Below are positions 1 to 64,000 of a stretch of 64,000 bases of DNA, piece by piece; position 1 is the stretch's first letter; each line of letters opens with the position of its first letter. The stretch is from Actinomycetes bacterium (GTDB taxonomy: Bacteria; Actinomycetota; Acidimicrobiia; Acidimicrobiales; Ilumatobacteraceae). A model generated the notes under the pieces. It saw only the letters and a program-made list of their open reading frames with translations. It did no database searches and was not told where the DNA came from. The stretch covers positions 1 through 64,000 of the forward strand of contig JANYDH010000104.1 in assembly GCA_025359865.1 (NCBI GenBank), given 5' to 3'. The position numbers were made by a program, and so were the translations under genes.

Positions 1-381
1 CCCGGACACGTCCGACGCGTCGTACTCGACTCCACAGGAGTCGTACCCGACATGGGCCGCCGCAAACCCCTGTTCACCGGGCCGCTACGCGACGCGGTGA
101 TGATGACCAACCGGTGGTGCATCTGGCCCGGCTGCGCCCGACCCGCCGCACACTGCCAAGCAGATCACCTGCTCCCATGGGGTCATCAAGGCCCAACCAC
201 ATCCGGTAACGGCGGCCCAGCATGCGGGCATCACAACCGGTGGAAATCAACCGGGTACCGCACCTGGCACGACCCGCAAGGGCACTGCCACCACTACCGG
301 CCAGACGGAACCGAAATCGGCTGGCGCGCCGACCTCAACACCACCAGTCCGGTCACCCCCCAACACCCCGACGCAACCTGA
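1..381 (+). CDS. C-terminal part of a DUF222/HNH endonuclease-family protein (5' end outside window)
   Basis: The frame is open from base 1, so the gene enters from the left edge; the ATG at 52 is internal. The visible part has a Cys-x4-Cys pair (CIWPGC), then an ADH, a GNGGPAC and a HHNRWK segment, which together form the HNH nuclease finger found at the C-terminus of actinobacterial DUF222 (13E12-repeat-type) proteins. The run VVPDMGRRKPLF just before the finger is also typical of that family. These proteins are usually present in several copies per genome, and their biological role is not settled. Codon use matches the neighbours. The last ~20 residues are a low-complexity Thr/Pro tail. 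Confidence 0.8.
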   Translation, partial: PGHVRRVVLDSTGVVPDMGRRKPLFTGPLRDAVMMTNRWCIWPGCARPAAHCQADHLLPWGHQGPTTSGNGGPACGHHNRWKSTGYRTWHDPQGHCHHYRPDGTEIGWRADLNTTSPVTPQHPDAT

Positions 382-465
382 CACCACCGGCGTCTGAGAC
401 TCGCAATCGACACCCCGGCGACCCCCATTGATACGGGCGACAAGCGGGTTACGCGCACGCCTGGA

Positions 466-894
466 TCAAAGATGATGCAAGTCGCCGTGGTCTGGGTCAA
501 CCACTCGTTCACACGTCGGGCACCATGGCTGCAGTTCGAGCGTGGTGCCGCAGGCGTCGTGCGTCGGGCCAGCTCCGCCCGACCGCCGGGTTGACCAGTT
601 GCGCAACACCGCAACCACTGACCGCAGGCTCTCGCCGGCATCGGTGAGCGAGTAGGCCAACCGTACTGGTCGTCGAGAATACGGCGTGGCGGCAAGCAAA
701 CCAGCCGATTCGAGCTGCCGCAGCCGCTGGGTCAAGATGTTCGGCGCAATGCCGTGCACCACGGCGGCGAGTTCACCGAAGCGCTTCGGTCCCCGAAGTA
801 GCGCATCGATGATGAGCAGCGTCCACCGGTCACCCACGAGTGCGAGCGCATCGTCGAGCTGATCCATCGTCTCAGCATCGCAGCTTTCCAGCAC
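466..894 (-). CDS. HxlR-family transcriptional regulator
   Basis: About 142 residues from the GTG at 894. The core reads ALALVGDRWTLLIIDALLRGPKRFGELAAVV followed by PNILTQRLRQLESAGLL, the winged-helix signature of the HxlR (DUF24/MarR-like) family, which often senses electrophiles or oxidants through a Cys near the N-terminus. Here a Cys lies just before the helix (residue 5) and three more (CGTT, CPTC) sit in a C-terminal tail that could bind metal. The frame stays open upstream to a TTG at 981, but that would place the start inside the palindrome at 971-993. The GTG at 894 has an AAGG about 9 bases upstream, so I prefer it. The gene is divergent from the serine protease at 1013 and probably regulates it and itself. 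Confidence 0.8.
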   Translation of the reverse strand: MLESCDAETMDQLDDALALVGDRWTLLIIDALLRGPKRFGELAAVVHGIAPNILTQRLRQLESAGLLAATPYSRRPVRLAYSLTDAGESLRSVVAVLRNWSTRRSGGAGPTHDACGTTLELQPWCPTCERVVDPDHGDLHHL

Positions 895-970
895 CGATGG
901 GGACCTTACGTGTCGGGTTGATTCGCGCCGTGGGTTGTGGACGACGTTTGGCTCATCTATGTTGTTCGTA

Positions 971-993
971 GTCACTTGCAAGTAGCTAGTGAC
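971..993. promoter_or_regulatory. Probable HxlR operator in the divergent promoter
   Basis: A 23-base inverted repeat has GTCACT and AGTGAC as outer arms. Inside its left half lies a perfect 10-base palindrome, ACTTGCAAGT (973-982). ACTT..AAGT-like palindromes are the usual shape of HxlR/YodB-type operators. It lies between the HxlR gene and the protease, about 20 bases upstream of the protease start. Confidence 0.55.
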
Positions 994-1012
994 CTTTCAG
1001 CAAGGAGCTATG

Positions 1013-1921
1013 ATGTCGATCTTCGACGAACTCGCACAGCAGACCCGCAGCCTTTCGGCCAGCGTTGCGCCATCGGTGGTCTCGATCGGTTCCGATAGCC
1101 GAGGAAGCGGCTTTGTTGTCGCTCCCGGCAAGGTGGTCACCAACGCCCACCATCTGCGTGATCGCACCACGTCGGTGCGCTTTGGTGACGGCCGTGTCGA
1201 ACAGGGTCGCATTGCCGGTATCGATCCCGAGGGCGATCTCGTGGTGCTCGATGTCGACACCGGTGATGCTCCGGCGCTGCCGTGGGCCTCCAACGAGGCT
1301 CAAGCCGGAGACATCGTGTTCGGCGCGGCACGTGACCATGAGACCGTGGCCGTCACGATGGGTCAGATCAGCGCCGTCGCGCGGTCGTTCTCCGGTCCGC
1401 GAGGCCGGCGCATTCGTGGTGGTGTCGAGCACACCGTGCCGCTCCGCCGGGGTTCGTCCGGTGGCCCACTACTCGACGCGCTCGGCGGTGTACTTGGTGT
1501 GAACACACACCGCCTCCGGGCAGGGTTCTACGTGGCCCGACACGCCGATGAGCACCTTCAAACGCTGCTCGGTCGTCTGGCCGATGGTATTTCGGTGCAG
1601 CGCCCAAGGCTCGGCGTGGCAGTGGCACCGTCGGATGTAACTCGGCGGCTGCGTAGGTCTGTTGGCCTCAGCGAGGTCGACGGGTTGCTGGTTCGCCACG
1701 TCGACGACGCCAGCCCCGCCGCCAAGGCGGGCATTGTCCTCGGCGATGTGCTGGTGAGCGTCGGCGGCGTCGCGCTCACTGGGCCAGAGTCGCTACAAGA
1801 AGCACTCTCAGGTGCCGGTGAGGTGATCATCGTGCACGTCATCCGTGGGGTCGATGAACTCGAGGTGACCGTCAGCTTCTCGGTTGCGCCGAGCGATGAC
1901 GACGAGCCCACCACGAGCTGA
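1013..1921 (+). CDS. HtrA/DegP-like serine protease with PDZ domain
   Basis: 302 residues. Chymotrypsin-fold protease with the triad His46 (TNAH), Asp75 (EGDLVVLD) and Ser149 (RGSSGGPL), followed by a PDZ domain at about residues 195-290 containing LLVRHVDDASPAAKAGIVLGDVL. Two ATGs are adjacent (1010 and 1013); AAGGAG at 1002-1007 gives better spacing to the second. There is no signal peptide or membrane anchor, unlike most HtrA proteins, so the enzyme is predicted to be cytoplasmic. Being divergent from an HxlR regulator with a palindrome between them suggests stress-induced proteolysis. The PDZ may bind exposed C-termini of damaged proteins; that role is inferred from the family. Confidence 0.88.
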   Translation: MSIFDELAQQTRSLSASVAPSVVSIGSDSRGSGFVVAPGKVVTNAHHLRDRTTSVRFGDGRVEQGRIAGIDPEGDLVVLDVDTGDAPALPWASNEAQAGDIVFGAARDHETVAVTMGQISAVARSFSGPRGRRIRGGVEHTVPLRRGSSGGPLLDALGGVLGVNTHRLRAGFYVARHADEHLQTLLGRLADGISVQRPRLGVAVAPSDVTRRLRRSVGLSEVDGLLVRHVDDASPAAKAGIVLGDVLVSVGGVALTGPESLQEALSGAGEVIIVHVIRGVDELEVTVSFSVAPSDDDEPTTS

Positions 1922-1947
1922 TTCGTGCGCGGTGGCTCCCAACCTTT

Positions 1948-2196
1948 CAGGTTGTCGCGAAATGCTCTTTGGTGGTGCACCGCATGGCCGTAGCCGCAAC
2001 GAAGGCAAGGGTGAGGCGAAACCGTCCGACCTTTGGCGTTGGGCTGCCATTGACAACAACCCAACGCCAAAGCTCAGCCCTCGGGTTGAGTTGAACGCGA
2101 GTTCGGATCGCTGATCGCGAGCACCGGCACACCATTCACATCGGTGAGGTCGGGTTGGGGTGCCGCCACACCCGACCCGCAATGTGCGACAGCCTG
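1948..2196 (-). repeat. Short copy of inner repeat B, with palindrome A nested inside
   Basis: The ends are imperfect inverted repeats: CAGGTTGTCGCGAAATGC at the left and, on the opposite strand, CAGGCTGTCGCACATTGC at the right. The left part matches the right end of the 24.7-kb element (a GTCGC, AAATGC and CTTTGGTGGTG series). The right part, read on the minus strand, matches the left parts of the 24.7- and 56.1-kb elements (GTGTGGCGG, CCTCACCGATGTGAA). Hairpin A occupies 2028-2075 inside it. The whole gene-free stretch 1922-2279 consists of this element plus short flanks leading into the sigK start; no conserved reading frame was seen. Confidence 0.6.
2028..2075. repeat. Palindromic repeat A, copy 1
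   Basis: CTTTGGCGTTGGG (2031-2043) pairs perfectly over 13 bases with CCCAACGCCAAAG (2060-2072), leaving a 16-base loop that contains CCATTGACAAC. The same sequence, not just the same shape, recurs at 6113 and 28320 and as split halves at the ends of two longer elements. There is no T-run after the stem, so it is not a classical intrinsic terminator. Confidence 0.8.
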
Positions 2197-2279
2197 CTTT
2201 GCAAGCAATTCCGGCACAGAACCCATCCGGCTTACGCTCGGCTGCGAACCTGGGCTATGAAAGAGCGGGTGGAAGTCGC

Positions 2280-2903
2280 ATGAGCGTATTCAGCCTGCAA
2301 CGGCATCGCGGTCAACGTGAACGGGCGACGGAGAGCGGTGTCGATGCGTCTACAGTAGGCACCGATGGCCTGACGCTGCTGCTGCAGCGCGCCGGTCGTG
2401 GCGACGAGGCTGCGTTTGGGCAGTTGTACGACGAGTTGGCTGGACTGATCAATGGAGTTGTCCGCAATGTGGTGCGTGATCCGTCACAGAGCGATGAGGT
2501 CACCCAAGAGGTGTTCATCGAACTGTGGCGGCTCGCTCCGCGTTTCGATGACAGTCGAGGCTCGGTGAAGTCGTGGGCGGTCACCATCGCTCACCGCCGA
2601 GCGATCGATCGGGTGCGGTCCGAGCAAGCATCGCGTGACCGTATGGATCGTGAGTCGGCGAAGCGGATCGTGGAGTACGACACGGTCACCGATGCGGTGG
2701 AGACGACGTTCGAACAAGTGCGGGTGCGGCGAGCGCTCCATCGTCTCACCGATGCACAACGAGAAGCCGTCGAGCTGGCATATTTCGGTGGACTCACGTA
2801 TCGAGAGGTCGCCATCTTGCTCGATGTTGCCGAAGGCACCGTGAAATCGAGGATCCGTGACGGCATGATCCGTCTACGCGATGAGTTGGGAGCATCAGCA
2901 TGA
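2280..2903 (+). CDS. sigK: ECF sigma factor, SigK-like
   Basis: 207 residues. Region 2 starts at DEAAFGQLYDELAG and includes the DEVTQEVFIELWR core-binding segment. Region 4 is ALHRLTDAQREAVELAYFGGLTYREVAILL followed by the recognition helix EGTVKSRIRDGMIRLRDEL. I take the ATG at 2280, preceded by GGAAG, because the open frame upstream runs into repeat B. The stop overlaps the start of the next gene (ATGA), an RskA-type anti-sigma factor, so the pair is co-translated. In mycobacteria SigK is released by proteolysis of RskA at the membrane. What triggers it here is unknown, and the regulon is not visible from this window. Confidence 0.9.
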   Translation: MSVFSLQRHRGQRERATESGVDASTVGTDGLTLLLQRAGRGDEAAFGQLYDELAGLINGVVRNVVRDPSQSDEVTQEVFIELWRLAPRFDDSRGSVKSWAVTIAHRRAIDRVRSEQASRDRMDRESAKRIVEYDTVTDAVETTFEQVRVRRALHRLTDAQREAVELAYFGGLTYREVAILLDVAEGTVKSRIRDGMIRLRDELGASA

Positions 2904-3628
2904 CTAGCACCGACATCCATCACCTTGCCGCCGCGTACGCGCTCGACGCGGTTGATGCCCGTGAACGCGCGGAGTTCGAGGCGCACTATCCATCGTGCGA
3001 CGTGTGCCGCGCCGATGTGGTCGACTTCCGGGCCACGCTCGCACGGTTGGCCGAGGGTGAGGTCATCGCACCGCCTGCCGAGATGAAGGCGTCGGTGATG
3101 AGGCAGATCTCCGAGACCCGGCAGCTGTCGCCGCTGCTGCCCGCGCCGGTTGTCGACCTTGCGGAGCATCGCCGTCGACGCTCGCTTCGATCGTCGCAGC
3201 TTGCCGTCGCAGCTGCGTTGGTGTTGCTGGTCGGCGTCGCTGCGTTCTTCGTTGGCGGTGCCAGTTCGAGCGGTATCGGCACGTTCGCCGCGAACGTCGA
3301 GCAGATCCTCGGTGAGTCCGACGCCCGTCTCGTGACGCTCACCGGCCCGGGTCAAGGCCAGATCAAGGTGGCGTGGTCGGACAGCGTTGACCAGGCTGTG
3401 GTGATCGGTGATGGGCTGGCCGATCCCGGTCCGGGAATGGTGTACGAGCTGTGGTTGATCGATGCATCCGGGCCGCAACCGATGGGTCTGCTGGACGACG
3501 CAGGCGGCGGGTCGCTACGCCGTACCGTGCGCGTCGACGGCACTCCGCAGGCCTGGGGCGTCACCATCGAACCAGCGGCCGGCTCGCCGACTCCGACCGG
3601 GCAGATTCTCTACTCCTCCACGCTCTGA
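2900..3628 (+). CDS. rskA: RskA-type membrane anti-sigma factor
   Basis: 242 residues. The N-terminal zinc-associated anti-sigma (ZAS) domain has a His and the Cys pair HYPSCDVC around residues 29-36. A single membrane span (about 98-118, rich in A/V/L) follows an Arg-rich stretch (EHRRRRSLRSS). The C-terminal external domain (about 130-242) is the RskA fold, with VYELWLIDASGPQPMGLL and a closing QILYSS. It overlaps sigK by four bases and holds SigK inactive at the membrane until regulated proteolysis. The topology is N-inside, C-outside. Confidence 0.88.
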   Translation: MTSTDIHHLAAAYALDAVDARERAEFEAHYPSCDVCRADVVDFRATLARLAEGEVIAPPAEMKASVMRQISETRQLSPLLPAPVVDLAEHRRRRSLRSSQLAVAAALVLLVGVAAFFVGGASSSGIGTFAANVEQILGESDARLVTLTGPGQGQIKVAWSDSVDQAVVIGDGLADPGPGMVYELWLIDASGPQPMGLLDDAGGGSLRRTVRVDGTPQAWGVTIEPAAGSPTPTGQILYSSTL

Positions 3629-3651
3629 GAGGCCGCACGCGATCCCGTTCT

Positions 3652-4857
3652 TCACCTTGTCGTTCGCACAGAACGATGGCGACGAATCCGCCACCAACCG
3701 ACTCCCGATGCGACCACCAGCATAAATCCGGCGATGATCCACAGCCATGCACCGGTGCTGGTGCTGGTGCTGGTGCTGGTGCTGGTGCTGGTGCGTTCGC
3801 CTAATGTGGATGTGGATGTGGTGCCCGACGCGGGTGTGGTCGTCGCAGTCGCAGTCGCAGCCGTCGTCGTGGCCGTGGTTGGTGTCGATGGTGGCGGGTC
3901 GATCCTGACCCGACGGATGACTGCCGCAGATCCGGCCGGGAGGTCGCCGATGTCGATTGGGCGTTGAACCTCGCTGGCGGTGAGGTAGGCATCGCCGGAC
4001 GCACTGATCGCCAAAGCTTCGCCTTGCGGTTCGAGTGGTGCCGGCGCAAAACAGGGTGTGCCCAGCAACGCTTGGACCAGGGTTTGGTCGACACCTCTCG
4101 GAAAGGCGAGGATGTACTGGTAGGTGCGCACCAGGATGAACGATCCGTCGGGTGCCACGTCGGCAGCGGTGACCATACTGCCGGGCAGGCCGGGCAGACC
4201 GAAATCAGCCTGCACATGTATCGTCCCCGCGTCGACCATCACCATCGGCGCATCGGCTGGAGCAGTGGTCCAGACGGGCGCGTCGGCTGTGAGCACGTGC
4301 GATTCACCGGCGAGCGACTTGGTGATGATCACGAGATCGCCAGTCGCGGGGTCAACTAAGAGCGCCTCGGCGTCGTCGGGACCGCGTGGAGAAACGAGGG
4401 TGACAGCTGCGGTTCCGCTCAATGAGCCACCTGTACCGTCGGGAGCTGCATCTGGCTCGGGCACCCGGTAGATGGTGACGCCATCGACTCGCTCGCTTCT
4501 GTTGTCGCCGATGTCGGCGATGTACAGCGCTGATGTACCGGGTGCTTCACCCGGGCCGACAGCGATGTCTTCCCAGTCGACCGCTCTCGCGCCGGAAACC
4601 GTGTAGGTACCCAGATCTCTTCCGCTCGTGTCCACCGCAAACAGTCGTGCGGTATCACCCGAATCGTTGTGCGCCCACACCACCCCGGGATGGGCGCGAC
4701 TCGCCGCGAGCCCCGACAACTCGACCAATTCCGGGCTCGCAACCGTTCCTGTTGCTTCGACCACGCCGAAGCGGCTGCATAGGTCGGCGGCATCGTCAGC
4801 CAGCGCGTCCGGAACCGCCCACGCTGCGCCAGGCGAACAGGTTGCCAGGATGATCAT
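3652..4857 (-). CDS. Secreted, membrane-anchored beta-propeller-like protein with Ser-Thr repeat stalk
   Basis: 401 residues from the ATG at 4857; longer open frames upstream overlap the divergent acyl-CoA dehydrogenase and are not credible. A signal peptide ends at AAWA before VPDALADD. The ectodomain has repeated blade-like motifs (VELSGLAAS, VVWAHNDSGDTARLFAVD, DWEDIAVGPG, LYIADIGDN, DAEALLVDP). A Thr-rich linker with a (Ser-Thr)n stretch follows, then one membrane helix (GAWLWIIAGFMLVVASG) and a basic tail, so the propeller is displayed outside and held by its C-terminus. The Ser-Thr run is encoded by tandem hexamers at 3754-3795 and could vary in length. The ligand or substrate is unknown. 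It converges on rskA with 23 bases between stops. Confidence 0.75.
   Translation of the reverse strand: MIILATCSPGAAWAVPDALADDAADLCSRFGVVEATGTVASPELVELSGLAASRAHPGVVWAHNDSGDTARLFAVDTSGRDLGTYTVSGARAVDWEDIAVGPGEAPGTSALYIADIGDNRSERVDGVTIYRVPEPDAAPDGTGGSLSGTAAVTLVSPRGPDDAEALLVDPATGDLVIITKSLAGESHVLTADAPVWTTAPADAPMVMVDAGTIHVQADFGLPGLPGSMVTAADVAPDGSFILVRTYQYILAFPRGVDQTLVQALLGTPCFAPAPLEPQGEALAISASGDAYLTASEVQRPIDIGDLPAGSAAVIRRVRIDPPPSTPTTATTTAATATATTTPASGTTSTSTLGERTSTSTSTSTSTSTGAWLWIIAGFMLVVASGVGWWRIRRHRSVRTTR
3754..3795. repeat. Hexanucleotide tandem repeat (GGTGCT)6 plus one variant unit
   Basis: Six perfect GGTGCT units and a final GGTGCG. Read on the minus strand they encode alternating Ser and Thr in the stalk of the secreted protein at 3652-4857. 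Because the unit is a multiple of three, gain or loss of units changes stalk length without a frameshift. Confidence 0.95.
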
Positions 4858-4931
4858 GATCGCTTGAACTCTGATGCTGGTCAGAGTACGCCGTGGCTGT
4901 GGATCTGGCTGTGCCGGTCTACTCTCGCGCG

Positions 4932-6095
4932 GTGAGCACCGAGTCGAACGACCTCGACCTGATCCGAACTGCCGTGGCGACGTTGTGTCGTCAGTTCGAC
5001 GACGATTATTGGTCGGCATGCGACATCGAACACCGCTTTCCTTGGGAGTTCTATCGGGCGATGGCGCACGGCGGATGGATCGGAATTGCCATCCCCGAGC
5101 ACTACGGAGGCGGCGGGCGAGGCATCCTCGAAGCGGCCGTGGTGTTGGAAGAAGTCGCTGCATCGGGTGCGTGCATGAACGGCGCTTCTGCATTGCACAT
5201 GAGCATCTTCGGGATGCAACCGGTGATCTTGCACGGGTCCGAGCAGATGCGCGAACGGTTCCTGCCATCGGTCGCCGACGGCAGCCTGCATGTTGCATTC
5301 GGTGTTACCGAGCCCGATGCCGGAACCGACACGACCAAGATCACCACCCGCGCGATACGCGACGGTGAGCAGTACGTCATCAACGGGCGCAAGGTCTGGA
5401 CGTCGAAGGCGCTCGAGGCAGACCGCATCCTGCTACTCACCCGTACGACTCCGCTCGAGGAATGTGCCAAGCCCACCGATGGGATGACGCTGTTCCTCGT
5501 CGATCGTCATGCTCCGGGCGTGGGTGTCACCCCGATCGCAAAGCTCGGCCGCAACGCAGTGGCGTCATGCGAGACCACATACGACGACGTGCGGGTACCG
5601 GAGCACGATCGCGTGGGCGAAGAGGGGCAAGGCTTCCGCTATCTGCTCGACGGGCTGAACGCCGAGCGGATTCTGATAGGGGCCGAGGCGATGGGCATCG
5701 GTCGGGCGGCGCTTCGGCGAGCCGTGCAGTACGCCAACGAGCGAATCGTGTTCGATCGCCCGATCGGTAAGAACCAAGGCATCGCCTTTCCGCTGGCCGA
5801 AGCGCATGCCCATCTGCGCGCTGCCGGATTGATGATCCGCGAAGCAGCGACGTTGCTCGATGCGGGCAAACCGTGCGGCGAAGAAGCGAACCTGGCGAAG
5901 TATCTCGCGGCTGAAGCAGGGTTCTTTGCCGCTGACCGTGCCGTGCAGACTCACGGCGGATTTGGATACGCCACCGAGTATCACGTCGAGCGGTACTTTC
6001 GCGAGGCCCGGTTGCCGCGTATCGCTCCGATCAGTCAGGAACTGATCCTCGCGTACGTCGCCGAACACGTCTTGGGTCTACCGCGCTCGCACTGA
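4932..6095 (+). CDS. Acyl-CoA dehydrogenase
   Basis: 387 residues from the GTG at 4932, or 400 from the GTG at 4893; neither has a strong ribosome site. The FAD/substrate domain has GVTEPDAGTD (about 130-140) and INGRKVWTS. The C-terminal helical domain has the conserved Arg-rich stretch IVFDRPIGKNQGIAFPLAE and QTHGGFGYATEYHVERYFREAR. The usual catalytic Glu before Gly-Thr near the C-terminus is missing (PRIAPISQELIL). The Glu in GLNAERI lies where isovaleryl-CoA-type enzymes carry their base, so the enzyme is probably active with a relocated base. It oxidises an acyl-CoA to the 2-enoyl-CoA and passes electrons to ETF. The substrate cannot be told from sequence. Confidence 0.88.
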   Translation: MSTESNDLDLIRTAVATLCRQFDDDYWSACDIEHRFPWEFYRAMAHGGWIGIAIPEHYGGGGRGILEAAVVLEEVAASGACMNGASALHMSIFGMQPVILHGSEQMRERFLPSVADGSLHVAFGVTEPDAGTDTTKITTRAIRDGEQYVINGRKVWTSKALEADRILLLTRTTPLEECAKPTDGMTLFLVDRHAPGVGVTPIAKLGRNAVASCETTYDDVRVPEHDRVGEEGQGFRYLLDGLNAERILIGAEAMGIGRAALRRAVQYANERIVFDRPIGKNQGIAFPLAEAHAHLRAAGLMIREAATLLDAGKPCGEEANLAKYLAAEAGFFAADRAVQTHGGFGYATEYHVERYFREARLPRIAPISQELILAYVAEHVLGLPRSH

Positions 6096-6112
6096 CCGCT
6101 GACGGAGTGCAC

Positions 6113-6160
6113 GACCTTTGGCGTTGGGCTGTCACTGACAACAGCGCAACGCCAAAGGTC
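6113..6160. repeat. Palindromic repeat A, copy 2
   Basis: GACCTTTGGCGTTG (6113-6126) pairs perfectly over 14 bases with CAACGCCAAAGGTC (6147-6160). After one mismatch the stem continues with GCTGT/ACAGC, leaving an 8-base loop (CACTGACA). This is the most complete copy and defines the consensus. It lies 17 bases after the acyl-CoA dehydrogenase stop and 54 bases before the next start, so it could act as a transcript 3' end or processing hairpin. Confidence 0.85.
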
Positions 6161-6214
6161 AGCCGGGTTGGCAGCGTGCCGCCGAAGCAGACCCGTATGT
6201 GCTCAACTGAGGCG

Positions 6215-6688
6215 ATGCGTACTGCGTTGATCGTTCTTGCTGGCGTGGCCCTGATCGCGGTGTTCGTAGTGCTGCTACTCGCGGTCATCATCAGCATCAG
6301 TCGTCGTGCCGCGGCCAAGGCGCAGGCATCGGCGGCGGCAGACCCACACTTGATCGGACTCATCCACATCACGCCGGCGCTCTTCGGTGGCGGAGGTGGG
6401 GAAGGTGCCTCACGGGTCGTCGGCAACGGTGTCATCGGGCTCTCGCGCAGCGAGGTCGTATTCGCGCTCGGGTACTCGCGCAAGGTGATCACGATTCCGC
6501 GTGCGGCAATCACCGATGTCACGATCGACACGACGTTGCGCGTTCCGGGCCGGATCCGCAAAGGGTGGCGTCCGTGGCTGATGATCCGTTGGACCGATAG
6601 CGCTGGTGGCACCTCGCTGGCCGGGTTTCTGCTTGCCGAACCGGCGCGTTGGCGCGCCGAACTACTCGACGAACCGCACGGGTTGTGA
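6215..6688 (+). CDS. Small single-span membrane protein of unknown function
   Basis: 157 residues from the ATG at 6215 (GAGG just upstream); the frame is open further upstream but that part is repeat A. An N-terminal hydrophobic helix (about residues 3-30) is followed by an RR pair and a soluble domain with a glycine run (FGGGGGEG). The soluble part alternates short strands (GVIGLSRSEVVFAL, KVITIPRAAITDVTID) reminiscent of small PH-like lipid or protein binding folds. I do not recognise a named family. It is predicted to face the cytoplasm. It converges on the molybdoenzyme at 6705. Confidence 0.65.
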   Translation: MRTALIVLAGVALIAVFVVLLLAVIISISRRAAAKAQASAAADPHLIGLIHITPALFGGGGGEGASRVVGNGVIGLSRSEVVFALGYSRKVITIPRAAITDVTIDTTLRVPGRIRKGWRPWLMIRWTDSAGGTSLAGFLLAEPARWRAELLDEPHGL

Positions 6689-6704
6689 GTTCATCCGGGC
6701 GACT

Positions 6705-8816
6705 CTAGGCGGGAACGGCATCGGCCGGTGACACCCTGACGGCGATACCCGTCATGTGGGCCTGGCTGGAAAGCGGTTCGTAGCTGCCCTCGCCGATCGG
6801 GAGGAGTGCATTCGGGTTGGCACCCGGGTGCGCGTGGGCAACCCGCAATCGCGGGCTGGCTGCGTGGCCCCAGCCATGCACCATCGAGACGACGCCGCGC
6901 ATCAGATCGGCGTCGTATTCGACCACGGTATGGACCTCACCATGGTCGCTGGTGACCACCACCGGAGCGCCGTCATCCAGACCACTTGCCGCTGCATCGT
7001 CGGGATGGATGCCGAGCGGGTTGTCGGTACGCCCTCCACGCTTCATTCGCGAGACGTTAGCGAACCAACTGTTGTGCATCCATGCATCGCGCTTGTGGAT
7101 CAGCCGCAGCCGACCATCGCGGGTCTCGGCTGAGGCCTCGTCGAACAGTCGGTGACACCGTTCGATCGCGTCGGTGAAGCTGGCCGGCGCGCAGTCGACC
7201 AATCCGTCGATGGTGTGGACCTGCTTGTCGAAGAACTCACCCGGTGTCGGCTGTGGCAGCAGGTGCACCTCGCCACTGACCCGAAGCGCGTCGAGGTCGA
7301 CCCCTGCGCCGGCGGCCAGCATGTGCCTCCATTTGGCCCACGGGTCCGGCCGCTCGTCATCAAGGATCGAAGGCAGATCAAGTTCCTGCAACAGGCGATG
7401 GGCGATCCACCACTCTGGTTGCCGGTCGGCCACCGGGCTCACCACGGCGGTCGTGTACTGAGCGAATGGCACAGCGCTGGTTCCGATATTGACGATGTTG
7501 AGGTCGTCACGTTCGTACATATCGGCCGCCGGAAGCACGACGTGCGCCAGTTCGGCTGTGGCGCTGGGATAGATGTCGATGACGATCAACAACTCGAGTT
7601 GTTCGAAGGCCTTACGCAACCTGTCCTGTCCGGCGATCGACAACAGCGGGTTGCCGGCCACGACGATCATCGCCTTGATGGGATCAGCGCTGTCGAGGAT
7701 GGCGTGCGACATGAGCGTGCCCGGCAATGCGCCCCGGCGTAGGCGGCCGAACTCGGTATCGACATACCCTTGTTCGGGCACGCCCGCACCAGCGCGGGCG
7801 TTCGGGTAGAACCCGTCACTCTTCAGATTGCCGCCCTCGGCATCCAACCGACCGGTGACAAACGACAGCATGTGTACCAGCCAGTAGGCGAGCGTCCCCT
7901 GTCTCCCCATGTTCAATCCGGTCGAGGCATGGACCGATGAACGCGGGGTTGTGACCCAAGCGACAGCCAATTCGCGAATCATTGCCGCGTCGATTCCGGT
8001 GACCTCGGCGACCCGCTCGGATGGGTACTCTGCGAGAAACCGACGCAACCCTTCGATGTTTCGTCCGTGGCGAGCGATCACGTCGCGGTTGAAACCACCC
8101 GCAGCGTCGATCTCGTTGAGCAGCGCGGCGAGGAACCATACGTCGGTATCGGGCCGGATGAGCAGCGTGTCTCCAACCCCTCGCTCCGGTGTTTCGATAC
8201 GGCGCGGGTTGATGAACACGATGCGTGCGCCGCGTGCCGTTGCCCTGCGCAGGGCGCCGAGCACGTTGGGAATGCTGTAGAAACTGGCCTGCGAGGCCCG
8301 CGGGTTCTCTCCGATGATAATGCACAGGTCGGTGTGCTCGAGGTCGGGAATCGGATGCACGGTGGACGAACCAAACACGGCCTCGCTGGCGACGAACTTG
8401 TTGGCGCAGTCCTGCGTTCCGGACGAGAACGACCGTCGGACACCCAACGAGCGGAGCAGGGTGCCGATGTGCAATGAACCGAGCGCGTTGAACGCCATCG
8501 GATTGCCGACGTATGCAGCCACTGCGTTTGCGCCGTGCTCGGCAATGATTGCCCTCAGCCGCTGAGCGGTGTGAGCCATTGCATCGTCCCAGCCGGTTTC
8601 CTGCCACGTTCCATCGGGGGAGCGCAACAATGGATGATCGAGGCGGTCAGGGTCGTTGTGCAGGTCGACGGCCGCCAGGCCCTTGTGGCAGGAGAACCCC
8701 TTTGTGACCGGGTGGTCGCGATCTGCGGTGAGCTTCACCAAGCGGCCATCCTCGACATGGCCGATGAGCCCGCAGGACGGTTCGCAAATGCGACAAAACG
8801 TGTGTACATCCACCAT
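6705..8816 (-). CDS. DMSO-reductase-family molybdopterin oxidoreductase
   Basis: 703 residues. An N-terminal 4Fe-4S site has Cys8, Cys11, Cys15 and Cys43, followed by the Mo-bisMGD domains: an NPMAFNALGS segment, SSGTQDCANK near the expected Mo ligand, GENPRASQ, INPRRIETPE, VHASTGLNMGRQGTLA and a C-terminal molybdopterin-binding domain (LGIHPDDAAASGLDDGAPVVVTSDHGEV). There is no Tat signal, so it is probably cytoplasmic. The true start is the ATG at 8816; the frame continues upstream through a His-Asp run encoded by the hexamer repeat at 8879, which I take as non-coding. It is divergent from the Rieske oxygenase at 8975. The substrate is unknown, and no electron-transfer subunit lies next to it. 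Confidence 0.85.
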   Translation of the reverse strand: MVDVHTFCRICEPSCGLIGHVEDGRLVKLTADRDHPVTKGFSCHKGLAAVDLHNDPDRLDHPLLRSPDGTWQETGWDDAMAHTAQRLRAIIAEHGANAVAAYVGNPMAFNALGSLHIGTLLRSLGVRRSFSSGTQDCANKFVASEAVFGSSTVHPIPDLEHTDLCIIIGENPRASQASFYSIPNVLGALRRATARGARIVFINPRRIETPERGVGDTLLIRPDTDVWFLAALLNEIDAAGGFNRDVIARHGRNIEGLRRFLAEYPSERVAEVTGIDAAMIRELAVAWVTTPRSSVHASTGLNMGRQGTLAYWLVHMLSFVTGRLDAEGGNLKSDGFYPNARAGAGVPEQGYVDTEFGRLRRGALPGTLMSHAILDSADPIKAMIVVAGNPLLSIAGQDRLRKAFEQLELLIVIDIYPSATAELAHVVLPAADMYERDDLNIVNIGTSAVPFAQYTTAVVSPVADRQPEWWIAHRLLQELDLPSILDDERPDPWAKWRHMLAAGAGVDLDALRVSGEVHLLPQPTPGEFFDKQVHTIDGLVDCAPASFTDAIERCHRLFDEASAETRDGRLRLIHKRDAWMHNSWFANVSRMKRGGRTDNPLGIHPDDAAASGLDDGAPVVVTSDHGEVHTVVEYDADLMRGVVSMVHGWGHAASPRLRVAHAHPGANPNALLPIGEGSYEPLSSQAHMTGIAVRVSPADAVPA

Positions 8817-8878
8817 GAGCGCGAGCGTACGTGCAAACAGCAACGGCGTTCGGCCCGGAGCCGACATCGATGCACTCC

Positions 8879-8926
8879 CGTGGTCGTGGTCGTGGTTGTG
8901 GTTGTGGTCGTGGTCGTGGTCGTGGA
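8879..8926. repeat. Hexanucleotide repeat (YGTGGT)7 in a divergent promoter
   Basis: Seven consecutive YGTGGT units (three C-type, two T-type, two C-type) plus a CGTGGA unit, in the 158-base space between the molybdoenzyme (start 8816) and the Rieske oxygenase (start 8975). A rotation of the same hexamer recurs as ACGACC at 24614. Length changes here would alter the spacing of both divergent promoters. Confidence 0.9.
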
Positions 8927-8974
8927 GATCGTCCGCTAGTCGATCAGTGCGTCGGGGCTGGAAGAGTGGACGCG

Positions 8975-10228
8975 ATGACGGCACCGGTCGAGCGGATCAA
9001 AGCGCAGATGAGATGGGAGTTCGAGCGCGTTGGCCCTCCCGACGGATTTCCAGCGTTCCATGACATCCCGATCGGCCGGTACACGAGCGACGAGTTCTTC
9101 GAGTTGGAGCGCATGCATCTGTGGAGTCGAGTGTGGGTGATGGCTGGCCGTGCGGACGACATCGCTGCGCCCGGTGACTACCTCACGTTCGATGATCTTG
9201 TGGTACCGGTGGTCATCGTCCACGGCAGCGATGGCGTCGTGCGCGCGTTCTACAACACGTGTCAGCACCGCGGTGCGCCAGTGGTCCGTGACCAGCGTGG
9301 GTCGGCGCGCAATCTTCGCTGTCAGTACCACGGGTGGACCTACGACATGATCGACGGTCAGTTGGTGAGCGTTCCCGATGAGCGTGACTTCGTCGGACTG
9401 TGCCGTGACGACCGTGGGTTGCGCCAACTGTCGTGCGAGGTGTGGCAGGGCTGGATCTTCGTGAATCAAGACCCGGAGGCGGCGCCGCTTCGCGACTGGT
9501 TCGGTCCGGTACTCGCCGAACTCGAAGAGTTCGGCGGCGCAGACCTACGCACGGTCGCAGTACGCAGCGAGGTGATCCCTTGCAACTGGAAGGTCACCGC
9601 CGAGGCGTTCCTCGAGGTGTACCACTTCCGTCACATCCACTCGCGGGGGCCCGCCGGAGATTCCGCGCTCGATCACCGGGGCGCAGCGATGGGGCTTTTC
9701 CCGAACGGGTCGAGTCGGATGGTGACCCCGTTCTCGCGCCCGTCGGTGGAGGCGCTCGGGATGGCCGATTGGGCCGATTTCAAGCACCACGTCAATCCTG
9801 AGTTCGCGGACACTGCAGCCGTCAACGACATGGTCCGCTCCACCAGCACCGCATACAGCCTGTTCCCGAATCTCATCACACCAGTCGCTTCTGGCGGCTT
9901 TCCGTTCCTGATGTTCTGGCCGCTCGACCAAGGCACGACCCGCTTGGACTGGATCCACTATGCGCCGAAGACGTGGGAAGGCGACACGCTGCCGACCGCG
10001 TGGCAGCGACGTCTCGCCGGGTTCGATCTGATCATGGAAGAAGACGTTCGCAACATGGCGCCGATGCAACGATCGCTCGAATCGCCGGCAATGCGCGGGG
10101 TGCCGATCAACTACCAGGAGCGTCGAATCTGGCACCTCCACGAACAGATCGACCGCACGATCGGCATCGACCGCATCCGCCCCGAGTGGCGTGTCGCGCA
10201 GGTGCTGGAACCATTCCTCGAGCGCTGA
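8975..10228 (+). CDS. Rieske-type aromatic ring-hydroxylating oxygenase, alpha subunit
   Basis: 417 residues from the ATG at 8975. The Rieske 2Fe-2S site is CQHRG ... CQYHGWTYD (Cys-x-His and Cys-x2-His). The mononuclear iron site is EAFLEVYHFRHIHS with the two His, plus an Asp in MEEDVRNM. The length and motif order match the alpha subunit of oxygenases that hydroxylate or demethylate aromatic or quaternary-amine substrates. No ferredoxin, reductase or beta subunit gene adjoins it, so electrons must come from elsewhere in the genome. It lies between two molybdoenzymes, which suggests catabolism of one unusual substrate, but this is only context. Confidence 0.9.
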   Translation: MTAPVERIKAQMRWEFERVGPPDGFPAFHDIPIGRYTSDEFFELERMHLWSRVWVMAGRADDIAAPGDYLTFDDLVVPVVIVHGSDGVVRAFYNTCQHRGAPVVRDQRGSARNLRCQYHGWTYDMIDGQLVSVPDERDFVGLCRDDRGLRQLSCEVWQGWIFVNQDPEAAPLRDWFGPVLAELEEFGGADLRTVAVRSEVIPCNWKVTAEAFLEVYHFRHIHSRGPAGDSALDHRGAAMGLFPNGSSRMVTPFSRPSVEALGMADWADFKHHVNPEFADTAAVNDMVRSTSTAYSLFPNLITPVASGGFPFLMFWPLDQGTTRLDWIHYAPKTWEGDTLPTAWQRRLAGFDLIMEEDVRNMAPMQRSLESPAMRGVPINYQERRIWHLHEQIDRTIGIDRIRPEWRVAQVLEPFLER

Positions 10229-10313
10229 GCCGAGTCCGCCTCAGACCCGTTGGGTCGTGAGGTTGGGTGTTGGCTGGGCTGCCGGAACCTCACGGGGCGT
10301 TGTGCGGGGCGCG

Positions 10314-10319
10314 TACACT
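10314..10319 (+). promoter_or_regulatory. -10 box (TACACT) of a probably leaderless transcript
   Basis: TACACT ends nine bases before the ATG at 10329, so transcription would begin at or very near the start codon. No ribosome site is visible. The same hexamer precedes the TetR gene at 12784. Confidence 0.4.
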
Positions 10320-10328
10320 CCGATCGAC

Positions 10329-12737
10329 ATGACTGCATCTGCTTCTCTTCCGGCCGCGTCGCCGCGCGGCTCCATCCTTGGCACCCGCGTGGTGCGTACC
10401 GAAGATCCGGCTCTGCTGCTCGGTGAAGGTCGGTACGTGGCCGATCTGGAGCTGCCCGACAAACTGCATGCCGTGTTCGTCGGGTCTGAGCAGGCCCACG
10501 GCATCATTCGGTCCGTCCACGTCGACGATGCGCGCGCCATGCCGGGTGTCGTCGCCGTCTGGACAGCGGCCGAACTCGGTGTGGCCGCTCATCACGGGTT
10601 CGTGAAGGTTCACGACGACTTCGCTCGGCCACCGCTTGCGCAAGACCGAGTGCGATTTGTCGGCGAACCGGTCGCGGTTGTGTTCGCCCACTCATATGCA
10701 GAGGGTGAAGATGCCGCCCAGGTGGTGTGGGTCGAGATTGACCCGCTGCCGGCCCATATCGATGCCGAGCGGGCCTTGGCGCCGGAGGCAGCGGCCATCT
10801 TCCCGGCTCACGGTTCGAACCAGGCGCTTGCTATCGCAGACACGCACCGGGTGGATGTCGCTATCGGAGCTGACGTGGTGGTGCGTGGTCGGTACGTGAA
10901 CCAACGGGTGAACGTGGCTCCGATGGAACCCGACTCGTTTGCCGCTGCACCTGCGCCCGATGGACGGATCACCGTGTGGCCGTCCACGCAGATGCCACAC
11001 CTTCTGCAAGGTCAGTTGGCCGGGGCACTCGGATGGGACCCGAGTGAGATCCACGTGATCACGCCCCAGGTGGGCGGTGGCTTCGGTGGCAAGGCGGGAT
11101 GCCATCCTGAGTACGTCGTGGTGACAAAGGCGGCTCGCGAGTTCGGCCGACCAGTGGTGTGGGTGCCCACTCGTAGCAGCGACATGACTTCGCTTCCGCA
11201 TAGCCGCGGGCAGATCCAGTATGCCGAGCTCGGCTGCACGCACGACGGCACGTTCACCGGGTTGCGGGTTCGTCTCGTCGGCGATGCCGGCGGCTACCCC
11301 ACCATCGGGGCATTCCTGCCCGGCGGTACGCGGCGGATGGCCCAGGGCACCTACCGGATTCCGGCCATCCAATTCGACGTGATGGTGGCGGTCACCAACA
11401 CCACGCCGATGGGCGCGTATCGCGGTGCCGGCCGACCCGAGGCCACAGCGCTCTTGGAGCGACTGGTTGATCAAGCCGCCCACGAACTGGGGATCGATCC
11501 GATCGAGCTCCGCGAGCGCAACTTCCTCGGTGACGAGGTCTTTCCGTACCGCACGCTGATGGGGGCCACATACGACTCCGGGCGGTACACCTTGCCGCTG
11601 CGGACCGCTGCGGCGGAGATCGGCTATGCCACGCTGCGGTCCGAGCAGGCAGCACGCCGCGAACGCGGCGATCGGGTTGTGCTCGGAATTGGTGTAGCGG
11701 CGTACGTCGAGGTCACCGCTGGCGGCGACGGCGGCGAGTTTGCATCTGTCGAGATCCACGACGATGGAGCGGTAACGGTGTACGTGGGTACATCTGCGCA
11801 CGGGCAGGGTCATCAGACGTCGTATGCGATGCTCATTTCCGCTCAGACCGGGATTCCGATCGATCAGATTCGCTTGGTAGATGGTGACACCGACCGTGTG
11901 CGTCGCGGTGGCGGTACGGGCGGATCCCGATCGCTACAGCTCGGTGGGTCGGCGGTACATCGCGCTACCGAAGTGCTGGTCGACTCGGCTCGCAATCTGG
12001 CGGCGCGGCTACTCGAGGCCGATGTCGCCGATGTCGTCGTCGACCTTGAGTCCGGCACGATCGGTGTCGCCGGCGTACCCGCATCGGCGCTCAGCTGGGC
12101 CGAGTTGGCCACCCGCTCGCGTGAACAGGACGCCACGGTACTCAGCGGCGAGTTCGTGTTCGAACAAGATGGCGCAACGTTCCCGTTCGGCGCTCATATC
12201 GCAGTAGTGGAGGTCGACCTCGACACCGGTCGGGTCACCCTCCTGCGTCACGTGGCAGTCGATGACTGTGGCACCGTGCTCAACCCGCTCTTGGTCGAAG
12301 GCCAGCAACACGGTGGTATCGCTGCCGGCGTCGGCCAGGCACTGTTCGAAGAGGTGCGCTATGACGAGGACGGCAACCCGATCACGTCGAACTTCGCCGA
12401 CTACGCACTGCCGAGTGCCGCCGAACTGCCGAGCTTCGAGGTCCATTCCACGCAGACGCCGACGCCGCTCAACCCGCTCGGGGCGAAGGGCATCGGAGAA
12501 GCATCGACGATTGGGTCCACCCCCGCCGTCCAGAACGCGGTGATCGATGCGGTCGCCCATCTCGGCATCTTGCACCTCGACATGCCATGCACGCCGCAGC
12601 GGGTGTGGGCAGCGGTTCGTGCTGCCGAAGCCGGACGACCGCCTTCGCCCTGGCGTGAACCACCGAGTGTCTTCGGACAACCAGAAGAGATCGGTGCCGC
12701 CGAGCAAGCCGGTATCGACGCGGCTGAAGGAATCTGA
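10329..12737 (+). CDS. Xanthine dehydrogenase/CO dehydrogenase-family large (Mo-binding) subunit
   Basis: 802 residues. It has the hammerhead domain at the N-terminus (GTRVVRTEDPALLLGEGRYV), the glycine loop QVGGGFGGKAG, the AYRGAGRPEAT motif seen in aldehyde, CO and xanthine dehydrogenases, and the catalytic Glu in GAKGIGEASTIG near residue 720. CO dehydrogenases proper carry the active-site loop AYRCSFR; this one has AYRGAGR, so it is an aldehyde/xanthine/other hydroxylase rather than a form I CO dehydrogenase. The 2Fe-2S and FAD subunits that normally accompany it are absent on both sides. It may use subunits encoded elsewhere. Confidence 0.88.
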   Translation: MTASASLPAASPRGSILGTRVVRTEDPALLLGEGRYVADLELPDKLHAVFVGSEQAHGIIRSVHVDDARAMPGVVAVWTAAELGVAAHHGFVKVHDDFARPPLAQDRVRFVGEPVAVVFAHSYAEGEDAAQVVWVEIDPLPAHIDAERALAPEAAAIFPAHGSNQALAIADTHRVDVAIGADVVVRGRYVNQRVNVAPMEPDSFAAAPAPDGRITVWPSTQMPHLLQGQLAGALGWDPSEIHVITPQVGGGFGGKAGCHPEYVVVTKAAREFGRPVVWVPTRSSDMTSLPHSRGQIQYAELGCTHDGTFTGLRVRLVGDAGGYPTIGAFLPGGTRRMAQGTYRIPAIQFDVMVAVTNTTPMGAYRGAGRPEATALLERLVDQAAHELGIDPIELRERNFLGDEVFPYRTLMGATYDSGRYTLPLRTAAAEIGYATLRSEQAARRERGDRVVLGIGVAAYVEVTAGGDGGEFASVEIHDDGAVTVYVGTSAHGQGHQTSYAMLISAQTGIPIDQIRLVDGDTDRVRRGGGTGGSRSLQLGGSAVHRATEVLVDSARNLAARLLEADVADVVVDLESGTIGVAGVPASALSWAELATRSREQDATVLSGEFVFEQDGATFPFGAHIAVVEVDLDTGRVTLLRHVAVDDCGTVLNPLLVEGQQHGGIAAGVGQALFEEVRYDEDGNPITSNFADYALPSAAELPSFEVHSTQTPTPLNPLGAKGIGEASTIGSTPAVQNAVIDAVAHLGILHLDMPCTPQRVWAAVRAAEAGRPPSPWREPPSVFGQPEEIGAAEQAGIDAAEGI

Positions 12738-12744
12738 GCGTACG

Positions 12745-12772
12745 ATGGGTGAGTGAGCACTCACTCATCCAT
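12745..12772. promoter_or_regulatory. TetR operator overlapping the promoter
   Basis: TGAGTGAG-CA-CTCACTCA (12750-12767) is a perfect 8+8 inverted repeat. With one mismatched position it extends to ATGG/CCAT at the outer ends. This is a typical operator for TetR repressors of exporters. Its right end touches the -10 box (TACACT, 12772-12777), so bound repressor would block RNA polymerase. Confidence 0.8.
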
Positions 12773-12777
12773 ACACT
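12772..12777 (+). promoter_or_regulatory. -10 box (TACACT) for the TetR-ABC exporter operon
   Basis: TACACT lies six bases before the ATG at 12784, giving a leaderless transcript, and abuts the palindromic operator. The same promoter should serve the two ABC genes because all three genes overlap. Confidence 0.5.
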
Positions 12778-12783
12778 GTGCTC

Positions 12784-13440
12784 ATGCCAACGCGACGTGC
12801 GCCCGCTGGGATTCCCGCTGAAGTTCCCGTTGAGGTTCCCGCGAAGTGCGTCGGACGTTCTTCCGGCCAGCGGGCGGCGGCATTGCCGCCGCACGAACGT
12901 CGGGCATCGATCCTAGCTACGACCCAACCGTTGCTGTTGAAGTACGGCGGCGCAGTTACCACCCGCCAGATTGCCGAGGCGGCGGGAATCGCAGAGGGCA
13001 CGATCTTTCGAGTGTTCCCAGACAAAGAGTCATTGTTGCGTGCCGTGGTCGATGCGGCCTTTGACCCCGAGCCGGTCGAGCGGGCATTGACGGCCATCGA
13101 TCCGATGAAACCATTCGAGCAGCGACTCGTCGAGGCCGTCAAGATCATGCAACGCCGATTGCGTAACATTTGGCAACTCACGTCGGCGATTGGGGATTCC
13201 AATGCCCCGTTCGGCGGCAAGCCGAAGCGCGCGGCCGATTTCGTCACCTTGACCGCGATGTTCGAAACGGTCGCCGACCGCATCTCGCATCCGCCGAGAA
13301 CCGCATCGCTGATGTTGCGCGGGCTCACGATCGCGCTCACTCACCCTTCCCTCGTGCCCGATCACACGGTCGCTGCGACCGACATCGTGTCGCTGTTCTT
13401 GAATGGCATCTGCACCGAACACGGAGCCAACCCATGCTGA
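12784..13440 (+). CDS. TetR-family regulator of the downstream ABC exporter
   Basis: 218 residues. The helix-turn-helix is VTTRQIAEAAGIAEGTIFRVFPDKESLLRAVV (about residues 55-87). It is preceded by an unusual 35-residue tail containing three near-identical 12-base repeats that encode an IPAEVPVEVPA run. The C-terminal ligand domain is not diagnostic. Its stop overlaps the ATG of the first ABC gene (ATGCTGA, 7 bases). The palindrome at 12745-12772 is its likely operator, so the repressor autoregulates the operon, and the exported compound or a relative is the probable inducer. Confidence 0.88.
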   Translation: MPTRRAPAGIPAEVPVEVPAKCVGRSSGQRAAALPPHERRASILATTQPLLLKYGGAVTTRQIAEAAGIAEGTIFRVFPDKESLLRAVVDAAFDPEPVERALTAIDPMKPFEQRLVEAVKIMQRRLRNIWQLTSAIGDSNAPFGGKPKRAADFVTLTAMFETVADRISHPPRTASLMLRGLTIALTHPSLVPDHTVAATDIVSLFLNGICTEHGANPC

Positions 13441-15170
13441 AGCGATTGCTTACGTCCTACCTCGCCCGCTATCGGCCGCTCCTTATTGCAGTGCTCGTAC
13501 TGCAAACCGTGCAGACGCTCGCCGCGCTCTACCTGCCCTCGTTGAATGCGGACATCATCGATCACGGTGTGGCCACGGGCGACACGGGATACATCTGGCG
13601 CACCGGGCTGTTGATGATCGGTATCACCGTCGTGCAGGTGGGTTTTTCGATCGGAGCGATCTACTTCGGCTCGCGGGTGTCGATGAGCTTCGGTCGAGAT
13701 CTGCGTGGCGGCCTGTTCCACCAGGTCACCGGATTTTCTGCGCGAGAGGTGGCCCAGTTCGGTGCCCCGTCGCTCATCACTCGCATCACCAACGATGTCC
13801 AGCAGGTGCAGATGCTGGTGCTGATGACCTGCACGATGCTGGTCGCAGCGCCGATCACGGCAATCGGCGGCACCATCATGGCCCTGCGCCAAGACGTCGG
13901 TCTGGCGTGGTTGCTCGGGGTGAGCATCCCCGTGTTGCTGATCTGCATCGGCACCACGATTTCCAGGATGCTCCCTCAGTTCCGAATCATGCAGGTCCGA
14001 ATCGACTCGATCAACCGTGTCCTGCGCGAGCAGCTCACCGGTGTGCGTGTGGTCCGGGCATTCGTCCGTGAACCGCAGGAAGTCAAGCGGTTCGCGCGTA
14101 GCAACGCCGATCTGACCGAGACGTCGTTGACGTCTGGCCGGCTGATGGCGTTGATGTTTCCGACGGTCGCGATGGTGGTCAACGTGACGAGCGTCGGGGT
14201 GTTGTGGTTCGGCGCCAATCGCATCAACCAGGGCCAGATGAGCGTCGGTTCTCTCATTGCGTTTTTGACCTACCTCACCCAGATTCTGATGGCAGTGATG
14301 ATGGCCACGTTCATGGCAGCTTTGGTGCCTCGGGCCGCAGTGAGTGCCGAGAGAATTCAGTCGGTGCTCGATACTTCCTCATCGGTGGTCATCGCTGAGA
14401 CGCCTGTCGAACACGTGACGATGTCCGGTTCGCTCGAATTCCGCGCTGCAGGATTCGCGTACCCGGGCGCAGAGTCGGCCGTCTTGGATGACATCTCATT
14501 CCGTTGTACGGCCGGAACGACGACCGCCATCATCGGCAGCACAGGGTCCGGCAAGACCACGCTGCTCGGACTCATCCCGCGGTTGTTCGATACCACCTCG
14601 GGTGCGGTGCTCATCGATGGTGTCGACGTACGCGATCTACACCCCGAGATGTTGTGGAGCAGGGTCGGTCTGGTTCCGCAGAAGCCGTACCTGTTCTCCG
14701 GAACCATCGCCAGCAACCTTCGATACGGCAAGCCGGATGCCACCGATGACGAGATGTGGGAGGCGCTCGGCATCGCCCAGGCGGCTGACTTTGTCAGGTC
14801 GATGCCAGGCGGGCTCGATGCCCGTATCGCACAGGGTGGGGCCAATGTGTCGGGTGGCCAACGCCAACGCCTGGCCATCGCTCGCGCGCTCATCCGCAAG
14901 CCCGAGATCTACCTGTTCGACGACTCGTTCTCGGCGCTCGACCTCTCCACCGACGCACGCTTGCGGGCAGCGCTTGCGCCCAATACCCGCGATGCGGCGA
15001 TGGTCATCGTGGCACAGCGGGTCTCCACCATTCGCCATGCTGACCAGATCTTGGTACTTGAAGAGGGACGCACCGCCGGGTTGGGCACGCACGACGAACT
15101 CCTGGTCAGTTGCCCGACATACGCGGAGATCGTGGCTTCGCAGTTGACCGAGCAGGAGGCGGCGGCATGA
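13434..15170 (+). CDS. Heterodimeric ABC exporter, subunit with degenerate ATPase site
   Basis: 578 residues: a six-helix transmembrane domain (about 1-310), then the nucleotide-binding domain with Walker A (IIGSTGSGKTTLLG), a Q-loop, a canonical signature (VSGGQRQRLAIARAL) and Walker B (IYLFDDSFSALD). The residue after the Walker B Asp is Asp, not the catalytic Glu. Together with the non-canonical signature of its partner this creates one inactive and one active ATP site, as in LmrCD or TM287/288. It couples tightly to the TetR gene upstream (7-base overlap) and to the partner downstream (ATGA). It probably exports a lipid-like or drug-like compound; the substrate is unknown. Confidence 0.9.
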   Translation: MLKRLLTSYLARYRPLLIAVLVLQTVQTLAALYLPSLNADIIDHGVATGDTGYIWRTGLLMIGITVVQVGFSIGAIYFGSRVSMSFGRDLRGGLFHQVTGFSAREVAQFGAPSLITRITNDVQQVQMLVLMTCTMLVAAPITAIGGTIMALRQDVGLAWLLGVSIPVLLICIGTTISRMLPQFRIMQVRIDSINRVLREQLTGVRVVRAFVREPQEVKRFARSNADLTETSLTSGRLMALMFPTVAMVVNVTSVGVLWFGANRINQGQMSVGSLIAFLTYLTQILMAVMMATFMAALVPRAAVSAERIQSVLDTSSSVVIAETPVEHVTMSGSLEFRAAGFAYPGAESAVLDDISFRCTAGTTTAIIGSTGSGKTTLLGLIPRLFDTTSGAVLIDGVDVRDLHPEMLWSRVGLVPQKPYLFSGTIASNLRYGKPDATDDEMWEALGIAQAADFVRSMPGGLDARIAQGGANVSGGQRQRLAIARALIRKPEIYLFDDSFSALDLSTDARLRAALAPNTRDAAMVIVAQRVSTIRHADQILVLEEGRTAGLGTHDELLVSCPTYAEIVASQLTEQEAAA

Positions 15171-17098
15171 GCATCGATCAGCATCCGAGCACGATGTCGC
15201 CGGTCGATGATGTGTCGGTCGATGATGCACCGGTGGAAGATCACCGGCCGCCAGCATCGGAGCTGCGGGGCGGTCCTGGCAGCGGGCGAATGAGCACCGT
15301 TGGTGTGCCAGCCGAGAAGTCAAAGGACTTCAAGGGTACTGCTCGACGGCTGGTCGCCGAAATGGCTCCCGAGCGAGGCCGGGTCATCTTGGTGCTGTGC
15401 CTTGCGGTCGTCAGCATCACGCTGGTGGTACTCGGCCCCCGTATCCTCGGCCATGGTACCGATGTCATCTTCAGAGGAGTTTTCGGAGCAGATCGGGGCA
15501 AGGGAATCGACTTCGCTGCGTTGCACCGTGTGCTGCTCATCGTGCTGGCGCTGTACGTCAGCTCCTACATCTTGGGCTACCTCCAGTCGTACCTACTCGC
15601 CGGAGTCGTACAACGCACGATGTTCACCTTGCGTGCCGAGGTGGAGAACAAGTTGCACCGGCTACCACTGAGCTACATCGATGGTCAGCCACGCGGCGAT
15701 CTTCTCAGTCGCGTGACCAACGACATCGACAACATCGCCCAGAGCCTGCAACAGTCGCTCAGCCAACTGCTCACGTCGCTCCTCACACTCGTTGGCGTGG
15801 TGGTGATGATGTTCGTCATCTCGCCCGTGCTCGCGCTGGTGGCGGTGATCACGGTGCCGCTGTCGATGCTTACGATGAAGCAGATCGCCAAGCGCTCGCG
15901 CACGCGGTTCATGGCGCAGTGGAAACACACCGGCATGCTCAATGCCCAAGTGGAGGAAGCATTCACGGGCCACGCGATCGTGAAGGCATTCGGACGCCAA
16001 CGCGAGGTCGAGCAACGGTTCAGCGCGACCAATGACGAGCTCTACGAGGCAAGTTTCGGGGCGCAGTTCATGTCCGGCGTCATCCAGCCGGCGATGATGT
16101 TCATCGGCAACCTCAACTACGTGGCAATCGCCGTGCTCGGCGGGTTGCGGGTGTCGTCGGGGGCGATGAGCCTCGGCGATGTGCAGGCCTTCATCCAGTA
16201 CTCGCGGATGTTCAGCCAGCCGCTCACTCAAACTGCTTCGATGATGAATGTGCTGCAATCCGGCATCGCCTCGGCCGAGCGGGTGTTCGAGTTGCTCGAT
16301 GCGCCAGAACAGCAACCCGATGCGCCGGCATCACCGTCGTCTGCGCTCATTCGTGGTCGAGTCGAGTTCGACCACGTGTCGTTTGCCTACGACCCCTCCA
16401 AGCCGCTCATCGAAGACCTGTCGCTCATCGCTGAGCCAGGGCGCACGGTGGCGATCGTCGGCCCGACGGGTGCAGGCAAGACCACGCTCGTGAACCTGAT
16501 CATGCGTTTCTACGAGCTCGACGGTGGGGTCATCCGGCTCGATGGGCGCGACATCTCGGCCATGCCGCGCAGTGAACTGCGGTCCAACATCGGCATGGTG
16601 CTGCAAGACACATGGCTGTTCGGTGGTACCATCCGCGAAAATATCGCCTACGGCAATCCGTCTGCGAGCGAGGAGCAGATCCGTGAAGCCGCGAAGGCCA
16701 CCTATGTCGACCGATTCGTGCACTCGTTGCCGGAGGGGTACGACACCCTGATCGACGACGAGGGTGGTGCGGTCAGCGCGGGCGAAAAGCAACTGCTCAC
16801 CATTGCGAGAGCATTCCTGGCCGACCCGGCCATCTTGATCCTCGACGAGGCCACCAGCTCGGTCGACACCCGGACCGAGGTGTTGATCCAGCGGGCGATG
16901 GCAGCACTGCGCTCCGAGCGCACCAGCTTCGTGATTGCCCACCGCCTGTCGACGATCCGCGACGCCGACACGATCCTGGTGATGGATGGGGGACAGATCG
17001 TCGAGCACGGCTCCCACAGCGAACTGCTCGCGAACGGCGGAGCCTACTTCCAGCTGTACCAGGCCCAGTTCGCTGCACCGGCCGCCGACGTCGACTGA
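15167..17098 (+). CDS. Heterodimeric ABC exporter, catalytic-site subunit
   Basis: 643 residues. An acidic N-terminal extension of about 60 residues precedes the six-helix domain and the NBD. Walker A is IVGPTGAGKTTLVN and Walker B is ILILDEATSSVD, with the catalytic Glu present. The signature is VSAGEKQLLTIARAF, where the canonical SGGQ is replaced by SAGE. The pattern is complementary to the preceding subunit: this Walker A/B pairs with the partner's intact signature to form the working site, while the partner's Walker B pairs with this altered signature. The start overlaps the upstream stop by four bases. Confidence 0.9.
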   Translation: MSIDQHPSTMSPVDDVSVDDAPVEDHRPPASELRGGPGSGRMSTVGVPAEKSKDFKGTARRLVAEMAPERGRVILVLCLAVVSITLVVLGPRILGHGTDVIFRGVFGADRGKGIDFAALHRVLLIVLALYVSSYILGYLQSYLLAGVVQRTMFTLRAEVENKLHRLPLSYIDGQPRGDLLSRVTNDIDNIAQSLQQSLSQLLTSLLTLVGVVVMMFVISPVLALVAVITVPLSMLTMKQIAKRSRTRFMAQWKHTGMLNAQVEEAFTGHAIVKAFGRQREVEQRFSATNDELYEASFGAQFMSGVIQPAMMFIGNLNYVAIAVLGGLRVSSGAMSLGDVQAFIQYSRMFSQPLTQTASMMNVLQSGIASAERVFELLDAPEQQPDAPASPSSALIRGRVEFDHVSFAYDPSKPLIEDLSLIAEPGRTVAIVGPTGAGKTTLVNLIMRFYELDGGVIRLDGRDISAMPRSELRSNIGMVLQDTWLFGGTIRENIAYGNPSASEEQIREAAKATYVDRFVHSLPEGYDTLIDDEGGAVSAGEKQLLTIARAFLADPAILILDEATSSVDTRTEVLIQRAMAALRSERTSFVIAHRLSTIRDADTILVMDGGQIVEHGSHSELLANGGAYFQLYQAQFAAPAADVD

Positions 17099-17235
17099 GA
17101 CGTCATCGCCGCAGGGTGAACGTCGGGTGATCGGCCGTTGGTCTGTGGTGATCAGGTTATTGCCTCGGACCGTCACATTCGGGCGACGGCTCTGCCGGAC
17201 AGTCGGCCCATCGACGAACAGGACGTGGCGCAGTG

Positions 17236-19002
17236 ATGAACACCCTCCAATCGAGAATTCGTTCGTTGCACGACAGGTGGGCGGCCGATCGCGCGGTCGT
17301 TGCCGTCATCGCGTTCGCTGTGATGGCAGGTGCATTCGTTTGGGTAACGCCGACTATCGTCGAAGCCTCGCCGACGAAGATCACCATCTGTCACCGAACG
17401 CATAGTCTCACGAACCCATACCGGCGGATCACCGTGAGCACGAACGCTGCCCAGAGCGGTGGGCACGGGGGACACGATCTTCCGAACGGTTCGAGCAACC
17501 CAGCCGTATTCGATCCAAACGTCACCTACGCGTCGAACAACAAGTACTGGGGCGACGTGATTCCAGGCGCGTCGGATGGAGGCGGCGCCTACAACGGCAC
17601 CACGTCACTCGCGCTGAATTGGAGCGCCGCGGGGCGAGCAATCTTCTTCGGTGCACTGTGCCCGGGCCTGACGGCCCGGCAGTTCTATGACGTCGAACTC
17701 GCCGCTGGCGTACCTTCGGCCGACATCATCGCCGACCTCAATGACATGGCCGCCAACGAAGATGTTGCTCTGCTCGCCGCGCTTGGTGGGTTGTTCACGT
17801 CAGGGAATCTCTCAAACTGGACCACCGCAGTGTCGGTGACGACGAATGCTGCTACGAGTGTCGGCAGCGCGGGAGCCACACTCAACGGATCATTGACCGT
17901 CGGCGCGACATCGACCGTCGCCGGGTTTCAGTACGGGACGAGCTCGACCCTCGCTTCGCCCTCCTCGGTGTCCGCAACGCCGTCGCCGGTGACGAATACC
18001 ACGGCCGTCACGGCGGCGCTCAGCGGGTTGACACCGTCGACCACCTATTACTTCCGTGTGACCGGTACGACGAACGCCGGCACGCCCACGGAGGGCGTCT
18101 TGTATGGGGACATCCTGTCCTTCACCACGGATGCAGATGGTGCGACGACGACTGCGGCTGCGACGACGACGACTGCTGCTGCGACAACGACGACAGTTGG
18201 CGGGTCGGCCGGCACAGCATCGGTGCTCAGCGATCTGCATGGGATCGTCTGGTTCGACCGGAATCGCAACGGTGTGTTCGATGGCAACGAATGGGTGTTG
18301 CCGGGCGTGACCGTCACGTTGTTGAGCGACGGCACAGGCATCACAGGATCGTTCGCTCCGCTGCGAACACAGCAGGCAGGCTTCGTCGGTACCACGGTTA
18401 CAGCTGCCGACGGTTCGTACTCGTTCGCCTCTCTGCAGCCGGGCGGGTATCGGGCCAGCGCGTCAGCCTCGATCGCCGGGTTCGAATACACCTCCGATAC
18501 CGATGGGGCGACCGACTGGATCGTCGACGTCAAGATTCCTGCCGGGAGGACCGAGCGCGCAGACTTTGCCGGACTCGGCAAGGGCCAGATCGTCGGACAA
18601 GTCTATGAGACGACAACCATGCAGGGGTTGCCGTATGCCGACGTAACCTGTCACTGGGCGGGGTACGACGACGTGCTCGGATCTGCTGACGACGTCGCTT
18701 TCGCAGTCGTTGCCAGCATGGCCGGAGAGTACGATTTCGGCGGTGTCCCCTATGGAAAGTTCACGTGCGATGGCCTCGACCGGTCGTCGGGTCGCGTGTC
18801 AGCGCCAGCTGATGCGACTGTGTTGTCCCCTCAGGCTGTAACAGCAGAACTCCCGATCCAATCACCGATGCCAGTGCCAGCGGGGGCACTTCCGACTACG
18901 GGGAGCAATCCTCGTTCACCGCTCGTACCAGCCCTGGTGTTTCTAGTAGTCGGCACCATCGCCGTACGTCTAGGTCGCCGGAAGTCGCGGTTCAACGCCT
19001 GA
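17236..19002 (+). CDS. LPXTG-anchored multidomain surface protein
   Basis: 588 residues. The N-terminal signal/membrane segment ends near residue 46 (VTPTIVEASP). Next comes a domain starting ITICHRTHSLTNPYRRI with a GGHGGHD motif, which I recall in other actinobacterial exported proteins. An FnIII-like module (STVAGFQYGTSSTL ... PSTTYYFRVTGTTNAG), a Thr/Ala linker, an SdrD B-like module (LHGIVWFDRNRNGVFDGNEW) and another Cna-B-like module (GQIVGQVYETT) follow. The C-terminus is a sortase signal: LPTTG at about residue 552, a hydrophobic stretch and the basic tail GRRKSR. No sortase gene lies in the window. Adhesion or cell-wall structure is the likely role. Confidence 0.82.
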   Translation: MNTLQSRIRSLHDRWAADRAVVAVIAFAVMAGAFVWVTPTIVEASPTKITICHRTHSLTNPYRRITVSTNAAQSGGHGGHDLPNGSSNPAVFDPNVTYASNNKYWGDVIPGASDGGGAYNGTTSLALNWSAAGRAIFFGALCPGLTARQFYDVELAAGVPSADIIADLNDMAANEDVALLAALGGLFTSGNLSNWTTAVSVTTNAATSVGSAGATLNGSLTVGATSTVAGFQYGTSSTLASPSSVSATPSPVTNTTAVTAALSGLTPSTTYYFRVTGTTNAGTPTEGVLYGDILSFTTDADGATTTAAATTTTAAATTTTVGGSAGTASVLSDLHGIVWFDRNRNGVFDGNEWVLPGVTVTLLSDGTGITGSFAPLRTQQAGFVGTTVTAADGSYSFASLQPGGYRASASASIAGFEYTSDTDGATDWIVDVKIPAGRTERADFAGLGKGQIVGQVYETTTMQGLPYADVTCHWAGYDDVLGSADDVAFAVVASMAGEYDFGGVPYGKFTCDGLDRSSGRVSAPADATVLSPQAVTAELPIQSPMPVPAGALPTTGSNPRSPLVPALVFLVVGTIAVRLGRRKSRFNA

Positions 19003-19145
19003 GCTTGTACTGGTCAGCATTGGGCAAGTCGATCCGAAAACGGCGGCGGCCCTTTACGGAAGGTTTGATTCAGATGTAGCCTCCGTTTGGTCAATAACGA
19101 CCGAACCAACGTGCGTGCCGACGTTGTACTGAGAGAGATCACCAG

Positions 19146-20864
19146 ATGACGATGTTCAAGCGAATTTGTGCTCTTGTCGTGGCCGTGCCGCTCAGCGGTG
19201 TGCTGGCTGGTGCCGTGTTCGCGGCAACGCGCTCAGGCGAGGCGCAGGCGAATTCACCCCAGGTCGCTGGACAGTCCAAGTCCGACACTTCCGCTGTCTT
19301 CCCGACGAACAAGCAGAACGAGCCGACGATCGCGGTGAACCCGGTCAATAGTCTTTTCCTCATCGGCGGCGCGAACGATGAGCAACGCCAGCCCGGGTGC
19401 GGCCCCGGTCCTGTCCGAGGAGCCACGATCGCTTCGGATTGTTCGTTTTTCCCCGGTGTCGGTACATCGGGTGTGTATACCTCGAGCGATAGCGGAGCGA
19501 CGTGGACGAACCGCGGCCTGCTCGACGAGCAGGCATCATGGCAAGGTAAGGGCGTTCTGTCCGATGGCGATCCGGTCATCGCCTACGGCCCCAAGCCGGT
19601 CGATGGTGGTGGATTCTCTTTTGCGAGCGGTGCCCGTGCGTACTACTCGAGCCTCGGCAGCCTGACGGGAGTCAAGGGGTCCGAATACGTCATCATCAGC
19701 TACTCCGATGACAACGGGGTCACATGGTCGGCGCCTATCATCGGCACAACCAAGACAAGCGGCGTCGATTTCAACGACAAGAATTGGCTCGCTGTCGACA
19801 CCTCGCCCTCCAGCCCGTACTTCGGCAAGGTCTACCTCAGTTGGACTGAGTTTCGATCGAACACCGGCTCGGGCTATGGCAATGAGCCAGTGATGGTCTC
19901 CAGTTCTGCAGACGGCGGGGCTAGTTTCGGTGCCCCGAATCAGCTGTCGCCTGCAGCGAACAATGGCACGGGCAATGGCCGACAGGGCTCATCTGTGACT
20001 ACCGGTCCTAATGGCACAGCCTACGTGGCGTTCGAGCAGGGTCCGTCGCAGGTGGTCACGGTCTCAGGTGACGGCGGCAAGTCGTGGACCCGACCCGCCA
20101 CGATCGGGGCGGTCACCGACATCCAAGATCCGATTCCCGGCGCAAACTTCCGAACGGACAGCTTCGTGATTATCGCGGCCGACCCGCGTCGTGGTTCTTC
20201 CACGGTGTATGCGGCCTGGGCAACCTTGACGCCGAGCGGGGGCCGGGTGGTGGTCGCTACGTCGACCGATCGTGGAACGACGTGGTCGAACGCTGTGCAG
20301 GTGAGCGGCAACGAGGGCTATGCGTTCTTCCCCGGTCTCGATGTTGCGCCCGATGGGCGAGTCGATCTCGCCTATCAAGCACTCGTGGCCAAGTCTGGTG
20401 CCGTGTTCGGGACCGGGAATGCGGCGATCGATACGTTCGCGGTGTCCAAGCCACCATCGGCAACGGGCGCATGGTCAGCGCCGGTCAAGATCACGAGCGT
20501 CTCCTCTGATCCTGCGGTCAGCGCCCAGAACAACCTCCAACGCCAATTCTGGGGTGACTATACGGCGCTGGTTTCCGATGCCACCGGCGCATGGTTTATC
20601 TTTACCGACAGCCGCCGCGGCAGCGGGTGTCCCGCTGTCGATGCCTACCAGAAATATCTCGTGGATGCCGGAATGGTGATCCGCGGTGATATGGCAGATC
20701 GGCTCGGCCAGCGTGACACCGGCGTCAATCCGGCGCTTTCAGATCCGGTGGTCAAGCCGGCACCTGGGACGACATGCCCAAGTCAGTTTGGTAACACCGA
20801 TGCCGTAGTGGCGCACTTCAACATCAGTACGGCTGGTGTGCCGGTTGCAGGAGCGCGCCGTTAG
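19146..20864 (+). CDS. Secreted Asp-box (sialidase-like) beta-propeller protein
   Basis: 572 residues with an N-terminal signal peptide (FKRICALVVAVPLSGVLAGAVFAA). At least five Asp-box motifs of the S-x-D-x-G-x-T-W type are visible: SSDSGATW, SYSDDNGVTW, SSADGGASF, SGDGGKSW and STDRGTTW. These mark the six-bladed propellers of sialidases and related BNR-repeat proteins. An FRIP-like Arg motif is not obvious, so true sialidase activity is uncertain; it may be a secreted glycan-binding or other glycosidase-like protein. Its TAG stop overlaps the TAA stop of the minus-strand gene at 20861, so the two genes converge with no spacer. Confidence 0.75.
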   Translation: MTMFKRICALVVAVPLSGVLAGAVFAATRSGEAQANSPQVAGQSKSDTSAVFPTNKQNEPTIAVNPVNSLFLIGGANDEQRQPGCGPGPVRGATIASDCSFFPGVGTSGVYTSSDSGATWTNRGLLDEQASWQGKGVLSDGDPVIAYGPKPVDGGGFSFASGARAYYSSLGSLTGVKGSEYVIISYSDDNGVTWSAPIIGTTKTSGVDFNDKNWLAVDTSPSSPYFGKVYLSWTEFRSNTGSGYGNEPVMVSSSADGGASFGAPNQLSPAANNGTGNGRQGSSVTTGPNGTAYVAFEQGPSQVVTVSGDGGKSWTRPATIGAVTDIQDPIPGANFRTDSFVIIAADPRRGSSTVYAAWATLTPSGGRVVVATSTDRGTTWSNAVQVSGNEGYAFFPGLDVAPDGRVDLAYQALVAKSGAVFGTGNAAIDTFAVSKPPSATGAWSAPVKITSVSSDPAVSAQNNLQRQFWGDYTALVSDATGAWFIFTDSRRGSGCPAVDAYQKYLVDAGMVIRGDMADRLGQRDTGVNPALSDPVVKPAPGTTCPSQFGNTDAVVAHFNISTAGVPVAGARR

Positions 20865-22252
20865 CCTATCGGCCCAACCTCGTGGACTGCATCGAGGTAG
20901 CGGGTGAGTCCGGCGAAGACTTGTTCGGTATCGGGCGTGCGGCCACCGGAACCGTACATTGCTCCGCTGCGCGGCACCGGCGACGGCGGGTTCTTTGCGT
21001 ACGCAACAGCAAGGTCGAGGTCGTGGGCGAACGCTTCGGTGATGCCCGGTTGGGTGTTCGGCTTGGTGATGCAGAAGTGCAGTGCCGGCGGCAACTGGAG
21101 GCCATTCATCCGCCAGCCTCGATCGGCCAGCGCGTCGTTGACGTGATAGATGTCCAACTCGTCCGACCGGAACGCCACGTTGAACAGTGACTCGCCGATC
21201 AGGCTCAGCTCAGGGTGGGACCGGACCGCGGACTTGATCTCTTCGGCGGTACGAAAGATATCGGCGGCGATCTCGCGGTAGCCCTGCTTGCCGAGGTGCA
21301 GCATCGATGCCCAGGTGGCAGCGATCAGCCCGCCGGAACGGCTGCCGCTCATGCCCGGCGAGCTGTACATTCCACCGGCCCATCCGCTGATCATGAAGTA
21401 CTGCTGTTGACGCAGCTGCTTCGGGCGAAACAGCAGCACCGAACTGCCCTTGAGGGCGTAGCCGTACTTGTGGGTATCGGCCGAGATGGAGGTGACTCCG
21501 GGGACGGCAAGGTCGAACGGCGGGTGCGAGTAGCCGAGCGAGTCGGCCCAGGTCAGGATGAAACCACCGAGGCATCCGTCGACGTGCAAGCCCAAGTCGT
21601 GCTCGAGAGCGAGTTCGCCGAGCTCGGTGATCGGGTCGATCACACCGTGCGGATACGTGCCCGCGCTGCCCACGAGTGCGACCGTGTTCGGGCCGATGTG
21701 GTCACGAACGAAGTCGACGTCGACCTGGAACGATTCGGTGACGGGTGCTTTCAGAACGTCGATGCCGAAGTAGTGGAACGCCTTGTCGTGGGCCGGGTGT
21801 GCGGTGACCGGCATGATCACCTGGGGATGCTCGACACCCTTCACGTTGCGACCCCACTCGCGATAGGTGAGCATCGCGGTGACGAGGCTTTCCGTGCCAC
21901 CCGACGTGACGAGGCCGCCGGTGTCGCCGTCGCCGTGCAACATGTCGGCTGTCATCGAGATGATCTCGCTCTCCAGTTTCGTCGCGCTCGGGTACATGTC
22001 GCGCTGTAAAACGTTCGAGTGGGCATAGAACGCGAACGCCTCGACCAGGAACGCGTAGTGGTCGTGGTCGCCGGAGTAGATCGACCCGCTGACCCGCCCG
22101 GAATCTCCCTTACGGTCCTCCTCGGACGACATCTCTTTCAGCTCGCGCAGAATCTCGTCGCGAGGTACTCCTGTTTCGGGCATCGTCGCATGTACCTCGT
22201 ATCGCCCGGAGTACGGATGAAACGGCGAGTGTCGGGGCGCGGTGGTACTCAT
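20861..22252 (-). CDS. PLP-dependent sphingosine-1-phosphate-lyase-like enzyme
   Basis: 463 residues. PLP-fold type I with the phosphate/PLP loop TSGGTESLVTAM (about 118-129), HVDGCLGGF (about 226) and the Schiff-base Lys in SADTHKYGYALKGSSVLLFR (about 260). The sequence GSIYSGDHDHYAFLVEAFAFYAHSNVLQRDMYPS corresponds to the N-terminal substrate region of sphingosine-1-phosphate lyases rather than to glutamate or aromatic decarboxylases. Eukaryotic and known bacterial members cleave C2-C3 of phosphorylated 2-amino-3-hydroxy compounds. Its start overlaps the stop of the FGGY kinase (ATGA), so kinase and lyase are co-translated. Soluble: no membrane helix like that of the eukaryotic enzyme. Confidence 0.82.
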   Translation of the reverse strand: MSTTAPRHSPFHPYSGRYEVHATMPETGVPRDEILRELKEMSSEEDRKGDSGRVSGSIYSGDHDHYAFLVEAFAFYAHSNVLQRDMYPSATKLESEIISMTADMLHGDGDTGGLVTSGGTESLVTAMLTYREWGRNVKGVEHPQVIMPVTAHPAHDKAFHYFGIDVLKAPVTESFQVDVDFVRDHIGPNTVALVGSAGTYPHGVIDPITELGELALEHDLGLHVDGCLGGFILTWADSLGYSHPPFDLAVPGVTSISADTHKYGYALKGSSVLLFRPKQLRQQQYFMISGWAGGMYSSPGMSGSRSGGLIAATWASMLHLGKQGYREIAADIFRTAEEIKSAVRSHPELSLIGESLFNVAFRSDELDIYHVNDALADRGWRMNGLQLPPALHFCITKPNTQPGITEAFAHDLDLAVAYAKNPPSPVPRSGAMYGSGGRTPDTEQVFAGLTRYLDAVHEVGPIG

Positions 22253-23790
22253 GATCTGGTCTCCGAGGTGTTGAGGGCGTCGTAAAACGGCGCAGTACGA
22301 GTATGGAAGTCGGTGAACGCTGCTGAGCGGCGACGGTGAACGGCGTGCGCTGCAGCCTCAGGGGAATGCAGTTCGGCAGTGGTGAGCATCGCGCGAATGT
22401 CGCTCATCGCCACCCGCCCGTTCTCGGCGAGCGCGAGCAAGGCTGCACCGTGGGCATTTGTGGTGCGCGAGTTGGCGAGACGCCTGACCGTGATGCCGGT
22501 GCAATCAGCCAGGATTTGGCCCCACAGTGCGGAGCTGGCACCGCCGCCGCCGAGCGTGATCTCGGTGTACTGCTCACCCGCTAATGCACTGAAGTACGGC
22601 AGCAGCCAGCTTGCGTTCGTCGCCACACCTTCCAGTACCGCCCTGGCCATGTCGGCTCGAGTGGTGGCGAGGCCGATGTTGACGAACCCGCCCCGCATGC
22701 GCCGTTCGGAACTGGGTGCCATCGAGCCGATCAGCCACGGTAGGAACAGCACGCCATTTGATCCGCTCGGCGCAGTGGCGGCGACGGCGAGGACGCGCTC
22801 GTATGCATCGGGTGGGGGAGCGGTGCCAAGGCCGTCGTTCGGGTAGACGACATTGTTGACGAACACATCGAATGCCTTGCCGCCGATGCCGTTCTCGGCA
22901 ACCAGGAAGTACGAGTCGGGGAGTGGGCTGGGTGCCGTAGTGAGCCCATGGGCCAGGTCGTGTCGTTTCGACGCGAGGTGGGTGACCATCACCGATGTGG
23001 TGCCGATGATCAGCCCACACGATGTGCTGTCGATCGCCCCAGTGCCAACCGCCGAGGTGACCGAATCGATGGTGGCGCCTGCCACGATTGCCTGCCCGCT
23101 GATGCCGAGATGGGTGGCAGCTTCGGCGGTGACCTGGCCCCGCGGTGATCCGAGGGGTACCAGCGTCGGAAGCTTGCCGATGTCGAGTCCGGAGATCTGC
23201 AAGAGATCGGGGCTGTAGACGGTTGCGCCCCAGGTGCGGTTGTCGACCGACAGCATCGGGAAGGTCGTATTCTGGGTGGCGGTGACGTGGCCGGTGAGCC
23301 GAGCCGCGACGTAGTCCATCGGTTCGACGAATGCGGCGGCCGCGGAGTAGACGTCCGGCCATTCTGCGCGGATGAACGCGATGTGGCCGATGTCGTCGTT
23401 GCCCGATGGAGGCATGCCATGGAGGTCGATCCATCGCGGAATGTGGGCGGGGTCGAGAGCGCGATGATGCCGTCGGCCGCGACCGTCCATCCACATGATC
23501 GCATTGGCGAGCGGCAAGCCCGTCTCGGTGACCGCCACGGTCGACGTGTACTGGCTGGTCACTGCGACCAGCGTGATGTCGCTGGCGGGGATCCCCGACC
23601 GGGAAACAGCACCCCGGGCGGCCTCACCGATCACTCGCCACCAGTCGCGCGGATCCTGCTCGGCACCGCCCCCTGGGCTGTGGGTCGTGGTCAGTACCTC
23701 GCTCTCGCTGGCGAGTACGACACCGTTACCGTCGACCACGGCGGCCTTGACACCTGTCGTTCCCAGATCGATCGCGAGAACGCAGGTCAT
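22249..23790 (-). CDS. FGGY-family carbohydrate kinase
   Basis: 513 residues from the ATG at 23790. The N-terminal phosphate loop is LAIDLGTTGVKAAVVDGNG, followed by the substrate region AVTSQYTSTVAV ... ANAIMWMDGRGRRHHR. The second actin-like domain has GIGGKAFDVFVN, GVLFLPWLIGSMAPS and the adenosine motif ITLGGGGASSALWGQILADCTG. It resembles xylulose/ribulose-type kinases, but specificity cannot be read. It is the first gene of a two-gene operon with the phosphate-ester lyase at 20861, so its product may be the lyase substrate. The divergent promoter is shared with the hydrolase at 23933. Confidence 0.87.
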   Translation of the reverse strand: MTCVLAIDLGTTGVKAAVVDGNGVVLASESEVLTTTHSPGGGAEQDPRDWWRVIGEAARGAVSRSGIPASDITLVAVTSQYTSTVAVTETGLPLANAIMWMDGRGRRHHRALDPAHIPRWIDLHGMPPSGNDDIGHIAFIRAEWPDVYSAAAAFVEPMDYVAARLTGHVTATQNTTFPMLSVDNRTWGATVYSPDLLQISGLDIGKLPTLVPLGSPRGQVTAEAATHLGISGQAIVAGATIDSVTSAVGTGAIDSTSCGLIIGTTSVMVTHLASKRHDLAHGLTTAPSPLPDSYFLVAENGIGGKAFDVFVNNVVYPNDGLGTAPPPDAYERVLAVAATAPSGSNGVLFLPWLIGSMAPSSERRMRGGFVNIGLATTRADMARAVLEGVATNASWLLPYFSALAGEQYTEITLGGGGASSALWGQILADCTGITVRRLANSRTTNAHGAALLALAENGRVAMSDIRAMLTTAELHSPEAAAHAVHRRRSAAFTDFHTRTAPFYDALNTSETRS

Positions 23791-23932
23791 CGAGTGCCGA
23801 CCGAGTTGCAAAGCCTGGCTAGTCCCACAGCGAGACAGTAGCGGTGCGCTGCCAACAACCGCCGGTTGACGTGCCGGGAGGTCGCTGCGTCTACCGTGAA
23901 CGGGTCCACTTGGTCGCGGGGAGATTCACCGT

Positions 23933-24655
23933 ATGCGGTTGCACATCGAACGAGCAGGGCACGGCGCGCCGCTCGTGTTCATCCACGGAATGGGTGCATC
24001 TGCCGCCACGTGGGAGCGATGCATGATGCTGCTCGCGGCAAGCTACGAGGTGATTGCGATCGACCTGCTCGGCCACGGCCGATCACCGGTGCCCGACGAC
24101 GCAGACGAGTATTCCCGCGATGCAGCGCTGACCGATCTGGATGAGCTGTTGGCTTCGATCCCGCCGGAGCAACCGTCAGCGGTGCTGGTCGGCCATTCGC
24201 TTGGCGGCTATCTGGCGCTCGCGCATGCAGCTACCCGCCCTGGTGTCGTCCGCGGGATCGTGGTGCTGAACACCGGTCCGGGGTACCGCGATCCGGTGAA
24301 ACGTGAAGAGTGGAATGCTAGGTCTCGACGCAATGCGCACCGTTTCGGGGTGCCTGTGCAGGCCGCCGAGTTGAACCTGCAGATCGATTCGGTGGTCATG
24401 GACCGTCTCGCTGAGATCGACACCCCGACGCTGGTGTTGGCCGGTGATCAGGACCGGGCCGAGTACACCTCGGCAGGCCAGTACATGGAACGGAAAATGC
24501 TGCACGCCCACCTGGTGGTGATTGCCGGCGGCGAGCATTCGATGCACGAGAACAGCCACGCGCCCGAGGTGGCCGAGCAGATCGACCTGTTCGTCCAGAC
24601 CCTCGGGTCGATCACGACCACGACCACGACCGCGACCGCCACCCTGACGGACTGA
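23933..24655 (+). CDS. Alpha/beta hydrolase
   Basis: 240 residues. Oxyanion segment VFIHGMGASAATW, nucleophile elbow GHSLGG (Ser about residue 87), acid in VLAGDQD and His in GGEHSM near the C-terminus, so the triad is complete. The C-terminal TTTTTTATATL tail comes from the (ACGACC)n run at 24614. A TTGACG box at 23867 could be the -35 of its promoter, and GGGGAGA precedes the ATG by about nine bases. The substrate is unknown; an esterase or lactonase is likely. The divergent kinase-lyase pair may belong to the same process, but that is only context. Confidence 0.85.
   Translation: MRLHIERAGHGAPLVFIHGMGASAATWERCMMLLAASYEVIAIDLLGHGRSPVPDDADEYSRDAALTDLDELLASIPPEQPSAVLVGHSLGGYLALAHAATRPGVVRGIVVLNTGPGYRDPVKREEWNARSRRNAHRFGVPVQAAELNLQIDSVVMDRLAEIDTPTLVLAGDQDRAEYTSAGQYMERKMLHAHLVVIAGGEHSMHENSHAPEVAEQIDLFVQTLGSITTTTTTATATLTD
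24614..24637. repeat. Short hexamer repeat (ACGACC)3 plus GCGACC
   Basis: Three perfect units and one variant encode a Thr-rich tail of the hydrolase. The hexamer is a rotation of the complement of the YGTGGT unit at 8879, so the same simple sequence has expanded at two places in the window. Confidence 0.8.
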
Positions 24656-24671
24656 CCGGCCCGATTCCGGC

Positions 24672-25261
24672 GACGTTTGGCGTTTGGTTGTCATTGACAA
24701 CAGGCTGTCGCGAATTGCGTGTGGAATGTGCCAGCACCGCGATCCGACCTCACCGGTGTGAACGGTGTGGCGTGCTCGACGAATCTGATCATCGTGGCTA
24801 GGGGTTCGTCGCCGCAAGCGATCGACACGTGGAGGCACGTGTGCCTACGTAGCGACACGTGCCTCCACGTGTCACCGCGACCCGCGATTCGAACTCGCCA
24901 CGGCGGAGACCCGGTCCCCAGCCGCTAGTGCGTTCGCGTCGCGGCGTGAACGTTCGGTGTATGACAGTGCGTGCGGTGGAAGCCTGGATCAGCCACCTCG
25001 ACGGCTGTGCGGGGAGGATCGCGTCGACCTTCATGTCGCCAGCCCTGATAACTCGACGCGACTCGGCACCGCGACAACGGGTAGGTCCGGCGGGCAGGCC
25101 GTCAGTCGCCGACGCTGAGTCAGCTTGTGCGGCACAAGCACGAGTTCAGCGACAACCATCACAGCGTTGCCGACCAGACGGCCAGACGGCCAACCTCACC
25201 CCCCACACCACCAAAGGGCATTTTGCGACCGCCTGTTGACAACAGCGCAGCGCCAAAGGTC
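24672..25261. repeat. Long composite repeat: palindrome A split around inner element B (copy at 24.7 kb)
   Basis: 590 bases. The left end GACGTTTGGCGTTTGG, then TGTCATTGACAAC and CAGGCTGTCGCGAATTGC, is mirrored at the right end: on the opposite strand GACCTTTGGCGCTGCG, then TTGTCAACAGGCGGTCGC. The terminal inverted repeats are thus about 45 bases. Inner element B (24701-25235) matches the 56.1-kb copy over long blocks, for example GTGAACGGTGTGGC, TCGACGAATCTGATCATCG, GATTCGAACTCGCCACGG, GGCTGTGCGGGGAGGATCG and CTCGACGCGACTCGGCACCG. Reading frames are not conserved between copies, so it is non-coding. The gene-free stretch 24656-25469 consists of this element plus about 208 bases on its right with no feature I can name. 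Confidence 0.75.
24824..24873. repeat. Near-perfect 50-base palindrome
   Basis: The 19-base arm 24824-24842 (starting GACACGTGG, ending CACGTGT) is exactly complementary to 24855-24873. The 12-base centre is itself partly palindromic (CTACGTAG). CACGTG occurs four times. The 56.1-kb copy of the surrounding repeat lacks this block, so it is an insertion of roughly 60-70 bases into the 24.7-kb copy. Confidence 0.9.
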
Positions 25262-25469
25262 GCCAGTCGCCAAAGGTCGCCGAGTCGCCGAATGTCATGC
25301 CTGTTCGCTCGATGAAGTACGCGTGGATCTGGTTCATCCGTCGTAGCGACGTATTCGGCACCAGCCTCGCTCTGCTCTGCCCTGATATGCAATCCACTCT
25401 GCAAACTCGGACTGCTACGGCTTGCCGAGTCTGCGTCATGAGCACAGTCCCGAACCGCTATCGAATACG

Positions 25470-25892
25470 TCAGGTTGACTGCATTGCGACTGGCATCACG
25501 GTGAGGTCCTTGATAGCGGCAAAGTCCTTGACGTTGATGGTGTAGAGCGGAAGATCGTTTGCGATCGCAATGGCGGCGATTTGGTAGTCGCTGATCCGAG
25601 CGCGTGACGGCCGGCCATGAAGCAGCGCTGTAGCCATGATTCGACCGAAGACCCGAGCAGCCGCGGCGTCATAGGGCAGGGTGGCCGCGCCGAACTGTGT
25701 TTCGATGACCTGCAATCGCATTTGTCGCCGTGCTCGTTCGTCCGCGTCGGTGGCCACCAACGGGCCGACGCTCAACTCCCCGAGAGTGATCGCCGTGATT
25801 GCCTGCTCATCAGGGATCAGTGATTCGTCCATCGCCAGGCCTCCCAGTTCGATGACCACGCACGTATCCAACAGCCCTCCGGGAAGTGTCAT
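25470..25892 (-). CDS. vapC: PIN-domain (VapC-like) ribonuclease toxin
   Basis: 140 residues. Acidic residues of the PIN active site are present: Asp9 in LLDTCVVIE, Glu in ITLGELSVG (about 39), Asp in ISDYQIAAIAI (about 101) and Asp in NVKDFAAI (about 122). It cuts RNA when free of antitoxin. The ATG overlaps the stop of the antitoxin gene (ATGA). The locus lies between the 24.7-kb repeat and the thiolase gene. It appears intact, in contrast to the decayed PIN gene at 55732. Confidence 0.9.
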   Translation of the reverse strand: MTLPGGLLDTCVVIELGGLAMDESLIPDEQAITAITLGELSVGPLVATDADERARRQMRLQVIETQFGAATLPYDAAAARVFGRIMATALLHGRPSRARISDYQIAAIAIANDLPLYTINVKDFAAIKDLTVMPVAMQST

Positions 25893-26149
25893 CGCCCGGT
25901 GGCATCGCTGTCGAAGAACGGGTCGAGCACTGCGTCGAGTTGGTCGCGGAACGTCATATGGCTGTCGCGACCTACGCCGCGCAGCGCTCGCAGGACATCG
26001 TCCTTGCGGGCGAACCGCGCCGTTGGCCGATGGGGTATCAAGTCGACGATCGGCTTGCCGCGGTCAGTAATCGTGATCGTCTCGCCGGCCTCGGCGCGTC
26101 GTGCCAGCGCGCTGCTGTTGACATTCAGTTCTCGAAGGCTCGCGTCCAC
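25889..26149 (-). CDS. Phd/YefM-type antitoxin
   Basis: 86 residues from a GTG. The N-terminal DNA-binding part has LRELNVNSSALARRAEAGETITITDRGKPIVDLIPH, characteristic of the Phd/YefM fold; the remaining C-terminal half is the toxin-binding tail. It neutralises the PIN toxin encoded four bases overlapping downstream and, with it, should repress its own promoter through the palindrome at 26168-26179. The -10-like box TACGAT ends six bases before the GTG, so the transcript is probably leaderless. Confidence 0.88.
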   Translation of the reverse strand: MDASLRELNVNSSALARRAEAGETITITDRGKPIVDLIPHRPTARFARKDDVLRALRGVGRDSHMTFRDQLDAVLDPFFDSDATGR

Positions 26150-26155
26150 GAGGTG

Positions 26156-26161
26156 ATCGTA
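26156..26161 (-). promoter_or_regulatory. -10 box of the toxin-antitoxin promoter
   Basis: On the minus strand TACGAT lies six bases upstream of the GTG at 26149. No ribosome site is visible. Confidence 0.4.
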
Positions 26162-26167
26162 GCGGCA

Positions 26168-26179
26168 ATGTAACTACAT
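26168..26179. promoter_or_regulatory. Probable toxin-antitoxin autoregulatory operator
   Basis: ATGTA-AC-TACAT is a perfect 5+5 inverted repeat just upstream of the -10 box of the antitoxin gene. Phd-type antitoxins bind short palindromes of this size. Confidence 0.45.
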
Positions 26180-26208
26180 CTCACTACGTTCTTGTGAGCC
26201 ACCCTATG

Positions 26209-26235
26209 GACCGGCCCAATCGGGCGGGGCCGGTC
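26209..26235 (-). terminator. GC-rich hairpin at the end of the thiolase gene
   Basis: GACCGGCCC and GGGCCGGTC form a perfect 9-base stem with a 9-base loop, overlapping the thiolase stop codon. There is no T-run, so it is either a GC-hairpin terminator or an mRNA-stabilising structure. Confidence 0.5.
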
Positions 26236-27463
26236 AGATGCGTTCGATGATGGTGGCGGTGCCCATCCCTCCGCCCGTGCACATCGTGACGAGGCCGGTC
26301 GAGAGGTCGCGTCGCTCGAGTTCGTCGAGCAGGGTTCCGATCAGCATCGCTCCGGTCGCGCCGATCGGGTGGCCGAGTGCCATCGCGCCGCCATTGACAT
26401 TGACCTTGTCCCAACTGACCCCGGTGTCACGGAGGAACTTCAAGACGACCGACGCAAACGCCTCGTTTACCTCGAACAGGTCGATGTCGTCGAACGTCAT
26501 GCCCGCTCGCTCGATGCACTTCTTGGCTGCCGGCCCGGGGGCGGTGAGCATGATCACCGGCTCGGTGCCGGCGACGGCCGTCATCACGATGCGGGCGCGC
26601 GGTGTCATGCCATGAGCACGTGCATAGTCAGGCGATGTGACCAACACGGCTGAAGCGCCGTCGACGACACCTGATGAATTGCCGGCGTGGTGCACATGGT
26701 CGATGTGGTCGAGTTGGGGGTACGCGAGCAGCGCAGTCTGATCGATCGACAACGACTTGCCGGCGATGACGTGCGCGCCCATCCCAGCGAAGCTCGGTTG
26801 CAGCTTCGCGAGGTCGGCGAGCGTGGTGCCGGGACGAGGAAACTCGTCGTGGGCGAGGGCGAGGGTGCCGTCGTCGTGATAGATCGGTACCAATGCCCGC
26901 TCGAACCGGCCCTCGGCGATGGCCAGTTGGGCGCGGTTCTGGCTGTCGACCGCGAGCGCATCGCATTGCTCGCGGGTAAAGCCGTCGAGCGTGGCGATCA
27001 GGTCGGCCGAGATGCCCTGTGACACCATTGCGTACTGGTCAGACAGGTGGGTGTTGTTGGCGGTGAAGCCATTCACGTGCATCGGTGATGGCCGCGACAT
27101 CGACTCGACGCCGCCGCTCACGACAAGATCCTGAAAGCCGGCCAGGATGCCGGCCGCAGCGAAGTTGACGGCCTGCTGACCAGATCCACAGAACCGGTTC
27201 AGTGTGACGCCCGGGGCCTCGATCGACCATCCAGCGTCGAGTGTGGCCATGCGCGCGATGTCCATCGAGTGGTCGCCGCTACCCGCACCGCACCCCATTA
27301 CCACGTCGTCGACCTCGGAGGTGTCGAAGCCGTTGCGCGCCTGCAGTGCGTTGAGTACCTGGGCCAGGATTCGTTGCGGGTGGATCGTGTGCAACGACCC
27401 CGACTCCTTGCCTTTGCCGCGAGGTGAGCGCACCGCGTCGATGATCCAGGCTTCGCGTTCCAT
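26234..27463 (-). CDS. Acetyl-CoA acyltransferase (thiolase)
   Basis: 409 residues from the ATG at 27463, preceded by GAGGAG at good spacing. Catalytic motifs are all present: nucleophile Cys in NRFCGSGQQAVN (about 93), NEAFAS (about 328), GHPIGATG His (about 359) and the second Cys in CTGGGMG near the C-terminus. It belongs to the acetyl-CoA C-acetyltransferase/3-ketoacyl-CoA thiolase family and cleaves or forms C-C bonds of acyl-CoA in the cytoplasm, fitting fatty acid or cholesterol-side-chain-like degradation. No hydratase or dehydrogenase of the cycle is adjacent. Confidence 0.92.
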   Translation of the reverse strand: MEREAWIIDAVRSPRGKGKESGSLHTIHPQRILAQVLNALQARNGFDTSEVDDVVMGCGAGSGDHSMDIARMATLDAGWSIEAPGVTLNRFCGSGQQAVNFAAAGILAGFQDLVVSGGVESMSRPSPMHVNGFTANNTHLSDQYAMVSQGISADLIATLDGFTREQCDALAVDSQNRAQLAIAEGRFERALVPIYHDDGTLALAHDEFPRPGTTLADLAKLQPSFAGMGAHVIAGKSLSIDQTALLAYPQLDHIDHVHHAGNSSGVVDGASAVLVTSPDYARAHGMTPRARIVMTAVAGTEPVIMLTAPGPAAKKCIERAGMTFDDIDLFEVNEAFASVVLKFLRDTGVSWDKVNVNGGAMALGHPIGATGAMLIGTLLDELERRDLSTGLVTMCTGGGMGTATIIERI

Positions 27464-27548
27464 GGGTGGCTCCTCGTCATGGTCCACACGGTCATGTGTT
27501 CCGGTGCCAAAACTAGGTGACGGGTGGTATCCGCGGCAGAATCGTGCG

Positions 27549-28289
27549 GTGATCACCGACCTGTTGTATCTCCGCGATGCCTACCTCACCGAGTTCGACG
27601 CCACAGTCGTCGATGTTCGGGAGAGCGATGTTCGGGAGAGCGATGCTCGGCAGGGGGAGATAGCGCTCGACCGCACCGCGTTCTATCCGACCGGCGGTGG
27701 TCAGCCCCACGACACCGGCTCGCTCGGCGGTGCGCAGGTCGTGAGGGTCTTCAAAGAGGGCGATCTCGTGTGGCACGCAGTGGATGGTGATGGGCCGCTC
27801 CCGGCACCCGGTGATGTAGTGCATGGCGTGATCGACTGGGAGCGTCGGCACCGGTTGATGCGGACGCACACGGCGCTACACGTGCTGTGCGGTGTGATCT
27901 GGAACGAGTGGCGCGTGCCCGTTACGGGGGGCAACATGGAGCCGCTGAGCGCACGCATGGATTTTGAGTTCGACCCATTGCCGGATGGTTTCGGCCCGCT
28001 CGTCGAGCAGTTGGTCAACAACGAACTGATCGCCGACCATCCGATCGAGGTGTCGTTCCTGCCCCGCTCAACAGCGGTACACGATGAAGACCTGATCCGC
28101 ACCAAAGTGTCCATGATTCCCGAGTCCGTCAGTGAAATCCGCGTGGTCGACATCGTCGGCCTCGACAAGCAGGCCGACGGTGGCACGCATGTCCGTAGTA
28201 CCAGTGAAGTCGGCCGCATCCGGGTGGTGAAGCTGGAGAACAAGGGCAAGGGCAACAAGCGTGTCCGTGTGGAGATCTTCGAGGCCTGA
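27549..28289 (+). CDS. alaX: AlaX-type alanyl-tRNA editing hydrolase
   Basis: 246 residues from the GTG at 27549; the frame is open upstream but overlaps the thiolase gene. It has the AlaRS-editing-domain features TAFYPTGGGQPHDTG, the zinc/catalytic motif HTALH (about residues 107-111) and GGTHVRSTSEVGRIRVVKLENKGKGNKRVRV. It hydrolyses Ser-tRNA(Ala) or Gly-tRNA(Ala). The Cys usually preceding GGTHV is Asp here (KQADGGTHV), so the third zinc ligand is altered. An 18-base tandem duplication near the N-terminus encodes VRESDVRESD. Divergent from the thiolase with an 85-base spacer. Confidence 0.87.
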   Translation: MITDLLYLRDAYLTEFDATVVDVRESDVRESDARQGEIALDRTAFYPTGGGQPHDTGSLGGAQVVRVFKEGDLVWHAVDGDGPLPAPGDVVHGVIDWERRHRLMRTHTALHVLCGVIWNEWRVPVTGGNMEPLSARMDFEFDPLPDGFGPLVEQLVNNELIADHPIEVSFLPRSTAVHDEDLIRTKVSMIPESVSEIRVVDIVGLDKQADGGTHVRSTSEVGRIRVVKLENKGKGNKRVRVEIFEA

Positions 28290-28319
28290 GCTTCGAGGCC
28301 CCGCTCTACACCGCAGGGG

Positions 28320-28367
28320 GACCTTTGGCGTTGGGTTGTTGCCAATGACAGTCCAACGCCAAAAGTC
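28320..28367. repeat. Palindromic repeat A, copy 3
   Basis: TTTGGCGTTGG (28324-28334) pairs with CCAACGCCAAA (28353-28363); outer GAC/GTC also match the consensus ends, with one mismatch. It lies 30 bases after the alaX stop and 45 bases before the MFS start. Confidence 0.8.
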
Positions 28368-28412
28368 GGGGGGATTTCACTTCGCGAGTCGATCGGAGGT
28401 GCCGTACCCTCA

Positions 28413-29633
28413 ATGGCCGTGTCGACGCCAGGGTTTCGTTCCTTCAGCCCGCCGTTGCAACGGTTCTTTGCCGCCACGGTGGTCAACACGGTGGGTTCGG
28501 CCGCATTGTTCGGGTTCGTGCTCATCTACTTCCATGAAGTGCGTGGTTTCCCGCTCGACCGTGCAGGGTTCGCGGTCGGCGCGATGAGTTTCACGATGGT
28601 GCTGTGCACCCCGTTCGCCGGTTTCCTCTCCGACCATGTTGGCGCCCGGCGGGTACTCACCGCAGGTTGCCTCGTCTCGATCGTCGCCGGCTCGCTCTAC
28701 GCGGTAGTCGAGACGTTCGCCGCTGCGCTCGGTGTGTCGATGCTGCTCGGAATCGGCAATGCACTCTGGTTCCCATCGCAGGCGGCACTGTTGTCGCTCA
28801 TCGTCGAGCCGCACGAGCGGCCGGCCGTGTCAGCGTTCCAACGTGCTGCGTTGAACCTCGGCGCGGCCCTTGGGGGTGTTCTCGGTGGGCTGCTCGTGGC
28901 ATCGGGAACGCTTGGCGCGTTCCGGTGGCTGTTCGCCGTGAACGTCGCTACCTACGTCGTGTTCCTGGCAGTAATCCCCGGGCTGCCGTCGGGTCGTGTC
29001 GAGGTCGTGCTTCCCCGTTCCGAACGAGTCGGGTATGGCGAGGTGATCCGTGACCAGTTCTTTATCCGCCTGCTGGTCACCGACATTGCCATTGCTCTTG
29101 GATTCGGCTTCCTCTTCGCGTTCATGCCGGCCTACGCCTCCGAACTCGGTATCGACAAGACCACCATCGGCATTTTGTTCATGTTCGGCGCGGCAAGCGT
29201 GGTACTCACCCAGATCCCCACGCTGCGGTGGGTGCGTGGGCGGCGCCGGATGCACTCGCTTGCGTTGATGAACCTCTGGTTCGTCGCCGCGTTCGCGCTG
29301 ATGGTGGCCACACCACATACGTCGATCCGGGTGGCGGTTGTGATCATCGGCGTTGCGCAGATCCTCGGTGGCTTCGGCGAGGCGGTGCTCGGTGCAGTGC
29401 GTCAACCGCTCACGTCCGACCTCGCTCCTGCGGCACTCGTCGGGCGCTACTTCGGGTTGTCCACGATGGTGTTCCAGGGCAGCATGGGCCTCGCCAACAC
29501 CGTTGGTGGCATCGTCATGCAACACTCGCTGAGCATGGTGTGGCTGATCCCGTTGGTCGGTTCGGTCGGTGGGGTGGTCGGTTCGCTGGCGCTACGGCAT
29601 CGCATCCCGGCCCACGTTGCAGTCAGCGCGTGA
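28413..29633 (+). CDS. Major facilitator superfamily transporter
   Basis: 406 residues with about 12 predicted membrane helices in two halves. The loop 2-3 motif reads GFLSDHVGARRVL (consensus G-x3-D-x-x-G-x-R-x), and a related motif occurs in the second half (VRGRRRMHS). The family exports drugs or moves small solutes with protons; nothing in the sequence shows the substrate. GGAGG lies about 13 bases before the ATG. The gene follows repeat A and converges on the amidohydrolase at 29686 with 52 bases between. Confidence 0.88.
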   Translation: MAVSTPGFRSFSPPLQRFFAATVVNTVGSAALFGFVLIYFHEVRGFPLDRAGFAVGAMSFTMVLCTPFAGFLSDHVGARRVLTAGCLVSIVAGSLYAVVETFAAALGVSMLLGIGNALWFPSQAALLSLIVEPHERPAVSAFQRAALNLGAALGGVLGGLLVASGTLGAFRWLFAVNVATYVVFLAVIPGLPSGRVEVVLPRSERVGYGEVIRDQFFIRLLVTDIAIALGFGFLFAFMPAYASELGIDKTTIGILFMFGAASVVLTQIPTLRWVRGRRRMHSLALMNLWFVAAFALMVATPHTSIRVAVVIIGVAQILGGFGEAVLGAVRQPLTSDLAPAALVGRYFGLSTMVFQGSMGLANTVGGIVMQHSLSMVWLIPLVGSVGGVVGSLALRHRIPAHVAVSA

Positions 29634-29685
29634 ACCTAGCGGGCCAAAACCTAGGCGCACGGCAGGCGGCGATCGCTGAATCCCC

Positions 29686-31386
29686 TCAGTGTCGGCTGGG
29701 TCGGAGCAACTGACCAGGCCGCTGCGCTACTGCGCCAGCGACCAACTCACCATTGGAGATCACCGCGGTGCCGTTGACGAACAGGTGATGCATGCCGACT
29801 GGTTCATCAGCGGTGAGCCGTTCGGTGCCGGCGGGGAAGTCGCGCACTCGGCGTAACGGTCCGGGTGCCACGGTGTCTGGGTCGAACACGACGATGTCGG
29901 CCGCCGCCCCAGGGCGGAGTACCCCACGATCAGCGAAGCCGAAGATGTCGGCCTGAACCTGGGTGAGCTTGTGGACCGCATCTTCAAGGGTGAGTACGCC
30001 GCGCTCGCGAACCCAGGTGCCGAGTAGATCGGTGGCAAGGGGTGCGTCGCAGAGTTGGCCCACATGGGCACCGGCATCGGACAGGCCGAGCGTGCATCCT
30101 TCGGCTTGGAGGAGGATGGCGATGCCCTCCTGGTCGTCGTTGGCGAGCACCGCCTTGGCTCGCAGCCGCAGGTCGGGCTCGTCGAGGGTGAGGTCGAGGA
30201 GCAGATCGAACGGATCGACCGAGCCGGCTTCGGCGAGACTCAGCAGTCGCTGGCCGATGAGACCGGGGTGTGCGCTCGACTCCATCAGCTCATACGTGTC
30301 CCACCGCGGCGGCAGCCCGAGTCCGGCCGCCCAACCGTCGCGGACGCGCTGCTGCCAGGCGGGATCGGCATATGCGCAACGACGTTCTGAGAGCGAGAGT
30401 GGCATCAGTTCGGCAAAGATCGGGCTGGTGTTCAACGTGAACGGTTCGACCATCGTCATCGAGAAACTCAGTGGTCGACAACTGACTTGCGGCCATACCG
30501 CCGCGCCGCGAGCGACGCCGCGTCGGTGGATCTCGAGCGCCCTGAGGTGCGAGCCCGTGTTGGAGGTGAGTAGCGCGGTGAACGTGATCGGGATGCCGAG
30601 TTCGAGTTGCAGGTCGTAGATCTGTTCGAAGCGCAACCCATCGCTCGTGCCGTTGATGCCAACGGCGCCGCGCCCGGACTGGGCGACGGCTTTGCACAGC
30701 GATGTGATCTCGGCACGGTCGGCCCACCGGCTGGGAATCGGCTGACCGTCGGCGCCGAGATGGGTGATCGCAAAGCTGGTGGCGAATCCCGCCGCGCCGG
30801 CCTCCATCGCTTCGGCGACGAGGGCAGTCATCTGAGACACTTCGTCGCTGGTGGCCGTTCGGCGCGCCGCCTGGTCGCCCATCACAAAAATCCGCAACGG
30901 AGTGTGCCCGATGTAGGCCGCGTAGTTCAGCGCCATGCCGTGCCGCTCGATCGCTGCGAGGTACTCGGGGAAGCTCTCGAACTCCCAAGGGATGCCCGCG
31001 TTGAGCGACGCCGCGTCCATGTCTTCGACCTTTTCGAGCGTGCGCGCGATGAGGTCGCGATCTCGCGGGCGGGTAGGGGCGATCGAGAACCCGCAGTTGC
31101 CAGCCACCACGGTGGTGACACCATGGAAGCACGACGGTGTGAGCGCTGGATCCCAGAATACCTGAGCGTCGTAATGCGTGTGGATGTCGATGAACCCGGG
31201 CGCAACGACGAGGCCTTCGGCGTCGACAACGTGGTCACCATGCAGGCCAGTACCGACATCGACGATCCGCCCATCGCGGATCGCGACGTCGGCTCGAATA
31301 CGAGGCGAGCCGGTACCGTCGATCACCGTGCCGCCGCGGATGACAGTGGTTGGTGATGCTGTGGTTGGTGATGCTGTGTCGGTCAT
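29686..31386 (-). CDS. N-acyl-D-amino-acid deacylase-like amidohydrolase
   Basis: 566 residues. Amidohydrolase-superfamily metal site HTHYDAQ (about 69-75), a conserved Cys in VAGNCGFSIAP (about 97), a conserved segment SFAITHLGADG and the late Asp in LGLSDAGAHVGQL (about 449). This arrangement is typical of the D-aminoacylase/dihydroorotase-like group. The C-terminal part closes the small beta domain (GAAADIVVFDPDTV). It probably removes acyl groups from N-acyl-D-amino acids, but many relatives are uncharacterised. The start overlaps the stop of the UspA gene (ATGA). It is the last gene of the minus-strand operon that begins at 35664. Confidence 0.82.
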   Translation of the reverse strand: MTDTASPTTASPTTVIRGGTVIDGTGSPRIRADVAIRDGRIVDVGTGLHGDHVVDAEGLVVAPGFIDIHTHYDAQVFWDPALTPSCFHGVTTVVAGNCGFSIAPTRPRDRDLIARTLEKVEDMDAASLNAGIPWEFESFPEYLAAIERHGMALNYAAYIGHTPLRIFVMGDQAARRTATSDEVSQMTALVAEAMEAGAAGFATSFAITHLGADGQPIPSRWADRAEITSLCKAVAQSGRGAVGINGTSDGLRFEQIYDLQLELGIPITFTALLTSNTGSHLRALEIHRRGVARGAAVWPQVSCRPLSFSMTMVEPFTLNTSPIFAELMPLSLSERRCAYADPAWQQRVRDGWAAGLGLPPRWDTYELMESSAHPGLIGQRLLSLAEAGSVDPFDLLLDLTLDEPDLRLRAKAVLANDDQEGIAILLQAEGCTLGLSDAGAHVGQLCDAPLATDLLGTWVRERGVLTLEDAVHKLTQVQADIFGFADRGVLRPGAAADIVVFDPDTVAPGPLRRVRDFPAGTERLTADEPVGMHHLFVNGTAVISNGELVAGAVAQRPGQLLRPSRH

Positions 31387-31847
31387 GTGGGGACGTTTTC
31401 TTCAGTGTTGCGGGCGACGGCGGGCATCAAGACCACGGGGCAACTCGCGTGATGCGCAACCTGGTTGGCGACAGAGCCAAGCAGTACACCGAGGAAGCCA
31501 CCGTGGCCCCGACGTCCGACCACCAGCAGTTCGGCATCGTGAGACCTCGCGACCATCGCCTCGGCGGGTGACTTGGCGATGAGCAGTGCGGTGAACGTAA
31601 CGCCAGGTGCTTCACGCGCGGCCAACTGCGCTGCTTCGTCGAGCACCGTTTGGGCGGACTCTTGGGACGCCTGCATCGCTGAGCCGCCGCCGAGTGCCGC
31701 GCCGGGCAGCATCGCCTCGGGCACCAGCCAGCCGTTGACACCTTCGACCGACAGTTGGCGGAGGTCTGCCTCGTGTAGCGCCCACCTCAGGGCAGCCAAC
31801 GAGCCATCCGAACCGTCGATACCCACCACGATCACCGGTCGAGCCAT
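31383..31847 (-). CDS. Universal stress protein (UspA family)
   Basis: 154 residues. It opens with VIVVGIDGSDGSLAALRWALHEA and ends with the ATP-binding loop GRRGHGGFLGVLLGSVANQVAHHASCPVVLMP (G-x2-G-x9-G-S type), so it should bind ATP. A single Usp domain, cytoplasmic. The ATG at 31847 is used in preference to the GTG at 31853. It overlaps the amidohydrolase by four bases and follows the LLM oxidoreductase by 86 bases, suggesting a stress or starvation link for the operon. Confidence 0.9.
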   Translation of the reverse strand: MARPVIVVGIDGSDGSLAALRWALHEADLRQLSVEGVNGWLVPEAMLPGAALGGGSAMQASQESAQTVLDEAAQLAAREAPGVTFTALLIAKSPAEAMVARSHDAELLVVGRRGHGGFLGVLLGSVANQVAHHASCPVVLMPAVARNTEENVPT

Positions 31848-31933
31848 GACCACGCCTCCTCGTCGACGCCAACGACTACGAGAGCCCTTGGCAGTGCCAA
31901 CCTATCGCCCCACCCCCGCCGCAGGGGTACTCA

Positions 31934-32827
31934 TCAGCCGAGCAGTACTGGGGCGAGACGTCGCCAGAACGGCTCGGGCGAGGCCATGCCGTCCTGCAGG
32001 ACTTGAACGCAGACGTGGTCGGCGCCAGCCGCATGGTGTTCGGCCACTCGTGCGGCGACCTGCGCTTCGGTGCCCCATGCCACGACAGCGTCGACGAGTC
32101 GGTCACTGCCCCCGTCGGTCCAGTCGCTCTCGTCGAACCCGCTCCGGCGCAGGTTGTTGAAGTAGTTCGGCAGTCCAAGGTAGATCTTCATTCCGGCGCG
32201 GGCAATGCGACGGGCCTCAGCCGGATCGGTTTCGAGCACGACCATCTGCTCGGGGGCCAGCAGTGCGTCAGGGCCCATCAGATCGCGAGCCACCTTGGTG
32301 TGGTCCGGTGTGGTGAAGTACGGGTGTGAGCCGTTGGCTCTTGTGGCCGAGAGTTCCAACATCTTCGGCCCCAGCGCGGCGAGAAGTCGTCCGGGTTCGG
32401 TCTCTGGACCGCGGGCCATGAACATCGCTTTGTCCATACGATCGAGGTACTCGACCATGTGGCTGTAGGGCCGGGCGTAGTCATGCTTGCGGATTCCGGC
32501 GACGAGGTGTCCGTGGCTGACCCCTAGCCCCAGCAGAAATCTGCCGGGAAACGCTTCGGCAAGGGTCTTTTGTCCGGCGACCATGGTCATTGGATCTCGG
32601 GCGTAGATGTTGGCGATACCGGTGGCGAGCTTCAGTGTGCTCGTCGCCGACAGCAGCACAGCTGACGAGACGAACGGGTCGCGCCCGACCGCTTCGGCCA
32701 CCCACAACGCACCGAAGCCGAGTTCTTCGACGACTTGTGCAGCCCGCCGGGCCTCCGGTGTGGGCAGCGCATCGATTCCGCCGTACCAGATGCCGACGCG
32801 CCCGATGTCGATTGCAGGTTTGGTCAT
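31934..32827 (-). CDS. LLM-class F420-dependent oxidoreductase
   Basis: 297 residues, a luciferase-like TIM barrel. Characteristic segments are VGIWYGGIDALP at the N-terminus, LGFGALWVAEAVGRDPFV, LATGIANIYARDPMTMVAGQKTLAEAFPGRFLLGLGVSH and the C-terminal WGTEAQVAARVAEHHAAGADHVCVQVL. These match the actinobacterial F420-dependent LLM group rather than FMN luciferases. Substrate unknown. Its start overlaps the stop of the large signalling protein upstream by four bases, an unusual coupling of an enzyme with a c-di-GMP signalling hybrid. Confidence 0.88.
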   Translation of the reverse strand: MTKPAIDIGRVGIWYGGIDALPTPEARRAAQVVEELGFGALWVAEAVGRDPFVSSAVLLSATSTLKLATGIANIYARDPMTMVAGQKTLAEAFPGRFLLGLGVSHGHLVAGIRKHDYARPYSHMVEYLDRMDKAMFMARGPETEPGRLLAALGPKMLELSATRANGSHPYFTTPDHTKVARDLMGPDALLAPEQMVVLETDPAEARRIARAGMKIYLGLPNYFNNLRRSGFDESDWTDGGSDRLVDAVVAWGTEAQVAARVAEHHAAGADHVCVQVLQDGMASPEPFWRRLAPVLLG

Positions 32828-35664
32828 GGCTGCGTTTCTCTTTCGTTAGTGGTGGAGGGTGCCTCGGCGGCTCCCCATCGTTGTAAGACGACAGGCAGCG
32901 GCATCGGGCGTGCGATCACGAAACCTTGCACGAGTGGCACCCCCAGATGGCGCAGAGCATCGAGTTGTTCCGCGCGTTCGACACCTTCGGCCACCACAGT
33001 GGCTCCCAGCCGAAACGCAAGCACCAGGAGACCTTCGACCACGGCCTGCTCGACGACGCTGGTCTCGATCTGCTCGATCAGCGAACGGTCGATCTTGATG
33101 ATGTCTGGTCGTAGGCGCATCAGGCCGACCAACCCGGCATGACCGGTTCCGGCGTCGTCGACGGCCACCTTGAAACCCAACGCTCGTAGTTCGTTCACGG
33201 CCGTCGCCATTGCGCCGTGATCGGCGATCTCTTCGTGTTCGGTGATCTCGATCACGATGGGTTTGGTACCCACGGGTAGTGCGGCCCGCAGCCGACTGGA
33301 CAACAGCAGACTCGGCGAAGCATTGATGGCGGCGTATGTGCCGGTGGGCAGAGCATCGGCTTCGGCACACGCTGCGCTGAACGCGGCGAGTTCCAGATCG
33401 TGGGCCCGGCCGTGGGCAGCGGCCAACGAGAACGCGATGTCGGGGCTCGTACCGCTGTGGTTGAACCGGGCCAACGCCTCGAATCCCACTGCTCGGTCCG
33501 TTGCATCGACGATCGGCTGCCACTCCATGGTGAGTTCAGCGATCAAGGCATCGATCTCCGCTCGATGATCGGCGCTCGCTTGCGCCCGGTCGGTGTCTGC
33601 CCGTAGTCGATCGACGAGGTCGAGAACCACGTGTTGGGTGACCGATCCGGTGAGCACCGATTCGCCTGCGGCCGCACGGAGGAGACCTTCGATCAACTCG
33701 TGTCCGCTGCTGCCCTTCAGCAGATACCCGGCGGCTCCGGCTTCGAGCATCGACAGTACAGCGGAGGATTCCTGTTGTCCGCTGTACGCAAGCACTCTGG
33801 TTCGTGGCGATGCACGCAGAATTGCCCGAACAGCAGCTGGGCCGCCTCCGGGAAGTCCGACGTCGACGAGCGCGACGTCGGGCTGTGTCGATGCTTGTCC
33901 GGCCGCTTCGACGGCGTTGATGGCGCTGGCGACGACTCGAATGTCGGAGTGGGCTTCGAGGATGCCGGCGATTGCGTCGGCGAGGCCTGGTTCGTCATCG
34001 ACGACGAGCAGGCGCAGACCAGTGTCGTGGTTTCCGCTCGCCGCAGGGTCGGCCGGAACAGCGTCGCCTTGTCGCTGCGCGCCTGATGTCCCGGTCGATG
34101 AGGTCGATGAGGATGCGGTCGATGAGGCTGCGGTAGGGGTCTCGGATGTGATCGAGCCTGGCACCGCAGGAAGCAACATTCGCACGACGGTGCCGATGCC
34201 GGGCTTGCTGTGAATCTCGATGTCTCCGCCCATCTGGATGACTGAGCCATAGACCTGCGCGAGCCCGAGTCCGGTTCCCTCGCCTGCAAGTTTGGTGGTG
34301 AAGAACGGCTCGAACGCCCTGGAGGTGACGTCCGGGGTCATCCCGTTGCCGTCATCGCTGACCTCGAGCCGAACGTACCGTCCGGCGGCCAGCACGTGGT
34401 GGTCGCCCGTTGCCAACGTAGCGTTGGTCGCCTCGAGCGTGATCGTGCATCCTGGGCCCGATGCGTCGCGAGCGTTGATGAGCAGATTGATGGTCAGCTG
34501 CTCGATCAGACCCGGATCGCCGTTCACCGACCAGAGATCGTTCGGGCATGTGTTGCGGAGGTTGAGCTGCGAGTCGAGTCCGGTGGCGAACAGTTCGGCG
34601 ACGTCTTCGAGAAGCTGAGGCAAAACCACGGTGCCCATCTCGACGGGCGCATGGTGGCTGAAGGTGAGCAACTTGTGGGTCATCGACGTCGCCCTCGACG
34701 TGGTGGAGATGATGCGGTTGACGCCTCGGATAACCGAGGGATCGCTACTCTGTCCGGCAAGCGACTCCGCAGAGAGCAGGATTACACCCAGCGCGTTGTT
34801 GAGATCGTGGGCCATTCCACCAGCGAGTTGACCGATGGCATCGAGGCGTGCGGTGCGCGCCAAAGACTCTTCGATACTGCGCTGGCGGTGCTCGGATTCG
34901 ATCCGGTCGGTGATGTCGAGGCACGTGCCGAGCATTACGAGATGGCCACTGAGGTTTCGCTCGACGCGTGTGCGTGAATCGACCCACCGAATTTCTCCGT
35001 CTGGCCGGAGGATGCGGTGGATCAGATCACGCGACTCACCTTCGACCATGCCGCCGAAATGCGTGTTAGCCCCAGCTGCGTCATCCGGATGAAAAGGCAG
35101 TTGAAAACTGACGAGGTCGACTGTGTTCCTGCCACAAATCGCAATCATCTCCTTCGACCACGTCAGCGTTTCGTCGACCCTGTTCCAGACCCAGCTACCG
35201 AGATGAGCAATTGCTTGAGACTCGTCCATCCGCTCGGCTGACTGGCGGAGTTCGGCTTGTGCTCTGATCAGGGAGCTGATATCGATGATCGACAGCACCG
35301 CCCCTCGTGCTCCGTCAATATGGATCGGTGTGGCCGTGGTGCGCGTCCAGAACGTCTCGCCGAGGCCGCTGATGTTGAACCCTTGGACTTGGGTGATCGT
35401 CGCGCCAGTGGCCAGACAGCGCACGCCGGCGCGTTCAGACCACTCGATGGGGTCGCCGCGCTCGTCGATCACGTTGTTCGTCGTCGGCGATTCCGGGTCG
35501 GCAATGCGGTCGCCTACGGACTGGCCGGGAATTGGGCGGTTGGTGTAGACAATCCGCCCTTCGGCATCGAGCACGGTGATGACTTCGTCGAGCACGGCGA
35601 GGATGTCCCGGTCATGTCCGCCAGGAAGGGCGTATCGATCGAAAGCGCTGTTCGATGCGGTCAT
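32824..35664 (-). CDS. PAS-PAS-histidine kinase-receiver-EAL hybrid signalling protein
   Basis: 946 residues from the ATG at 35664. Domain order: PAS (about 18-135), PAS (150-255), HisKA with phospho-acceptor His286 in GGMAHDLNN, HATPase with N-box NLLINARDA, G1 DDGNGM and G2 GEGTGLGLA (to about 500), a Ser/Thr-rich linker (508-530), a receiver with Asp601 (VALVDVGLPGGG) and Lys650, a short helical linker (680-712) and an EAL domain (715-930). EAL catalytic residues appear intact: E729 in FEALARF, N781, E806 in EITEHEE, D836/D837, K857 and E893. It should relay phosphate internally to control c-di-GMP hydrolysis. There is no membrane segment, so sensing is cytoplasmic. It heads an operon with the LLM oxidoreductase. 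Confidence 0.9.
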   Translation of the reverse strand: MTASNSAFDRYALPGGHDRDILAVLDEVITVLDAEGRIVYTNRPIPGQSVGDRIADPESPTTNNVIDERGDPIEWSERAGVRCLATGATITQVQGFNISGLGETFWTRTTATPIHIDGARGAVLSIIDISSLIRAQAELRQSAERMDESQAIAHLGSWVWNRVDETLTWSKEMIAICGRNTVDLVSFQLPFHPDDAAGANTHFGGMVEGESRDLIHRILRPDGEIRWVDSRTRVERNLSGHLVMLGTCLDITDRIESEHRQRSIEESLARTARLDAIGQLAGGMAHDLNNALGVILLSAESLAGQSSDPSVIRGVNRIISTTSRATSMTHKLLTFSHHAPVEMGTVVLPQLLEDVAELFATGLDSQLNLRNTCPNDLWSVNGDPGLIEQLTINLLINARDASGPGCTITLEATNATLATGDHHVLAAGRYVRLEVSDDGNGMTPDVTSRAFEPFFTTKLAGEGTGLGLAQVYGSVIQMGGDIEIHSKPGIGTVVRMLLPAVPGSITSETPTAASSTASSSTSSTGTSGAQRQGDAVPADPAASGNHDTGLRLLVVDDEPGLADAIAGILEAHSDIRVVASAINAVEAAGQASTQPDVALVDVGLPGGGPAAVRAILRASPRTRVLAYSGQQESSAVLSMLEAGAAGYLLKGSSGHELIEGLLRAAAGESVLTGSVTQHVVLDLVDRLRADTDRAQASADHRAEIDALIAELTMEWQPIVDATDRAVGFEALARFNHSGTSPDIAFSLAAAHGRAHDLELAAFSAACAEADALPTGTYAAINASPSLLLSSRLRAALPVGTKPIVIEITEHEEIADHGAMATAVNELRALGFKVAVDDAGTGHAGLVGLMRLRPDIIKIDRSLIEQIETSVVEQAVVEGLLVLAFRLGATVVAEGVERAEQLDALRHLGVPLVQGFVIARPMPLPVVLQRWGAAEAPSTTNERETQP

Positions 35665-35808
35665 TCGCTCTTGCTCCCAACCAAGTCCACGATCTTCCCA
35701 TACTACGTAGATCCAGCCAGCGGCGCTATGTGTTCCACGAGATTGGCCGTGCCTGCGCAAGCCGGATACGTTGAACGCAATGATGCTGGTCGCGGCGGGA
35801 TCCTCGAC

Positions 35809-36291
35809 GTGGGGACAGTTCAGTTGAACAACCGCGTTCGCCGTCGGCAACAACAGCAGCGCCGGCGACGCCAGACCCGCATCACGTTCATCCTGTCGGC
35901 CGTGGTCGTGGCTGGCATTGCGATGCTCATCGCGGTACGTTCCGGAGGCGGAGGTGGTGGCCCCCAGTTGAGCGGGCTGGCCCAAGAAGGCAAGAGCCTT
36001 GCCGTGCAGCGCAGTTGCGTCGGGTGCCACGGTCGTAACGGCGAAGGCGGGGCCAATCACACCGGCCCGCCATGGGTCGGCCTGTACCTCTCGACGGTGT
36101 CGCTGGCCGATGGCGGCAGCGTCGTTGCCGACGAGGCATATCTCGTGGAATCGATCCTGCAACCGAAGTTGAAGCAGACCCTGGGGTGGGGACAAATGCC
36201 TGAAGCATCCTTGAGCGCTGATGATCTTCGGGCGATCATCGCCTACATCAAAGAACTCACGCCACCGCCGACCACACCCGCCGGATCCTGA
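35809..36291 (+). CDS. Membrane-anchored c-type cytochrome
   Basis: 160 residues from the GTG at 35809; a TTG at 35824 is the alternative. A strongly basic, Gln/Arg-rich N-terminus (RRRQQQQRRRRQTR) precedes one membrane helix (about 26-44). A glycine run and a single-haem domain follow, with CVGCH (Cys70, Cys73, His74) and a likely distal Met in GWGQMPE. This is a cytochrome c of the cbb3/caa3-accessory size, facing outward and carrying electrons at the membrane. The C-terminus is Pro/Thr-rich. It is divergent from the signalling hybrid with a 144-base shared promoter region. Confidence 0.85.
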   Translation: MGTVQLNNRVRRRQQQQRRRRQTRITFILSAVVVAGIAMLIAVRSGGGGGGPQLSGLAQEGKSLAVQRSCVGCHGRNGEGGANHTGPPWVGLYLSTVSLADGGSVVADEAYLVESILQPKLKQTLGWGQMPEASLSADDLRAIIAYIKELTPPPTTPAGS

Positions 36292-36345
36292 CTGCCGCTC
36301 GCCGATCTGTAGCGTGTCGATCGTCACTTGACCGAGGAGATCTCT

Positions 36346-36849
36346 ATGGCTGTCACCGTTGACCAGTTGGTCCACCGGGAGTCGATCTGTGACGTGGCAA
36401 GGCGCTATTCACGCGGCGTCGACCGGCTGGATGCCGACTGCATGCGATCCGCGTATTGGCCCGACGCCATCGATGAACACGGTAGCTTCGTCGGCAACGC
36501 CTGGGAGTTCGTTGATCACTGCATGACCGGTCACACGCGGTGGCGGTCGACCATGCACTGCATCTTCAATCATCTCATCGAGTTCGACCCCGACGGCATG
36601 CACGCCCGTGGCGAGGTTTATAACACCACCTACTTGTTCCGTGCCGATTCGGCCGTGCTCGATACGTGGTGGGGACGGTACCTCGATCGTTACGAGGAGC
36701 GGGCCGGTGAATGGCGCATCGTGCACCGAGTGTGCGTTCACGAGGGCACCCGTACGGAGGAGATTGCCCAAACCATGCCGATTTCGACCGAGATGTTTCG
36801 GCAGGGATCATTCGATCGTCCGACTGCCGGTAGACCTCTCGGGACCTGA
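36346..36849 (+). CDS. SnoaL-like (NTF2-fold) protein
   Basis: 167 residues. GAGGAGAT precedes the ATG at good spacing. The N-terminal motif (RESICDVARRYSRGVDRLDADCMRSAYWPDAIDEHGSFVG) and later EVYNTTYLF and GRYLDRYEERAGEWRIVHR are typical of the SnoaL_4 group of the NTF2-like superfamily. This group includes small dehydratases, isomerases and ring-hydroxylase beta subunits. An Asp/His pair (YWPDAIDEH) is in the usual active-site position. Substrate unknown. It converges on the DegT aminotransferase with a 27-base gap. Confidence 0.8.
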   Translation: MAVTVDQLVHRESICDVARRYSRGVDRLDADCMRSAYWPDAIDEHGSFVGNAWEFVDHCMTGHTRWRSTMHCIFNHLIEFDPDGMHARGEVYNTTYLFRADSAVLDTWWGRYLDRYEERAGEWRIVHRVCVHEGTRTEEIAQTMPISTEMFRQGSFDRPTAGRPLGT

Positions 36850-36876
36850 TGCCGAGAATCTGGCCGAACCGTCTCA

Positions 36877-38121
36877 TCAGCTCAGCTCGTTCGCTATGCC
36901 GGCGGCGTGGAGGTGAATCCGCTCGACGGCGCGCGCGACATCGAGCACGCTCTCGCGGTCTGCCAGCAACATTCGGTGTTGCAGCCAAACGGTGCTGGCG
37001 GCGGCGTGTTCGACCCGGGGCAACCGCACGGAGGCATAGTCCACATCGGGGGCCCGGTGGCGCAGACGTGGAGCAAAGTTGCTGTTTCGGAAGATCGACA
37101 GGTCGCTGAGCGCGGGGTACGACACACCCATTGGGATGCCCTCGGCCGCCAGCGCGGCCTCGAACTGCTTCAGCGGTAGGCCGGCGAACTGGCTGTGGTC
37201 GTAGTGAAAGACGAAGCAGTAGTTGCCTTGGCTGCTCATCCGTGGATCGCGACGAGGGGTACGGATGCCAGGGATCGCGTCGAGGGCAGCGTTGAGCGCG
37301 ACAGCGTTGTCATTGCGGGTCTGGTTCTGTGCCGGGAACCGGCCGAGTTGAGCGCTGAGCACGGCACCTTGCCATTCGGTCATCCGGAGATTCGAGCCGT
37401 ACGTCGCATGATGGTAGAACCACTCGCCCTGCACTCGTCCGCAGTCGGCGTACGCCCATGCGGCATCACGCAACGCTTCGTCGTTGCAGATCAGTACCCC
37501 TCCCTCGCCGGCCGTCATCAGCTTGGATCGCTGCATCGAGAAGCTGCCGAAGTCACCCCATGAGCCGACTCCTCGACCTCGCCAGACGGTGCCATGCGCG
37601 TGCGCGCAATCCTCCACGAGTCGGAGCCCCCGGCGAGTACACAGCTCGGTGAGCGCGTCAAGATCACACGCGGCTCCGGCCACGTGAACGGCAATGATGG
37701 CTTTCGTTCGTGCGGTGATTGCGGCCTCGGCCGCTGCCACGTCGATGCACAACGTGTCGGCGTCGATGTCGACGAGGATCGGTATGGCGTTCACGGCGAG
37801 AGCCGCCGTTGCCGACGCTACGAACGTCATACCCGGAACGATCACTTCGTCATCATCGCCGATGTCGCACGCAGCTAACGCGGCTTCGAGCGTATGGGTG
37901 CCGTTGGTGAGCGCGAGACCGAATCTGGCCGAGTGATAGTGCGCGAAGTCCGCCGCAAAATCGGCGGCCACCGTGCCGTTGCCCTGCCACCACCCTCCAG
38001 CCTCGAGCACAGTGAGCAGACCCTCGCGCTCGCCGGCATCCCAGACGGGCCACGAGGGATAGTCAACACTCCTGATCGGCGATCCACCCAAGATCGCTGG
38101 CGTGCCGAGCAGGCTGGTCAT
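36877..38121 (-). CDS. DegT/DnrJ/EryC1/StrS-family aminotransferase
   Basis: 414 residues. PLP fold type I sugar/cyclitol aminotransferase: GNGTVAADFAADFAHYH and LTNGTHTLEAALAACDIG at the PLP phosphate pocket, VEDCAHAHG with the PLP-ring Asp and the Schiff-base Lys in FSMQRSKLMTAGEGG (about 200). The sequence is close in pattern to AHBA-synthase/inosose-aminotransferase relatives. It transfers an amino group, usually from Glu or Gln, to a keto-sugar or keto-cyclitol. The start overlaps the PIG-L deacetylase stop (ATGA), so both act in one pathway, perhaps with the divergent dehydrogenase at 39043. Confidence 0.88.
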   Translation of the reverse strand: MTSLLGTPAILGGSPIRSVDYPSWPVWDAGEREGLLTVLEAGGWWQGNGTVAADFAADFAHYHSARFGLALTNGTHTLEAALAACDIGDDDEVIVPGMTFVASATAALAVNAIPILVDIDADTLCIDVAAAEAAITARTKAIIAVHVAGAACDLDALTELCTRRGLRLVEDCAHAHGTVWRGRGVGSWGDFGSFSMQRSKLMTAGEGGVLICNDEALRDAAWAYADCGRVQGEWFYHHATYGSNLRMTEWQGAVLSAQLGRFPAQNQTRNDNAVALNAALDAIPGIRTPRRDPRMSSQGNYCFVFHYDHSQFAGLPLKQFEAALAAEGIPMGVSYPALSDLSIFRNSNFAPRLRHRAPDVDYASVRLPRVEHAAASTVWLQHRMLLADRESVLDVARAVERIHLHAAGIANELS

Positions 38122-38960
38122 TCGAGTCTCCGTCCGAACCGTTCCAGCAACGGCTGCAGCCCACCGTAGGTGACCACACGGAACTCCTCGGCCGCGGCAA
38201 GGCCGTGCTCGCCGCCGGTTCGTGACGCGCCGACCCGAAGCAGTGGTTCGATGAGCGGGCGAGCGTCGTGGTGGCGCACCACGTCGTCGGCGAGTGGTAG
38301 CTCCCAACCGCCGGTCGCTGCCTGCAACCGGAGTTGGTTGGCGTAGTTGGTGAGCATCGTGCGATGGGCGCAGGCTGCTTCGATTTTGCGGTCGAGCGTG
38401 GCCGAGATGTCGACGACATCGGTCACATCGACCACCCGCCGGCCGAAGTACCACCGCTCAAAACATCCGTGGACTTCCAATCCAACGGCGAGGTGCTCGG
38501 GATGATGCTTGTCGAACTGGCTGGTCCAGAACGCTTCGTCGGTAGCCGCAGCGACCACCACATGGTCTTGGTTGTCCTCACCGAACATGCTGTACGGGTC
38601 GAACGAGACAAGCGCGTACGGGCGGTGGGTGCGTACCTGGCGGATGATCTGCTCGCGCAAGGTGACCTCGCTGACGTCGCCCAGCACATCGGTCGGGTAG
38701 CCGAGTTCGACGATCTGGTCGATACCGAGGATCGCCGCAGCGGCGACGAACTCGGAGCGGTTGGCTGCGATGGTGTCGTCGACCGACAGGCCGAGCGAAT
38801 CCCACCGATCATCGGTGACGCGGACCACGACGATGCGCCACCCGGCATCCGACCACGCTGCAACGGTGCCCCCGATGAACAGTGCAACGTCATCGGCATG
38901 GGCGACGACGACGAGAACGACTCGACCGTGGCCACGCTCGATCGTACGGGCTGTCGTCAT
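38118..38960 (-). CDS. PIG-L/LmbE-family deacetylase
   Basis: 280 residues from the ATG at 38960 (a GTG at 38999 is also possible). The zinc-binding motif is AHADDVALFIGG, followed by the second metal region SMFGEDNQDHVVVAAAT. Relatives remove N-acetyl groups from GlcNAc-containing substrates (mycothiol and GPI pathways, aminoglycosides) or from small amides. The first gene of a two-gene operon with the DegT aminotransferase, separated from the divergent dehydrogenase by about 80 bases. Cytoplasmic. The substrate is probably an N-acetylated aminosugar or aminocyclitol, by family analogy. Confidence 0.87.
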   Translation of the reverse strand: MTTARTIERGHGRVVLVVVAHADDVALFIGGTVAAWSDAGWRIVVVRVTDDRWDSLGLSVDDTIAANRSEFVAAAAILGIDQIVELGYPTDVLGDVSEVTLREQIIRQVRTHRPYALVSFDPYSMFGEDNQDHVVVAAATDEAFWTSQFDKHHPEHLAVGLEVHGCFERWYFGRRVVDVTDVVDISATLDRKIEAACAHRTMLTNYANQLRLQAATGGWELPLADDVVRHHDARPLIEPLLRVGASRTGGEHGLAAAEEFRVVTYGGLQPLLERFGRRLE

Positions 38961-39042
38961 CGGGCCCCAGAGTACCCAGTTCGAGAAGTCGTTCGCCACG
39001 CTTGACTAGCGGCCGAGATCTCCCTACATTCCGTTGTATCTC

Positions 39043-40119
39043 ATGACTGGCACCGCTGAATCCGAGATCGGTACACCCTTTCGTTGTGAGGAGCGGACTG
39101 CCGTCGAGGTACTGGCCGATCTCAAGCGTCCGTGGGTCGCATGCGTGAACGATCCGCCGTGGCCGTCGTTTTGGCAGTCGGCCGGCAACTCAGTGCGAGA
39201 ACCGGCTGTCGTGGTGGCTGCGTGGGACATGGACGTCAAGCACTTGGAACGTATTGCCACGCAGGTGGATGCTGGCCGGTTGGAGGATGCGGTAGTCGTC
39301 GGATTCGGAGGAGGAACGGCGCTCGACACGGCGAAGTTCCTGGCGTGGAAGTTGGGGCTCGCGCTGGTGCAGATTCCGACGATCACTTCCGTCGATGCAG
39401 GGTTCACCGATGCGGTTGGGGTGCGTGATTGTGGTCGTGTGCGCTACGTCGGCACGGTGGTACCTGAACGTGTGGTGCTTGATCTCGATCTGATCCGGAG
39501 TGCGCCTCGGCGCCTGAACCGTGCTGGCGTTGGTGACGTCCTTTCGTGTCACACTGGCCTGTTCGACTGGCGACTCGCCGACGATGCCGGTCAGGCGGGC
39601 GAGCGGGTCTGGCACGATGGGTTGGCTGCGCTCGGCACGACGCTGCTCGATGAACTCGATGCCGCAGCAGACGACATCGCTGCGGTGAGCGAAGCCGGTG
39701 TTCGGTTTCTCGCCGACGCGTACCGGCGCATCGGCGCTGCATGCGCGTGGGCGGGTCACAGCAGGTTCGAAGAGGGAAGTGAACACTTCTGGGCCTACGC
39801 GTATGAGCACGCAACCGGCGCGCATCTGGTGCACGGCGAGGTGATCGCGTTCGCGGTGTGTGCGCTAGCGCACGTGCAAGGCAACGATCCCGACCGCGCT
39901 CGCGACATCGTGGTGAGGTCGAGGGTTCGCGCCCACCCGGCCGACCTGGGCGTCTCCGAGACGGACTTCCGAAGCTGTCTGCTGAATCTGTCCTGCTATG
40001 CCCGCGTGGAAAATCTGGACATCGCCGTCGCCGATCTACGCCCGATCTCGTCACAGCAGGCCAACGACGCATGGGCGTTCGTATCAGGGTTACCGCGTCA
40101 ACACGAGGATCCATCATGA
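39043..40119 (+). CDS. Glycerol-1-phosphate-dehydrogenase-like (iron/zinc alcohol dehydrogenase superfamily) enzyme
   Basis: 358 residues. NAD-binding glycine motif VVVGFGGGTALDTAKFLAWKLGLALVQIPTITSVDAG, then metal ligands at VGDVLSCHTGLFDWRLA (Asp), EGSEHFWAYAYEH (His) and HLVHGEVIAF (His). The order and spacing follow glycerol-1-phosphate dehydrogenase (AraM/EgsA) more than 3-dehydroquinate or inosose synthases, although all share the fold. Archaea use such enzymes for lipid backbones; bacterial homologues are less well understood. It is divergent from the deacetylase-aminotransferase operon. The ATG at 39043 is preferred over the TTG at 39034. Confidence 0.78.
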   Translation: MTGTAESEIGTPFRCEERTAVEVLADLKRPWVACVNDPPWPSFWQSAGNSVREPAVVVAAWDMDVKHLERIATQVDAGRLEDAVVVGFGGGTALDTAKFLAWKLGLALVQIPTITSVDAGFTDAVGVRDCGRVRYVGTVVPERVVLDLDLIRSAPRRLNRAGVGDVLSCHTGLFDWRLADDAGQAGERVWHDGLAALGTTLLDELDAAADDIAAVSEAGVRFLADAYRRIGAACAWAGHSRFEEGSEHFWAYAYEHATGAHLVHGEVIAFAVCALAHVQGNDPDRARDIVVRSRVRAHPADLGVSETDFRSCLLNLSCYARVENLDIAVADLRPISSQQANDAWAFVSGLPRQHEDPS

Positions 40120-40291
40120 ACGGCACCGAGAGCCTGGTCCGCACATCGGTGTGATGTACACATTGCAGGCATGGTGATCAGTTCAACAGCTCACTCGTGA
40201 GGTGACCTTCGACCCTGGCCGAGGTGTCCCGAGGCTCGTACCGTTTGTCATGACGGGCCATCCGCCACGCACCACAAGGGGTGAGGGTCTC

Positions 40292-41860
40292 ATGAAGGAA
40301 CTCGTGTTTCAACGGCAATTCTTCCCGATGCTCGAGCGGTGGCCCGACAAGATCGGATTCCACGATGGCGACTATCACGGTACGTTCGCGCAACACGGCG
40401 ACCGCGTGCTGCGCTTGGGCGATGCGATGCGAACCGAGTTCGGTATGAAACGCGATGACCGGTTTGCCGTGATGTCGTGCAACAGCCATCAGTATCTCGA
40501 GCTGTACCACGCTGGCTTCCTCGGTGCGGGCGTCATCAACCCGCTGAATCTGCGCCTCGCCGGCCGGGAGCTGCAGTACATCCTGGCCGACTCTGGCACG
40601 ACGGTCGTGTTTGTCGATGCGCTGTTCGCCGATCACTTTGCGCGCAGTGTGGCCGAGGTCCGATCAGAGTTGCCGCTGCGCCATGTCGTGCTCATCGGCG
40701 ATGGTGATCTGCCGTGCGACGTTCGCTACGAAGACCTCATCTCCGCCGGTGAACCGGTGATGCCGCCGGAGTCCGAGGAGTCTGACCCGGCCGTGTTGAT
40801 GTATACGGGCGGAACCACGGGGTTGGCCAAGGGGGCGCTTCTCGAGCAACGCGCGGAGGTGTTGAATCTGTACCACATCGGCCTCGCACTGGGCTTTGGT
40901 GAGGAGCGCGTGTATCTCCATCAGACGCCCATGTTCCACGCCGCGTCGATGGGCGGCATCATCGGCATCCCGGCAACCGGAGGGACGTCGGTGTTTGTCC
41001 CGATGTTCGATCCCGAACCGGTGATGCAGGCAATCGAAGGATACTCGGTCGACTGGACGATGATGGTGCCGACCATGATCGCGATGGTGCTGAACCACCC
41101 AGACTTCCGGCCGGATCGCTTGGCTTCACTTCGTGATCTCGTCTACGGCGCGTCGCCGATGCCATCGGCATTGCTCGAACGGCTGATGACCACCTTGTCG
41201 GATCTCAACCTGTGGCAGGGGTACGGGATGACCGAATGTTCATCGGTGCTCACGTTCCTGACGGCCGCCGACCATCGTCGCGGCGGCTCGATTCTGCGTT
41301 CGGCGGGCCGACCCGCGATGGGTGTCGAAGTCGGTATTCGCAACGACAAGGGCTGCCGGCTCGGGCCGCGAGAAGACGGAGAGGTCTGGGCGCGCGGCGG
41401 AAACTTCATGCGCGAGTACTGGCATCGGCCTGAGCAGACCGCGTCGGTGTTCACCGATGGCTGGTATCGCACGGGTGACGCCGGGCACCTCGACGAGCAG
41501 GGATATCTCTATCTGGTCGACAGAGTCAACGACATGATCGTGACCGGCGGCGAGAACGTCTACTCGATCGAAGTGGAGAATGCGATCTCCACGCATCCGG
41601 CGGTCGCTCAGGTGGCCGTGATCGGCATCCCTCATGATGTGTGGGGTGAGCAAGTGCACGCGATCGTGGTGTTGCACCCGGGAGCTGAGGCGACCGAGCA
41701 TGACATCAGGGAACATGCAAAGGCCACGATCGCTGCATACAAGGCACCAAAGTCGGTCGAGTTTCGCACCGACCCGATCCCATTGTCGGGGGCGCTGAAA
41801 CCACTGAAACGCGAGCTCCGTGCCCCGTACTGGGAGGGCCACTCGGCTGCTGTTCACTGA
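40292..41860 (+). CDS. AMP-dependent acyl-CoA synthetase
   Basis: 522 residues from the ATG at 40292, preceded by GGTGAGGG. ANL-superfamily motifs: A3 loop MYTGGTTGLAKGALL (about 168-182), A5 LWQGYGMTECSS, A7 YRTGDAGHLDEQGYLYLVDR and C-terminal A10 Lys region LSGALKPLKREL. It adenylates a carboxylic acid and makes the CoA thioester. The A10 motif has LSGALKPLKR where GKxLKR is usual, and the catalytic Lys still appears present. It probably works on medium or long chain or aromatic acids. The 170 bases before it hold no gene. Confidence 0.9.
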   Translation: MKELVFQRQFFPMLERWPDKIGFHDGDYHGTFAQHGDRVLRLGDAMRTEFGMKRDDRFAVMSCNSHQYLELYHAGFLGAGVINPLNLRLAGRELQYILADSGTTVVFVDALFADHFARSVAEVRSELPLRHVVLIGDGDLPCDVRYEDLISAGEPVMPPESEESDPAVLMYTGGTTGLAKGALLEQRAEVLNLYHIGLALGFGEERVYLHQTPMFHAASMGGIIGIPATGGTSVFVPMFDPEPVMQAIEGYSVDWTMMVPTMIAMVLNHPDFRPDRLASLRDLVYGASPMPSALLERLMTTLSDLNLWQGYGMTECSSVLTFLTAADHRRGGSILRSAGRPAMGVEVGIRNDKGCRLGPREDGEVWARGGNFMREYWHRPEQTASVFTDGWYRTGDAGHLDEQGYLYLVDRVNDMIVTGGENVYSIEVENAISTHPAVAQVAVIGIPHDVWGEQVHAIVVLHPGAEATEHDIREHAKATIAAYKAPKSVEFRTDPIPLSGALKPLKRELRAPYWEGHSAAVH

Positions 41861-41894
41861 CCCGGCGCGCCTTTCAAGACCCGCTGCAACGGGC

Positions 41895-42422
41895 TCAGGC
41901 GGCGTAGAAGGTGCTCGCTCCGGGGGCGACCGTCTCGAGGATCGATGTGATGGTCGCGGCATCCAGGATCGGCCGTCGTGCCATCAGCACCCGGTGGAGA
42001 TCCCGGCGCGCAACGACATCGGCGTCGGACGGAGCGCGGTCCACCTGCAGCGAGGTCTTCACGAACGCGATCACCGGCCGGACCGTGACCGTGAACCCGC
42101 ATGCATCGGTGAGTTCGACCGCCACACGGTGTGCCTCTTCGTGAGCGTGCAAGAGATACGGCATCAATCGCCCGATGTAGTCGATCGTATGGTCATGCAC
42201 TCGGACGAGTCCGTGGCGGTGCCGTTTAGCGAAGACCACTGACACTCCCCCCGGTCCGATGACGAGATGGTCGAATGACCCACCGAGCCCGATCAGTTCA
42301 CCGACGTGGCGCGAATGCCAACCCATGGGCAACTTGAACAGTTCGTGGGCGAGGGGCTGACGGTCTGCCGTTCCGAGTCGTCGTGACACCTGGGCAGAGG
42401 TGGTCGGCGTGTGTGGGTCCAT
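41895..42422 (-). CDS. NERD-domain protein
   Basis: 175 residues. The segment GLGGSFDHLVIGPGGVSVVFAKRH matches the start of the NERD (nuclease-related) domain, with the Asp-His and the downstream Lys (AKRH) of the restriction-like fold; VRPVIAFVK corresponds to the later strand. Actinobacterial NERD proteins of this size often end with a MARRPILD-like helix as here. They are presumed nucleases, but activity is largely untested. No partner helicase lies nearby. Transcribed on the minus strand, converging on the acyl-CoA synthetase. Confidence 0.7.
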   Translation of the reverse strand: MDPHTPTTSAQVSRRLGTADRQPLAHELFKLPMGWHSRHVGELIGLGGSFDHLVIGPGGVSVVFAKRHRHGLVRVHDHTIDYIGRLMPYLLHAHEEAHRVAVELTDACGFTVTVRPVIAFVKTSLQVDRAPSDADVVARRDLHRVLMARRPILDAATITSILETVAPGASTFYAA

Positions 42423-42505
42423 GCGCGGCTATCGGCCGGGAAACAGATCAAGTCGAACGATCTTGCCGCAATCATGCCAGTCGTCGGCGGTGTGGTGCAC
42501 CTCGC

Positions 42506-43903
42506 TCAGCCTGCGTCGACTCCGCCTGAACCGGTGGATGACGTCCAGGCGTTATAGCCGCCGAGCAGATCGGAAACATCCTGGAACCCGTGCGCTCTCA
42601 GCGTGCTAGCAGCAATGCTCGATCTATAGCCGCTGGCACAGTAGACGACGGTCGGGGCGGCCGGATCGAGTTCGCCGAGCCGCTCGAGTAGGGCGGGGAG
42701 CTGGATGTGGCGGGCACCGTCGATCATGCCCTCCTCCACCTCGCCTGGGCCGCGGACATCGACAACCTGCATTCTCTCGACCGCGTGGTTGCGCTCAGCG
42801 AACTGTTGGACGGTGAGCCGTGAAGCACGCTCGACGACGTCGGGACGTTCGATGAATACTTGGACGGGGTTCCGAAGCCCGCCCAGGACGGTATCGAATC
42901 CGATCCTCGCCAAGCGGATTCTGGCCTCGGCGTCGCGACCAGGTTCGCTGACGAGCACGAGTGGGGTGCCGGGCCGAACGACCTCACCGGTGTACTCCGC
43001 GAAACGTCCGCCGAGACCGACGTTGATCGATCCGCGCAAGTGCCCAGCTGCGAAGTTGAGTTCGTCGCGGGTGTCGATGATGGCCGCACCTTCGCGTTGT
43101 GCGGTGAGCAACGTCTCGAGATCCAGGCCGGCGACTTCGTCGGTCTCGGTGAGCAGTGATCGAGCCTCACGGTTCTTGTTGGCCGCGAACAGGAAGTACA
43201 GCGGTGCCGTGGCCTGGCCCTGTGTCACTGTTTCGACGAACTGGTCTTCGCTCATCGGAGCGAGGGCATAGTTGGTTCGCCGTTGCTCACCGATGGTCGA
43301 CATCGTCTCGGTCGACAGGTTCTTCCCGCAGGCACTGCCCGCGCCGTGTGCCGGGTACAGGCGGGTTGCATCGGGCAGGGTGAGCAGTTGCTCATGGAGT
43401 GAACGGTAGAGCTGTCGAGCCAGCCCGTCGGCGCTCACACCGACCGACGACAGCAGATCGGGGCGTCCGATGTCGCCGATGAACAACGTGTCGCCGCTGA
43501 GCACGCCGAACGGTGCTGCCTCGGGGTGTTCGAAGATTACGACGCAGATCGATTCGGGTGTGTGGCCCGGAGTGGCGCGGATCTCGAGAACCACCTCGCC
43601 GAGCGACAGACGTTGTTCGTGCGCCAGCGGGTCGATAGCGAATTCGGTACGCCCGGCGGCGGCCGCCCCGAACGAGATCGTCGCGCCGGTGGCCCGGGCC
43701 AACTCGAGATGGCCAGAGAGAAAGTCGGCGTGAAAGTGGGTTTCGATGACCCGCTCGATTGTGAGGCCTGCGGCTGCTGCGTCGGCCAGGTAGCCGGAGA
43801 CGTCACGCTGCGGATCGACCACGACGGCTCGCCCGGATGTGACGTCGCCGATGAGATACGAAGCGTGGGAGAGGCATCCGAGGTAGTACTGCTTGAAGAT
43901 CAT
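42506..43903 (-). CDS. MBL-fold persulfide dioxygenase-like protein fused to two rhodanese domains
   Basis: 465 residues from the ATG at 43903, with AAGGAG five bases upstream. The N-terminal metallo-beta-lactamase domain has THFHADFLSGH (about 56-66), TPGHT, SGDTLFIGDIGRPDLL and YPAHGAGSACG, as in ETHE1/persulfide dioxygenases, which hold one iron. Two rhodanese domains follow (about 265-365 and 370-460). The first lacks the Cys at its active-site position (VLVSEPGRD), whereas the second has it (VVYCASGYRSS). The fused protein would oxidise glutathione or other low-molecular-weight persulfide and pass sulfur within one chain, detoxifying sulfide. Confidence 0.88.
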   Translation of the reverse strand: MIFKQYYLGCLSHASYLIGDVTSGRAVVVDPQRDVSGYLADAAAAGLTIERVIETHFHADFLSGHLELARATGATISFGAAAAGRTEFAIDPLAHEQRLSLGEVVLEIRATPGHTPESICVVIFEHPEAAPFGVLSGDTLFIGDIGRPDLLSSVGVSADGLARQLYRSLHEQLLTLPDATRLYPAHGAGSACGKNLSTETMSTIGEQRRTNYALAPMSEDQFVETVTQGQATAPLYFLFAANKNREARSLLTETDEVAGLDLETLLTAQREGAAIIDTRDELNFAAGHLRGSINVGLGGRFAEYTGEVVRPGTPLVLVSEPGRDAEARIRLARIGFDTVLGGLRNPVQVFIERPDVVERASRLTVQQFAERNHAVERMQVVDVRGPGEVEEGMIDGARHIQLPALLERLGELDPAAPTVVYCASGYRSSIAASTLRAHGFQDVSDLLGGYNAWTSSTGSGGVDAG

Positions 43904-44010
43904 CGTGGCTCCTTCATGCCGCTGGCGTCCCGGCTCGCTCAGATCTGGCGATAACATCAGTCTTCCAGGTTCTGCTGCAGCGGCGGATTCCTCGATGAAG
44001 GTGAGGGCCC

Positions 44011-44211
44011 ATGGCCACAGGTACCGTGAAGTTCTTCAACGCCGAGAAGGGCTTCGGCTTCATTTCTCGCGATCAGGGTGACGATGTTTTCGTGCATTTC
44101 TCACAGATCCAAGGTGATGGCTACAAGTCGCTGTCCGAGGGGCAGGCCGTCGAGTTCGACGTCGCTCCTGGCCGCAAAGGCGAAGAGGCACAGAACGTCA
44201 GGCCGCTCTGA
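44011..44211 (+). CDS. cspA: Cold shock protein (CspA family)
   Basis: 66 residues, one OB-fold domain. RNP1 is KGFGFIS and RNP2 is VFVHFSQI, with the aromatic residues needed for single-strand RNA/DNA binding. AAGGTGAGG precedes the ATG at close spacing. The 107 bases between it and the divergent MBL-rhodanese gene contain TAACAT as a possible -10. An RNA chaperone acting in the cytoplasm; whether it is cold induced cannot be told. Confidence 0.95.
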
Positions 44212-44233
44212 GCACCTTCGCCAGGCCCGCTTT

Positions 44234-44251
44234 TGTGACTGAGACGTCACA
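44234..44251. promoter_or_regulatory. Inverted repeat downstream of cspA
   Basis: TGTGAC-TGAGAC-GTCACA is a perfect 6+6 inverted repeat. It follows a TTTT stretch and lies just before the small gene at 44257. It resembles a CRP/GlxR site, but the spacer between TGTGA and TCACA is eight rather than six, so the binding protein is uncertain. Confidence 0.35.
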
Positions 44252-44256
44252 GATGT

Positions 44257-44553
44257 GTGGACCGGCCCGTGGCTAGCACCGGGGGGCGTGCCAAACGCGA
44301 CCGTGAACGGGCGCGCCAAGAGCGGGCGACGATCAAGCGCAATCGGCGGCAAGCCGACGGTGCATCGAGTGACCCGTCCGACGATGTAGCCGGTGATGTC
44401 GCAGTGCGTCCCCAGGGCGGCCCACAGGCATCTCAGAGCGATGTGCTGGCGCAGCTCGCGATGTTGCATCAGCGATTCGAAGATGACGAGATCGACTTTG
44501 ACGACTTCGAAGCCGCGAAAAACGAGTTGATCGGCCAGCTCGATGTCGGGTGA
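44257..44553 (+). CDS. Small basic protein with SHOCT-like C-terminus
   Basis: 98 residues from a GTG (a second GTG at 44269 is equally possible). A strongly basic N-terminal half (GRAKRDRERARQERATIKRNRRQA) is followed by an acidic/Ser linker and a C-terminal segment VLAQLAMLHQRFEDDEIDFDDFEAAKNELIGQL. That segment has the pattern of the short SHOCT helix-pair domain. The basic half suggests nucleic-acid or membrane contact. It overlaps the next gene by 11 bases, so the two are co-translated. No known function. Confidence 0.6.
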   Translation: MDRPVASTGGRAKRDRERARQERATIKRNRRQADGASSDPSDDVAGDVAVRPQGGPQASQSDVLAQLAMLHQRFEDDEIDFDDFEAAKNELIGQLDVG

Positions 44554-44818
44554 CGATCAGATGATTGCGCTGCTCGACGTTGTGCAAGATGGCGACGAAA
44601 GCGGTGACCTCGTCGACAACGCGTTCATCGCCGCTCGGCTCGGGTGGGACCTCACGGTGGTCGCCAGCTGCCTGCATGACGCCAAGGAGCGCTCGCTGGT
44701 ATGGGGGCGGCGCAGCGGTGAGAAGCCTGAGCCGTGGTTCAACGAACTGGAAATCACGGTGCAAGGGCGTCGTCTGCTGCGTACCCGTACGGGCGGCGCT
44801 GCTGACACATCTGCCTGA
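44543..44818 (+). CDS. Small hypothetical protein, winged-helix-like
   Basis: 91 residues. It begins inside the end of the preceding gene (ATG at 44543). The pattern AFIAARLGWDLTVVASCLHDAKERSLVWGRR ... FNELEITVQGRRLL looks like a helix-turn-helix followed by a beta wing, as in small winged-helix proteins that read domain boundaries or act as regulators, but I do not recognise a family. It sits between the cold shock gene and a CLC-type channel and may belong to the same transcription unit. Confidence 0.55.
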   Translation: MSGDDQMIALLDVVQDGDESGDLVDNAFIAARLGWDLTVVASCLHDAKERSLVWGRRSGEKPEPWFNELEITVQGRRLLRTRTGGAADTSA

Positions 44819-44860
44819 GTCGGCCCACCTCACGGCGCAATGACGAGGTGACCGATCCCG

Positions 44861-46195
44861 ATGAACGCGACAACACCTTCTAGTTCTTGGTCGGCCAGTG
44901 CACGGCAGCGGTGGCGGCGAGAAGTAGTCGAGCAACTGACGCTGGTCGGCCACCTCGGCCGGTGGATACTGCTCGGAGCGGCATCGGGAGCGTTGGCGGG
45001 ACTGTCGTCGTTCGTGTTTCTCGAAGTGCTCGATCGCATCACCCGATTACGCACCTCGCATGGGTGGCTCCTGTGGCTCCTGCCGGTAGCGGGTTTGGTG
45101 ATCGGAGCGACGTACCACTATCTCGGTGGCCGTGCTGGCCAAGGCAACTCGCTCTTGATCGATCAGATCCATCAGCCGACCGGTTGGGTGCCCCGGCGGA
45201 TGGCGCCGTTGGTGCTGCTCGGTACCTGGGCTACCCACTTGTTCGGAGGGTCCGCCGGGCGCGAGGGGACGGCATTGCAGATGTCGGGCAGCCTGACGGA
45301 TCTATTGTCGCGGGCGTTGCATCTCGATGATGGCGATCGTCGGCTACTGTTGATCGCGGCATTGGCCGGTGGGTTCGGTGCAGTGTTCGGGGTGCCGCTG
45401 GCGGGGGCCGTGTTCGCGCTCGAGGTCCAGTCCATCGGTCGAGTCCGCTACGAGGCGCTGGTCCCTGCACTCACCGCCTCGTTGGTCGGCGATCTGGTCG
45501 TCTCAGGGCTTGGCTATCACCATCCGCCGCTCCCGCAGCTCGATGTCGCGCTCGACGGATGGCTCATCGCCAAGGTGGCGGTCGCCGGATTGGCGTTCGG
45601 GTTGGTCGGAGCCGCGTTTGCCGAGTTGACCCACTCGCTCAAGCGCGTCATAACAGCACGAGTGGGCTGGCCGCCGTTGCGACCGATGATCGGCGGATTC
45701 GCACTGATCGGACTGGTCGGGTTGTTCGGTCGAGACTACGTCGGGCTGTCACTTCCCCTCGCAGGCCAAGCATTGGCTGGCGACCGATTGAGTTTCGCCG
45801 TGTTCGCGTTGAAGTTCGTGTTCACGGTGATCACCCTGGGGTGTGCCTTTCCTGGCGGCGAAGTTACGCCATTGTTCGTGATTGGTGCCACGTTGGGCGC
45901 GGCGTTGGCGTCACCACTGCATCTCCCTGTGGCCCTGCTCGCCGCGGTCGGGTTCGTCGCTGTGTTCGCCGGGGCGGCGAACACACCGCTGGCATGTTCC
46001 ATCATGGGCGTAGAGCTGTTCGGTTCAGGTGCGGTGACACCGGTTGCGGTCGGGTGCGTCATCTCGTACGTGTTCTCGAACCATCGCGGCATCTATCCGA
46101 CACAACGCATCCACACTGCCAAAGGTCCAACTCGTATCCACGGCCGACCGACACTGGATGAATGGGGTAGTCGCACAACCGAGGCCGGCGAGTGA
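44861..46195 (+). CDS. CLC-family channel/antiporter, fluoride-type (CLC-F)
   Basis: 444 residues with about ten membrane helices. The segments GQGNSLLIDQIHQPTGWVP, then RMAPLVLLGTWATHLFGGSAGREGTALQMSG, match the CLC-F branch, where GREGT replaces the GREGP of chloride channels and the usual central GSGIP is lost. Later AFPGGEVTPLFVIGATLGAALA and GAANTPLACSIMGVELFG complete the ion pathway. CLC-F proteins expel fluoride in exchange for protons. I see no fluoride riboswitch in the 42 bases between this and the previous gene. Assignment to CLC-F rests on motif memory and should be confirmed by alignment. Confidence 0.78.
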   Translation: MNATTPSSSWSASARQRWRREVVEQLTLVGHLGRWILLGAASGALAGLSSFVFLEVLDRITRLRTSHGWLLWLLPVAGLVIGATYHYLGGRAGQGNSLLIDQIHQPTGWVPRRMAPLVLLGTWATHLFGGSAGREGTALQMSGSLTDLLSRALHLDDGDRRLLLIAALAGGFGAVFGVPLAGAVFALEVQSIGRVRYEALVPALTASLVGDLVVSGLGYHHPPLPQLDVALDGWLIAKVAVAGLAFGLVGAAFAELTHSLKRVITARVGWPPLRPMIGGFALIGLVGLFGRDYVGLSLPLAGQALAGDRLSFAVFALKFVFTVITLGCAFPGGEVTPLFVIGATLGAALASPLHLPVALLAAVGFVAVFAGAANTPLACSIMGVELFGSGAVTPVAVGCVISYVFSNHRGIYPTQRIHTAKGPTRIHGRPTLDEWGSRTTEAGE

Positions 46196-46202
46196 CCTCT
46201 GC

Positions 46203-46973
46203 TCAGATTTTTGCCGGTGCCAACTTGGCAAGTGGGAGATAGTCGTCGAGATCGAGCGGGACGAACGTGCTGATCAACAGATCGGCCATGAGTTCGTCGA
46301 GAGTCGGATCGTTCGCAGCGTCAGCTAGGGCGGTTCGCACTTCGGCCGCTTCGGACGGGTCGATTGCCCGCCCTGCCACGATCGGCAGGCATGGCACCCG
46401 AGGGCCATGACCAACCACGGTGAGGGCATTGACAAGGTCTGGGTAGAGGTGACGAATGTGGGCAAGCGAGACAGCATCGATCGAAGCGATCTCGGCGGAC
46501 CCATCGTGTACGGCGCGAACGCTCGCGAGGTGTGAGCCGGTCCAGTGGACATCGCCTTCCCATGCCGCGCCCGGTCCGTGGACTGTCGCGAGCAAACTGA
46601 TCCAGCCGGACAGGCTCGAACTGCTGTTGACCGCAGCGACTGCGCCGGCAAAGTCGGCCGGGCGCCGGTCGCTGGTAGCCAGCAGAACGCTCCGGTAGGT
46701 GGCGCCCACCGCATCGGCGATGAGCGGAGAAAACGCGCCGAGCACGGTGACAGTGTCGCGGAATTCGGTGATCAACGGCCATCCGCAGGTTTGGGCCACC
46801 ACCAAGTCGCCACTCGTCCACAAGTCGTGCACGTCGACATCCCATTCCAGGTGGCTGGGCAGCCAGTCGACTCGCGAACTGACCGCCTGCCAGTAGCGGT
46901 CGTAGGACGCTCTCAGAGGCTGGAACGGGTACATGCCCAGCGCCGCTCGACCGCGTGCGGCAACGGTGGTCAC
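46203..46973 (-). CDS. PhnD-like (phosphonate-type) substrate-binding protein without signal peptide
   Basis: 256 residues from the GTG at 46973, which overlaps the desaturase stop (GTGA). A periplasmic-binding-protein type II fold is suggested by RAALGMYPFQPLRASYDRYWQAVSSRV at the start, DLVVAQTCGWPLITE, GSHLASVRAVHDGSAEIASIDAVSLAHI and PCLPIVAG. This pattern matches the PhnD/phosphonate-binding group. There is no signal peptide or lipobox, and no ABC permease or ATPase follows, so it is not a normal transporter component. It may act as a cytoplasmic ligand sensor or an enzyme partner of the desaturase. Confidence 0.7.
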   Translation of the reverse strand: MTTVAARGRAALGMYPFQPLRASYDRYWQAVSSRVDWLPSHLEWDVDVHDLWTSGDLVVAQTCGWPLITEFRDTVTVLGAFSPLIADAVGATYRSVLLATSDRRPADFAGAVAAVNSSSSLSGWISLLATVHGPGAAWEGDVHWTGSHLASVRAVHDGSAEIASIDAVSLAHIRHLYPDLVNALTVVGHGPRVPCLPIVAGRAIDPSEAAEVRTALADAANDPTLDELMADLLISTFVPLDLDDYLPLAKLAPAKI

Positions 46974-47887
46974 AAGGATGTGACGGTAGCGCCGAGCGAA
47001 CTGACGGGCGACGAGATCGGTCGCAGTGCATAGCGTCGGCAGATCTCGATGTAGCCGCTGTACGAGCCTGCGCCACCCTCGGCAATGGCAGCAGCGCCGA
47101 TGTCGGTGGTGAGCGCGGGCAGCCGGTACCACGCTGCTCCGGGGAATGCGTGGTGGGTGTAGTGCAGGTTGTTGTTGAGGAACAGCGTCCCGAAGAATCG
47201 GCCGCTGTGCACGATGGCCGAACGGTTGGAATTGCCTTCTGCGACCCGGTGTTCGGCAAACGAACGCACGTACGTGACCCCGAGCCCGAGGTAGCAGAAC
47301 CCAAAGAGGTACTGCCAGGCGGGAACGCCCGCCGCGGCCACGACGAGCCACATGACGGCGCAGGCCGCCACGATGTGCGGAATCCACACTGTCAGGCGCT
47401 TCGGCTGGTGAAGCATGCGACGGAACTCGCTCGACAACGTCGCCGAGATCCCGAGTGCAGGCCCAAGGATGAACCGGCCGAACAGCGTGAAGTTGGCCTC
47501 GAGGATTACCCGCTTGAACCGGCTCGCACGGCCCCACTGGGCCTGTGTCACGAAGAACGACTCCGGGTCGATGCCTGGCACGGTCAGTTCCACTGCATGG
47601 TGGGTGAGGTGCGACTCGGAGTACAGCGCGAAGGGCAACCACAACGAAAGTGGACTTGCCGCAAGCACATGGTTGACCATCGCCGATGGGGTTGGGTGCC
47701 CGTGAATAGCCTCGTGTTGTAACGACATGTACCAGGCGCCGAGCAACGCGAAGCAGGCAACGACCACGATCGATGGGAGGCGATCGTGCCAGACGAGCAG
47801 ACCGACCCATCCGGACCAACACGCGATCGCAACGACGATGGTGGGCCACTCCACCGACTGCAACCGTCCGTTGTCGCGTTGATTCAT
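46970..47887 (-). CDS. Fatty acid desaturase
   Basis: 305 residues, an integral membrane protein with about four hydrophobic helices. The three His boxes are present: HEAIHGH (about 58), HLTHH (about 93) and HYTHH (about 242), which bind the di-iron centre. It inserts a double bond or hydroxyl into an acyl chain or related substrate such as a carotenoid. It is coupled by four overlapping bases to the PhnD-like gene. It shares a divergent promoter region with the XRE regulator at 48024, and the inverted repeat at 47944-47969 lies between them. Confidence 0.88.
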   Translation of the reverse strand: MNQRDNGRLQSVEWPTIVVAIACWSGWVGLLVWHDRLPSIVVVACFALLGAWYMSLQHEAIHGHPTPSAMVNHVLAASPLSLWLPFALYSESHLTHHAVELTVPGIDPESFFVTQAQWGRASRFKRVILEANFTLFGRFILGPALGISATLSSEFRRMLHQPKRLTVWIPHIVAACAVMWLVVAAAGVPAWQYLFGFCYLGLGVTYVRSFAEHRVAEGNSNRSAIVHSGRFFGTLFLNNNLHYTHHAFPGAAWYRLPALTTDIGAAAIAEGGAGSYSGYIEICRRYALRPISSPVSSLGATVTSL

Positions 47888-47943
47888 CGACAGTGATTGT
47901 TCAGGATCGCACGGTTCGAAGCAGGCAATTCAAGAGGGGAGTA

Positions 47944-47969
47944 GCGCACAAGTCGACGCACTTGTGCGC
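47944..47969. promoter_or_regulatory. Probable operator of the XRE regulator
   Basis: GCGCACAAGT-CGACGC-ACTTGTGCGC is a perfect 10+10 inverted repeat with a six-base spacer. GACGCA also repeats at both sides of the right arm. It lies in the 136-base space between the divergent desaturase and XRE genes, and binding there would control both. Confidence 0.7.
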
Positions 47970-48011
47970 AGTTGACGCACAGATGGTGTACATCCACCAC
48001 GAATGTGCGAG

Positions 48012-48017
48012 TAGTCT
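48012..48017 (+). promoter_or_regulatory. -10 box (TAGTCT) of the XRE gene
   Basis: TAGTCT ends six bases before the GTG at 48024, which fits a leaderless transcript. No clear -35 box is seen at the usual distance. Confidence 0.35.
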
Positions 48018-48023
48018 GCAGTT

Positions 48024-48890
48024 GTGCTGGATCGTCGAAACCTTTTAACCACATTTCGTGAACGGATGGAACAGGTCATCCGAGGCAGTGGCCTCACGCG
48101 AACACAGTTTGCAGCGAGAGCAGACATCGACCGCTCGACGCTGTCGCAACTGATGTCGGTGTCCAACCGCCGGCTCCCACGGATCGAAACATTGGCCGAA
48201 GTTGCAGCGTCACAACAGGTATCCATCGATTGGCTGCTCGGCCTCACCCACGAGGGGCCGATGCAGGCCGAGATGCTGCAGGAGCAGACGTCGTTCGAGC
48301 ACGATGCGCTGTCGCCGAACGATGAACGACTGATCGCATGGTTCCAGGAAGCGCAGGGTTACAAGATTCGCTACGTGCCGTCAACACTGCCCGATCTGTT
48401 GAAGACCGAAGATGTCATCCGCTTCGAGTTGGCGCAGTACGTCGCTTCGAGCCCGGAGCAGAAGATCGAGACGGCCGCGGCACGACTGGCGTGGACCAGG
48501 GGGCCGGGGAGCGATCTCGAGTGTTGCAACAGCGTGCAAGCAGTCGAGTCGCTCGCGCGTGGAGAGGGCATCTGGCGCACCCTGCCGCATCCGCAACGAG
48601 TGGCCCAACTGGAGTACATGGTCGACCTCACGACCGAGTTGTACCCCACGCTGCGGTGGTTCTTGTTCGACGGCCTGCAACGCTATGCGGCACCGATCAC
48701 CATTTTCGGCCCGCAACGTGCTGCTTTGTACCTTGGCCAGATGTACCTCGTGCTCACTTCCACCGAGCATGTCCGCACCCTGACGCGCCACTTCGACGAT
48801 CTGATCCGAGGTGCCGTGGTGCAACCGAACGAGATTCCCGCCCACCTCGCAATGCTGCTCACGGTGGCCAAACGCCACCGGCCGCGATGA
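48024..48890 (+). CDS. XRE-family transcriptional regulator
   Basis: 288 residues. The N-terminal helix-turn-helix is FRERMEQVIRGSGLTRTQFAARADIDRSTLSQLMS (about residues 11-45), continuing RRLPRIETLAEVAASQQVSIDWLLGL. The large C-terminal part (about 90-288) is not a domain I can name; it has LLKTEDVIRFELAQYV and a Trp/Tyr-rich central part. Divergent from the desaturase with a strong inverted repeat between, so it probably controls lipid modification in response to an unknown signal. Converges on the FAD oxidase with 15 bases between stops. Confidence 0.85.
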   Translation: MLDRRNLLTTFRERMEQVIRGSGLTRTQFAARADIDRSTLSQLMSVSNRRLPRIETLAEVAASQQVSIDWLLGLTHEGPMQAEMLQEQTSFEHDALSPNDERLIAWFQEAQGYKIRYVPSTLPDLLKTEDVIRFELAQYVASSPEQKIETAAARLAWTRGPGSDLECCNSVQAVESLARGEGIWRTLPHPQRVAQLEYMVDLTTELYPTLRWFLFDGLQRYAAPITIFGPQRAALYLGQMYLVLTSTEHVRTLTRHFDDLIRGAVVQPNEIPAHLAMLLTVAKRHRPR

Positions 48891-48905
48891 TCGGGATTGG
48901 CGGCC

Positions 48906-50207
48906 TCAGCCCATCACCGTGCCGGAAGTGGCCGACGGGATGCGCAGTCGTGAAAAGGCCCCGAGGTTGATCGACCGCCCAGTGAGTGGCCCGACAACGT
49001 GCACCGGGTCTGCGTCATGGGAGTGTCCGGCTGCGGACGCATCGATGAGCGCACGCATGAACCGCCCGGCCATGGGAGCGTTCTTGAACTGGTTTCCACT
49101 CGTGGCGCAGGCCATGAAGTAGCCCGGTAGGCCCGAGACGTCGTAGATCGGCACCCAGTCATCAGCGACGTCGTACAACGCGGCCAAGCCGGTCGGGCGG
49201 TGCGGCACCCCGAAGCCGGGTATCCGACGTGCGAGGCGGAGCATGGTGGTTTCGAACCGTTCGACCGTGGGGTGCTCGTCGAAGCTGTCCGGGTCGTCGA
49301 TCCATTCGAGTTCGTCGCACTCAGGCTCGGCACCGCCAACCATCAGCGTCTCGCCGACCTGCGGGCGGAAATACTGGCCGATGTCGAGGTCGGCGACAAT
49401 AGGTGCCCCGTCCTGCAACCGCATCCCGGAGGGAGCGGGTGCCGCAAACACCTCCTGGCGCAGCGGCCGGTGCCCGATCCGCATTTCCTCGACCACACCA
49501 GCGAGTTTGTTGATGCGTCCCGAATGCGGGCCGCCGACATTGACCACCACCGGCGCGTGGATCGTGCCGCCATCGGCAAGCGTGATACCCGCAACCCTGT
49601 CACCGTGTCGGACGATGCCGATGACCTCGTGGTGAAACCGGAACGATGCGCCATGTCGCCGGGCGGCATGGGCAAGGTTTCTTGCCGCCAGCATCGGATC
49701 GTCGATGAACCCTGACGATGGCTCGAAGTAGGCCGACACCTCTCCGACCGGATCATCGGCGAAGGCCGGATCATCGATGAGTTTGGGCGGCCAGAACCTG
49801 CCGACGTCGAGTGTAGGAAACCGTTGCCGGATGTCGTCGGCTTGGAGCGTCTCGTAGCCGATGCCGATGTCGTCCCACTGCCGCAGCACCGCAGCGGTGT
49901 TGGCTCCCGGTGACTCGAGAACCAGCATTCCCGTCCGGATGAACCGTGCCATCCCGTCGGGGTCATCGGTGCCGAGAAAGTTCGACCAGTGGTGCCACTC
50001 GGCAGCCGACTCCCACGCAGTGAGCACTGCGTCGAGCGTGGAGTAGCTGAAGCGGATGATCGACGACGATGAACTCGTCGATCCGGCTCCGGGTGCCGGG
50101 CCCTTGTCGACGCAGACCACCCTGCGCCCGTTGCGGGCAAGCTCGAGTGTGACCGCCGAGCCGATGACACCCGCTCCGATGACCACCGCATCCGTCGCCT
50201 CAGACAT
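48906..50207 (-). CDS. FAD-dependent oxidoreductase (DAO family)
   Basis: 433 residues. The N-terminal dinucleotide motif is AVVIGAGVIGSAVTLELARNGRRVVCVDKG, followed by the FAD-ribityl Ser-rich stretch SSSSSIIRFSY and the late motif GRFMRALID. This is the sarcosine/dimethylglycine/glycine oxidase (DAO) group. It probably oxidises an N-methylated or secondary amine in the cytoplasm. Its neighbours are a carnitine/betaine-type catabolic run, which would supply dimethylglycine or sarcosine, so a role in demethylation downstream of glycine betaine is plausible but inferred. Confidence 0.85.
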   Translation of the reverse strand: MSEATDAVVIGAGVIGSAVTLELARNGRRVVCVDKGPAPGAGSTSSSSSIIRFSYSTLDAVLTAWESAAEWHHWSNFLGTDDPDGMARFIRTGMLVLESPGANTAAVLRQWDDIGIGYETLQADDIRQRFPTLDVGRFWPPKLIDDPAFADDPVGEVSAYFEPSSGFIDDPMLAARNLAHAARRHGASFRFHHEVIGIVRHGDRVAGITLADGGTIHAPVVVNVGGPHSGRINKLAGVVEEMRIGHRPLRQEVFAAPAPSGMRLQDGAPIVADLDIGQYFRPQVGETLMVGGAEPECDELEWIDDPDSFDEHPTVERFETTMLRLARRIPGFGVPHRPTGLAALYDVADDWVPIYDVSGLPGYFMACATSGNQFKNAPMAGRFMRALIDASAAGHSHDADPVHVVGPLTGRSINLGAFSRLRIPSATSGTVMG

Positions 50208-50307
50208 GTCTTGAACCTAGCAATGCGTTCGACCATATGTCAGGGGACAAGGTCCCGGAGTAACGTCGGGTCGTCCATCATTGGATCTGTCTGGATCGAG
50301 GGGAAAC

Positions 50308-51204
50308 ATGAACTGGGATGTCTTCATCACCTGCGCCGTCACTGGTGCGGGTGCCACAGTGGGCAAGAGCCCCCACGTGCCGGTGACGCCCGAGCAAATC
50401 GCGAGCTCTGCGATCGAGGCGGCCAAAGCAGGCGCTGCCGTGGTGCACATCCATGTTCGCGATCCGTTGACAGGGATCGGTTCGCGTTCGACCGAACTCT
50501 ATGCCGAGGTCGTCGATCGGATCCGCTCGTCCGACACCGATGTCGTGATCAACCTCACTGCGGGCATGGGTGGCGATCTGGTGCTCGGCGGCGACGAGCA
50601 GGTGCTCCCGCCGAACCCCGACGGCACCGACATGGCGGGTGCCACCGAGCGGCTGGATCATGTTCGCACGCTGCTGCCCGAGATCTGCACCCTCGATTGC
50701 GGCACGATGAACTTTGCTTCGGGTGGCGATTACGTGATGGTGAACACCCCGGGCGTGTTGCGCTCGATGGCCCGTCAGGTGCAGGCGCTTGGCGTGCGAC
50801 CAGAGCTGGAAGTGTTCGACACCGGCCATCTGGTGCAGGTCAAAGAACTGATCCGTGATGGGCTGCTCGACGACCCGGTGATGATCCAGCTGTGCATGGG
50901 AATTGCCTACGGCGCTCCTGATGATCCGTCGACGTTCATGGCGATGGTCAACAACCTGCCGCAAGGGAGCGTGTTCTCTGGCTTTTCGATTTCCCGGATG
51001 CAACTGCCGTTCGTGGCCATGGCTGCGCTCGCTGGCGGCAATGTCCGCGTCGGGTTGGAGGACAACTTGTACCTCGGCCCCGGAGAATTGGCCACCAACG
51101 CGCAATTGGTCGAGCGCGCCGGCATGATTCTCGAGGGGATGAACGCAAGGATCATCGGACCTGATGAGGTGCGGGCCAAGTTGAAGCTCACCAAGCGCGG
51201 ATGA
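50308..51204 (+). CDS. BKACE (beta-keto acid cleavage enzyme), probably 3-dehydrocarnitine-cleaving
   Basis: 298 residues from the ATG at 50308, preceded by GAGGGGAA. It is a DUF849/BKACE TIM barrel with VFITCAVTGAGATVGKSPHVPVTPEQI at the N-terminus, the zinc ligands HIHVRDP (about 48-54), VINLTAGMGGD and EVFDTGHL, and the C-terminal zinc Glu in VRVGLEDNLYLGPGE. BKACE enzymes swap a beta-keto acid and acetyl-CoA to give acetoacetate and an acyl-CoA. The next gene is a carnitine-dehydrogenase-thioesterase fusion, which fixes the likely substrate as 3-dehydrocarnitine. A four-base gap separates the two. Confidence 0.87.
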   Translation: MNWDVFITCAVTGAGATVGKSPHVPVTPEQIASSAIEAAKAGAAVVHIHVRDPLTGIGSRSTELYAEVVDRIRSSDTDVVINLTAGMGGDLVLGGDEQVLPPNPDGTDMAGATERLDHVRTLLPEICTLDCGTMNFASGGDYVMVNTPGVLRSMARQVQALGVRPELEVFDTGHLVQVKELIRDGLLDDPVMIQLCMGIAYGAPDDPSTFMAMVNNLPQGSVFSGFSISRMQLPFVAMAALAGGNVRVGLEDNLYLGPGELATNAQLVERAGMILEGMNARIIGPDEVRAKLKLTKRG

Positions 51205-51208
51205 CCTC

Positions 51209-52699
51209 GTGAGCCCGATTCCAGGTTTACAACGAGTGGGACTACTCGGCGGCGGTGTCATCGGCGGCGGGTGGGCGGCGCGATTCTTGCTCAACGGTGT
51301 CGACGTGCAGTTGTTCGATCCCGATCCCGAAGCGCCACGCAAGATCGGTGAAGTCTTGGCCAATGCGCGTCGCGCCACGACGAAGCTGGTGATGCCGTCG
51401 CTGCCGCCTGAGGGCGTACTCAGGTTCGTCTCGACGCCGGAGGAGGCGGCCACCGGCGTCGACTTCGTACAGGAGAGTGCACCCGAGCGGCTCGAACTGA
51501 AGCAAGATCTGCTTCGTCGCGCCAGTACCGCCGCCGGTCCGGATGTCGTGTTCGGCTCGTCCACCTCGGGGCTGTTGCCGAGCCTGCTACAAGAAGGCAT
51601 GCGCTTCCCCGAGCGACTGGTCGTCGGGCATCCGTTCAATCCGGTGTACCTGCTGCCGCTCGTCGAGGTGTGCGGCGGCGCCGTCACGTCGGTTGCCGCG
51701 GCTGACCGTGCCGTCGCGGTGTACGAGTCGCTTGGAATGCACCCACTGCGGCTCGCCAAGGAGATCGACGGGTTCGTTGCCGATCGTCTGATGGAGGCGC
51801 TGTGGCGCGAGGCGTTGTGGCTGGTGAACGACGGTGTGGCAACGGCCGAGGAGATCGACGATGCGATTCGGTTCGGCGCCGGTCTGCGATGGAGCTTCAT
51901 GGGCACGTTCCTGGTGTACCGCGTGGCCGGCGGCGAGGCGGGTATGCGCCACTTCATGGCCCAGTTCGGGCCAACGCTGCACTGGCCGTGGACGAAGCTG
52001 ATGGACGTACCCGAACTGACCGACGAGCTACTCGACCGGCTTGTTGCGCAGTCCGACGACCAGGCCGCAGGTCGATCGATTCGCGAGCTCGAAGTGCTGC
52101 GCGACGATTGCCTCATCGCAGTGATGCAGGGTTTACGCACGGTCGGGTTCGGTGCCGGCGAGGTGCTCGACCGGTACGAGCGGCAGTTGTTCGGGCGATC
52201 TCCGGCGCCGGCGGTCATCCTGGGTGGCGGTCCGATCCGCATCCATGAGTGCACCGTGCCCACGGAGTGGGTCGACTACAACGGCCATACCAACGACAGC
52301 CGGTACATGCAGTTGTCCAGTGAAGCGGGCGACCGGTTCCTGCGCCACATCGGCATGGACGCGGCCTATCTCGAATCGGGACGGAGCTTCTTCACCGTCG
52401 AGAGTCACATCAACTATCTCGCCCAGAGCACGGCCGGTGACCGGCTGTACGTCACGATTCAGCTCATCTCGCACGACGAGAAGCGGATGCGGTTGTTCAC
52501 TGCGATGCACCGTGCCGACGACGATTCGATGGTGGCGACCGCCGAGCACATGATGCTGCACGTCGACACACGACTCGATCGAGCATCACCGACCGACCCG
52601 TTGATCCTCGACCGTCTTGCGGTCATCGGGGCGCAGCATGATCTCCTGGCCTTGCCCGCACAGGCCGGGCGGGCGATCGGCCAGCGCCGTGATGCGTAG
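51209..52699 (+). CDS. lcdH: Carnitine 3-dehydrogenase fused to a hotdog thioesterase
   Basis: 496 residues from a GTG. Residues 1-320 form a 3-hydroxyacyl-CoA-dehydrogenase-type NAD enzyme: GLLGGGVIGGGWAARFLLNG, DFVQESAPERLELKQ, GSSTSGLLPS and VVGHPFNPVYLLPLVEV (catalytic His). Residues about 350-470 are a hotdog thioesterase (CTVPTEWVDYNGHTNDSRYMQLSSEAGD). Carnitine dehydrogenases have this combination in some alpha-proteobacteria and actinobacteria, where the thioesterase releases glycine betaine from betainyl-CoA. With the BKACE upstream the three activities convert carnitine to glycine betaine and acetoacetate. Confidence 0.85.
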   Translation: MSPIPGLQRVGLLGGGVIGGGWAARFLLNGVDVQLFDPDPEAPRKIGEVLANARRATTKLVMPSLPPEGVLRFVSTPEEAATGVDFVQESAPERLELKQDLLRRASTAAGPDVVFGSSTSGLLPSLLQEGMRFPERLVVGHPFNPVYLLPLVEVCGGAVTSVAAADRAVAVYESLGMHPLRLAKEIDGFVADRLMEALWREALWLVNDGVATAEEIDDAIRFGAGLRWSFMGTFLVYRVAGGEAGMRHFMAQFGPTLHWPWTKLMDVPELTDELLDRLVAQSDDQAAGRSIRELEVLRDDCLIAVMQGLRTVGFGAGEVLDRYERQLFGRSPAPAVILGGGPIRIHECTVPTEWVDYNGHTNDSRYMQLSSEAGDRFLRHIGMDAAYLESGRSFFTVESHINYLAQSTAGDRLYVTIQLISHDEKRMRLFTAMHRADDDSMVATAEHMMLHVDTRLDRASPTDPLILDRLAVIGAQHDLLALPAQAGRAIGQRRDA

Positions 52700-52732
52700 C
52701 TGGCCCGTTTGTCTCGTAACGAAGGAGACCTG

Positions 52733-54028
52733 GTGAACCCCGACCCACCTGGTGAGGACGACGCATCGATCAGCGATGAAGAGTCGCGTGTGGCGATGCG
52801 CGCATTCTTGCAGCGCAGTGAGGTGCGCCTGTCCACGATCCACCGCGTTGCCCAAGCCTTGCTGGGTGGTTCGGCATTGATCCTGCTCCTGCCGCTGTTC
52901 TTGCGTGACGCGTTCCCGAAGATGATGACTTTGCTCATCTCGTCGTATGACGCCGGCCAGCATTGGCTACCGATCGTTGCGATCGGCATCGCCGCGTCGC
53001 TCGTGATCCTGCTACCGGTGCCGGCGGTCTTCCTCCTCGTCGGCGACCTGCTCGGGTTCTACTTCACGAGTAATACGTTCGGTGCACATCACACCGGCGT
53101 GCAGGAGCCGGATCGGGTGATCTTCAATCCGCGCTTCATCATCCCGGGACTCGGATTCAACAACGACGAGTTGAGCCCTGGCACCCGACAGTTGCTCGCC
53201 GAAGGGCGTGACGACGAGTGGACCCGCGGGCTGCTCGTTCCTCACAGCACCGACGACAACGGGTGGCGTGACCGGTTCGATACGCGCTCGTACGAAGTGT
53301 GGGGCGTGCTTGCCGACGAGGGCGCAGCGGGCGATACCGAGCGGGTCCGTCAGGCGTTCCGCCTCGCCGGGCTCAATCGTGACCGCACGCTTGCGCGCGA
53401 CGTCGCTCGAACCGAGGCCCTCATTGCCCGCCACGTGCTGTCAATCCGCACGGTCGTGCTGCGGTACAGCAAGGCACTGTTGTTGTTGATCATCACCACC
53501 GTCGTCACGCTTGCCGCGTCGGGCCTGGTCGATCAGGCCATCCGCGAGGACCCCTCAGGTGGCAAGTTCACCGCCGGGTTCCCCTACCGGTACTTGTTCC
53601 TGGTGTCGGTTGTCTACGCGTTGTGGGCTCCACTAGCGGCGCGCAGCGTGACCGCGCCGCTGCGGATGATCCAACGGCACACCCCCGGTGTCGGCCAACA
53701 TCGTGACGTCTATCTCGATAAGCACACCACACAGGTCGAGTCGGCAACGATCCTCGTCACGTTCCTGGTGCTTGCAACGGCCGACACGGCCATGGTCTTC
53801 GCGAGTTGGAAGGCGGGCCAGGGAGCGGGGCTTGCCGTTGGCATCGTGCTTTTCGTGCTCAGCATCGGCGCGTGGGTGGCTGCGCTCGCCGACTTTCGGG
53901 CCACACCGCGCGACACCATCACCGCGCTCGGGTTGCTCCTCAACGGATACGAAGCCCCAGCGCCGTCGGAAGCGATGCGCGCCGCCCGCGCCCGGCGGCA
54001 GGCTCCAGACGTGCCCGGCCTGGAGTGA
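52733..54028 (+). CDS. Polytopic membrane protein of unknown function
   Basis: 431 residues from the GTG at 52733 (AAGGAG upstream). Hydrophobic spans occur near residues 45-65, 80-108, 250-270, 295-315, 345-362 and 368-390, with a large soluble loop from about 115 to 245. I do not recognise a family, although the loop contains VIFNPRFIIPGLGFNNDELSPGTRQ, which should be diagnostic in a search. It lies between the carnitine dehydrogenase and the TauD dioxygenase in the same orientation with small gaps, so it may be part of that operon, but a transport role is not shown. Confidence 0.65.
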   Translation: MNPDPPGEDDASISDEESRVAMRAFLQRSEVRLSTIHRVAQALLGGSALILLLPLFLRDAFPKMMTLLISSYDAGQHWLPIVAIGIAASLVILLPVPAVFLLVGDLLGFYFTSNTFGAHHTGVQEPDRVIFNPRFIIPGLGFNNDELSPGTRQLLAEGRDDEWTRGLLVPHSTDDNGWRDRFDTRSYEVWGVLADEGAAGDTERVRQAFRLAGLNRDRTLARDVARTEALIARHVLSIRTVVLRYSKALLLLIITTVVTLAASGLVDQAIREDPSGGKFTAGFPYRYLFLVSVVYALWAPLAARSVTAPLRMIQRHTPGVGQHRDVYLDKHTTQVESATILVTFLVLATADTAMVFASWKAGQGAGLAVGIVLFVLSIGAWVAALADFRATPRDTITALGLLLNGYEAPAPSEAMRAARARRQAPDVPGLE

Positions 54029-54053
54029 GACGTTCGTGCGCGAGGATGTGGTT

Positions 54054-54920
54054 ATGACTGATGACGTGCTCCTCGACATCGAACCAGCGGCCGGTGCATT
54101 GGGTGCATTCGTGCGTGGCCTTGACCTCACCCGCCCCCTCGCTGCCGACCAGGTTGCTGCTCTTCGCCAATCGATCCTCGATCATCTCGTGGTGTTCCTC
54201 CCCGACCAGCCGATGAGTCTGGACGATCTCGAACGGCTCACCGATCAACTCGGTGGACGAGACGTCACGCCGTTCGTCAAACCGGTCGACGATCGTCCGT
54301 ACGTGATCCGCGTGATCAAAGAAGCCGACGACGAGCTCAACTTCGCCAACGCCTGGCATACCGATCTGTCGTACTTGGAATCCCCACCATCGTTCACGCT
54401 GCTGCACGCCTGGGACGTACCCGATGCAGGCGGCGACACGATCTGGTCGAACCAGTACCTTGCCTACGACACGCTGTCCAGTGGGCTGCAGGCAACGCTG
54501 CGGACGTTGGAGGCCGTGCACTCCGCCGGCACGGCATACGGCACGGGCGGCTATCTGGAATCGGTGCAGAACAAGACATCGATGGCAATCGAGCCGTCGA
54601 AGGATGCGTACCGGCAACAGTCTCACCCGGTGGTGATCCGCCATCCCGAGACCGGTCGCGCTGCCCTGTACGCGAACCCGGTCTACGCAACCAGATTGGC
54701 CGGTTGGTCGACTGCGGAATCACAGGGGCTATTTGCTCATCTTGCCCGCCACAGTGTGAACGAGAACTTCACCTGTCGGCTGCGCTGGCGGAGACACATG
54801 TTGGCGATCTGGGACAATCGGTGCACGCAGCACAATGCACTCAACGACTACCACGGTGTTCGCCGTGAGATGTTCAGGACAAGCGTGAAGGGCACGGTTC
54901 CCGTCGCCTTCACCGGTTGA
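54054..54920 (+). CDS. TauD/TfdA-family 2-oxoglutarate dioxygenase
   Basis: 288 residues from the ATG at 54054; the open frame upstream overlaps the membrane protein. The iron site is WHTDLSY (His, Asp about residues 102-104) and the distal His in TQHNALNDYHGVRREMFRTSV near 265, with the 2-oxoglutarate-binding Arg following. Members hydroxylate sulfonates, aryloxy acids or quaternary amines; because the upstream genes suggest carnitine, a gamma-butyrobetaine- or carnitine-related substrate is possible, but the fold is also that of taurine enzymes. Soluble. Confidence 0.82.
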   Translation: MTDDVLLDIEPAAGALGAFVRGLDLTRPLAADQVAALRQSILDHLVVFLPDQPMSLDDLERLTDQLGGRDVTPFVKPVDDRPYVIRVIKEADDELNFANAWHTDLSYLESPPSFTLLHAWDVPDAGGDTIWSNQYLAYDTLSSGLQATLRTLEAVHSAGTAYGTGGYLESVQNKTSMAIEPSKDAYRQQSHPVVIRHPETGRAALYANPVYATRLAGWSTAESQGLFAHLARHSVNENFTCRLRWRRHMLAIWDNRCTQHNALNDYHGVRREMFRTSVKGTVPVAFTG

Positions 54921-54958
54921 GTGGGAATGCGTTCGCGCCTGCAGGTGTTGATCCGTCC

Positions 54959-55351
54959 ATGTCCATCCCCGAATCTCATGCCGACCTCCTCAACTCCAAA
55001 GCGTTGGCCCACGTCGCAACCATCGGCCCCGACGGTGCCCCGCAGAACAACCCGGTCTGGTTCGGTTACGACGGCACGCATGTGTTGTTCAGCCAGACCA
55101 CCGGTCGGCAGAAGTACCGCAATCTCAAGAAGTCGCCGCAGGTTGCGCTGTCCATCGTTGATGTCGACAACCCATACCGGTACCTCGAAATCCGTGGAAC
55201 CGTCGACGAGATTGTCGATGACGAGGGTAACGCGTTCATCAACTCCATGGCTCAGAAGTACATCGACCAGCCGACGTACCCGTGGAATCAGCCTGGTGAT
55301 CATCGCGTGATCGTCAAGGTCCGCCCTGGCAAGACCACGTCGATGGGCTGA
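54959..55351 (+). CDS. PPOX-class F420-dependent oxidoreductase
   Basis: 130 residues from the ATG at 54959. The split beta-barrel signature is KALAHVATIGPDGAPQNNPVWFGYDGTHVLFSQTTGRQKYRNLKKSPQVALSIVD followed by YRYLEIRGTVDEI. These features match the small actinobacterial FDOR/PPOX family, which binds F420 or FMN. Substrate unknown. It follows the TauD gene by 38 bases on the same strand. Together with the LLM enzyme at 31934 it supports F420 use by this organism. Confidence 0.85.
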   Translation: MSIPESHADLLNSKALAHVATIGPDGAPQNNPVWFGYDGTHVLFSQTTGRQKYRNLKKSPQVALSIVDVDNPYRYLEIRGTVDEIVDDEGNAFINSMAQKYIDQPTYPWNQPGDHRVIVKVRPGKTTSMG

Positions 55352-55492
55352 CGGTCTCTGCGCCGGTGTTCAGCATCGATTCGTCGTCTTCGCGATGCCG
55401 CTTGAGCCCACGTACGACCCATAGTGCACCGGATGAGAGGCTGATATCGATGCTTTCGATGCAATCATCCCTGTCGTAGCGAGAGGACAGCC

Positions 55493-55735
55493 ATGGCAAC
55501 ACTCACCATTCGGGATCTGGACGACGAGCTGCGTGTCCGTTTACGAGTGCGGGCCGCTGAAAGAGGCCGCTCGATGGAGGCTGAGGTACGAGAAATCCTG
55601 CGCGACGCCTTGACAAAGCCAGCGGCACAAGACCGGCTTGGAAGTCGTATCCGGCAACGATTTTCAACAATCGGGGGAGCCGAACTCGATCTGCCGTCGC
55701 GCACGGATCTCCCCCGAGCCGCCACGCTGCCGTGA
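55493..55735 (+). CDS. FitA/VapB-type ribbon-helix-helix antitoxin
   Basis: 80 residues; GAGAGGA precedes the ATG at good spacing. The ribbon-helix-helix part is ATLTIRDLDDELRVRLRVRAAERGRSMEAEVREILRDAL, as in FitA, and the tail binds the PIN toxin. Its stop overlaps the GTG of the toxin gene (GTGA), as expected for a FitAB locus, but that toxin gene is broken. The antitoxin is therefore orphaned, though it may still bind DNA or neutralise related toxins. Confidence 0.85.
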   Translation: MATLTIRDLDDELRVRLRVRAAERGRSMEAEVREILRDALTKPAAQDRLGSRIRQRFSTIGGAELDLPSRTDLPRAATLP

Positions 55736-55954
55736 TCGTCCTCGACACCAACGTCGTGTCCGAACTCATGCGGCCCCAGCCAGTCGAAGCGGTCGTCGAG
55801 GGGGTCGACCACCAACACGGCTCTGAGGTCTCTCACTGCAATCACGGTCGCCGAACTGCTCTATGGGGTCGCTCGGCTCCCTGATGGACAGCGCAACGTT
55901 GACGACTTCACCGACACCGGCATCGTGATCTTCAACCCCTGGGTCAGAGACTGA
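55732..55954 (+). pseudogene. FitB/VapC PIN toxin, frameshifted and internally deleted
   Basis: Starting at the GTG that overlaps the antitoxin stop, frame 1 reads VIVLDTNVVSELMRPQPVEAVVEGV, a normal FitB N-terminus. It then goes out of frame in the GACCACCAACACG region. The next frame continues the family sequence with LTAITVAELLYGVARLPDGQR, jumps directly to NVDDFTDTGIVIFNPW and ends at 55954. About 65 residues that normally lie between GQR and NVDDF, with two catalytic acidic residues, are missing. So the gene carries at least one frameshift and one in-frame deletion (junction CAGCGCAAC) and cannot make a working toxin. Confidence 0.85.
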
Positions 55955-56084
55955 TCGACCGCTTCAACGAAACGTGATGTGCGCTGAAGATCGTGGCCGG
56001 CAGTCGTTGAACGCCGAGACCCTTCCGCCGACCTGTCGTTGTCGGTCCGCAGTGCTCTTCCGACGTGAAGCGCTCAAAATATCC

Positions 56085-56537
56085 GACCGTTGGCGTTGGG
56101 CTGTCATTGATAGATCGTCGCAAATTGCGGATGGAGTGTGGCGGTACCCCGACCCGGCCTCACCGATGTGAACGGTGTGGCATGCTCGACGAATCTGATC
56201 ATCGTGGCCACGTGTTCGCCGCGACACGCGATTCGAACTCGCCACGGCGGAGACCTGCCCCCGATCCCGCCAGTGCGTTCGCGTCGCGGCGTGAACGTTC
56301 GTTGCATGGCCGACGCGTGTGGTGGGAGTCTGTATCAACGATCACGACGGCTGTGCGGGGAGGATCGCGTCGACTTTCACGTCGCCAGCCCCGATAACTC
56401 GACGCGACTCGGCACCGCACGAGTTCAGCGACAAACATGACGCCGTTGCCGGTCGGACGACCAGCGGCAACCCACCCGCAACCCCACCGGACGGCAATGC
56501 GCGACAGCCTGTTGACGACGACCCAACGCCAAACGTC
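56085..56537. repeat. Long composite repeat: palindrome A split around inner element B (copy at 56.1 kb)
   Basis: 453 bases. The left end is GACCGTTGGCGTTGGG then CTGTCATTGA. The right end is, on the opposite strand, GACGTTTGGCGTTGGG then TCGTCGTCAACAGGC. Inner element B (56112-56511) shares long exact blocks with the 24.7-kb copy but lacks the 50-base palindrome and about 130 further bases. Frames are not conserved. The gene-free stretch 55955-56596 is this element flanked by short unassigned sequence: about 130 bases on the left after the toxin pseudogene and about 60 on the right before the truncated oxygenase gene. Confidence 0.75.
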
Positions 56538-56596
56538 AGCCCAGAAGGGCGGATGTCAAGATGGCCGACCGTAGAAGAGTTGTCGTGTCAAATCTG

Positions 56597-57013
56597 TCAA
56601 CTGCATGCCGGGTTGGTCAGCGCTGCGGCCACGAACGCTGTCATTTCGGGTGCCGCGTAGAGCACGCGTAGCGGTAAGTCGGGTGGCAACAGGTCGTACG
56701 CGATCGCGCGCTTCGCCGAATGCTGCATCATGCCCAGCGAGTCTTCTGGTGGCGGATCGGCCGGCATCGGTTCGAAGTACACGTTGTGACACTGATCGCC
56801 GGCCCACGCCTGATCGATTAACCGGGATGCGGCCGCAAGCGCACCGTCGATCGCATCGGGAAGGAGAAACCCATCCAGTTGGCAGACGTCGGTCTCCGTG
56901 AGTGAACCAAGGCATCGTTCGATGAGTTCGGCGCCGCGCTCGGAGGCGAACTCGTGAAGCGGGTTGCGCTCGAGGTCGACGATGGTGATGAGACAGGATG
57001 ACCGGTGATCCAT
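56597..57013 (-). pseudogene. Truncated ArpA/HalD-like 2-oxoglutarate oxygenase gene (N-terminal part only)
   Basis: 138 residues from the ATG at 57013. The text FASERGAELIERCLGSLTETDVCQLDGFLLPDAIDGALAAASRL and the end IAYDLLPPDLPLRVLYAAPEMTAFVAAALTNPA look to me like the N-terminal half of the ArpA/HalD/BesD group of Fe(II) 2-oxoglutarate enzymes. In those proteins the iron-binding H-x-D and distal His lie in the C-terminal half. Here the frame stops at CS after NPA, and none of the three minus-strand frames further on carries the missing part. The break lies about 60 bases from the end of the 56.1-kb repeat. Family assignment is from memory and moderate. Confidence 0.5.
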
Positions 57014-57062
57014 GGTCTCAGTATGCGCGGCAGCGATCAGACCGGCTAGAACTGCCGGTGCC

Positions 57063-57866
57063 ATGACACACGATGATGCGGGTCCACAACTCGGGGTGTT
57101 CGGCGGCTCCGGCTTCTATGAGTTTCTCGACGATGCCACAGAGATCGAGGTGGCCACGCCGTATGGTCGATGCTCGTCTCCGGTGACGGTGGGCACGATT
57201 GCCGGGCGATCGGTGGCGTTCATGGCACGTCATGGCCGTGAGCATGTTTTTGCCGCACATCGCGTGCCGTTCAGGGCAAACCTGTGGGCGATGCATTCGC
57301 TCGGGGTGCGTTCGCTCATCGCACCGTGTTCGGTTGGCTCGCTGCAACCCGACATCCACCCCGGCCAGTTGGTCGTGATCGATCAGCTCGTCGACCGCAC
57401 GTGGGGGAGGCCCGACACGTTTTACGATGTCGGCGGCCCGCACGATGAGCCCGGCGCCCACGGCTCGGTGCATCACCAGACGTTTGCCGATCCATACGAT
57501 GCGGGACTTCGCTCTGCGCTCGTCGGTGCGGGCACGCGTACCGGTTGTGATGTGGTTGATGGCGGCACCATGGTCGTCATCAATGGTCCCCGGTTCTCCA
57601 CTAGGGCGGAAAGTACGTGGTTCCGGAGCATGGGCTGGCACGTCGTCAACATGACCGGATATCCCGAGGCAGTACTGGCAGCAGAGCTCGGAATCCGGTA
57701 TGCGGCGGTGGCGCTGGTGACCGACTACGACGCTGGGGTCGACGGGCATGAACCGGTCACGATGGAGGCTGTGTTCGCGGTGATGCGGGCCAACGTGGCC
57801 AGGGTGCGCGGTTTGATCATCAGTTCGATCGAGCATTCCTATGACGATGTGGTGGCAGCACGCTGA
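57063..57866 (+). CDS. mtnP: S-methyl-5'-thioadenosine phosphorylase
   Basis: 267 residues. The phosphate loop is LGVFGGSGFYEF (about 9-20), followed by FMARHGREHVFAAHRVPFRANLWAM, SLIAPCSVGSLQPDIHPGQLVVIDQLVDRTWGR and the base-binding NGPRFSTRAESTWFRSMGWHVVNMTGYPEAVLAAELGI. This is the MTAP/PNP class I family; the VTDYD Asp at the base site favours adenine nucleosides. It splits 5'-methylthioadenosine to adenine and methylthioribose-1-phosphate in methionine salvage. Divergent from the truncated oxygenase gene with 49 bases between. Confidence 0.92.
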   Translation: MTHDDAGPQLGVFGGSGFYEFLDDATEIEVATPYGRCSSPVTVGTIAGRSVAFMARHGREHVFAAHRVPFRANLWAMHSLGVRSLIAPCSVGSLQPDIHPGQLVVIDQLVDRTWGRPDTFYDVGGPHDEPGAHGSVHHQTFADPYDAGLRSALVGAGTRTGCDVVDGGTMVVINGPRFSTRAESTWFRSMGWHVVNMTGYPEAVLAAELGIRYAAVALVTDYDAGVDGHEPVTMEAVFAVMRANVARVRGLIISSIEHSYDDVVAAR

Positions 57867-57887
57867 GGCTCGCGCGCAGCAGCAGGC

Positions 57888-58781
57888 TCAGAAGTCGAGA
57901 TGCGAGTGGTCGGCGCGCTCGACCGGCAATGCTGCTTCGCACCACGCATGGTGTCCGCCGATGAGATCGGCGACAGCGGTGTAGCCGAGGCGTACCAAGT
58001 TGGCTGCCGCCAGCGACGAACTGTATCCGCCGTTGCACACCACGACCAGCGGCTGGTCGAACGAACGGATCGCCGGGTGGAGATACCCGTTGGCGGGGTC
58101 GAGGTGCCACTCGACCACCGTGCGCGGTACGTGGATCGACGACTCGATGACGCCGAAGCGGGCACGGTCGGTCTGCGTACGCGTGTCGATCACCACTGGC
58201 GGATCGTTCGAACCGAGGCGTTCGTGCAACGTGCACGCAGAGACTCGCTCGATCGTCGAGCGTGCCTCGAACAGCAGGTCGTGAACGGTGAAACGTTCGG
58301 ATCGACGATAGATCGACACACTGTCGTTGCTCACCACACGAGGTGCGATCTGGGTGAGCCCAAACTCGTGAACGGTCGCATGTGCCGCATGGTTGTTGGA
58401 ATGACTGGAATCGGTGGAGTTACCAGCTGAATGAACGAAGGCGACATGCCCACCTGGCGCACAGTGTTGCACGCATGAATGGACGACGGCGCGCTGGTGG
58501 CCAGCGGGGCCGTTGTCGAGGCGGCCGACGATGACGAGGTCGAATCGCCGATCGAGTTGCATCGCCACCGAAGTCAGATGTGCGAAGGCCACCGAGCGGT
58601 GCATCGATCTGGCCAGTTTGACCGCATCGAGGCGTACATCGACGCCGAGCGTGACGCGTTCGTTCGTGACCAGATCGGCCACGAGCCACCGAGGGTCCCC
58701 ACCGACTTGCAGCACCGACGTCGGAGCCAGTGACGCAAGGCGATCAACGAGTTCGCATGGCGTTGGTCCTGGCTGCAACAT
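57888..58781 (-). CDS. Methyltransferase-like domain fused to a rhodanese domain
   Basis: 297 residues from the ATG at 58781; the much longer open frame upstream overlaps two plus-strand membrane-protein genes. Residues 1-150 have a Rossmann pattern like SAM-dependent methyltransferases (SVLQVGGDPRWLVADLV ... VTLGVDVRLDAVKLARS ... FDLVIVGRLD ... APGGHVAFVHS), but the glycine motif is weak. Residues about 190-290 form a rhodanese domain with the active loop CNGGYSSS and IGGHHAW near the end. The combination suggests sulfur transfer or a regulatory sulfur sensor with a methyltransferase-like partner. The function is not established. TACGAT lies close to the ATG. Confidence 0.7.
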   Translation of the reverse strand: MLQPGPTPCELVDRLASLAPTSVLQVGGDPRWLVADLVTNERVTLGVDVRLDAVKLARSMHRSVAFAHLTSVAMQLDRRFDLVIVGRLDNGPAGHQRAVVHSCVQHCAPGGHVAFVHSAGNSTDSSHSNNHAAHATVHEFGLTQIAPRVVSNDSVSIYRRSERFTVHDLLFEARSTIERVSACTLHERLGSNDPPVVIDTRTQTDRARFGVIESSIHVPRTVVEWHLDPANGYLHPAIRSFDQPLVVVCNGGYSSSLAAANLVRLGYTAVADLIGGHHAWCEAALPVERADHSHLDF

Positions 58782-58850
58782 CACGCCTGATCGTACGGTG
58801 GTCGCCGTCTGTGCGAAAGACCGGATCGGGAAACAATCACGAAACTGAGC

Positions 58851-59816
58851 ATGCCTCGGTTCACGGGATGGCAGGCTGTGCGAATGTTGGACCGAACTGC
58901 ACTTCGCGAACGCTCCCGCGGCTACACCATCGGCGGGGTGCGGATCCTGGCCGGATTGATGTGGCTGGCCAACATCCACTGGAAGGTGCCCGGCGACTTC
59001 GGGCAGGACAACGGTGGGGGTCTCTACAAGTACACCGCTGCGGGCGCGGCAAATGCGCCGCTGGCTCCGTTCAGATGGGCCTTGCGTGAGTTCGTGCTGC
59101 CGCACTTCACGCTGTTCGGCTGGTTCACGCTCATCATCGAGACCGCACTTGCGGGCTTGCTGCTCATCGGGTATCGCACGCGTCTTGTCGCCCTCATCGG
59201 GGCCGCCCAAGCAATCCCGATCGGACTGTCCGTCATCTACTACCCGAAGAGTGACGAGTGGGCATGGTCGTATTTGCTCATGATCGGCCTGCACCTGTTG
59301 CTCTGGGCTGTGTCGGCTGGTGATCACCTCGGAGTCGACGGAGTGCTCGCCGCTCCTCGCGACCGATCGTGCAGTGCCCAACGCGTGGTTGGCATCGTCG
59401 GGGTGGTCATCGGGGTGGTGGGTCTGTTCATCGCACGGTCGATCGAGTTCGCCGGCAGGAAGGCTGCATTGCTCGGAAGCGATGCAGGGTTTGTCACCGA
59501 CGGCAAGCTCACCCGTCGATGGGAGCTGAAGTTCATGTGGTTCAACCCGATGTGGGCGCTGATGACCATTGCGTTCGGGGTGCTGCTCATCGTGGGTGCT
59601 CGGTATGCGGTGGCAGCTTGGGTCGGCGTCGCCGGCTTCGCTTCGATTGCGGTGGTGGTGTTTTTCTCGCAGACATTCGACTACGTCCGTAACGACGGCA
59701 CGATCCAGAAGGTGGCCACAGGGTCCAACGCCGCAGTCTGGGCCGGTCTTGCGCTGGCCGGCGCACTGTTCGCGCGCCGCGCGTATGTGGCCGCGGTGCA
59801 GCCCGTCACCGAATGA
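58851..59816 (+). CDS. DoxX/TQO-small-subunit-like membrane protein
   Basis: 321 residues with about eight membrane helices. The N-terminal third has GGVRILAGLMWLANIHWKVPGDFG and LFGWFTLIIETALAGLLLIGYRTRLVALIGAAQAIPIG, which match DoxX/thiosulfate-quinone oxidoreductase small-subunit proteins. Later PKSDEWAWSYLLMIGLHLLL and a C-terminal pair of spans follow. No cofactor motif is visible. It overlaps the next membrane gene by four bases (ATGA). The 69-base space to the divergent methyltransferase-rhodanese gene holds their promoters. The link to sulfur chemistry is suggestive because of the rhodanese neighbour. Confidence 0.75.
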   Translation: MPRFTGWQAVRMLDRTALRERSRGYTIGGVRILAGLMWLANIHWKVPGDFGQDNGGGLYKYTAAGAANAPLAPFRWALREFVLPHFTLFGWFTLIIETALAGLLLIGYRTRLVALIGAAQAIPIGLSVIYYPKSDEWAWSYLLMIGLHLLLWAVSAGDHLGVDGVLAAPRDRSCSAQRVVGIVGVVIGVVGLFIARSIEFAGRKAALLGSDAGFVTDGKLTRRWELKFMWFNPMWALMTIAFGVLLIVGARYAVAAWVGVAGFASIAVVVFFSQTFDYVRNDGTIQKVATGSNAAVWAGLALAGALFARRAYVAAVQPVTE

Positions 59817-61144
59817 GACGATTTGCGCGCTGGGCACTGTTTGCAACTCCGTGGGTGCTTGGCGCGTGGGTGATGTGGTGGAGTGTCGACCGTGGGCGTG
59901 CGCTCCAACGCGCGCAGCCAGCGGTGTTCCTCGGCGCTGCACCGTTGGTCGGCCAAAACTTCCGTCATGGATGGGACTGGCGTTTCGGCATCGGCCTCGT
60001 CGGTGCCGCCGTGGTCGGTGCCGTCGTTGCGGCAGCATGCTGGCGTGGGTGGTGGTGGACGGTTCGATTGCGCTGGGTTGCCCTCTGCTCGGCGCTTCTG
60101 GCGATGCTGTTCGCGACGTCGCTCGCACTCACCGACGGCGCCGACGGACTGCTGCACGGGGTGACCGACAAGAGCGAGTACCTCGTCAACCTCAAGATCA
60201 CCCCGCCGGCCGTCAGGTTCGTCGAGACCTTCATCCGAGGCATCGATCGCTATTCGGTACATGTCCGCGGGCATCCGCCGGGCTTTGTCCTGGTCCTGAA
60301 GTTCCTCGGTGCGGTAGGCCTCGGTGGCGCGTGGCCGGTGGCGTTGATGTCGGTTTTCGCTACCGGCGTGCTGGCAGCAGCCGTTCTCGTAGCCGTGCGC
60401 GCCACTGCGGGCGATGCGTGGATGCGCCGTAGTGCGCCGTTTCTGATCGTTGCTCCGTATGCGATCTGGATGGTCACTTCGGCCGATGCCGTGTTCACGG
60501 CCGTCGGAGCCCTCGGCATTGCCGCGGCAGCCGAAGGGGTGCGCAGACCGCGGGCACAAGCGATTGGTCTCGGCATGGTAAGTGGGCTATTGCTCGGATC
60601 GCTGCTGTACCTCACGTACCTCGGCGCCGTGCTCTTGATCGTTCCGATGGTGCTGGTCGTCGCGGCGTTCGTCCGTCGTGACCCCGGAGCGTTGTGGACC
60701 ACAGCGAGTGCGGTGGTCGGCGCTCTGATCGTGGTCGGAGCGTTCAAACTCGCCGGGTTCTGGTGGTTCGACGGAGTTGCCCGCACGAAAGGAGAGTATC
60801 TCGACGGCTCTGCTCGCTACCGGGTGTGGTCATACTTTTCGATCGGCAATATCGGTGCGGCGCTCTTCGCCATCGGGCCTGCCACCATTGCGGGACTTTC
60901 GAAGCTGCGTAGCCGGCCGATGTGGCTGCTCGTCGGGTCGAGCCTTGCAGCGCTGGCGGTGTCGCATCTCTCGCAATACACCAAGGCCGAGGTCGAGCGG
61001 ATCTGGTTGCTGTTCTACCCGTTTTTAGTGATCGCCGGGGCCGGCCTGATGTCCCGGGCGAGCCGACGGTGGGGCACGGCATGGGTGGCGGTCCAGGCAT
61101 CGTCTGCGATTGTCCTCCAGGCAGCGCTGGTGTCGAAATGGTGA
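59813..61144 (+). CDS. Polytopic GT-C-like membrane protein (putative glycosyltransferase)
   Basis: 443 residues with about eleven membrane helices. The first external loop contains TPPAVRFVETFIRGIDRYSVHVRGHPPGFVLVLKF; the HPPG motif occurs in GT-C mannosyl-/arabinosyltransferase-like proteins of actinobacteria. An Arg/Lys-rich end (RASRRWG) follows the last loops. It would transfer a sugar from a polyprenyl-phosphate donor on the outer face. It is translationally coupled to the DoxX-like gene. It precedes the epimerase, GT2 and DUF2064 genes, so it may belong to one envelope glycan or glycolipid pathway; this is inferred. Confidence 0.65.
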   Translation: MRRFARWALFATPWVLGAWVMWWSVDRGRALQRAQPAVFLGAAPLVGQNFRHGWDWRFGIGLVGAAVVGAVVAAACWRGWWWTVRLRWVALCSALLAMLFATSLALTDGADGLLHGVTDKSEYLVNLKITPPAVRFVETFIRGIDRYSVHVRGHPPGFVLVLKFLGAVGLGGAWPVALMSVFATGVLAAAVLVAVRATAGDAWMRRSAPFLIVAPYAIWMVTSADAVFTAVGALGIAAAAEGVRRPRAQAIGLGMVSGLLLGSLLYLTYLGAVLLIVPMVLVVAAFVRRDPGALWTTASAVVGALIVVGAFKLAGFWWFDGVARTKGEYLDGSARYRVWSYFSIGNIGAALFAIGPATIAGLSKLRSRPMWLLVGSSLAALAVSHLSQYTKAEVERIWLLFYPFLVIAGAGLMSRASRRWGTAWVAVQASSAIVLQAALVSKW

Positions 61145-61152
61145 GCGGGTCG

Positions 61153-62226
61153 TCAGCCGAGTTCGATCGGTCGTGGGCCGATGCTGGAACGCAGTGGTGC
61201 CGTGCTGAACTCGTTCATCCCGGATTCGAACCCGATCCGGGCTCGGAAACCGAGTGTGTCGGCGGCTCGTTCGGGGCTGGCGTGGACGTGGCGGATGTCG
61301 CCGAGTCGGTAACCGCCCGTTACCTGTGGTTCAGGACCACCAGGCGGCCGGAGTGCGAGCGCCATGTCGAGAATCGTGCGCGGTGTGCCCGAACAGATGT
61401 TGAACGGCCCCGGCGCACTGTCATCGTTGGTGAGTGCCAAGACGTTGGCGTGAGCCACATCGGCAACGTGCACGAAGTCACGGCGCTGACCACCGTCTTC
61501 GTACACCCTGGGTGCCTCGCCCTGCTCGTATGCGCTACGGAACAGGCTGGCCACACCGGCATACGGCGTGTCGCGGGGCATCCGCGGGCCGTACACGTTG
61601 TGATACCGCAACGACGTGACGGTGCAGCCGGGGTGCTCTCTGGCATACGCGTTGCACAATCCCTCCTGCGCCAACTTTGTCGTGGCGTAGACATTGCGTG
61701 GATCGAGCCAATGATCTTCTGGTACCGACTCACTGCTCAGCGGCCCGTCGCACACTGGGCACGGTGGCTCGAAATTCCCGGCGTCGAGATCGGCAACTTG
61801 GCGCGCACCTGGCCGCACCACACCGTGGATGTCGCAGCGGTATCGACCCTCGCCGTATACAACCATGCTCGACGCCAAGACGATTCGTCCAGCGAAGCGG
61901 TGCTCGTGCAAGGCGTGCAGCAGGCAGGCTGTACCTGCGTCGTTGCGGCTCACGTAGTCGGCAACATCGGCAAAGTCCACACCGAGGCCCACCTTTGCGG
62001 CCTGGTGACACACTGCATCGACTCCCGCCAGAACCGGGCGCCACGTCTGCGGATCTCGAACGTCGGCCCACACATAGCGGGCTGCCCCTGCCAATCCCGC
62101 CGGCATGCCAGAGTGCGCGGCACGGTCGAGATCGTCGACCACCACCACGTCGTGGTCAGCGGCGACGAGTTCGTCGACAATGTGCGATCCAATGAAGCCT
62201 GCCCCTCCCGTCACGAGCACCCTCAT
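61153..62226 (-). CDS. NAD-dependent epimerase/dehydratase (extended SDR)
   Basis: 357 residues from the ATG at 62226 (GAGGCG upstream). Cofactor motif MRVLVTGGAGFIGSHIVDEL, catalytic Ser-Ser in LASSMVVYGEG and Tyr-x3-Lys in RNVYATTKLAQE, plus the sugar-nucleotide segment RYHNVYGPRMPRDTPYAGVASLF. A Cys pair (CPVC) sits in the middle insert, as in a group of bacterial relatives. It should epimerise or dehydrate a nucleotide sugar. Divergent from the GT2 gene with 34 bases between, and convergent with the GT-C gene. Confidence 0.88.
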   Translation of the reverse strand: MRVLVTGGAGFIGSHIVDELVAADHDVVVVDDLDRAAHSGMPAGLAGAARYVWADVRDPQTWRPVLAGVDAVCHQAAKVGLGVDFADVADYVSRNDAGTACLLHALHEHRFAGRIVLASSMVVYGEGRYRCDIHGVVRPGARQVADLDAGNFEPPCPVCDGPLSSESVPEDHWLDPRNVYATTKLAQEGLCNAYAREHPGCTVTSLRYHNVYGPRMPRDTPYAGVASLFRSAYEQGEAPRVYEDGGQRRDFVHVADVAHANVLALTNDDSAPGPFNICSGTPRTILDMALALRPPGGPEPQVTGGYRLGDIRHVHASPERAADTLGFRARIGFESGMNEFSTAPLRSSIGPRPIELG

Positions 62227-62260
62227 GCTGACACGCCTCTCATATCGATCGTGAACCCCA

Positions 62261-62917
62261 ATGCCTGATGTCATCCTGCCTGCCCTGAACGAAGCAAGCG
62301 CCGTGGAATGGGTGGTGCGGCGAATGCCAGCCGGTTATCACCCGATCGTGGTCGACAACGGATCGACCGATGACACCGCCAGGATCGCTGCGACTGCCGG
62401 CGCAACGGTGGTTTCCGAACCAGTTCGCGGATTCGGGTCTGCCTGCTACGCCGGTCTGCTCGCGGCAACCGCCGACGTTGTCTGCTTCATGGACTGCGAT
62501 GGGTCGCTCGATCCGGTCGCGATGCCGCATCTGGTTGGGTATCTGGAGCGTGGTGAGGCCGACCTCGTGATCGGCGCTCGAATCGCGAAGCACGGGGCGT
62601 GGCCGATGCATGCCCGCTTCGCCAACCGGGTACTTGCAGCCGAGGTTCGCCGTCGCACCGGCGTGCGACTTGCCGACATCGGTCCGATGCGTGCTGTGGG
62701 ACGTGAGGCACTGCTCGCACTCGCTCTGCGCGATCGCCGGTCTGGTTGGCCGCTCGAAATGGTGCTCCGCGCCAACGCTGTCGGCTGGCAGATTCGCAAC
62801 GTGCCGGTCGAATACGCCGAGCGGTCCGGCCGTTCGAAGGTCACCGGAACCGTGCGCGGGACGGTGCGCGCTGTCGGCGACATGAGCCGGATGCTGCGCG
62901 AAGATGGCCGGAGCTGA
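62261..62917 (+). CDS. Family 2 glycosyltransferase
   Basis: 218 residues. The GT-A start is VILPALNEASAVEWVVRRMPAGYHPIVVDNGSTDDTARIA, with FMDCDGSLDP supplying the DxD-type metal site. It lacks a membrane segment, so it is cytoplasmic and probably uses a nucleotide-sugar donor to glycosylate a lipid or a small carrier. It ends four bases before the DUF2064 gene, so both are co-transcribed. Confidence 0.88.
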   Translation: MPDVILPALNEASAVEWVVRRMPAGYHPIVVDNGSTDDTARIAATAGATVVSEPVRGFGSACYAGLLAATADVVCFMDCDGSLDPVAMPHLVGYLERGEADLVIGARIAKHGAWPMHARFANRVLAAEVRRRTGVRLADIGPMRAVGREALLALALRDRRSGWPLEMVLRANAVGWQIRNVPVEYAERSGRSKVTGTVRGTVRAVGDMSRMLREDGRS

Positions 62918-62920
62918 GCG

Positions 62921-63556
62921 GTGCACGTCACTATCATCGCCAAAGCCCCGGTAGCGGGCCTCGTCAAGACCAGACTGTGCCCTCCCTGCAGCCATGAACA
63001 GGCTGCGAACGTGGCCGCCGCCGCGTTGTCCGACACGTTCACCGCTGTCGACGAAGTCGCAACCGCAACCGGTGCTCGCCGCGCGCTGTTGCTCGACGGC
63101 GAGCCCCAGCCGTGGATGCATACCGGGTTCGAGATCGTGGCCCAGCGCGGTGACGGGCTGGGCGAGCGGCTGTGCAACGGGTTTGCCGATCTCGGCCCAG
63201 GAGTGATCATCGGCATGGAGACACCGCATGTAGCCGGGGCGCTCGTTGATGCTTTGCATTCGCTGCGGCGCGGTGTCGATGCGATCGGCTTGGCCACCGA
63301 TGGCGGGTACTGGATGATCGGACTCACCGCCGCATCGGTCGAGTTGCGCGACCTGGTGTTCGACGGTATTCCGATGAGCGCCTCGCACACCGGAACCGCA
63401 CAACTGCGCCGACTGCATTCGCTCGGACGCGCGGTACGGATGGTGTCGATGGCGCGCGATCTCGACACGTTCGACGATCTGGTCGCCGTCGCTGCAGTAG
63501 GGCGCGGGGGCAAGCTCGGTACCGTAGCGAACGAACTTGCCGAACAACTCGGGTGA
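62921..63556 (+). CDS. DUF2064/TIGR04282-type nucleotidyl- or glycosyltransferase
   Basis: 211 residues from a GTG. It opens with VTIIAKAPVAGLVKTRLCPP, the signature of the TIGR04282 group (related to CofC and MobA-type nucleotidyltransferases), then VIIGMETPHVAGALVDALHSLRRG and IGLATDGGYWMIGL. The usual D-x-P-x-L metal motif reads GMETPHV, so one Asp is Glu here. Some members act with GT2 enzymes in arsenosugar or related glycoside pathways. Cytoplasmic. Co-oriented with the GT2 gene; the converging radical-SAM-like gene is separated by the hairpin at 63559-63574. Confidence 0.82.
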   Translation: MHVTIIAKAPVAGLVKTRLCPPCSHEQAANVAAAALSDTFTAVDEVATATGARRALLLDGEPQPWMHTGFEIVAQRGDGLGERLCNGFADLGPGVIIGMETPHVAGALVDALHSLRRGVDAIGLATDGGYWMIGLTAASVELRDLVFDGIPMSASHTGTAQLRRLHSLGRAVRMVSMARDLDTFDDLVAVAAVGRGGKLGTVANELAEQLG

Positions 63557-63558
63557 AT

Positions 63559-63574
63559 GGGGCCGACCGGCCCC
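63559..63574. terminator. Hairpin between convergent genes
   Basis: GGGGCC-GACC-GGCCCC forms a perfect six-base GC stem with a four-base loop, placed between the stop of the DUF2064 gene (63556) and the stop of the converging gene (63589). It could end transcription from both sides; there is no T-run. Confidence 0.45.
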
Positions 63575-63588
63575 CCGTGGATTCACGC

Positions 63589-64000
63589 TCAACGAATACC
63601 CAGGCGGGCATCGGTCCCTTCCGGCATGCCTCGCAACACCCCGAGCAGCGCGTTAGCAGGCACAGCAAGCGGCAAGATGGTGCGAGTGAGTAGCAGGTCG
63701 GTATCGAGTCGTCCGCTGCGCACTGTTGGCCCGAAACTTCCCCAGAATGCTCCATCACCGGTGATGGTCAGCTCGCAGGGGATGTCGCGGGCAACGGCCT
63801 GCACGCCCAATCCGAACTCGTCGGCTCGCCCGCGGCGCACGATCGGGCGGATGAGGTGATCCGCTTCTGCGACGCCGAGTGAGGCCACCAGGTGCTGAAG
63901 CGGTGACAGTGCGGGACTGTCGAGCGGCCCTCCTGTCGTGGTGGCGATCCGAACCCGCACACCACGGGCCAGGAGCCGAGGGACGGCCTCGACGACTTTG
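63589..64000 (-). CDS. C-terminal part of a probable radical-SAM-type protein (5' end outside window)
   Basis: The frame is open to the window edge, so the gene continues to the right. The visible 137 residues read KVVEAVPRLLARGVRVRIAT ... LGVAEADHLIRPIVRRGRADEFGLGV ... CELTITGDGAFWGSFGPTV ... RLDTDLLLTRTILPLAVPA. I recall this arrangement from the end of actinobacterial radical-SAM proteins that lie beside GT2/TIGR04282 genes, but the Cys-x3-Cys-x2-Cys motif would be outside this window. If right, it modifies a small molecule in the same pathway. Confidence in the family is moderate. Confidence 0.5.
   Translation of the reverse strand, partial: KVVEAVPRLLARGVRVRIATTTGGPLDSPALSPLQHLVASLGVAEADHLIRPIVRRGRADEFGLGVQAVARDIPCELTITGDGAFWGSFGPTVRSGRLDTDLLLTRTILPLAVPANALLGVLRGMPEGTDARLGIR

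Follow-up and report, generated by a model that had tools for sequence, protein, structure and literature searches.

A 50-bp palindrome as the probable hairpin module of a composite, MITE-like intergenic repeat in an actinobacterial genome

The locus and its composite repeat

We have analysed a stretch of 64,000 nucleotides, referred to here as the window, which belongs to contig C153 in a genome of 4.99 Mb (219 contigs, 96.6% complete). The host is probably a freshwater actinobacterium. The best protein relatives of a thiolase encoded beside the repeat are 83–87% identical to it and come mostly from MAGs labelled Actinobacteria, Actinomycetota, Acidimicrobiales or Ilumatobacteraceae, and it is from the isolate names of these relatives that we read the freshwater habitat. 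The window contains two copies of a composite intergenic repeat, E1 and E2, and three short palindromes that we refer to as P1 minis (Table 1). Close to E1, on the minus strand at 25470–26149, there is also a pair of small neighbouring genes. The upstream gene bears a weak resemblance to Phd/YefM antitoxins, with a score under the Pfam cut-off, and its neighbour has no Pfam match; the two could possibly constitute a toxin-antitoxin pair.

Table 1. Coordinates in the window of the composite repeats, their modules and the P1 minis
Feature	Position	Strand	Remarks
E1	24671–25264	.	composite intergenic repeat holding P2, inverted P1 arms at its ends; boundaries approximate
Left P1 arm	24671–24698	+	TTGACA at inner edge
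Module A	24723–24779	+	directly left of P2 in copies lacking B; limits set by the analyst
Module B	24780–24823	+	44 bp between A and P2 in E1; limits set by the analyst
P2	24824–24873	.	near-perfect 50-bp palindrome, five YACGTR boxes at 10-bp pitch
Module R	24874–24922	+	right flank of P2; anchor ATTCGAACTCGCCACGG at 24887–24903
Cargo Qa–Qd	24923–25215	+	right-hand cargo, common to many copies without P2
Right P1 arm	25236–25264	-	inverse of the left arm, TTGACA at inner edge
E2	56084–56537	.	the 56.1-kb copy; shares the ends, A, R and most of the cargo with E1, has part of B and lacks P2
P1 mini	2028–2075	.	48-bp palindrome of two P1 arms only
P1 mini	6113–6160	.	17 bp past a predicted stop codon
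P1 mini	28320–28367	.	30 bp past a predicted stop codon

Read from left to right, E1 consists of a P1 arm, a short inner repeat, modules A and B, the palindrome P2, module R, the cargo and a second P1 arm. The P1 arms, which are of the GACCTTTGGCGTTGGG type, bound the element as an inverted pair, and the ends of E1 and E2 match each other when inverted, giving the repeat the terminal inverted repeats expected of a miniature inverted-repeat transposable element (MITE). Also as in a MITE, E1 is only about 0.6 kb long and has no transposase gene of its own. The sole open reading frame of at least 100 amino acids that lies wholly within it (24859–25239, 126 aa) has no Pfam match, and the composite repeat is apparently non-coding. 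Because each of the two P1 arms has TTGACA at its inner edge, a P1 mini can be read either as the remnant of a deletion between two TTGACA sequences or as a target that received cargo.

The palindrome itself had been described in a first-pass annotation as 50 near-perfect bases with exact 19-base arms and four CACGTG units, and an inverted-repeat search agrees with this: the two 25-nt arms (24824–24848 and 24849–24873) are 92% complementary with a spacer of 0, the outer 19 nt pairing exactly and 23 of 25 positions pairing overall. To the four CACGTG units, at 24826, 24836, 24856 and 24866, we can add a related fifth box, TACGTA, in the centre at 24846, such that the order is CACGTG, CACGTG, TACGTA, CACGTG, CACGTG and the pitch between all five is exactly 10 bp. 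In uniform random sequence, 64 kb would contain perfect 19-nt arms with a spacer of at most 20 nt about 5e-6 times, and the DNA hairpin fold of 24780–24923 has a z of -5.4, with none of 200 shuffles as good. A search of the window with Rfam at the gathering score returned 0 matches, on which basis we rejected a known structured RNA family as an identity for P2 or E1; an integron attC site or a CRISPR array was weighed on anatomy alone and set aside.

A repeat family in its own genome and among relatives

The first-pass annotation held that the palindrome occurs in only one copy of the long repeat. This is true of the two copies in the window, comparison of which confirms that P2 is absent from E2, but it is not true genome-wide, where there are about 40 near-identical copies. 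The arm search that the annotation had called for gives 56 exact matches to the 19-nt arm in the genome, against 0 for a reversed-pattern control, and this count led us to discard the idea of a unique feature. With up to three mismatches there are 83 matches (56 exact, 21 with one mismatch and 6 with two or three, some of these six probably arising by chance), the control again giving 0. By manual count the 56 exact arms represent 38 places; at 18 of these both arms are exact and at the other 20 only one is, and the number of places becomes 42 once arms with one mismatch are included. The suggestion that long perfect palindromes are usually kept only if new or useful thus does not apply to a one-off; with about 40 near-identical copies, it is a question to be asked of the whole P2 family.

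The same counts bear on whether P2 might be an artefact of assembly, that is, a false inverted join at a repeat. Although a number of copies are found near contig ends and the repeat does trouble assembly, the same 50-bp sequence is present in mid-contig at many places with differing flanks, and P2 variants differ between copies. The worry is weakened further because the palindrome recurs at as many as 38 places (42 with the one-mismatch arms) in differing local contexts, and we consider an artefact extremely unlikely.

Elsewhere in the genome the modules are found in other combinations, namely A, P2 and R without B, P1 arms enclosing cargo without P2, and P1 arms alone as the 48-bp minis. The sequence to the left of P2 is A in some copies, B in others and neither in the remainder. 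The right-hand cargo, in turn, is common to many copies without P2, and E1 has the appearance of a mosaic whose left and right parts come from two types of element. We note that at two loci (L013 and L016) P2 has flanks that are not recognised as A, B or R; these may be decayed elements or independent placements of P2. P1 half-sites occur 149 times exactly in the genome (control, 0) and, in an inspection by eye of the roughly 100 that were listed, no opposed pair at the spacing of an insertion sequence was seen except for the composite repeats. The P1 mini with perfect 12-nt arms is present in 33 copies in this genome and in none of 149 other genomes of the family, themselves a sample of a larger group.

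The P2 family is without a match in the collections searched here, and these comparisons suggest that it is confined to one species. None of 60 relatives, among them 4 congeners, has the 17-nt core of the arm, and the arm itself gave 0 matches in the GTDB and viral collections genome_contigs and viral_contigs, from which records very near our genome may be left out. The whole element gave only weak matches in the four congeners (best E 0.008). A plasmid or phage origin of E1 was rejected when neither record set returned a blastn match at E 1e-5, and the PMC open-licence literature yielded no publication that treats these repeats in this lineage. Repeats with at least three other copies account for 1.2–5.7% of intergenic bases in five 200-kb draws from the genome, compared with 0% in two congeners, and repeats with at least one other copy for 7.7–14.6% compared with 0.9–1.6%. 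The density of exact palindromes in a sample of the genome is not above that in the congener samples; those with arms of at least 15 number 27, against 14 in shuffles, in a count that includes short overlapping palindromes. CACGTG is mildly under-represented in the genome although P2 has four (113 seen and 179 expected in a 400-kb sample, L128–L147). We do not regard it as a strongly avoided site, because it ranks only eighth lowest of the 64 palindromic hexamers.

Short, intergenic, species-specific palindromes in tens of copies, some in composite arrangements, are much like the REP and BIME sequences treated in the part of PMC2817692 on which we draw, and P2 might accordingly be taken for a palindrome of the REP type, mobilised by a Y1 (RAYT) transposase. 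P2 differs, however, in being built from repeated boxes, and the Y1 transposase domain PF01797 has no match in the five genomes of the genus that we searched (our own and the four congeners), whereas the control was positive in 5 of 14 known genomes. The transposase search covered the Y1 family, and a Y1 gene flanked by palindromes was rejected on this result; such a gene may have been missed, but this is unlikely because the genome is 96.6% complete. We judge a REP/RAYT system to be very improbable here. The best reading of the family by analogy is that it is closest in style to the BOX elements of Streptococcus pneumoniae which, in the portion of PMC3049150 used here, are composite, with ordered modules of which one varies in tandem copy number, are almost confined to the species and its near relatives, have extensive secondary structure and are thought by the authors to be parasitic. 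The P2 repeat likewise has ordered modules and a variable number of one of them. Unlike BOX, it belongs to an unrelated organism, the module that varies is an array of 10-bp units complementary to itself, and copies often lack entire modules; the likeness does not come from a comparison of module sequences. It also resembles MITEs such as the Correia elements and Nezha, which the same portion mentions, in that it is short, bounded by inverted ends, present in many copies and probably moved in trans, but differs from them in that no partner transposase was identified in the search for a Y1 gene or among the P1 half-sites listed; with regard to a target-site duplication, the inner edges of the P1 arms both carry TTGACA, and the congeners are too distant to supply an empty site. 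A composite repeat with features of MITEs and BOX elements is therefore known as a kind, while the present family has no match in the collections searched, and it has probably spread as a non-autonomous, MITE-like element.

Gain, loss and resizing of P2

We traced the presence of P2 with a 17-base anchor in module R, allowing up to 2 mismatches, that is independent of P2. The anchor occurs at 51 places, which correspond to 49 distinct contexts once two that are cut by contig ends are merged with others; eight contexts were set aside as unrelated to the family and 41 kept. Intact P2 lies directly to the left of module R in 23 of the 41, a rearranged P2 is found in 3, and 15 have no P2, two of these last (L168 and L181) being also without a recognisable left module. 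A strongly diverged P2 was seen in none of the 41. That P2 is either near-perfect or gone is valid for these R-anchored copies only, since partial forms exist outside the set at L008, L034 and L037, along with a three-box remnant at C74:60579.

What is found in place of P2 varies. The junction is GACACGTGTC in L132 and L141, GAGCTC joined to CACGTGTC in L152, L157 and L171 (the commonest, which may go back to a single loss that was later copied or to three similar losses) and GATG joined to CACGTGTC in L156; further junctions occur in L045, L047, L134, L167, L178 and L182, and some junctions cut into A or B. On a tree of the flanks built without P2, which has 37 rows (12 of the 49 contexts, either unrelated or with too little flank, were excluded), the absence of P2 takes 11 changes for 11 rows, with the starred branches forcing at least 4. 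Absence is not clustered on this tree, because 500 of 500 shuffles are as low, although the tree is weak and 23 of its 34 inner branches are open. For 10 of 13 copies lacking P2, the nearest other copy by flank identity carries it, intact or rearranged. Because the junctions vary and the absences are scattered on the (weak) flank tree, it is most likely that P2 has been lost repeatedly from copies of the family, which fits with the instability of long palindromes. The first-pass annotation had left it undecided whether the palindrome was gained in one copy or lost in the other; this was the right question, and the 15 copies of 41 without P2, with their several kinds of junction and scattered placement, make loss the most likely answer. 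In E2, deletion of 24809–24874 (66 bp, with a TCG match) from E1 gives nearly the observed sequence, while in a second parse the last CACGTGT of P2 is retained with one extra T, and on these alignments E2 most likely represents one such loss.

We note that the GACACGTGTC junction, found in two copies, also fits an empty target into which the core of P2 inserted with a 6-bp duplication of CACGTG, and that the argument against gain in general comes solely from how varied the other junctions are. The corresponding comparison with congeners failed because they are too distant: the neighbouring gene is only 71–72% identical in three of them and has no match in the fourth, and no empty site was seen.

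The divergence of P2 bears on the same question. Across the 23 intact copies the arms show a pairwise divergence of 3.1%, as compared with 13.4% (16 A-type copies) or 19.4% (7 B-type copies) for the 25 bases to the left of P2, 23.3% for the first 13 bases of R, which touch P2, and 13.7% for the first 30 bases of R with the anchor included. The arms are thus several times less diverged than the sequence adjoining them, with sharp edges, which one would not expect of a hairpin that is neutral, unstable and of the same age as its flanks. Correction of one arm by the other is disfavoured because it predicts compensated changes, and none of the 14 arm substitutions in the 23 intact copies is compensated in the other arm. 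We also rejected gene conversion around the hairpin, which predicts a gradient of divergence, yet the first 13 bases of R are already at 23.3%.

It might instead be that P2 is a young, small unit that moves into copies already in place, at a fixed target (GACACGTGTC or a sequence like it), copies lacking it being unoccupied sites. Such a newcomer would account for the step from 3.1% in the arms to 13–23% in the flanks at a sharp edge, for the plain GACACGTGTC in L132 and L141, and for the few copies (L013 and L016) in unrecognised flanks. It sits poorly, however, with several kinds of junction, some running into A or B, that are unlike empty sites, with the three copies that have the commonest junction and yet lack the GA with which P2 starts, and with the fact that for 10 of 13 copies without P2 the nearest flank relative has one. 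We regard it as unlikely, though not negligible.

Not only loss but also expansion of P2 can be seen. L029 and L040 have seven boxes and L012 has five in a changed order, with the 10-bp pitch kept throughout, and the number of boxes in different copies is 5, 7 or 1; this fits with slippage among the 10-bp units that bear ACGTG. The explanation that we favour, and think likely, is that a composite, inverted-end, MITE-like intergenic repeat has multiplied in one species with P2 as its hairpin module, and that the hairpin has been lost and resized repeatedly through replication slippage. The hairpin would form while the DNA is single-stranded in the course of replication, and the polymerase would skip it between short repeats. 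A skip between CACGTG units, from the first to the last, would leave GACACGTGTC, and one between other short matches would make a larger deletion, while the same slippage could add whole units of 10 or 20 bp. E2 would have arisen by a loss of this sort.

Genomic placement and possible function

Genes were placed with the analyst's simple gene caller in a 464-kb sample. Each of the 17 P1 minis in this sample is centred between predicted genes; two run into a gene end, by 2 bases in one case and 23 in the other, and several are no more than 30 bp from a stop codon, including two of the three in the window. With respect to P2, 33 copies were placed, of which 13 are too near a locus end; 19 of the other 20 are intergenic and one is inside a predicted open reading frame. 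The 19 intergenic copies lie between gene pairs that are convergent (8), tandem (7) or divergent (4).

This placement is one of several observations that would be expected if P2 were kept for a function, its five helically phased YACGTR boxes being bound by a protein or its hairpin acting at transcript ends. Convergent pairs account for 8 of the 19 usable intergenic cases but for 24 of 173 spacers in the sample (p = 0.005). This count, however, omits the 13 of 33 copies near locus ends and the one in a predicted open reading frame, and it is affected by the fact that elements lengthen the spacers they occupy. In 33 copies, rearranged ones left out, changes are found at 12 of 990 box positions and 32 of 660 spacer positions (p = 1.3e-5). 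The contrast comes from the variable centre, with 13 of the 32 spacer changes falling at one position, and inside the arms the figures are 11 of 792 and 8 of 462 (p = 0.64); selection on the boxes within the arms is not supported. Although the pitch of exactly 10 bp persists even in rearranged copies, tandem duplication of a 10-bp unit would also yield it. In addition, 15 of 41 copies do without P2, and a triple-box array with 96 matches in our genome has none in the four congeners, the reversed control having 3 in one congener. Taken together, we hold retention for a function to be improbable. More specifically, a DNA-binding protein of the species might keep a phased five-box YACGTR array nearly invariant while the surrounding repeat drifts, in which case the repeat would spread binding sites to gene ends and slippage would set the box count in steps of a whole helical turn; to this we give a lower chance still.

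Whatever its origin, the family places in one genome dozens of near-identical hairpins at known positions alongside naturally deleted and expanded versions of the same hairpin, and so offers a ready record of the ways in which a long palindrome is lost and reshaped in a chromosome. The sharp step from a nearly invariant hairpin to a diverged flank is the puzzle that it raises.

Copies of P2 lie within a few hundred bases of the ends of contigs C10, C13, C60, C70, C129, C149, C184, C190, C208 and C218, and because copies are found near contig ends the family seems to break the assembly. Lastly, in L132, L141, L039, L025 and L011 module Qb is present as a direct duplication of about 57 bp with about 16–17 bp between the two, whereas the window copy has a single Qb; this is another length polymorphism of the repeat family.
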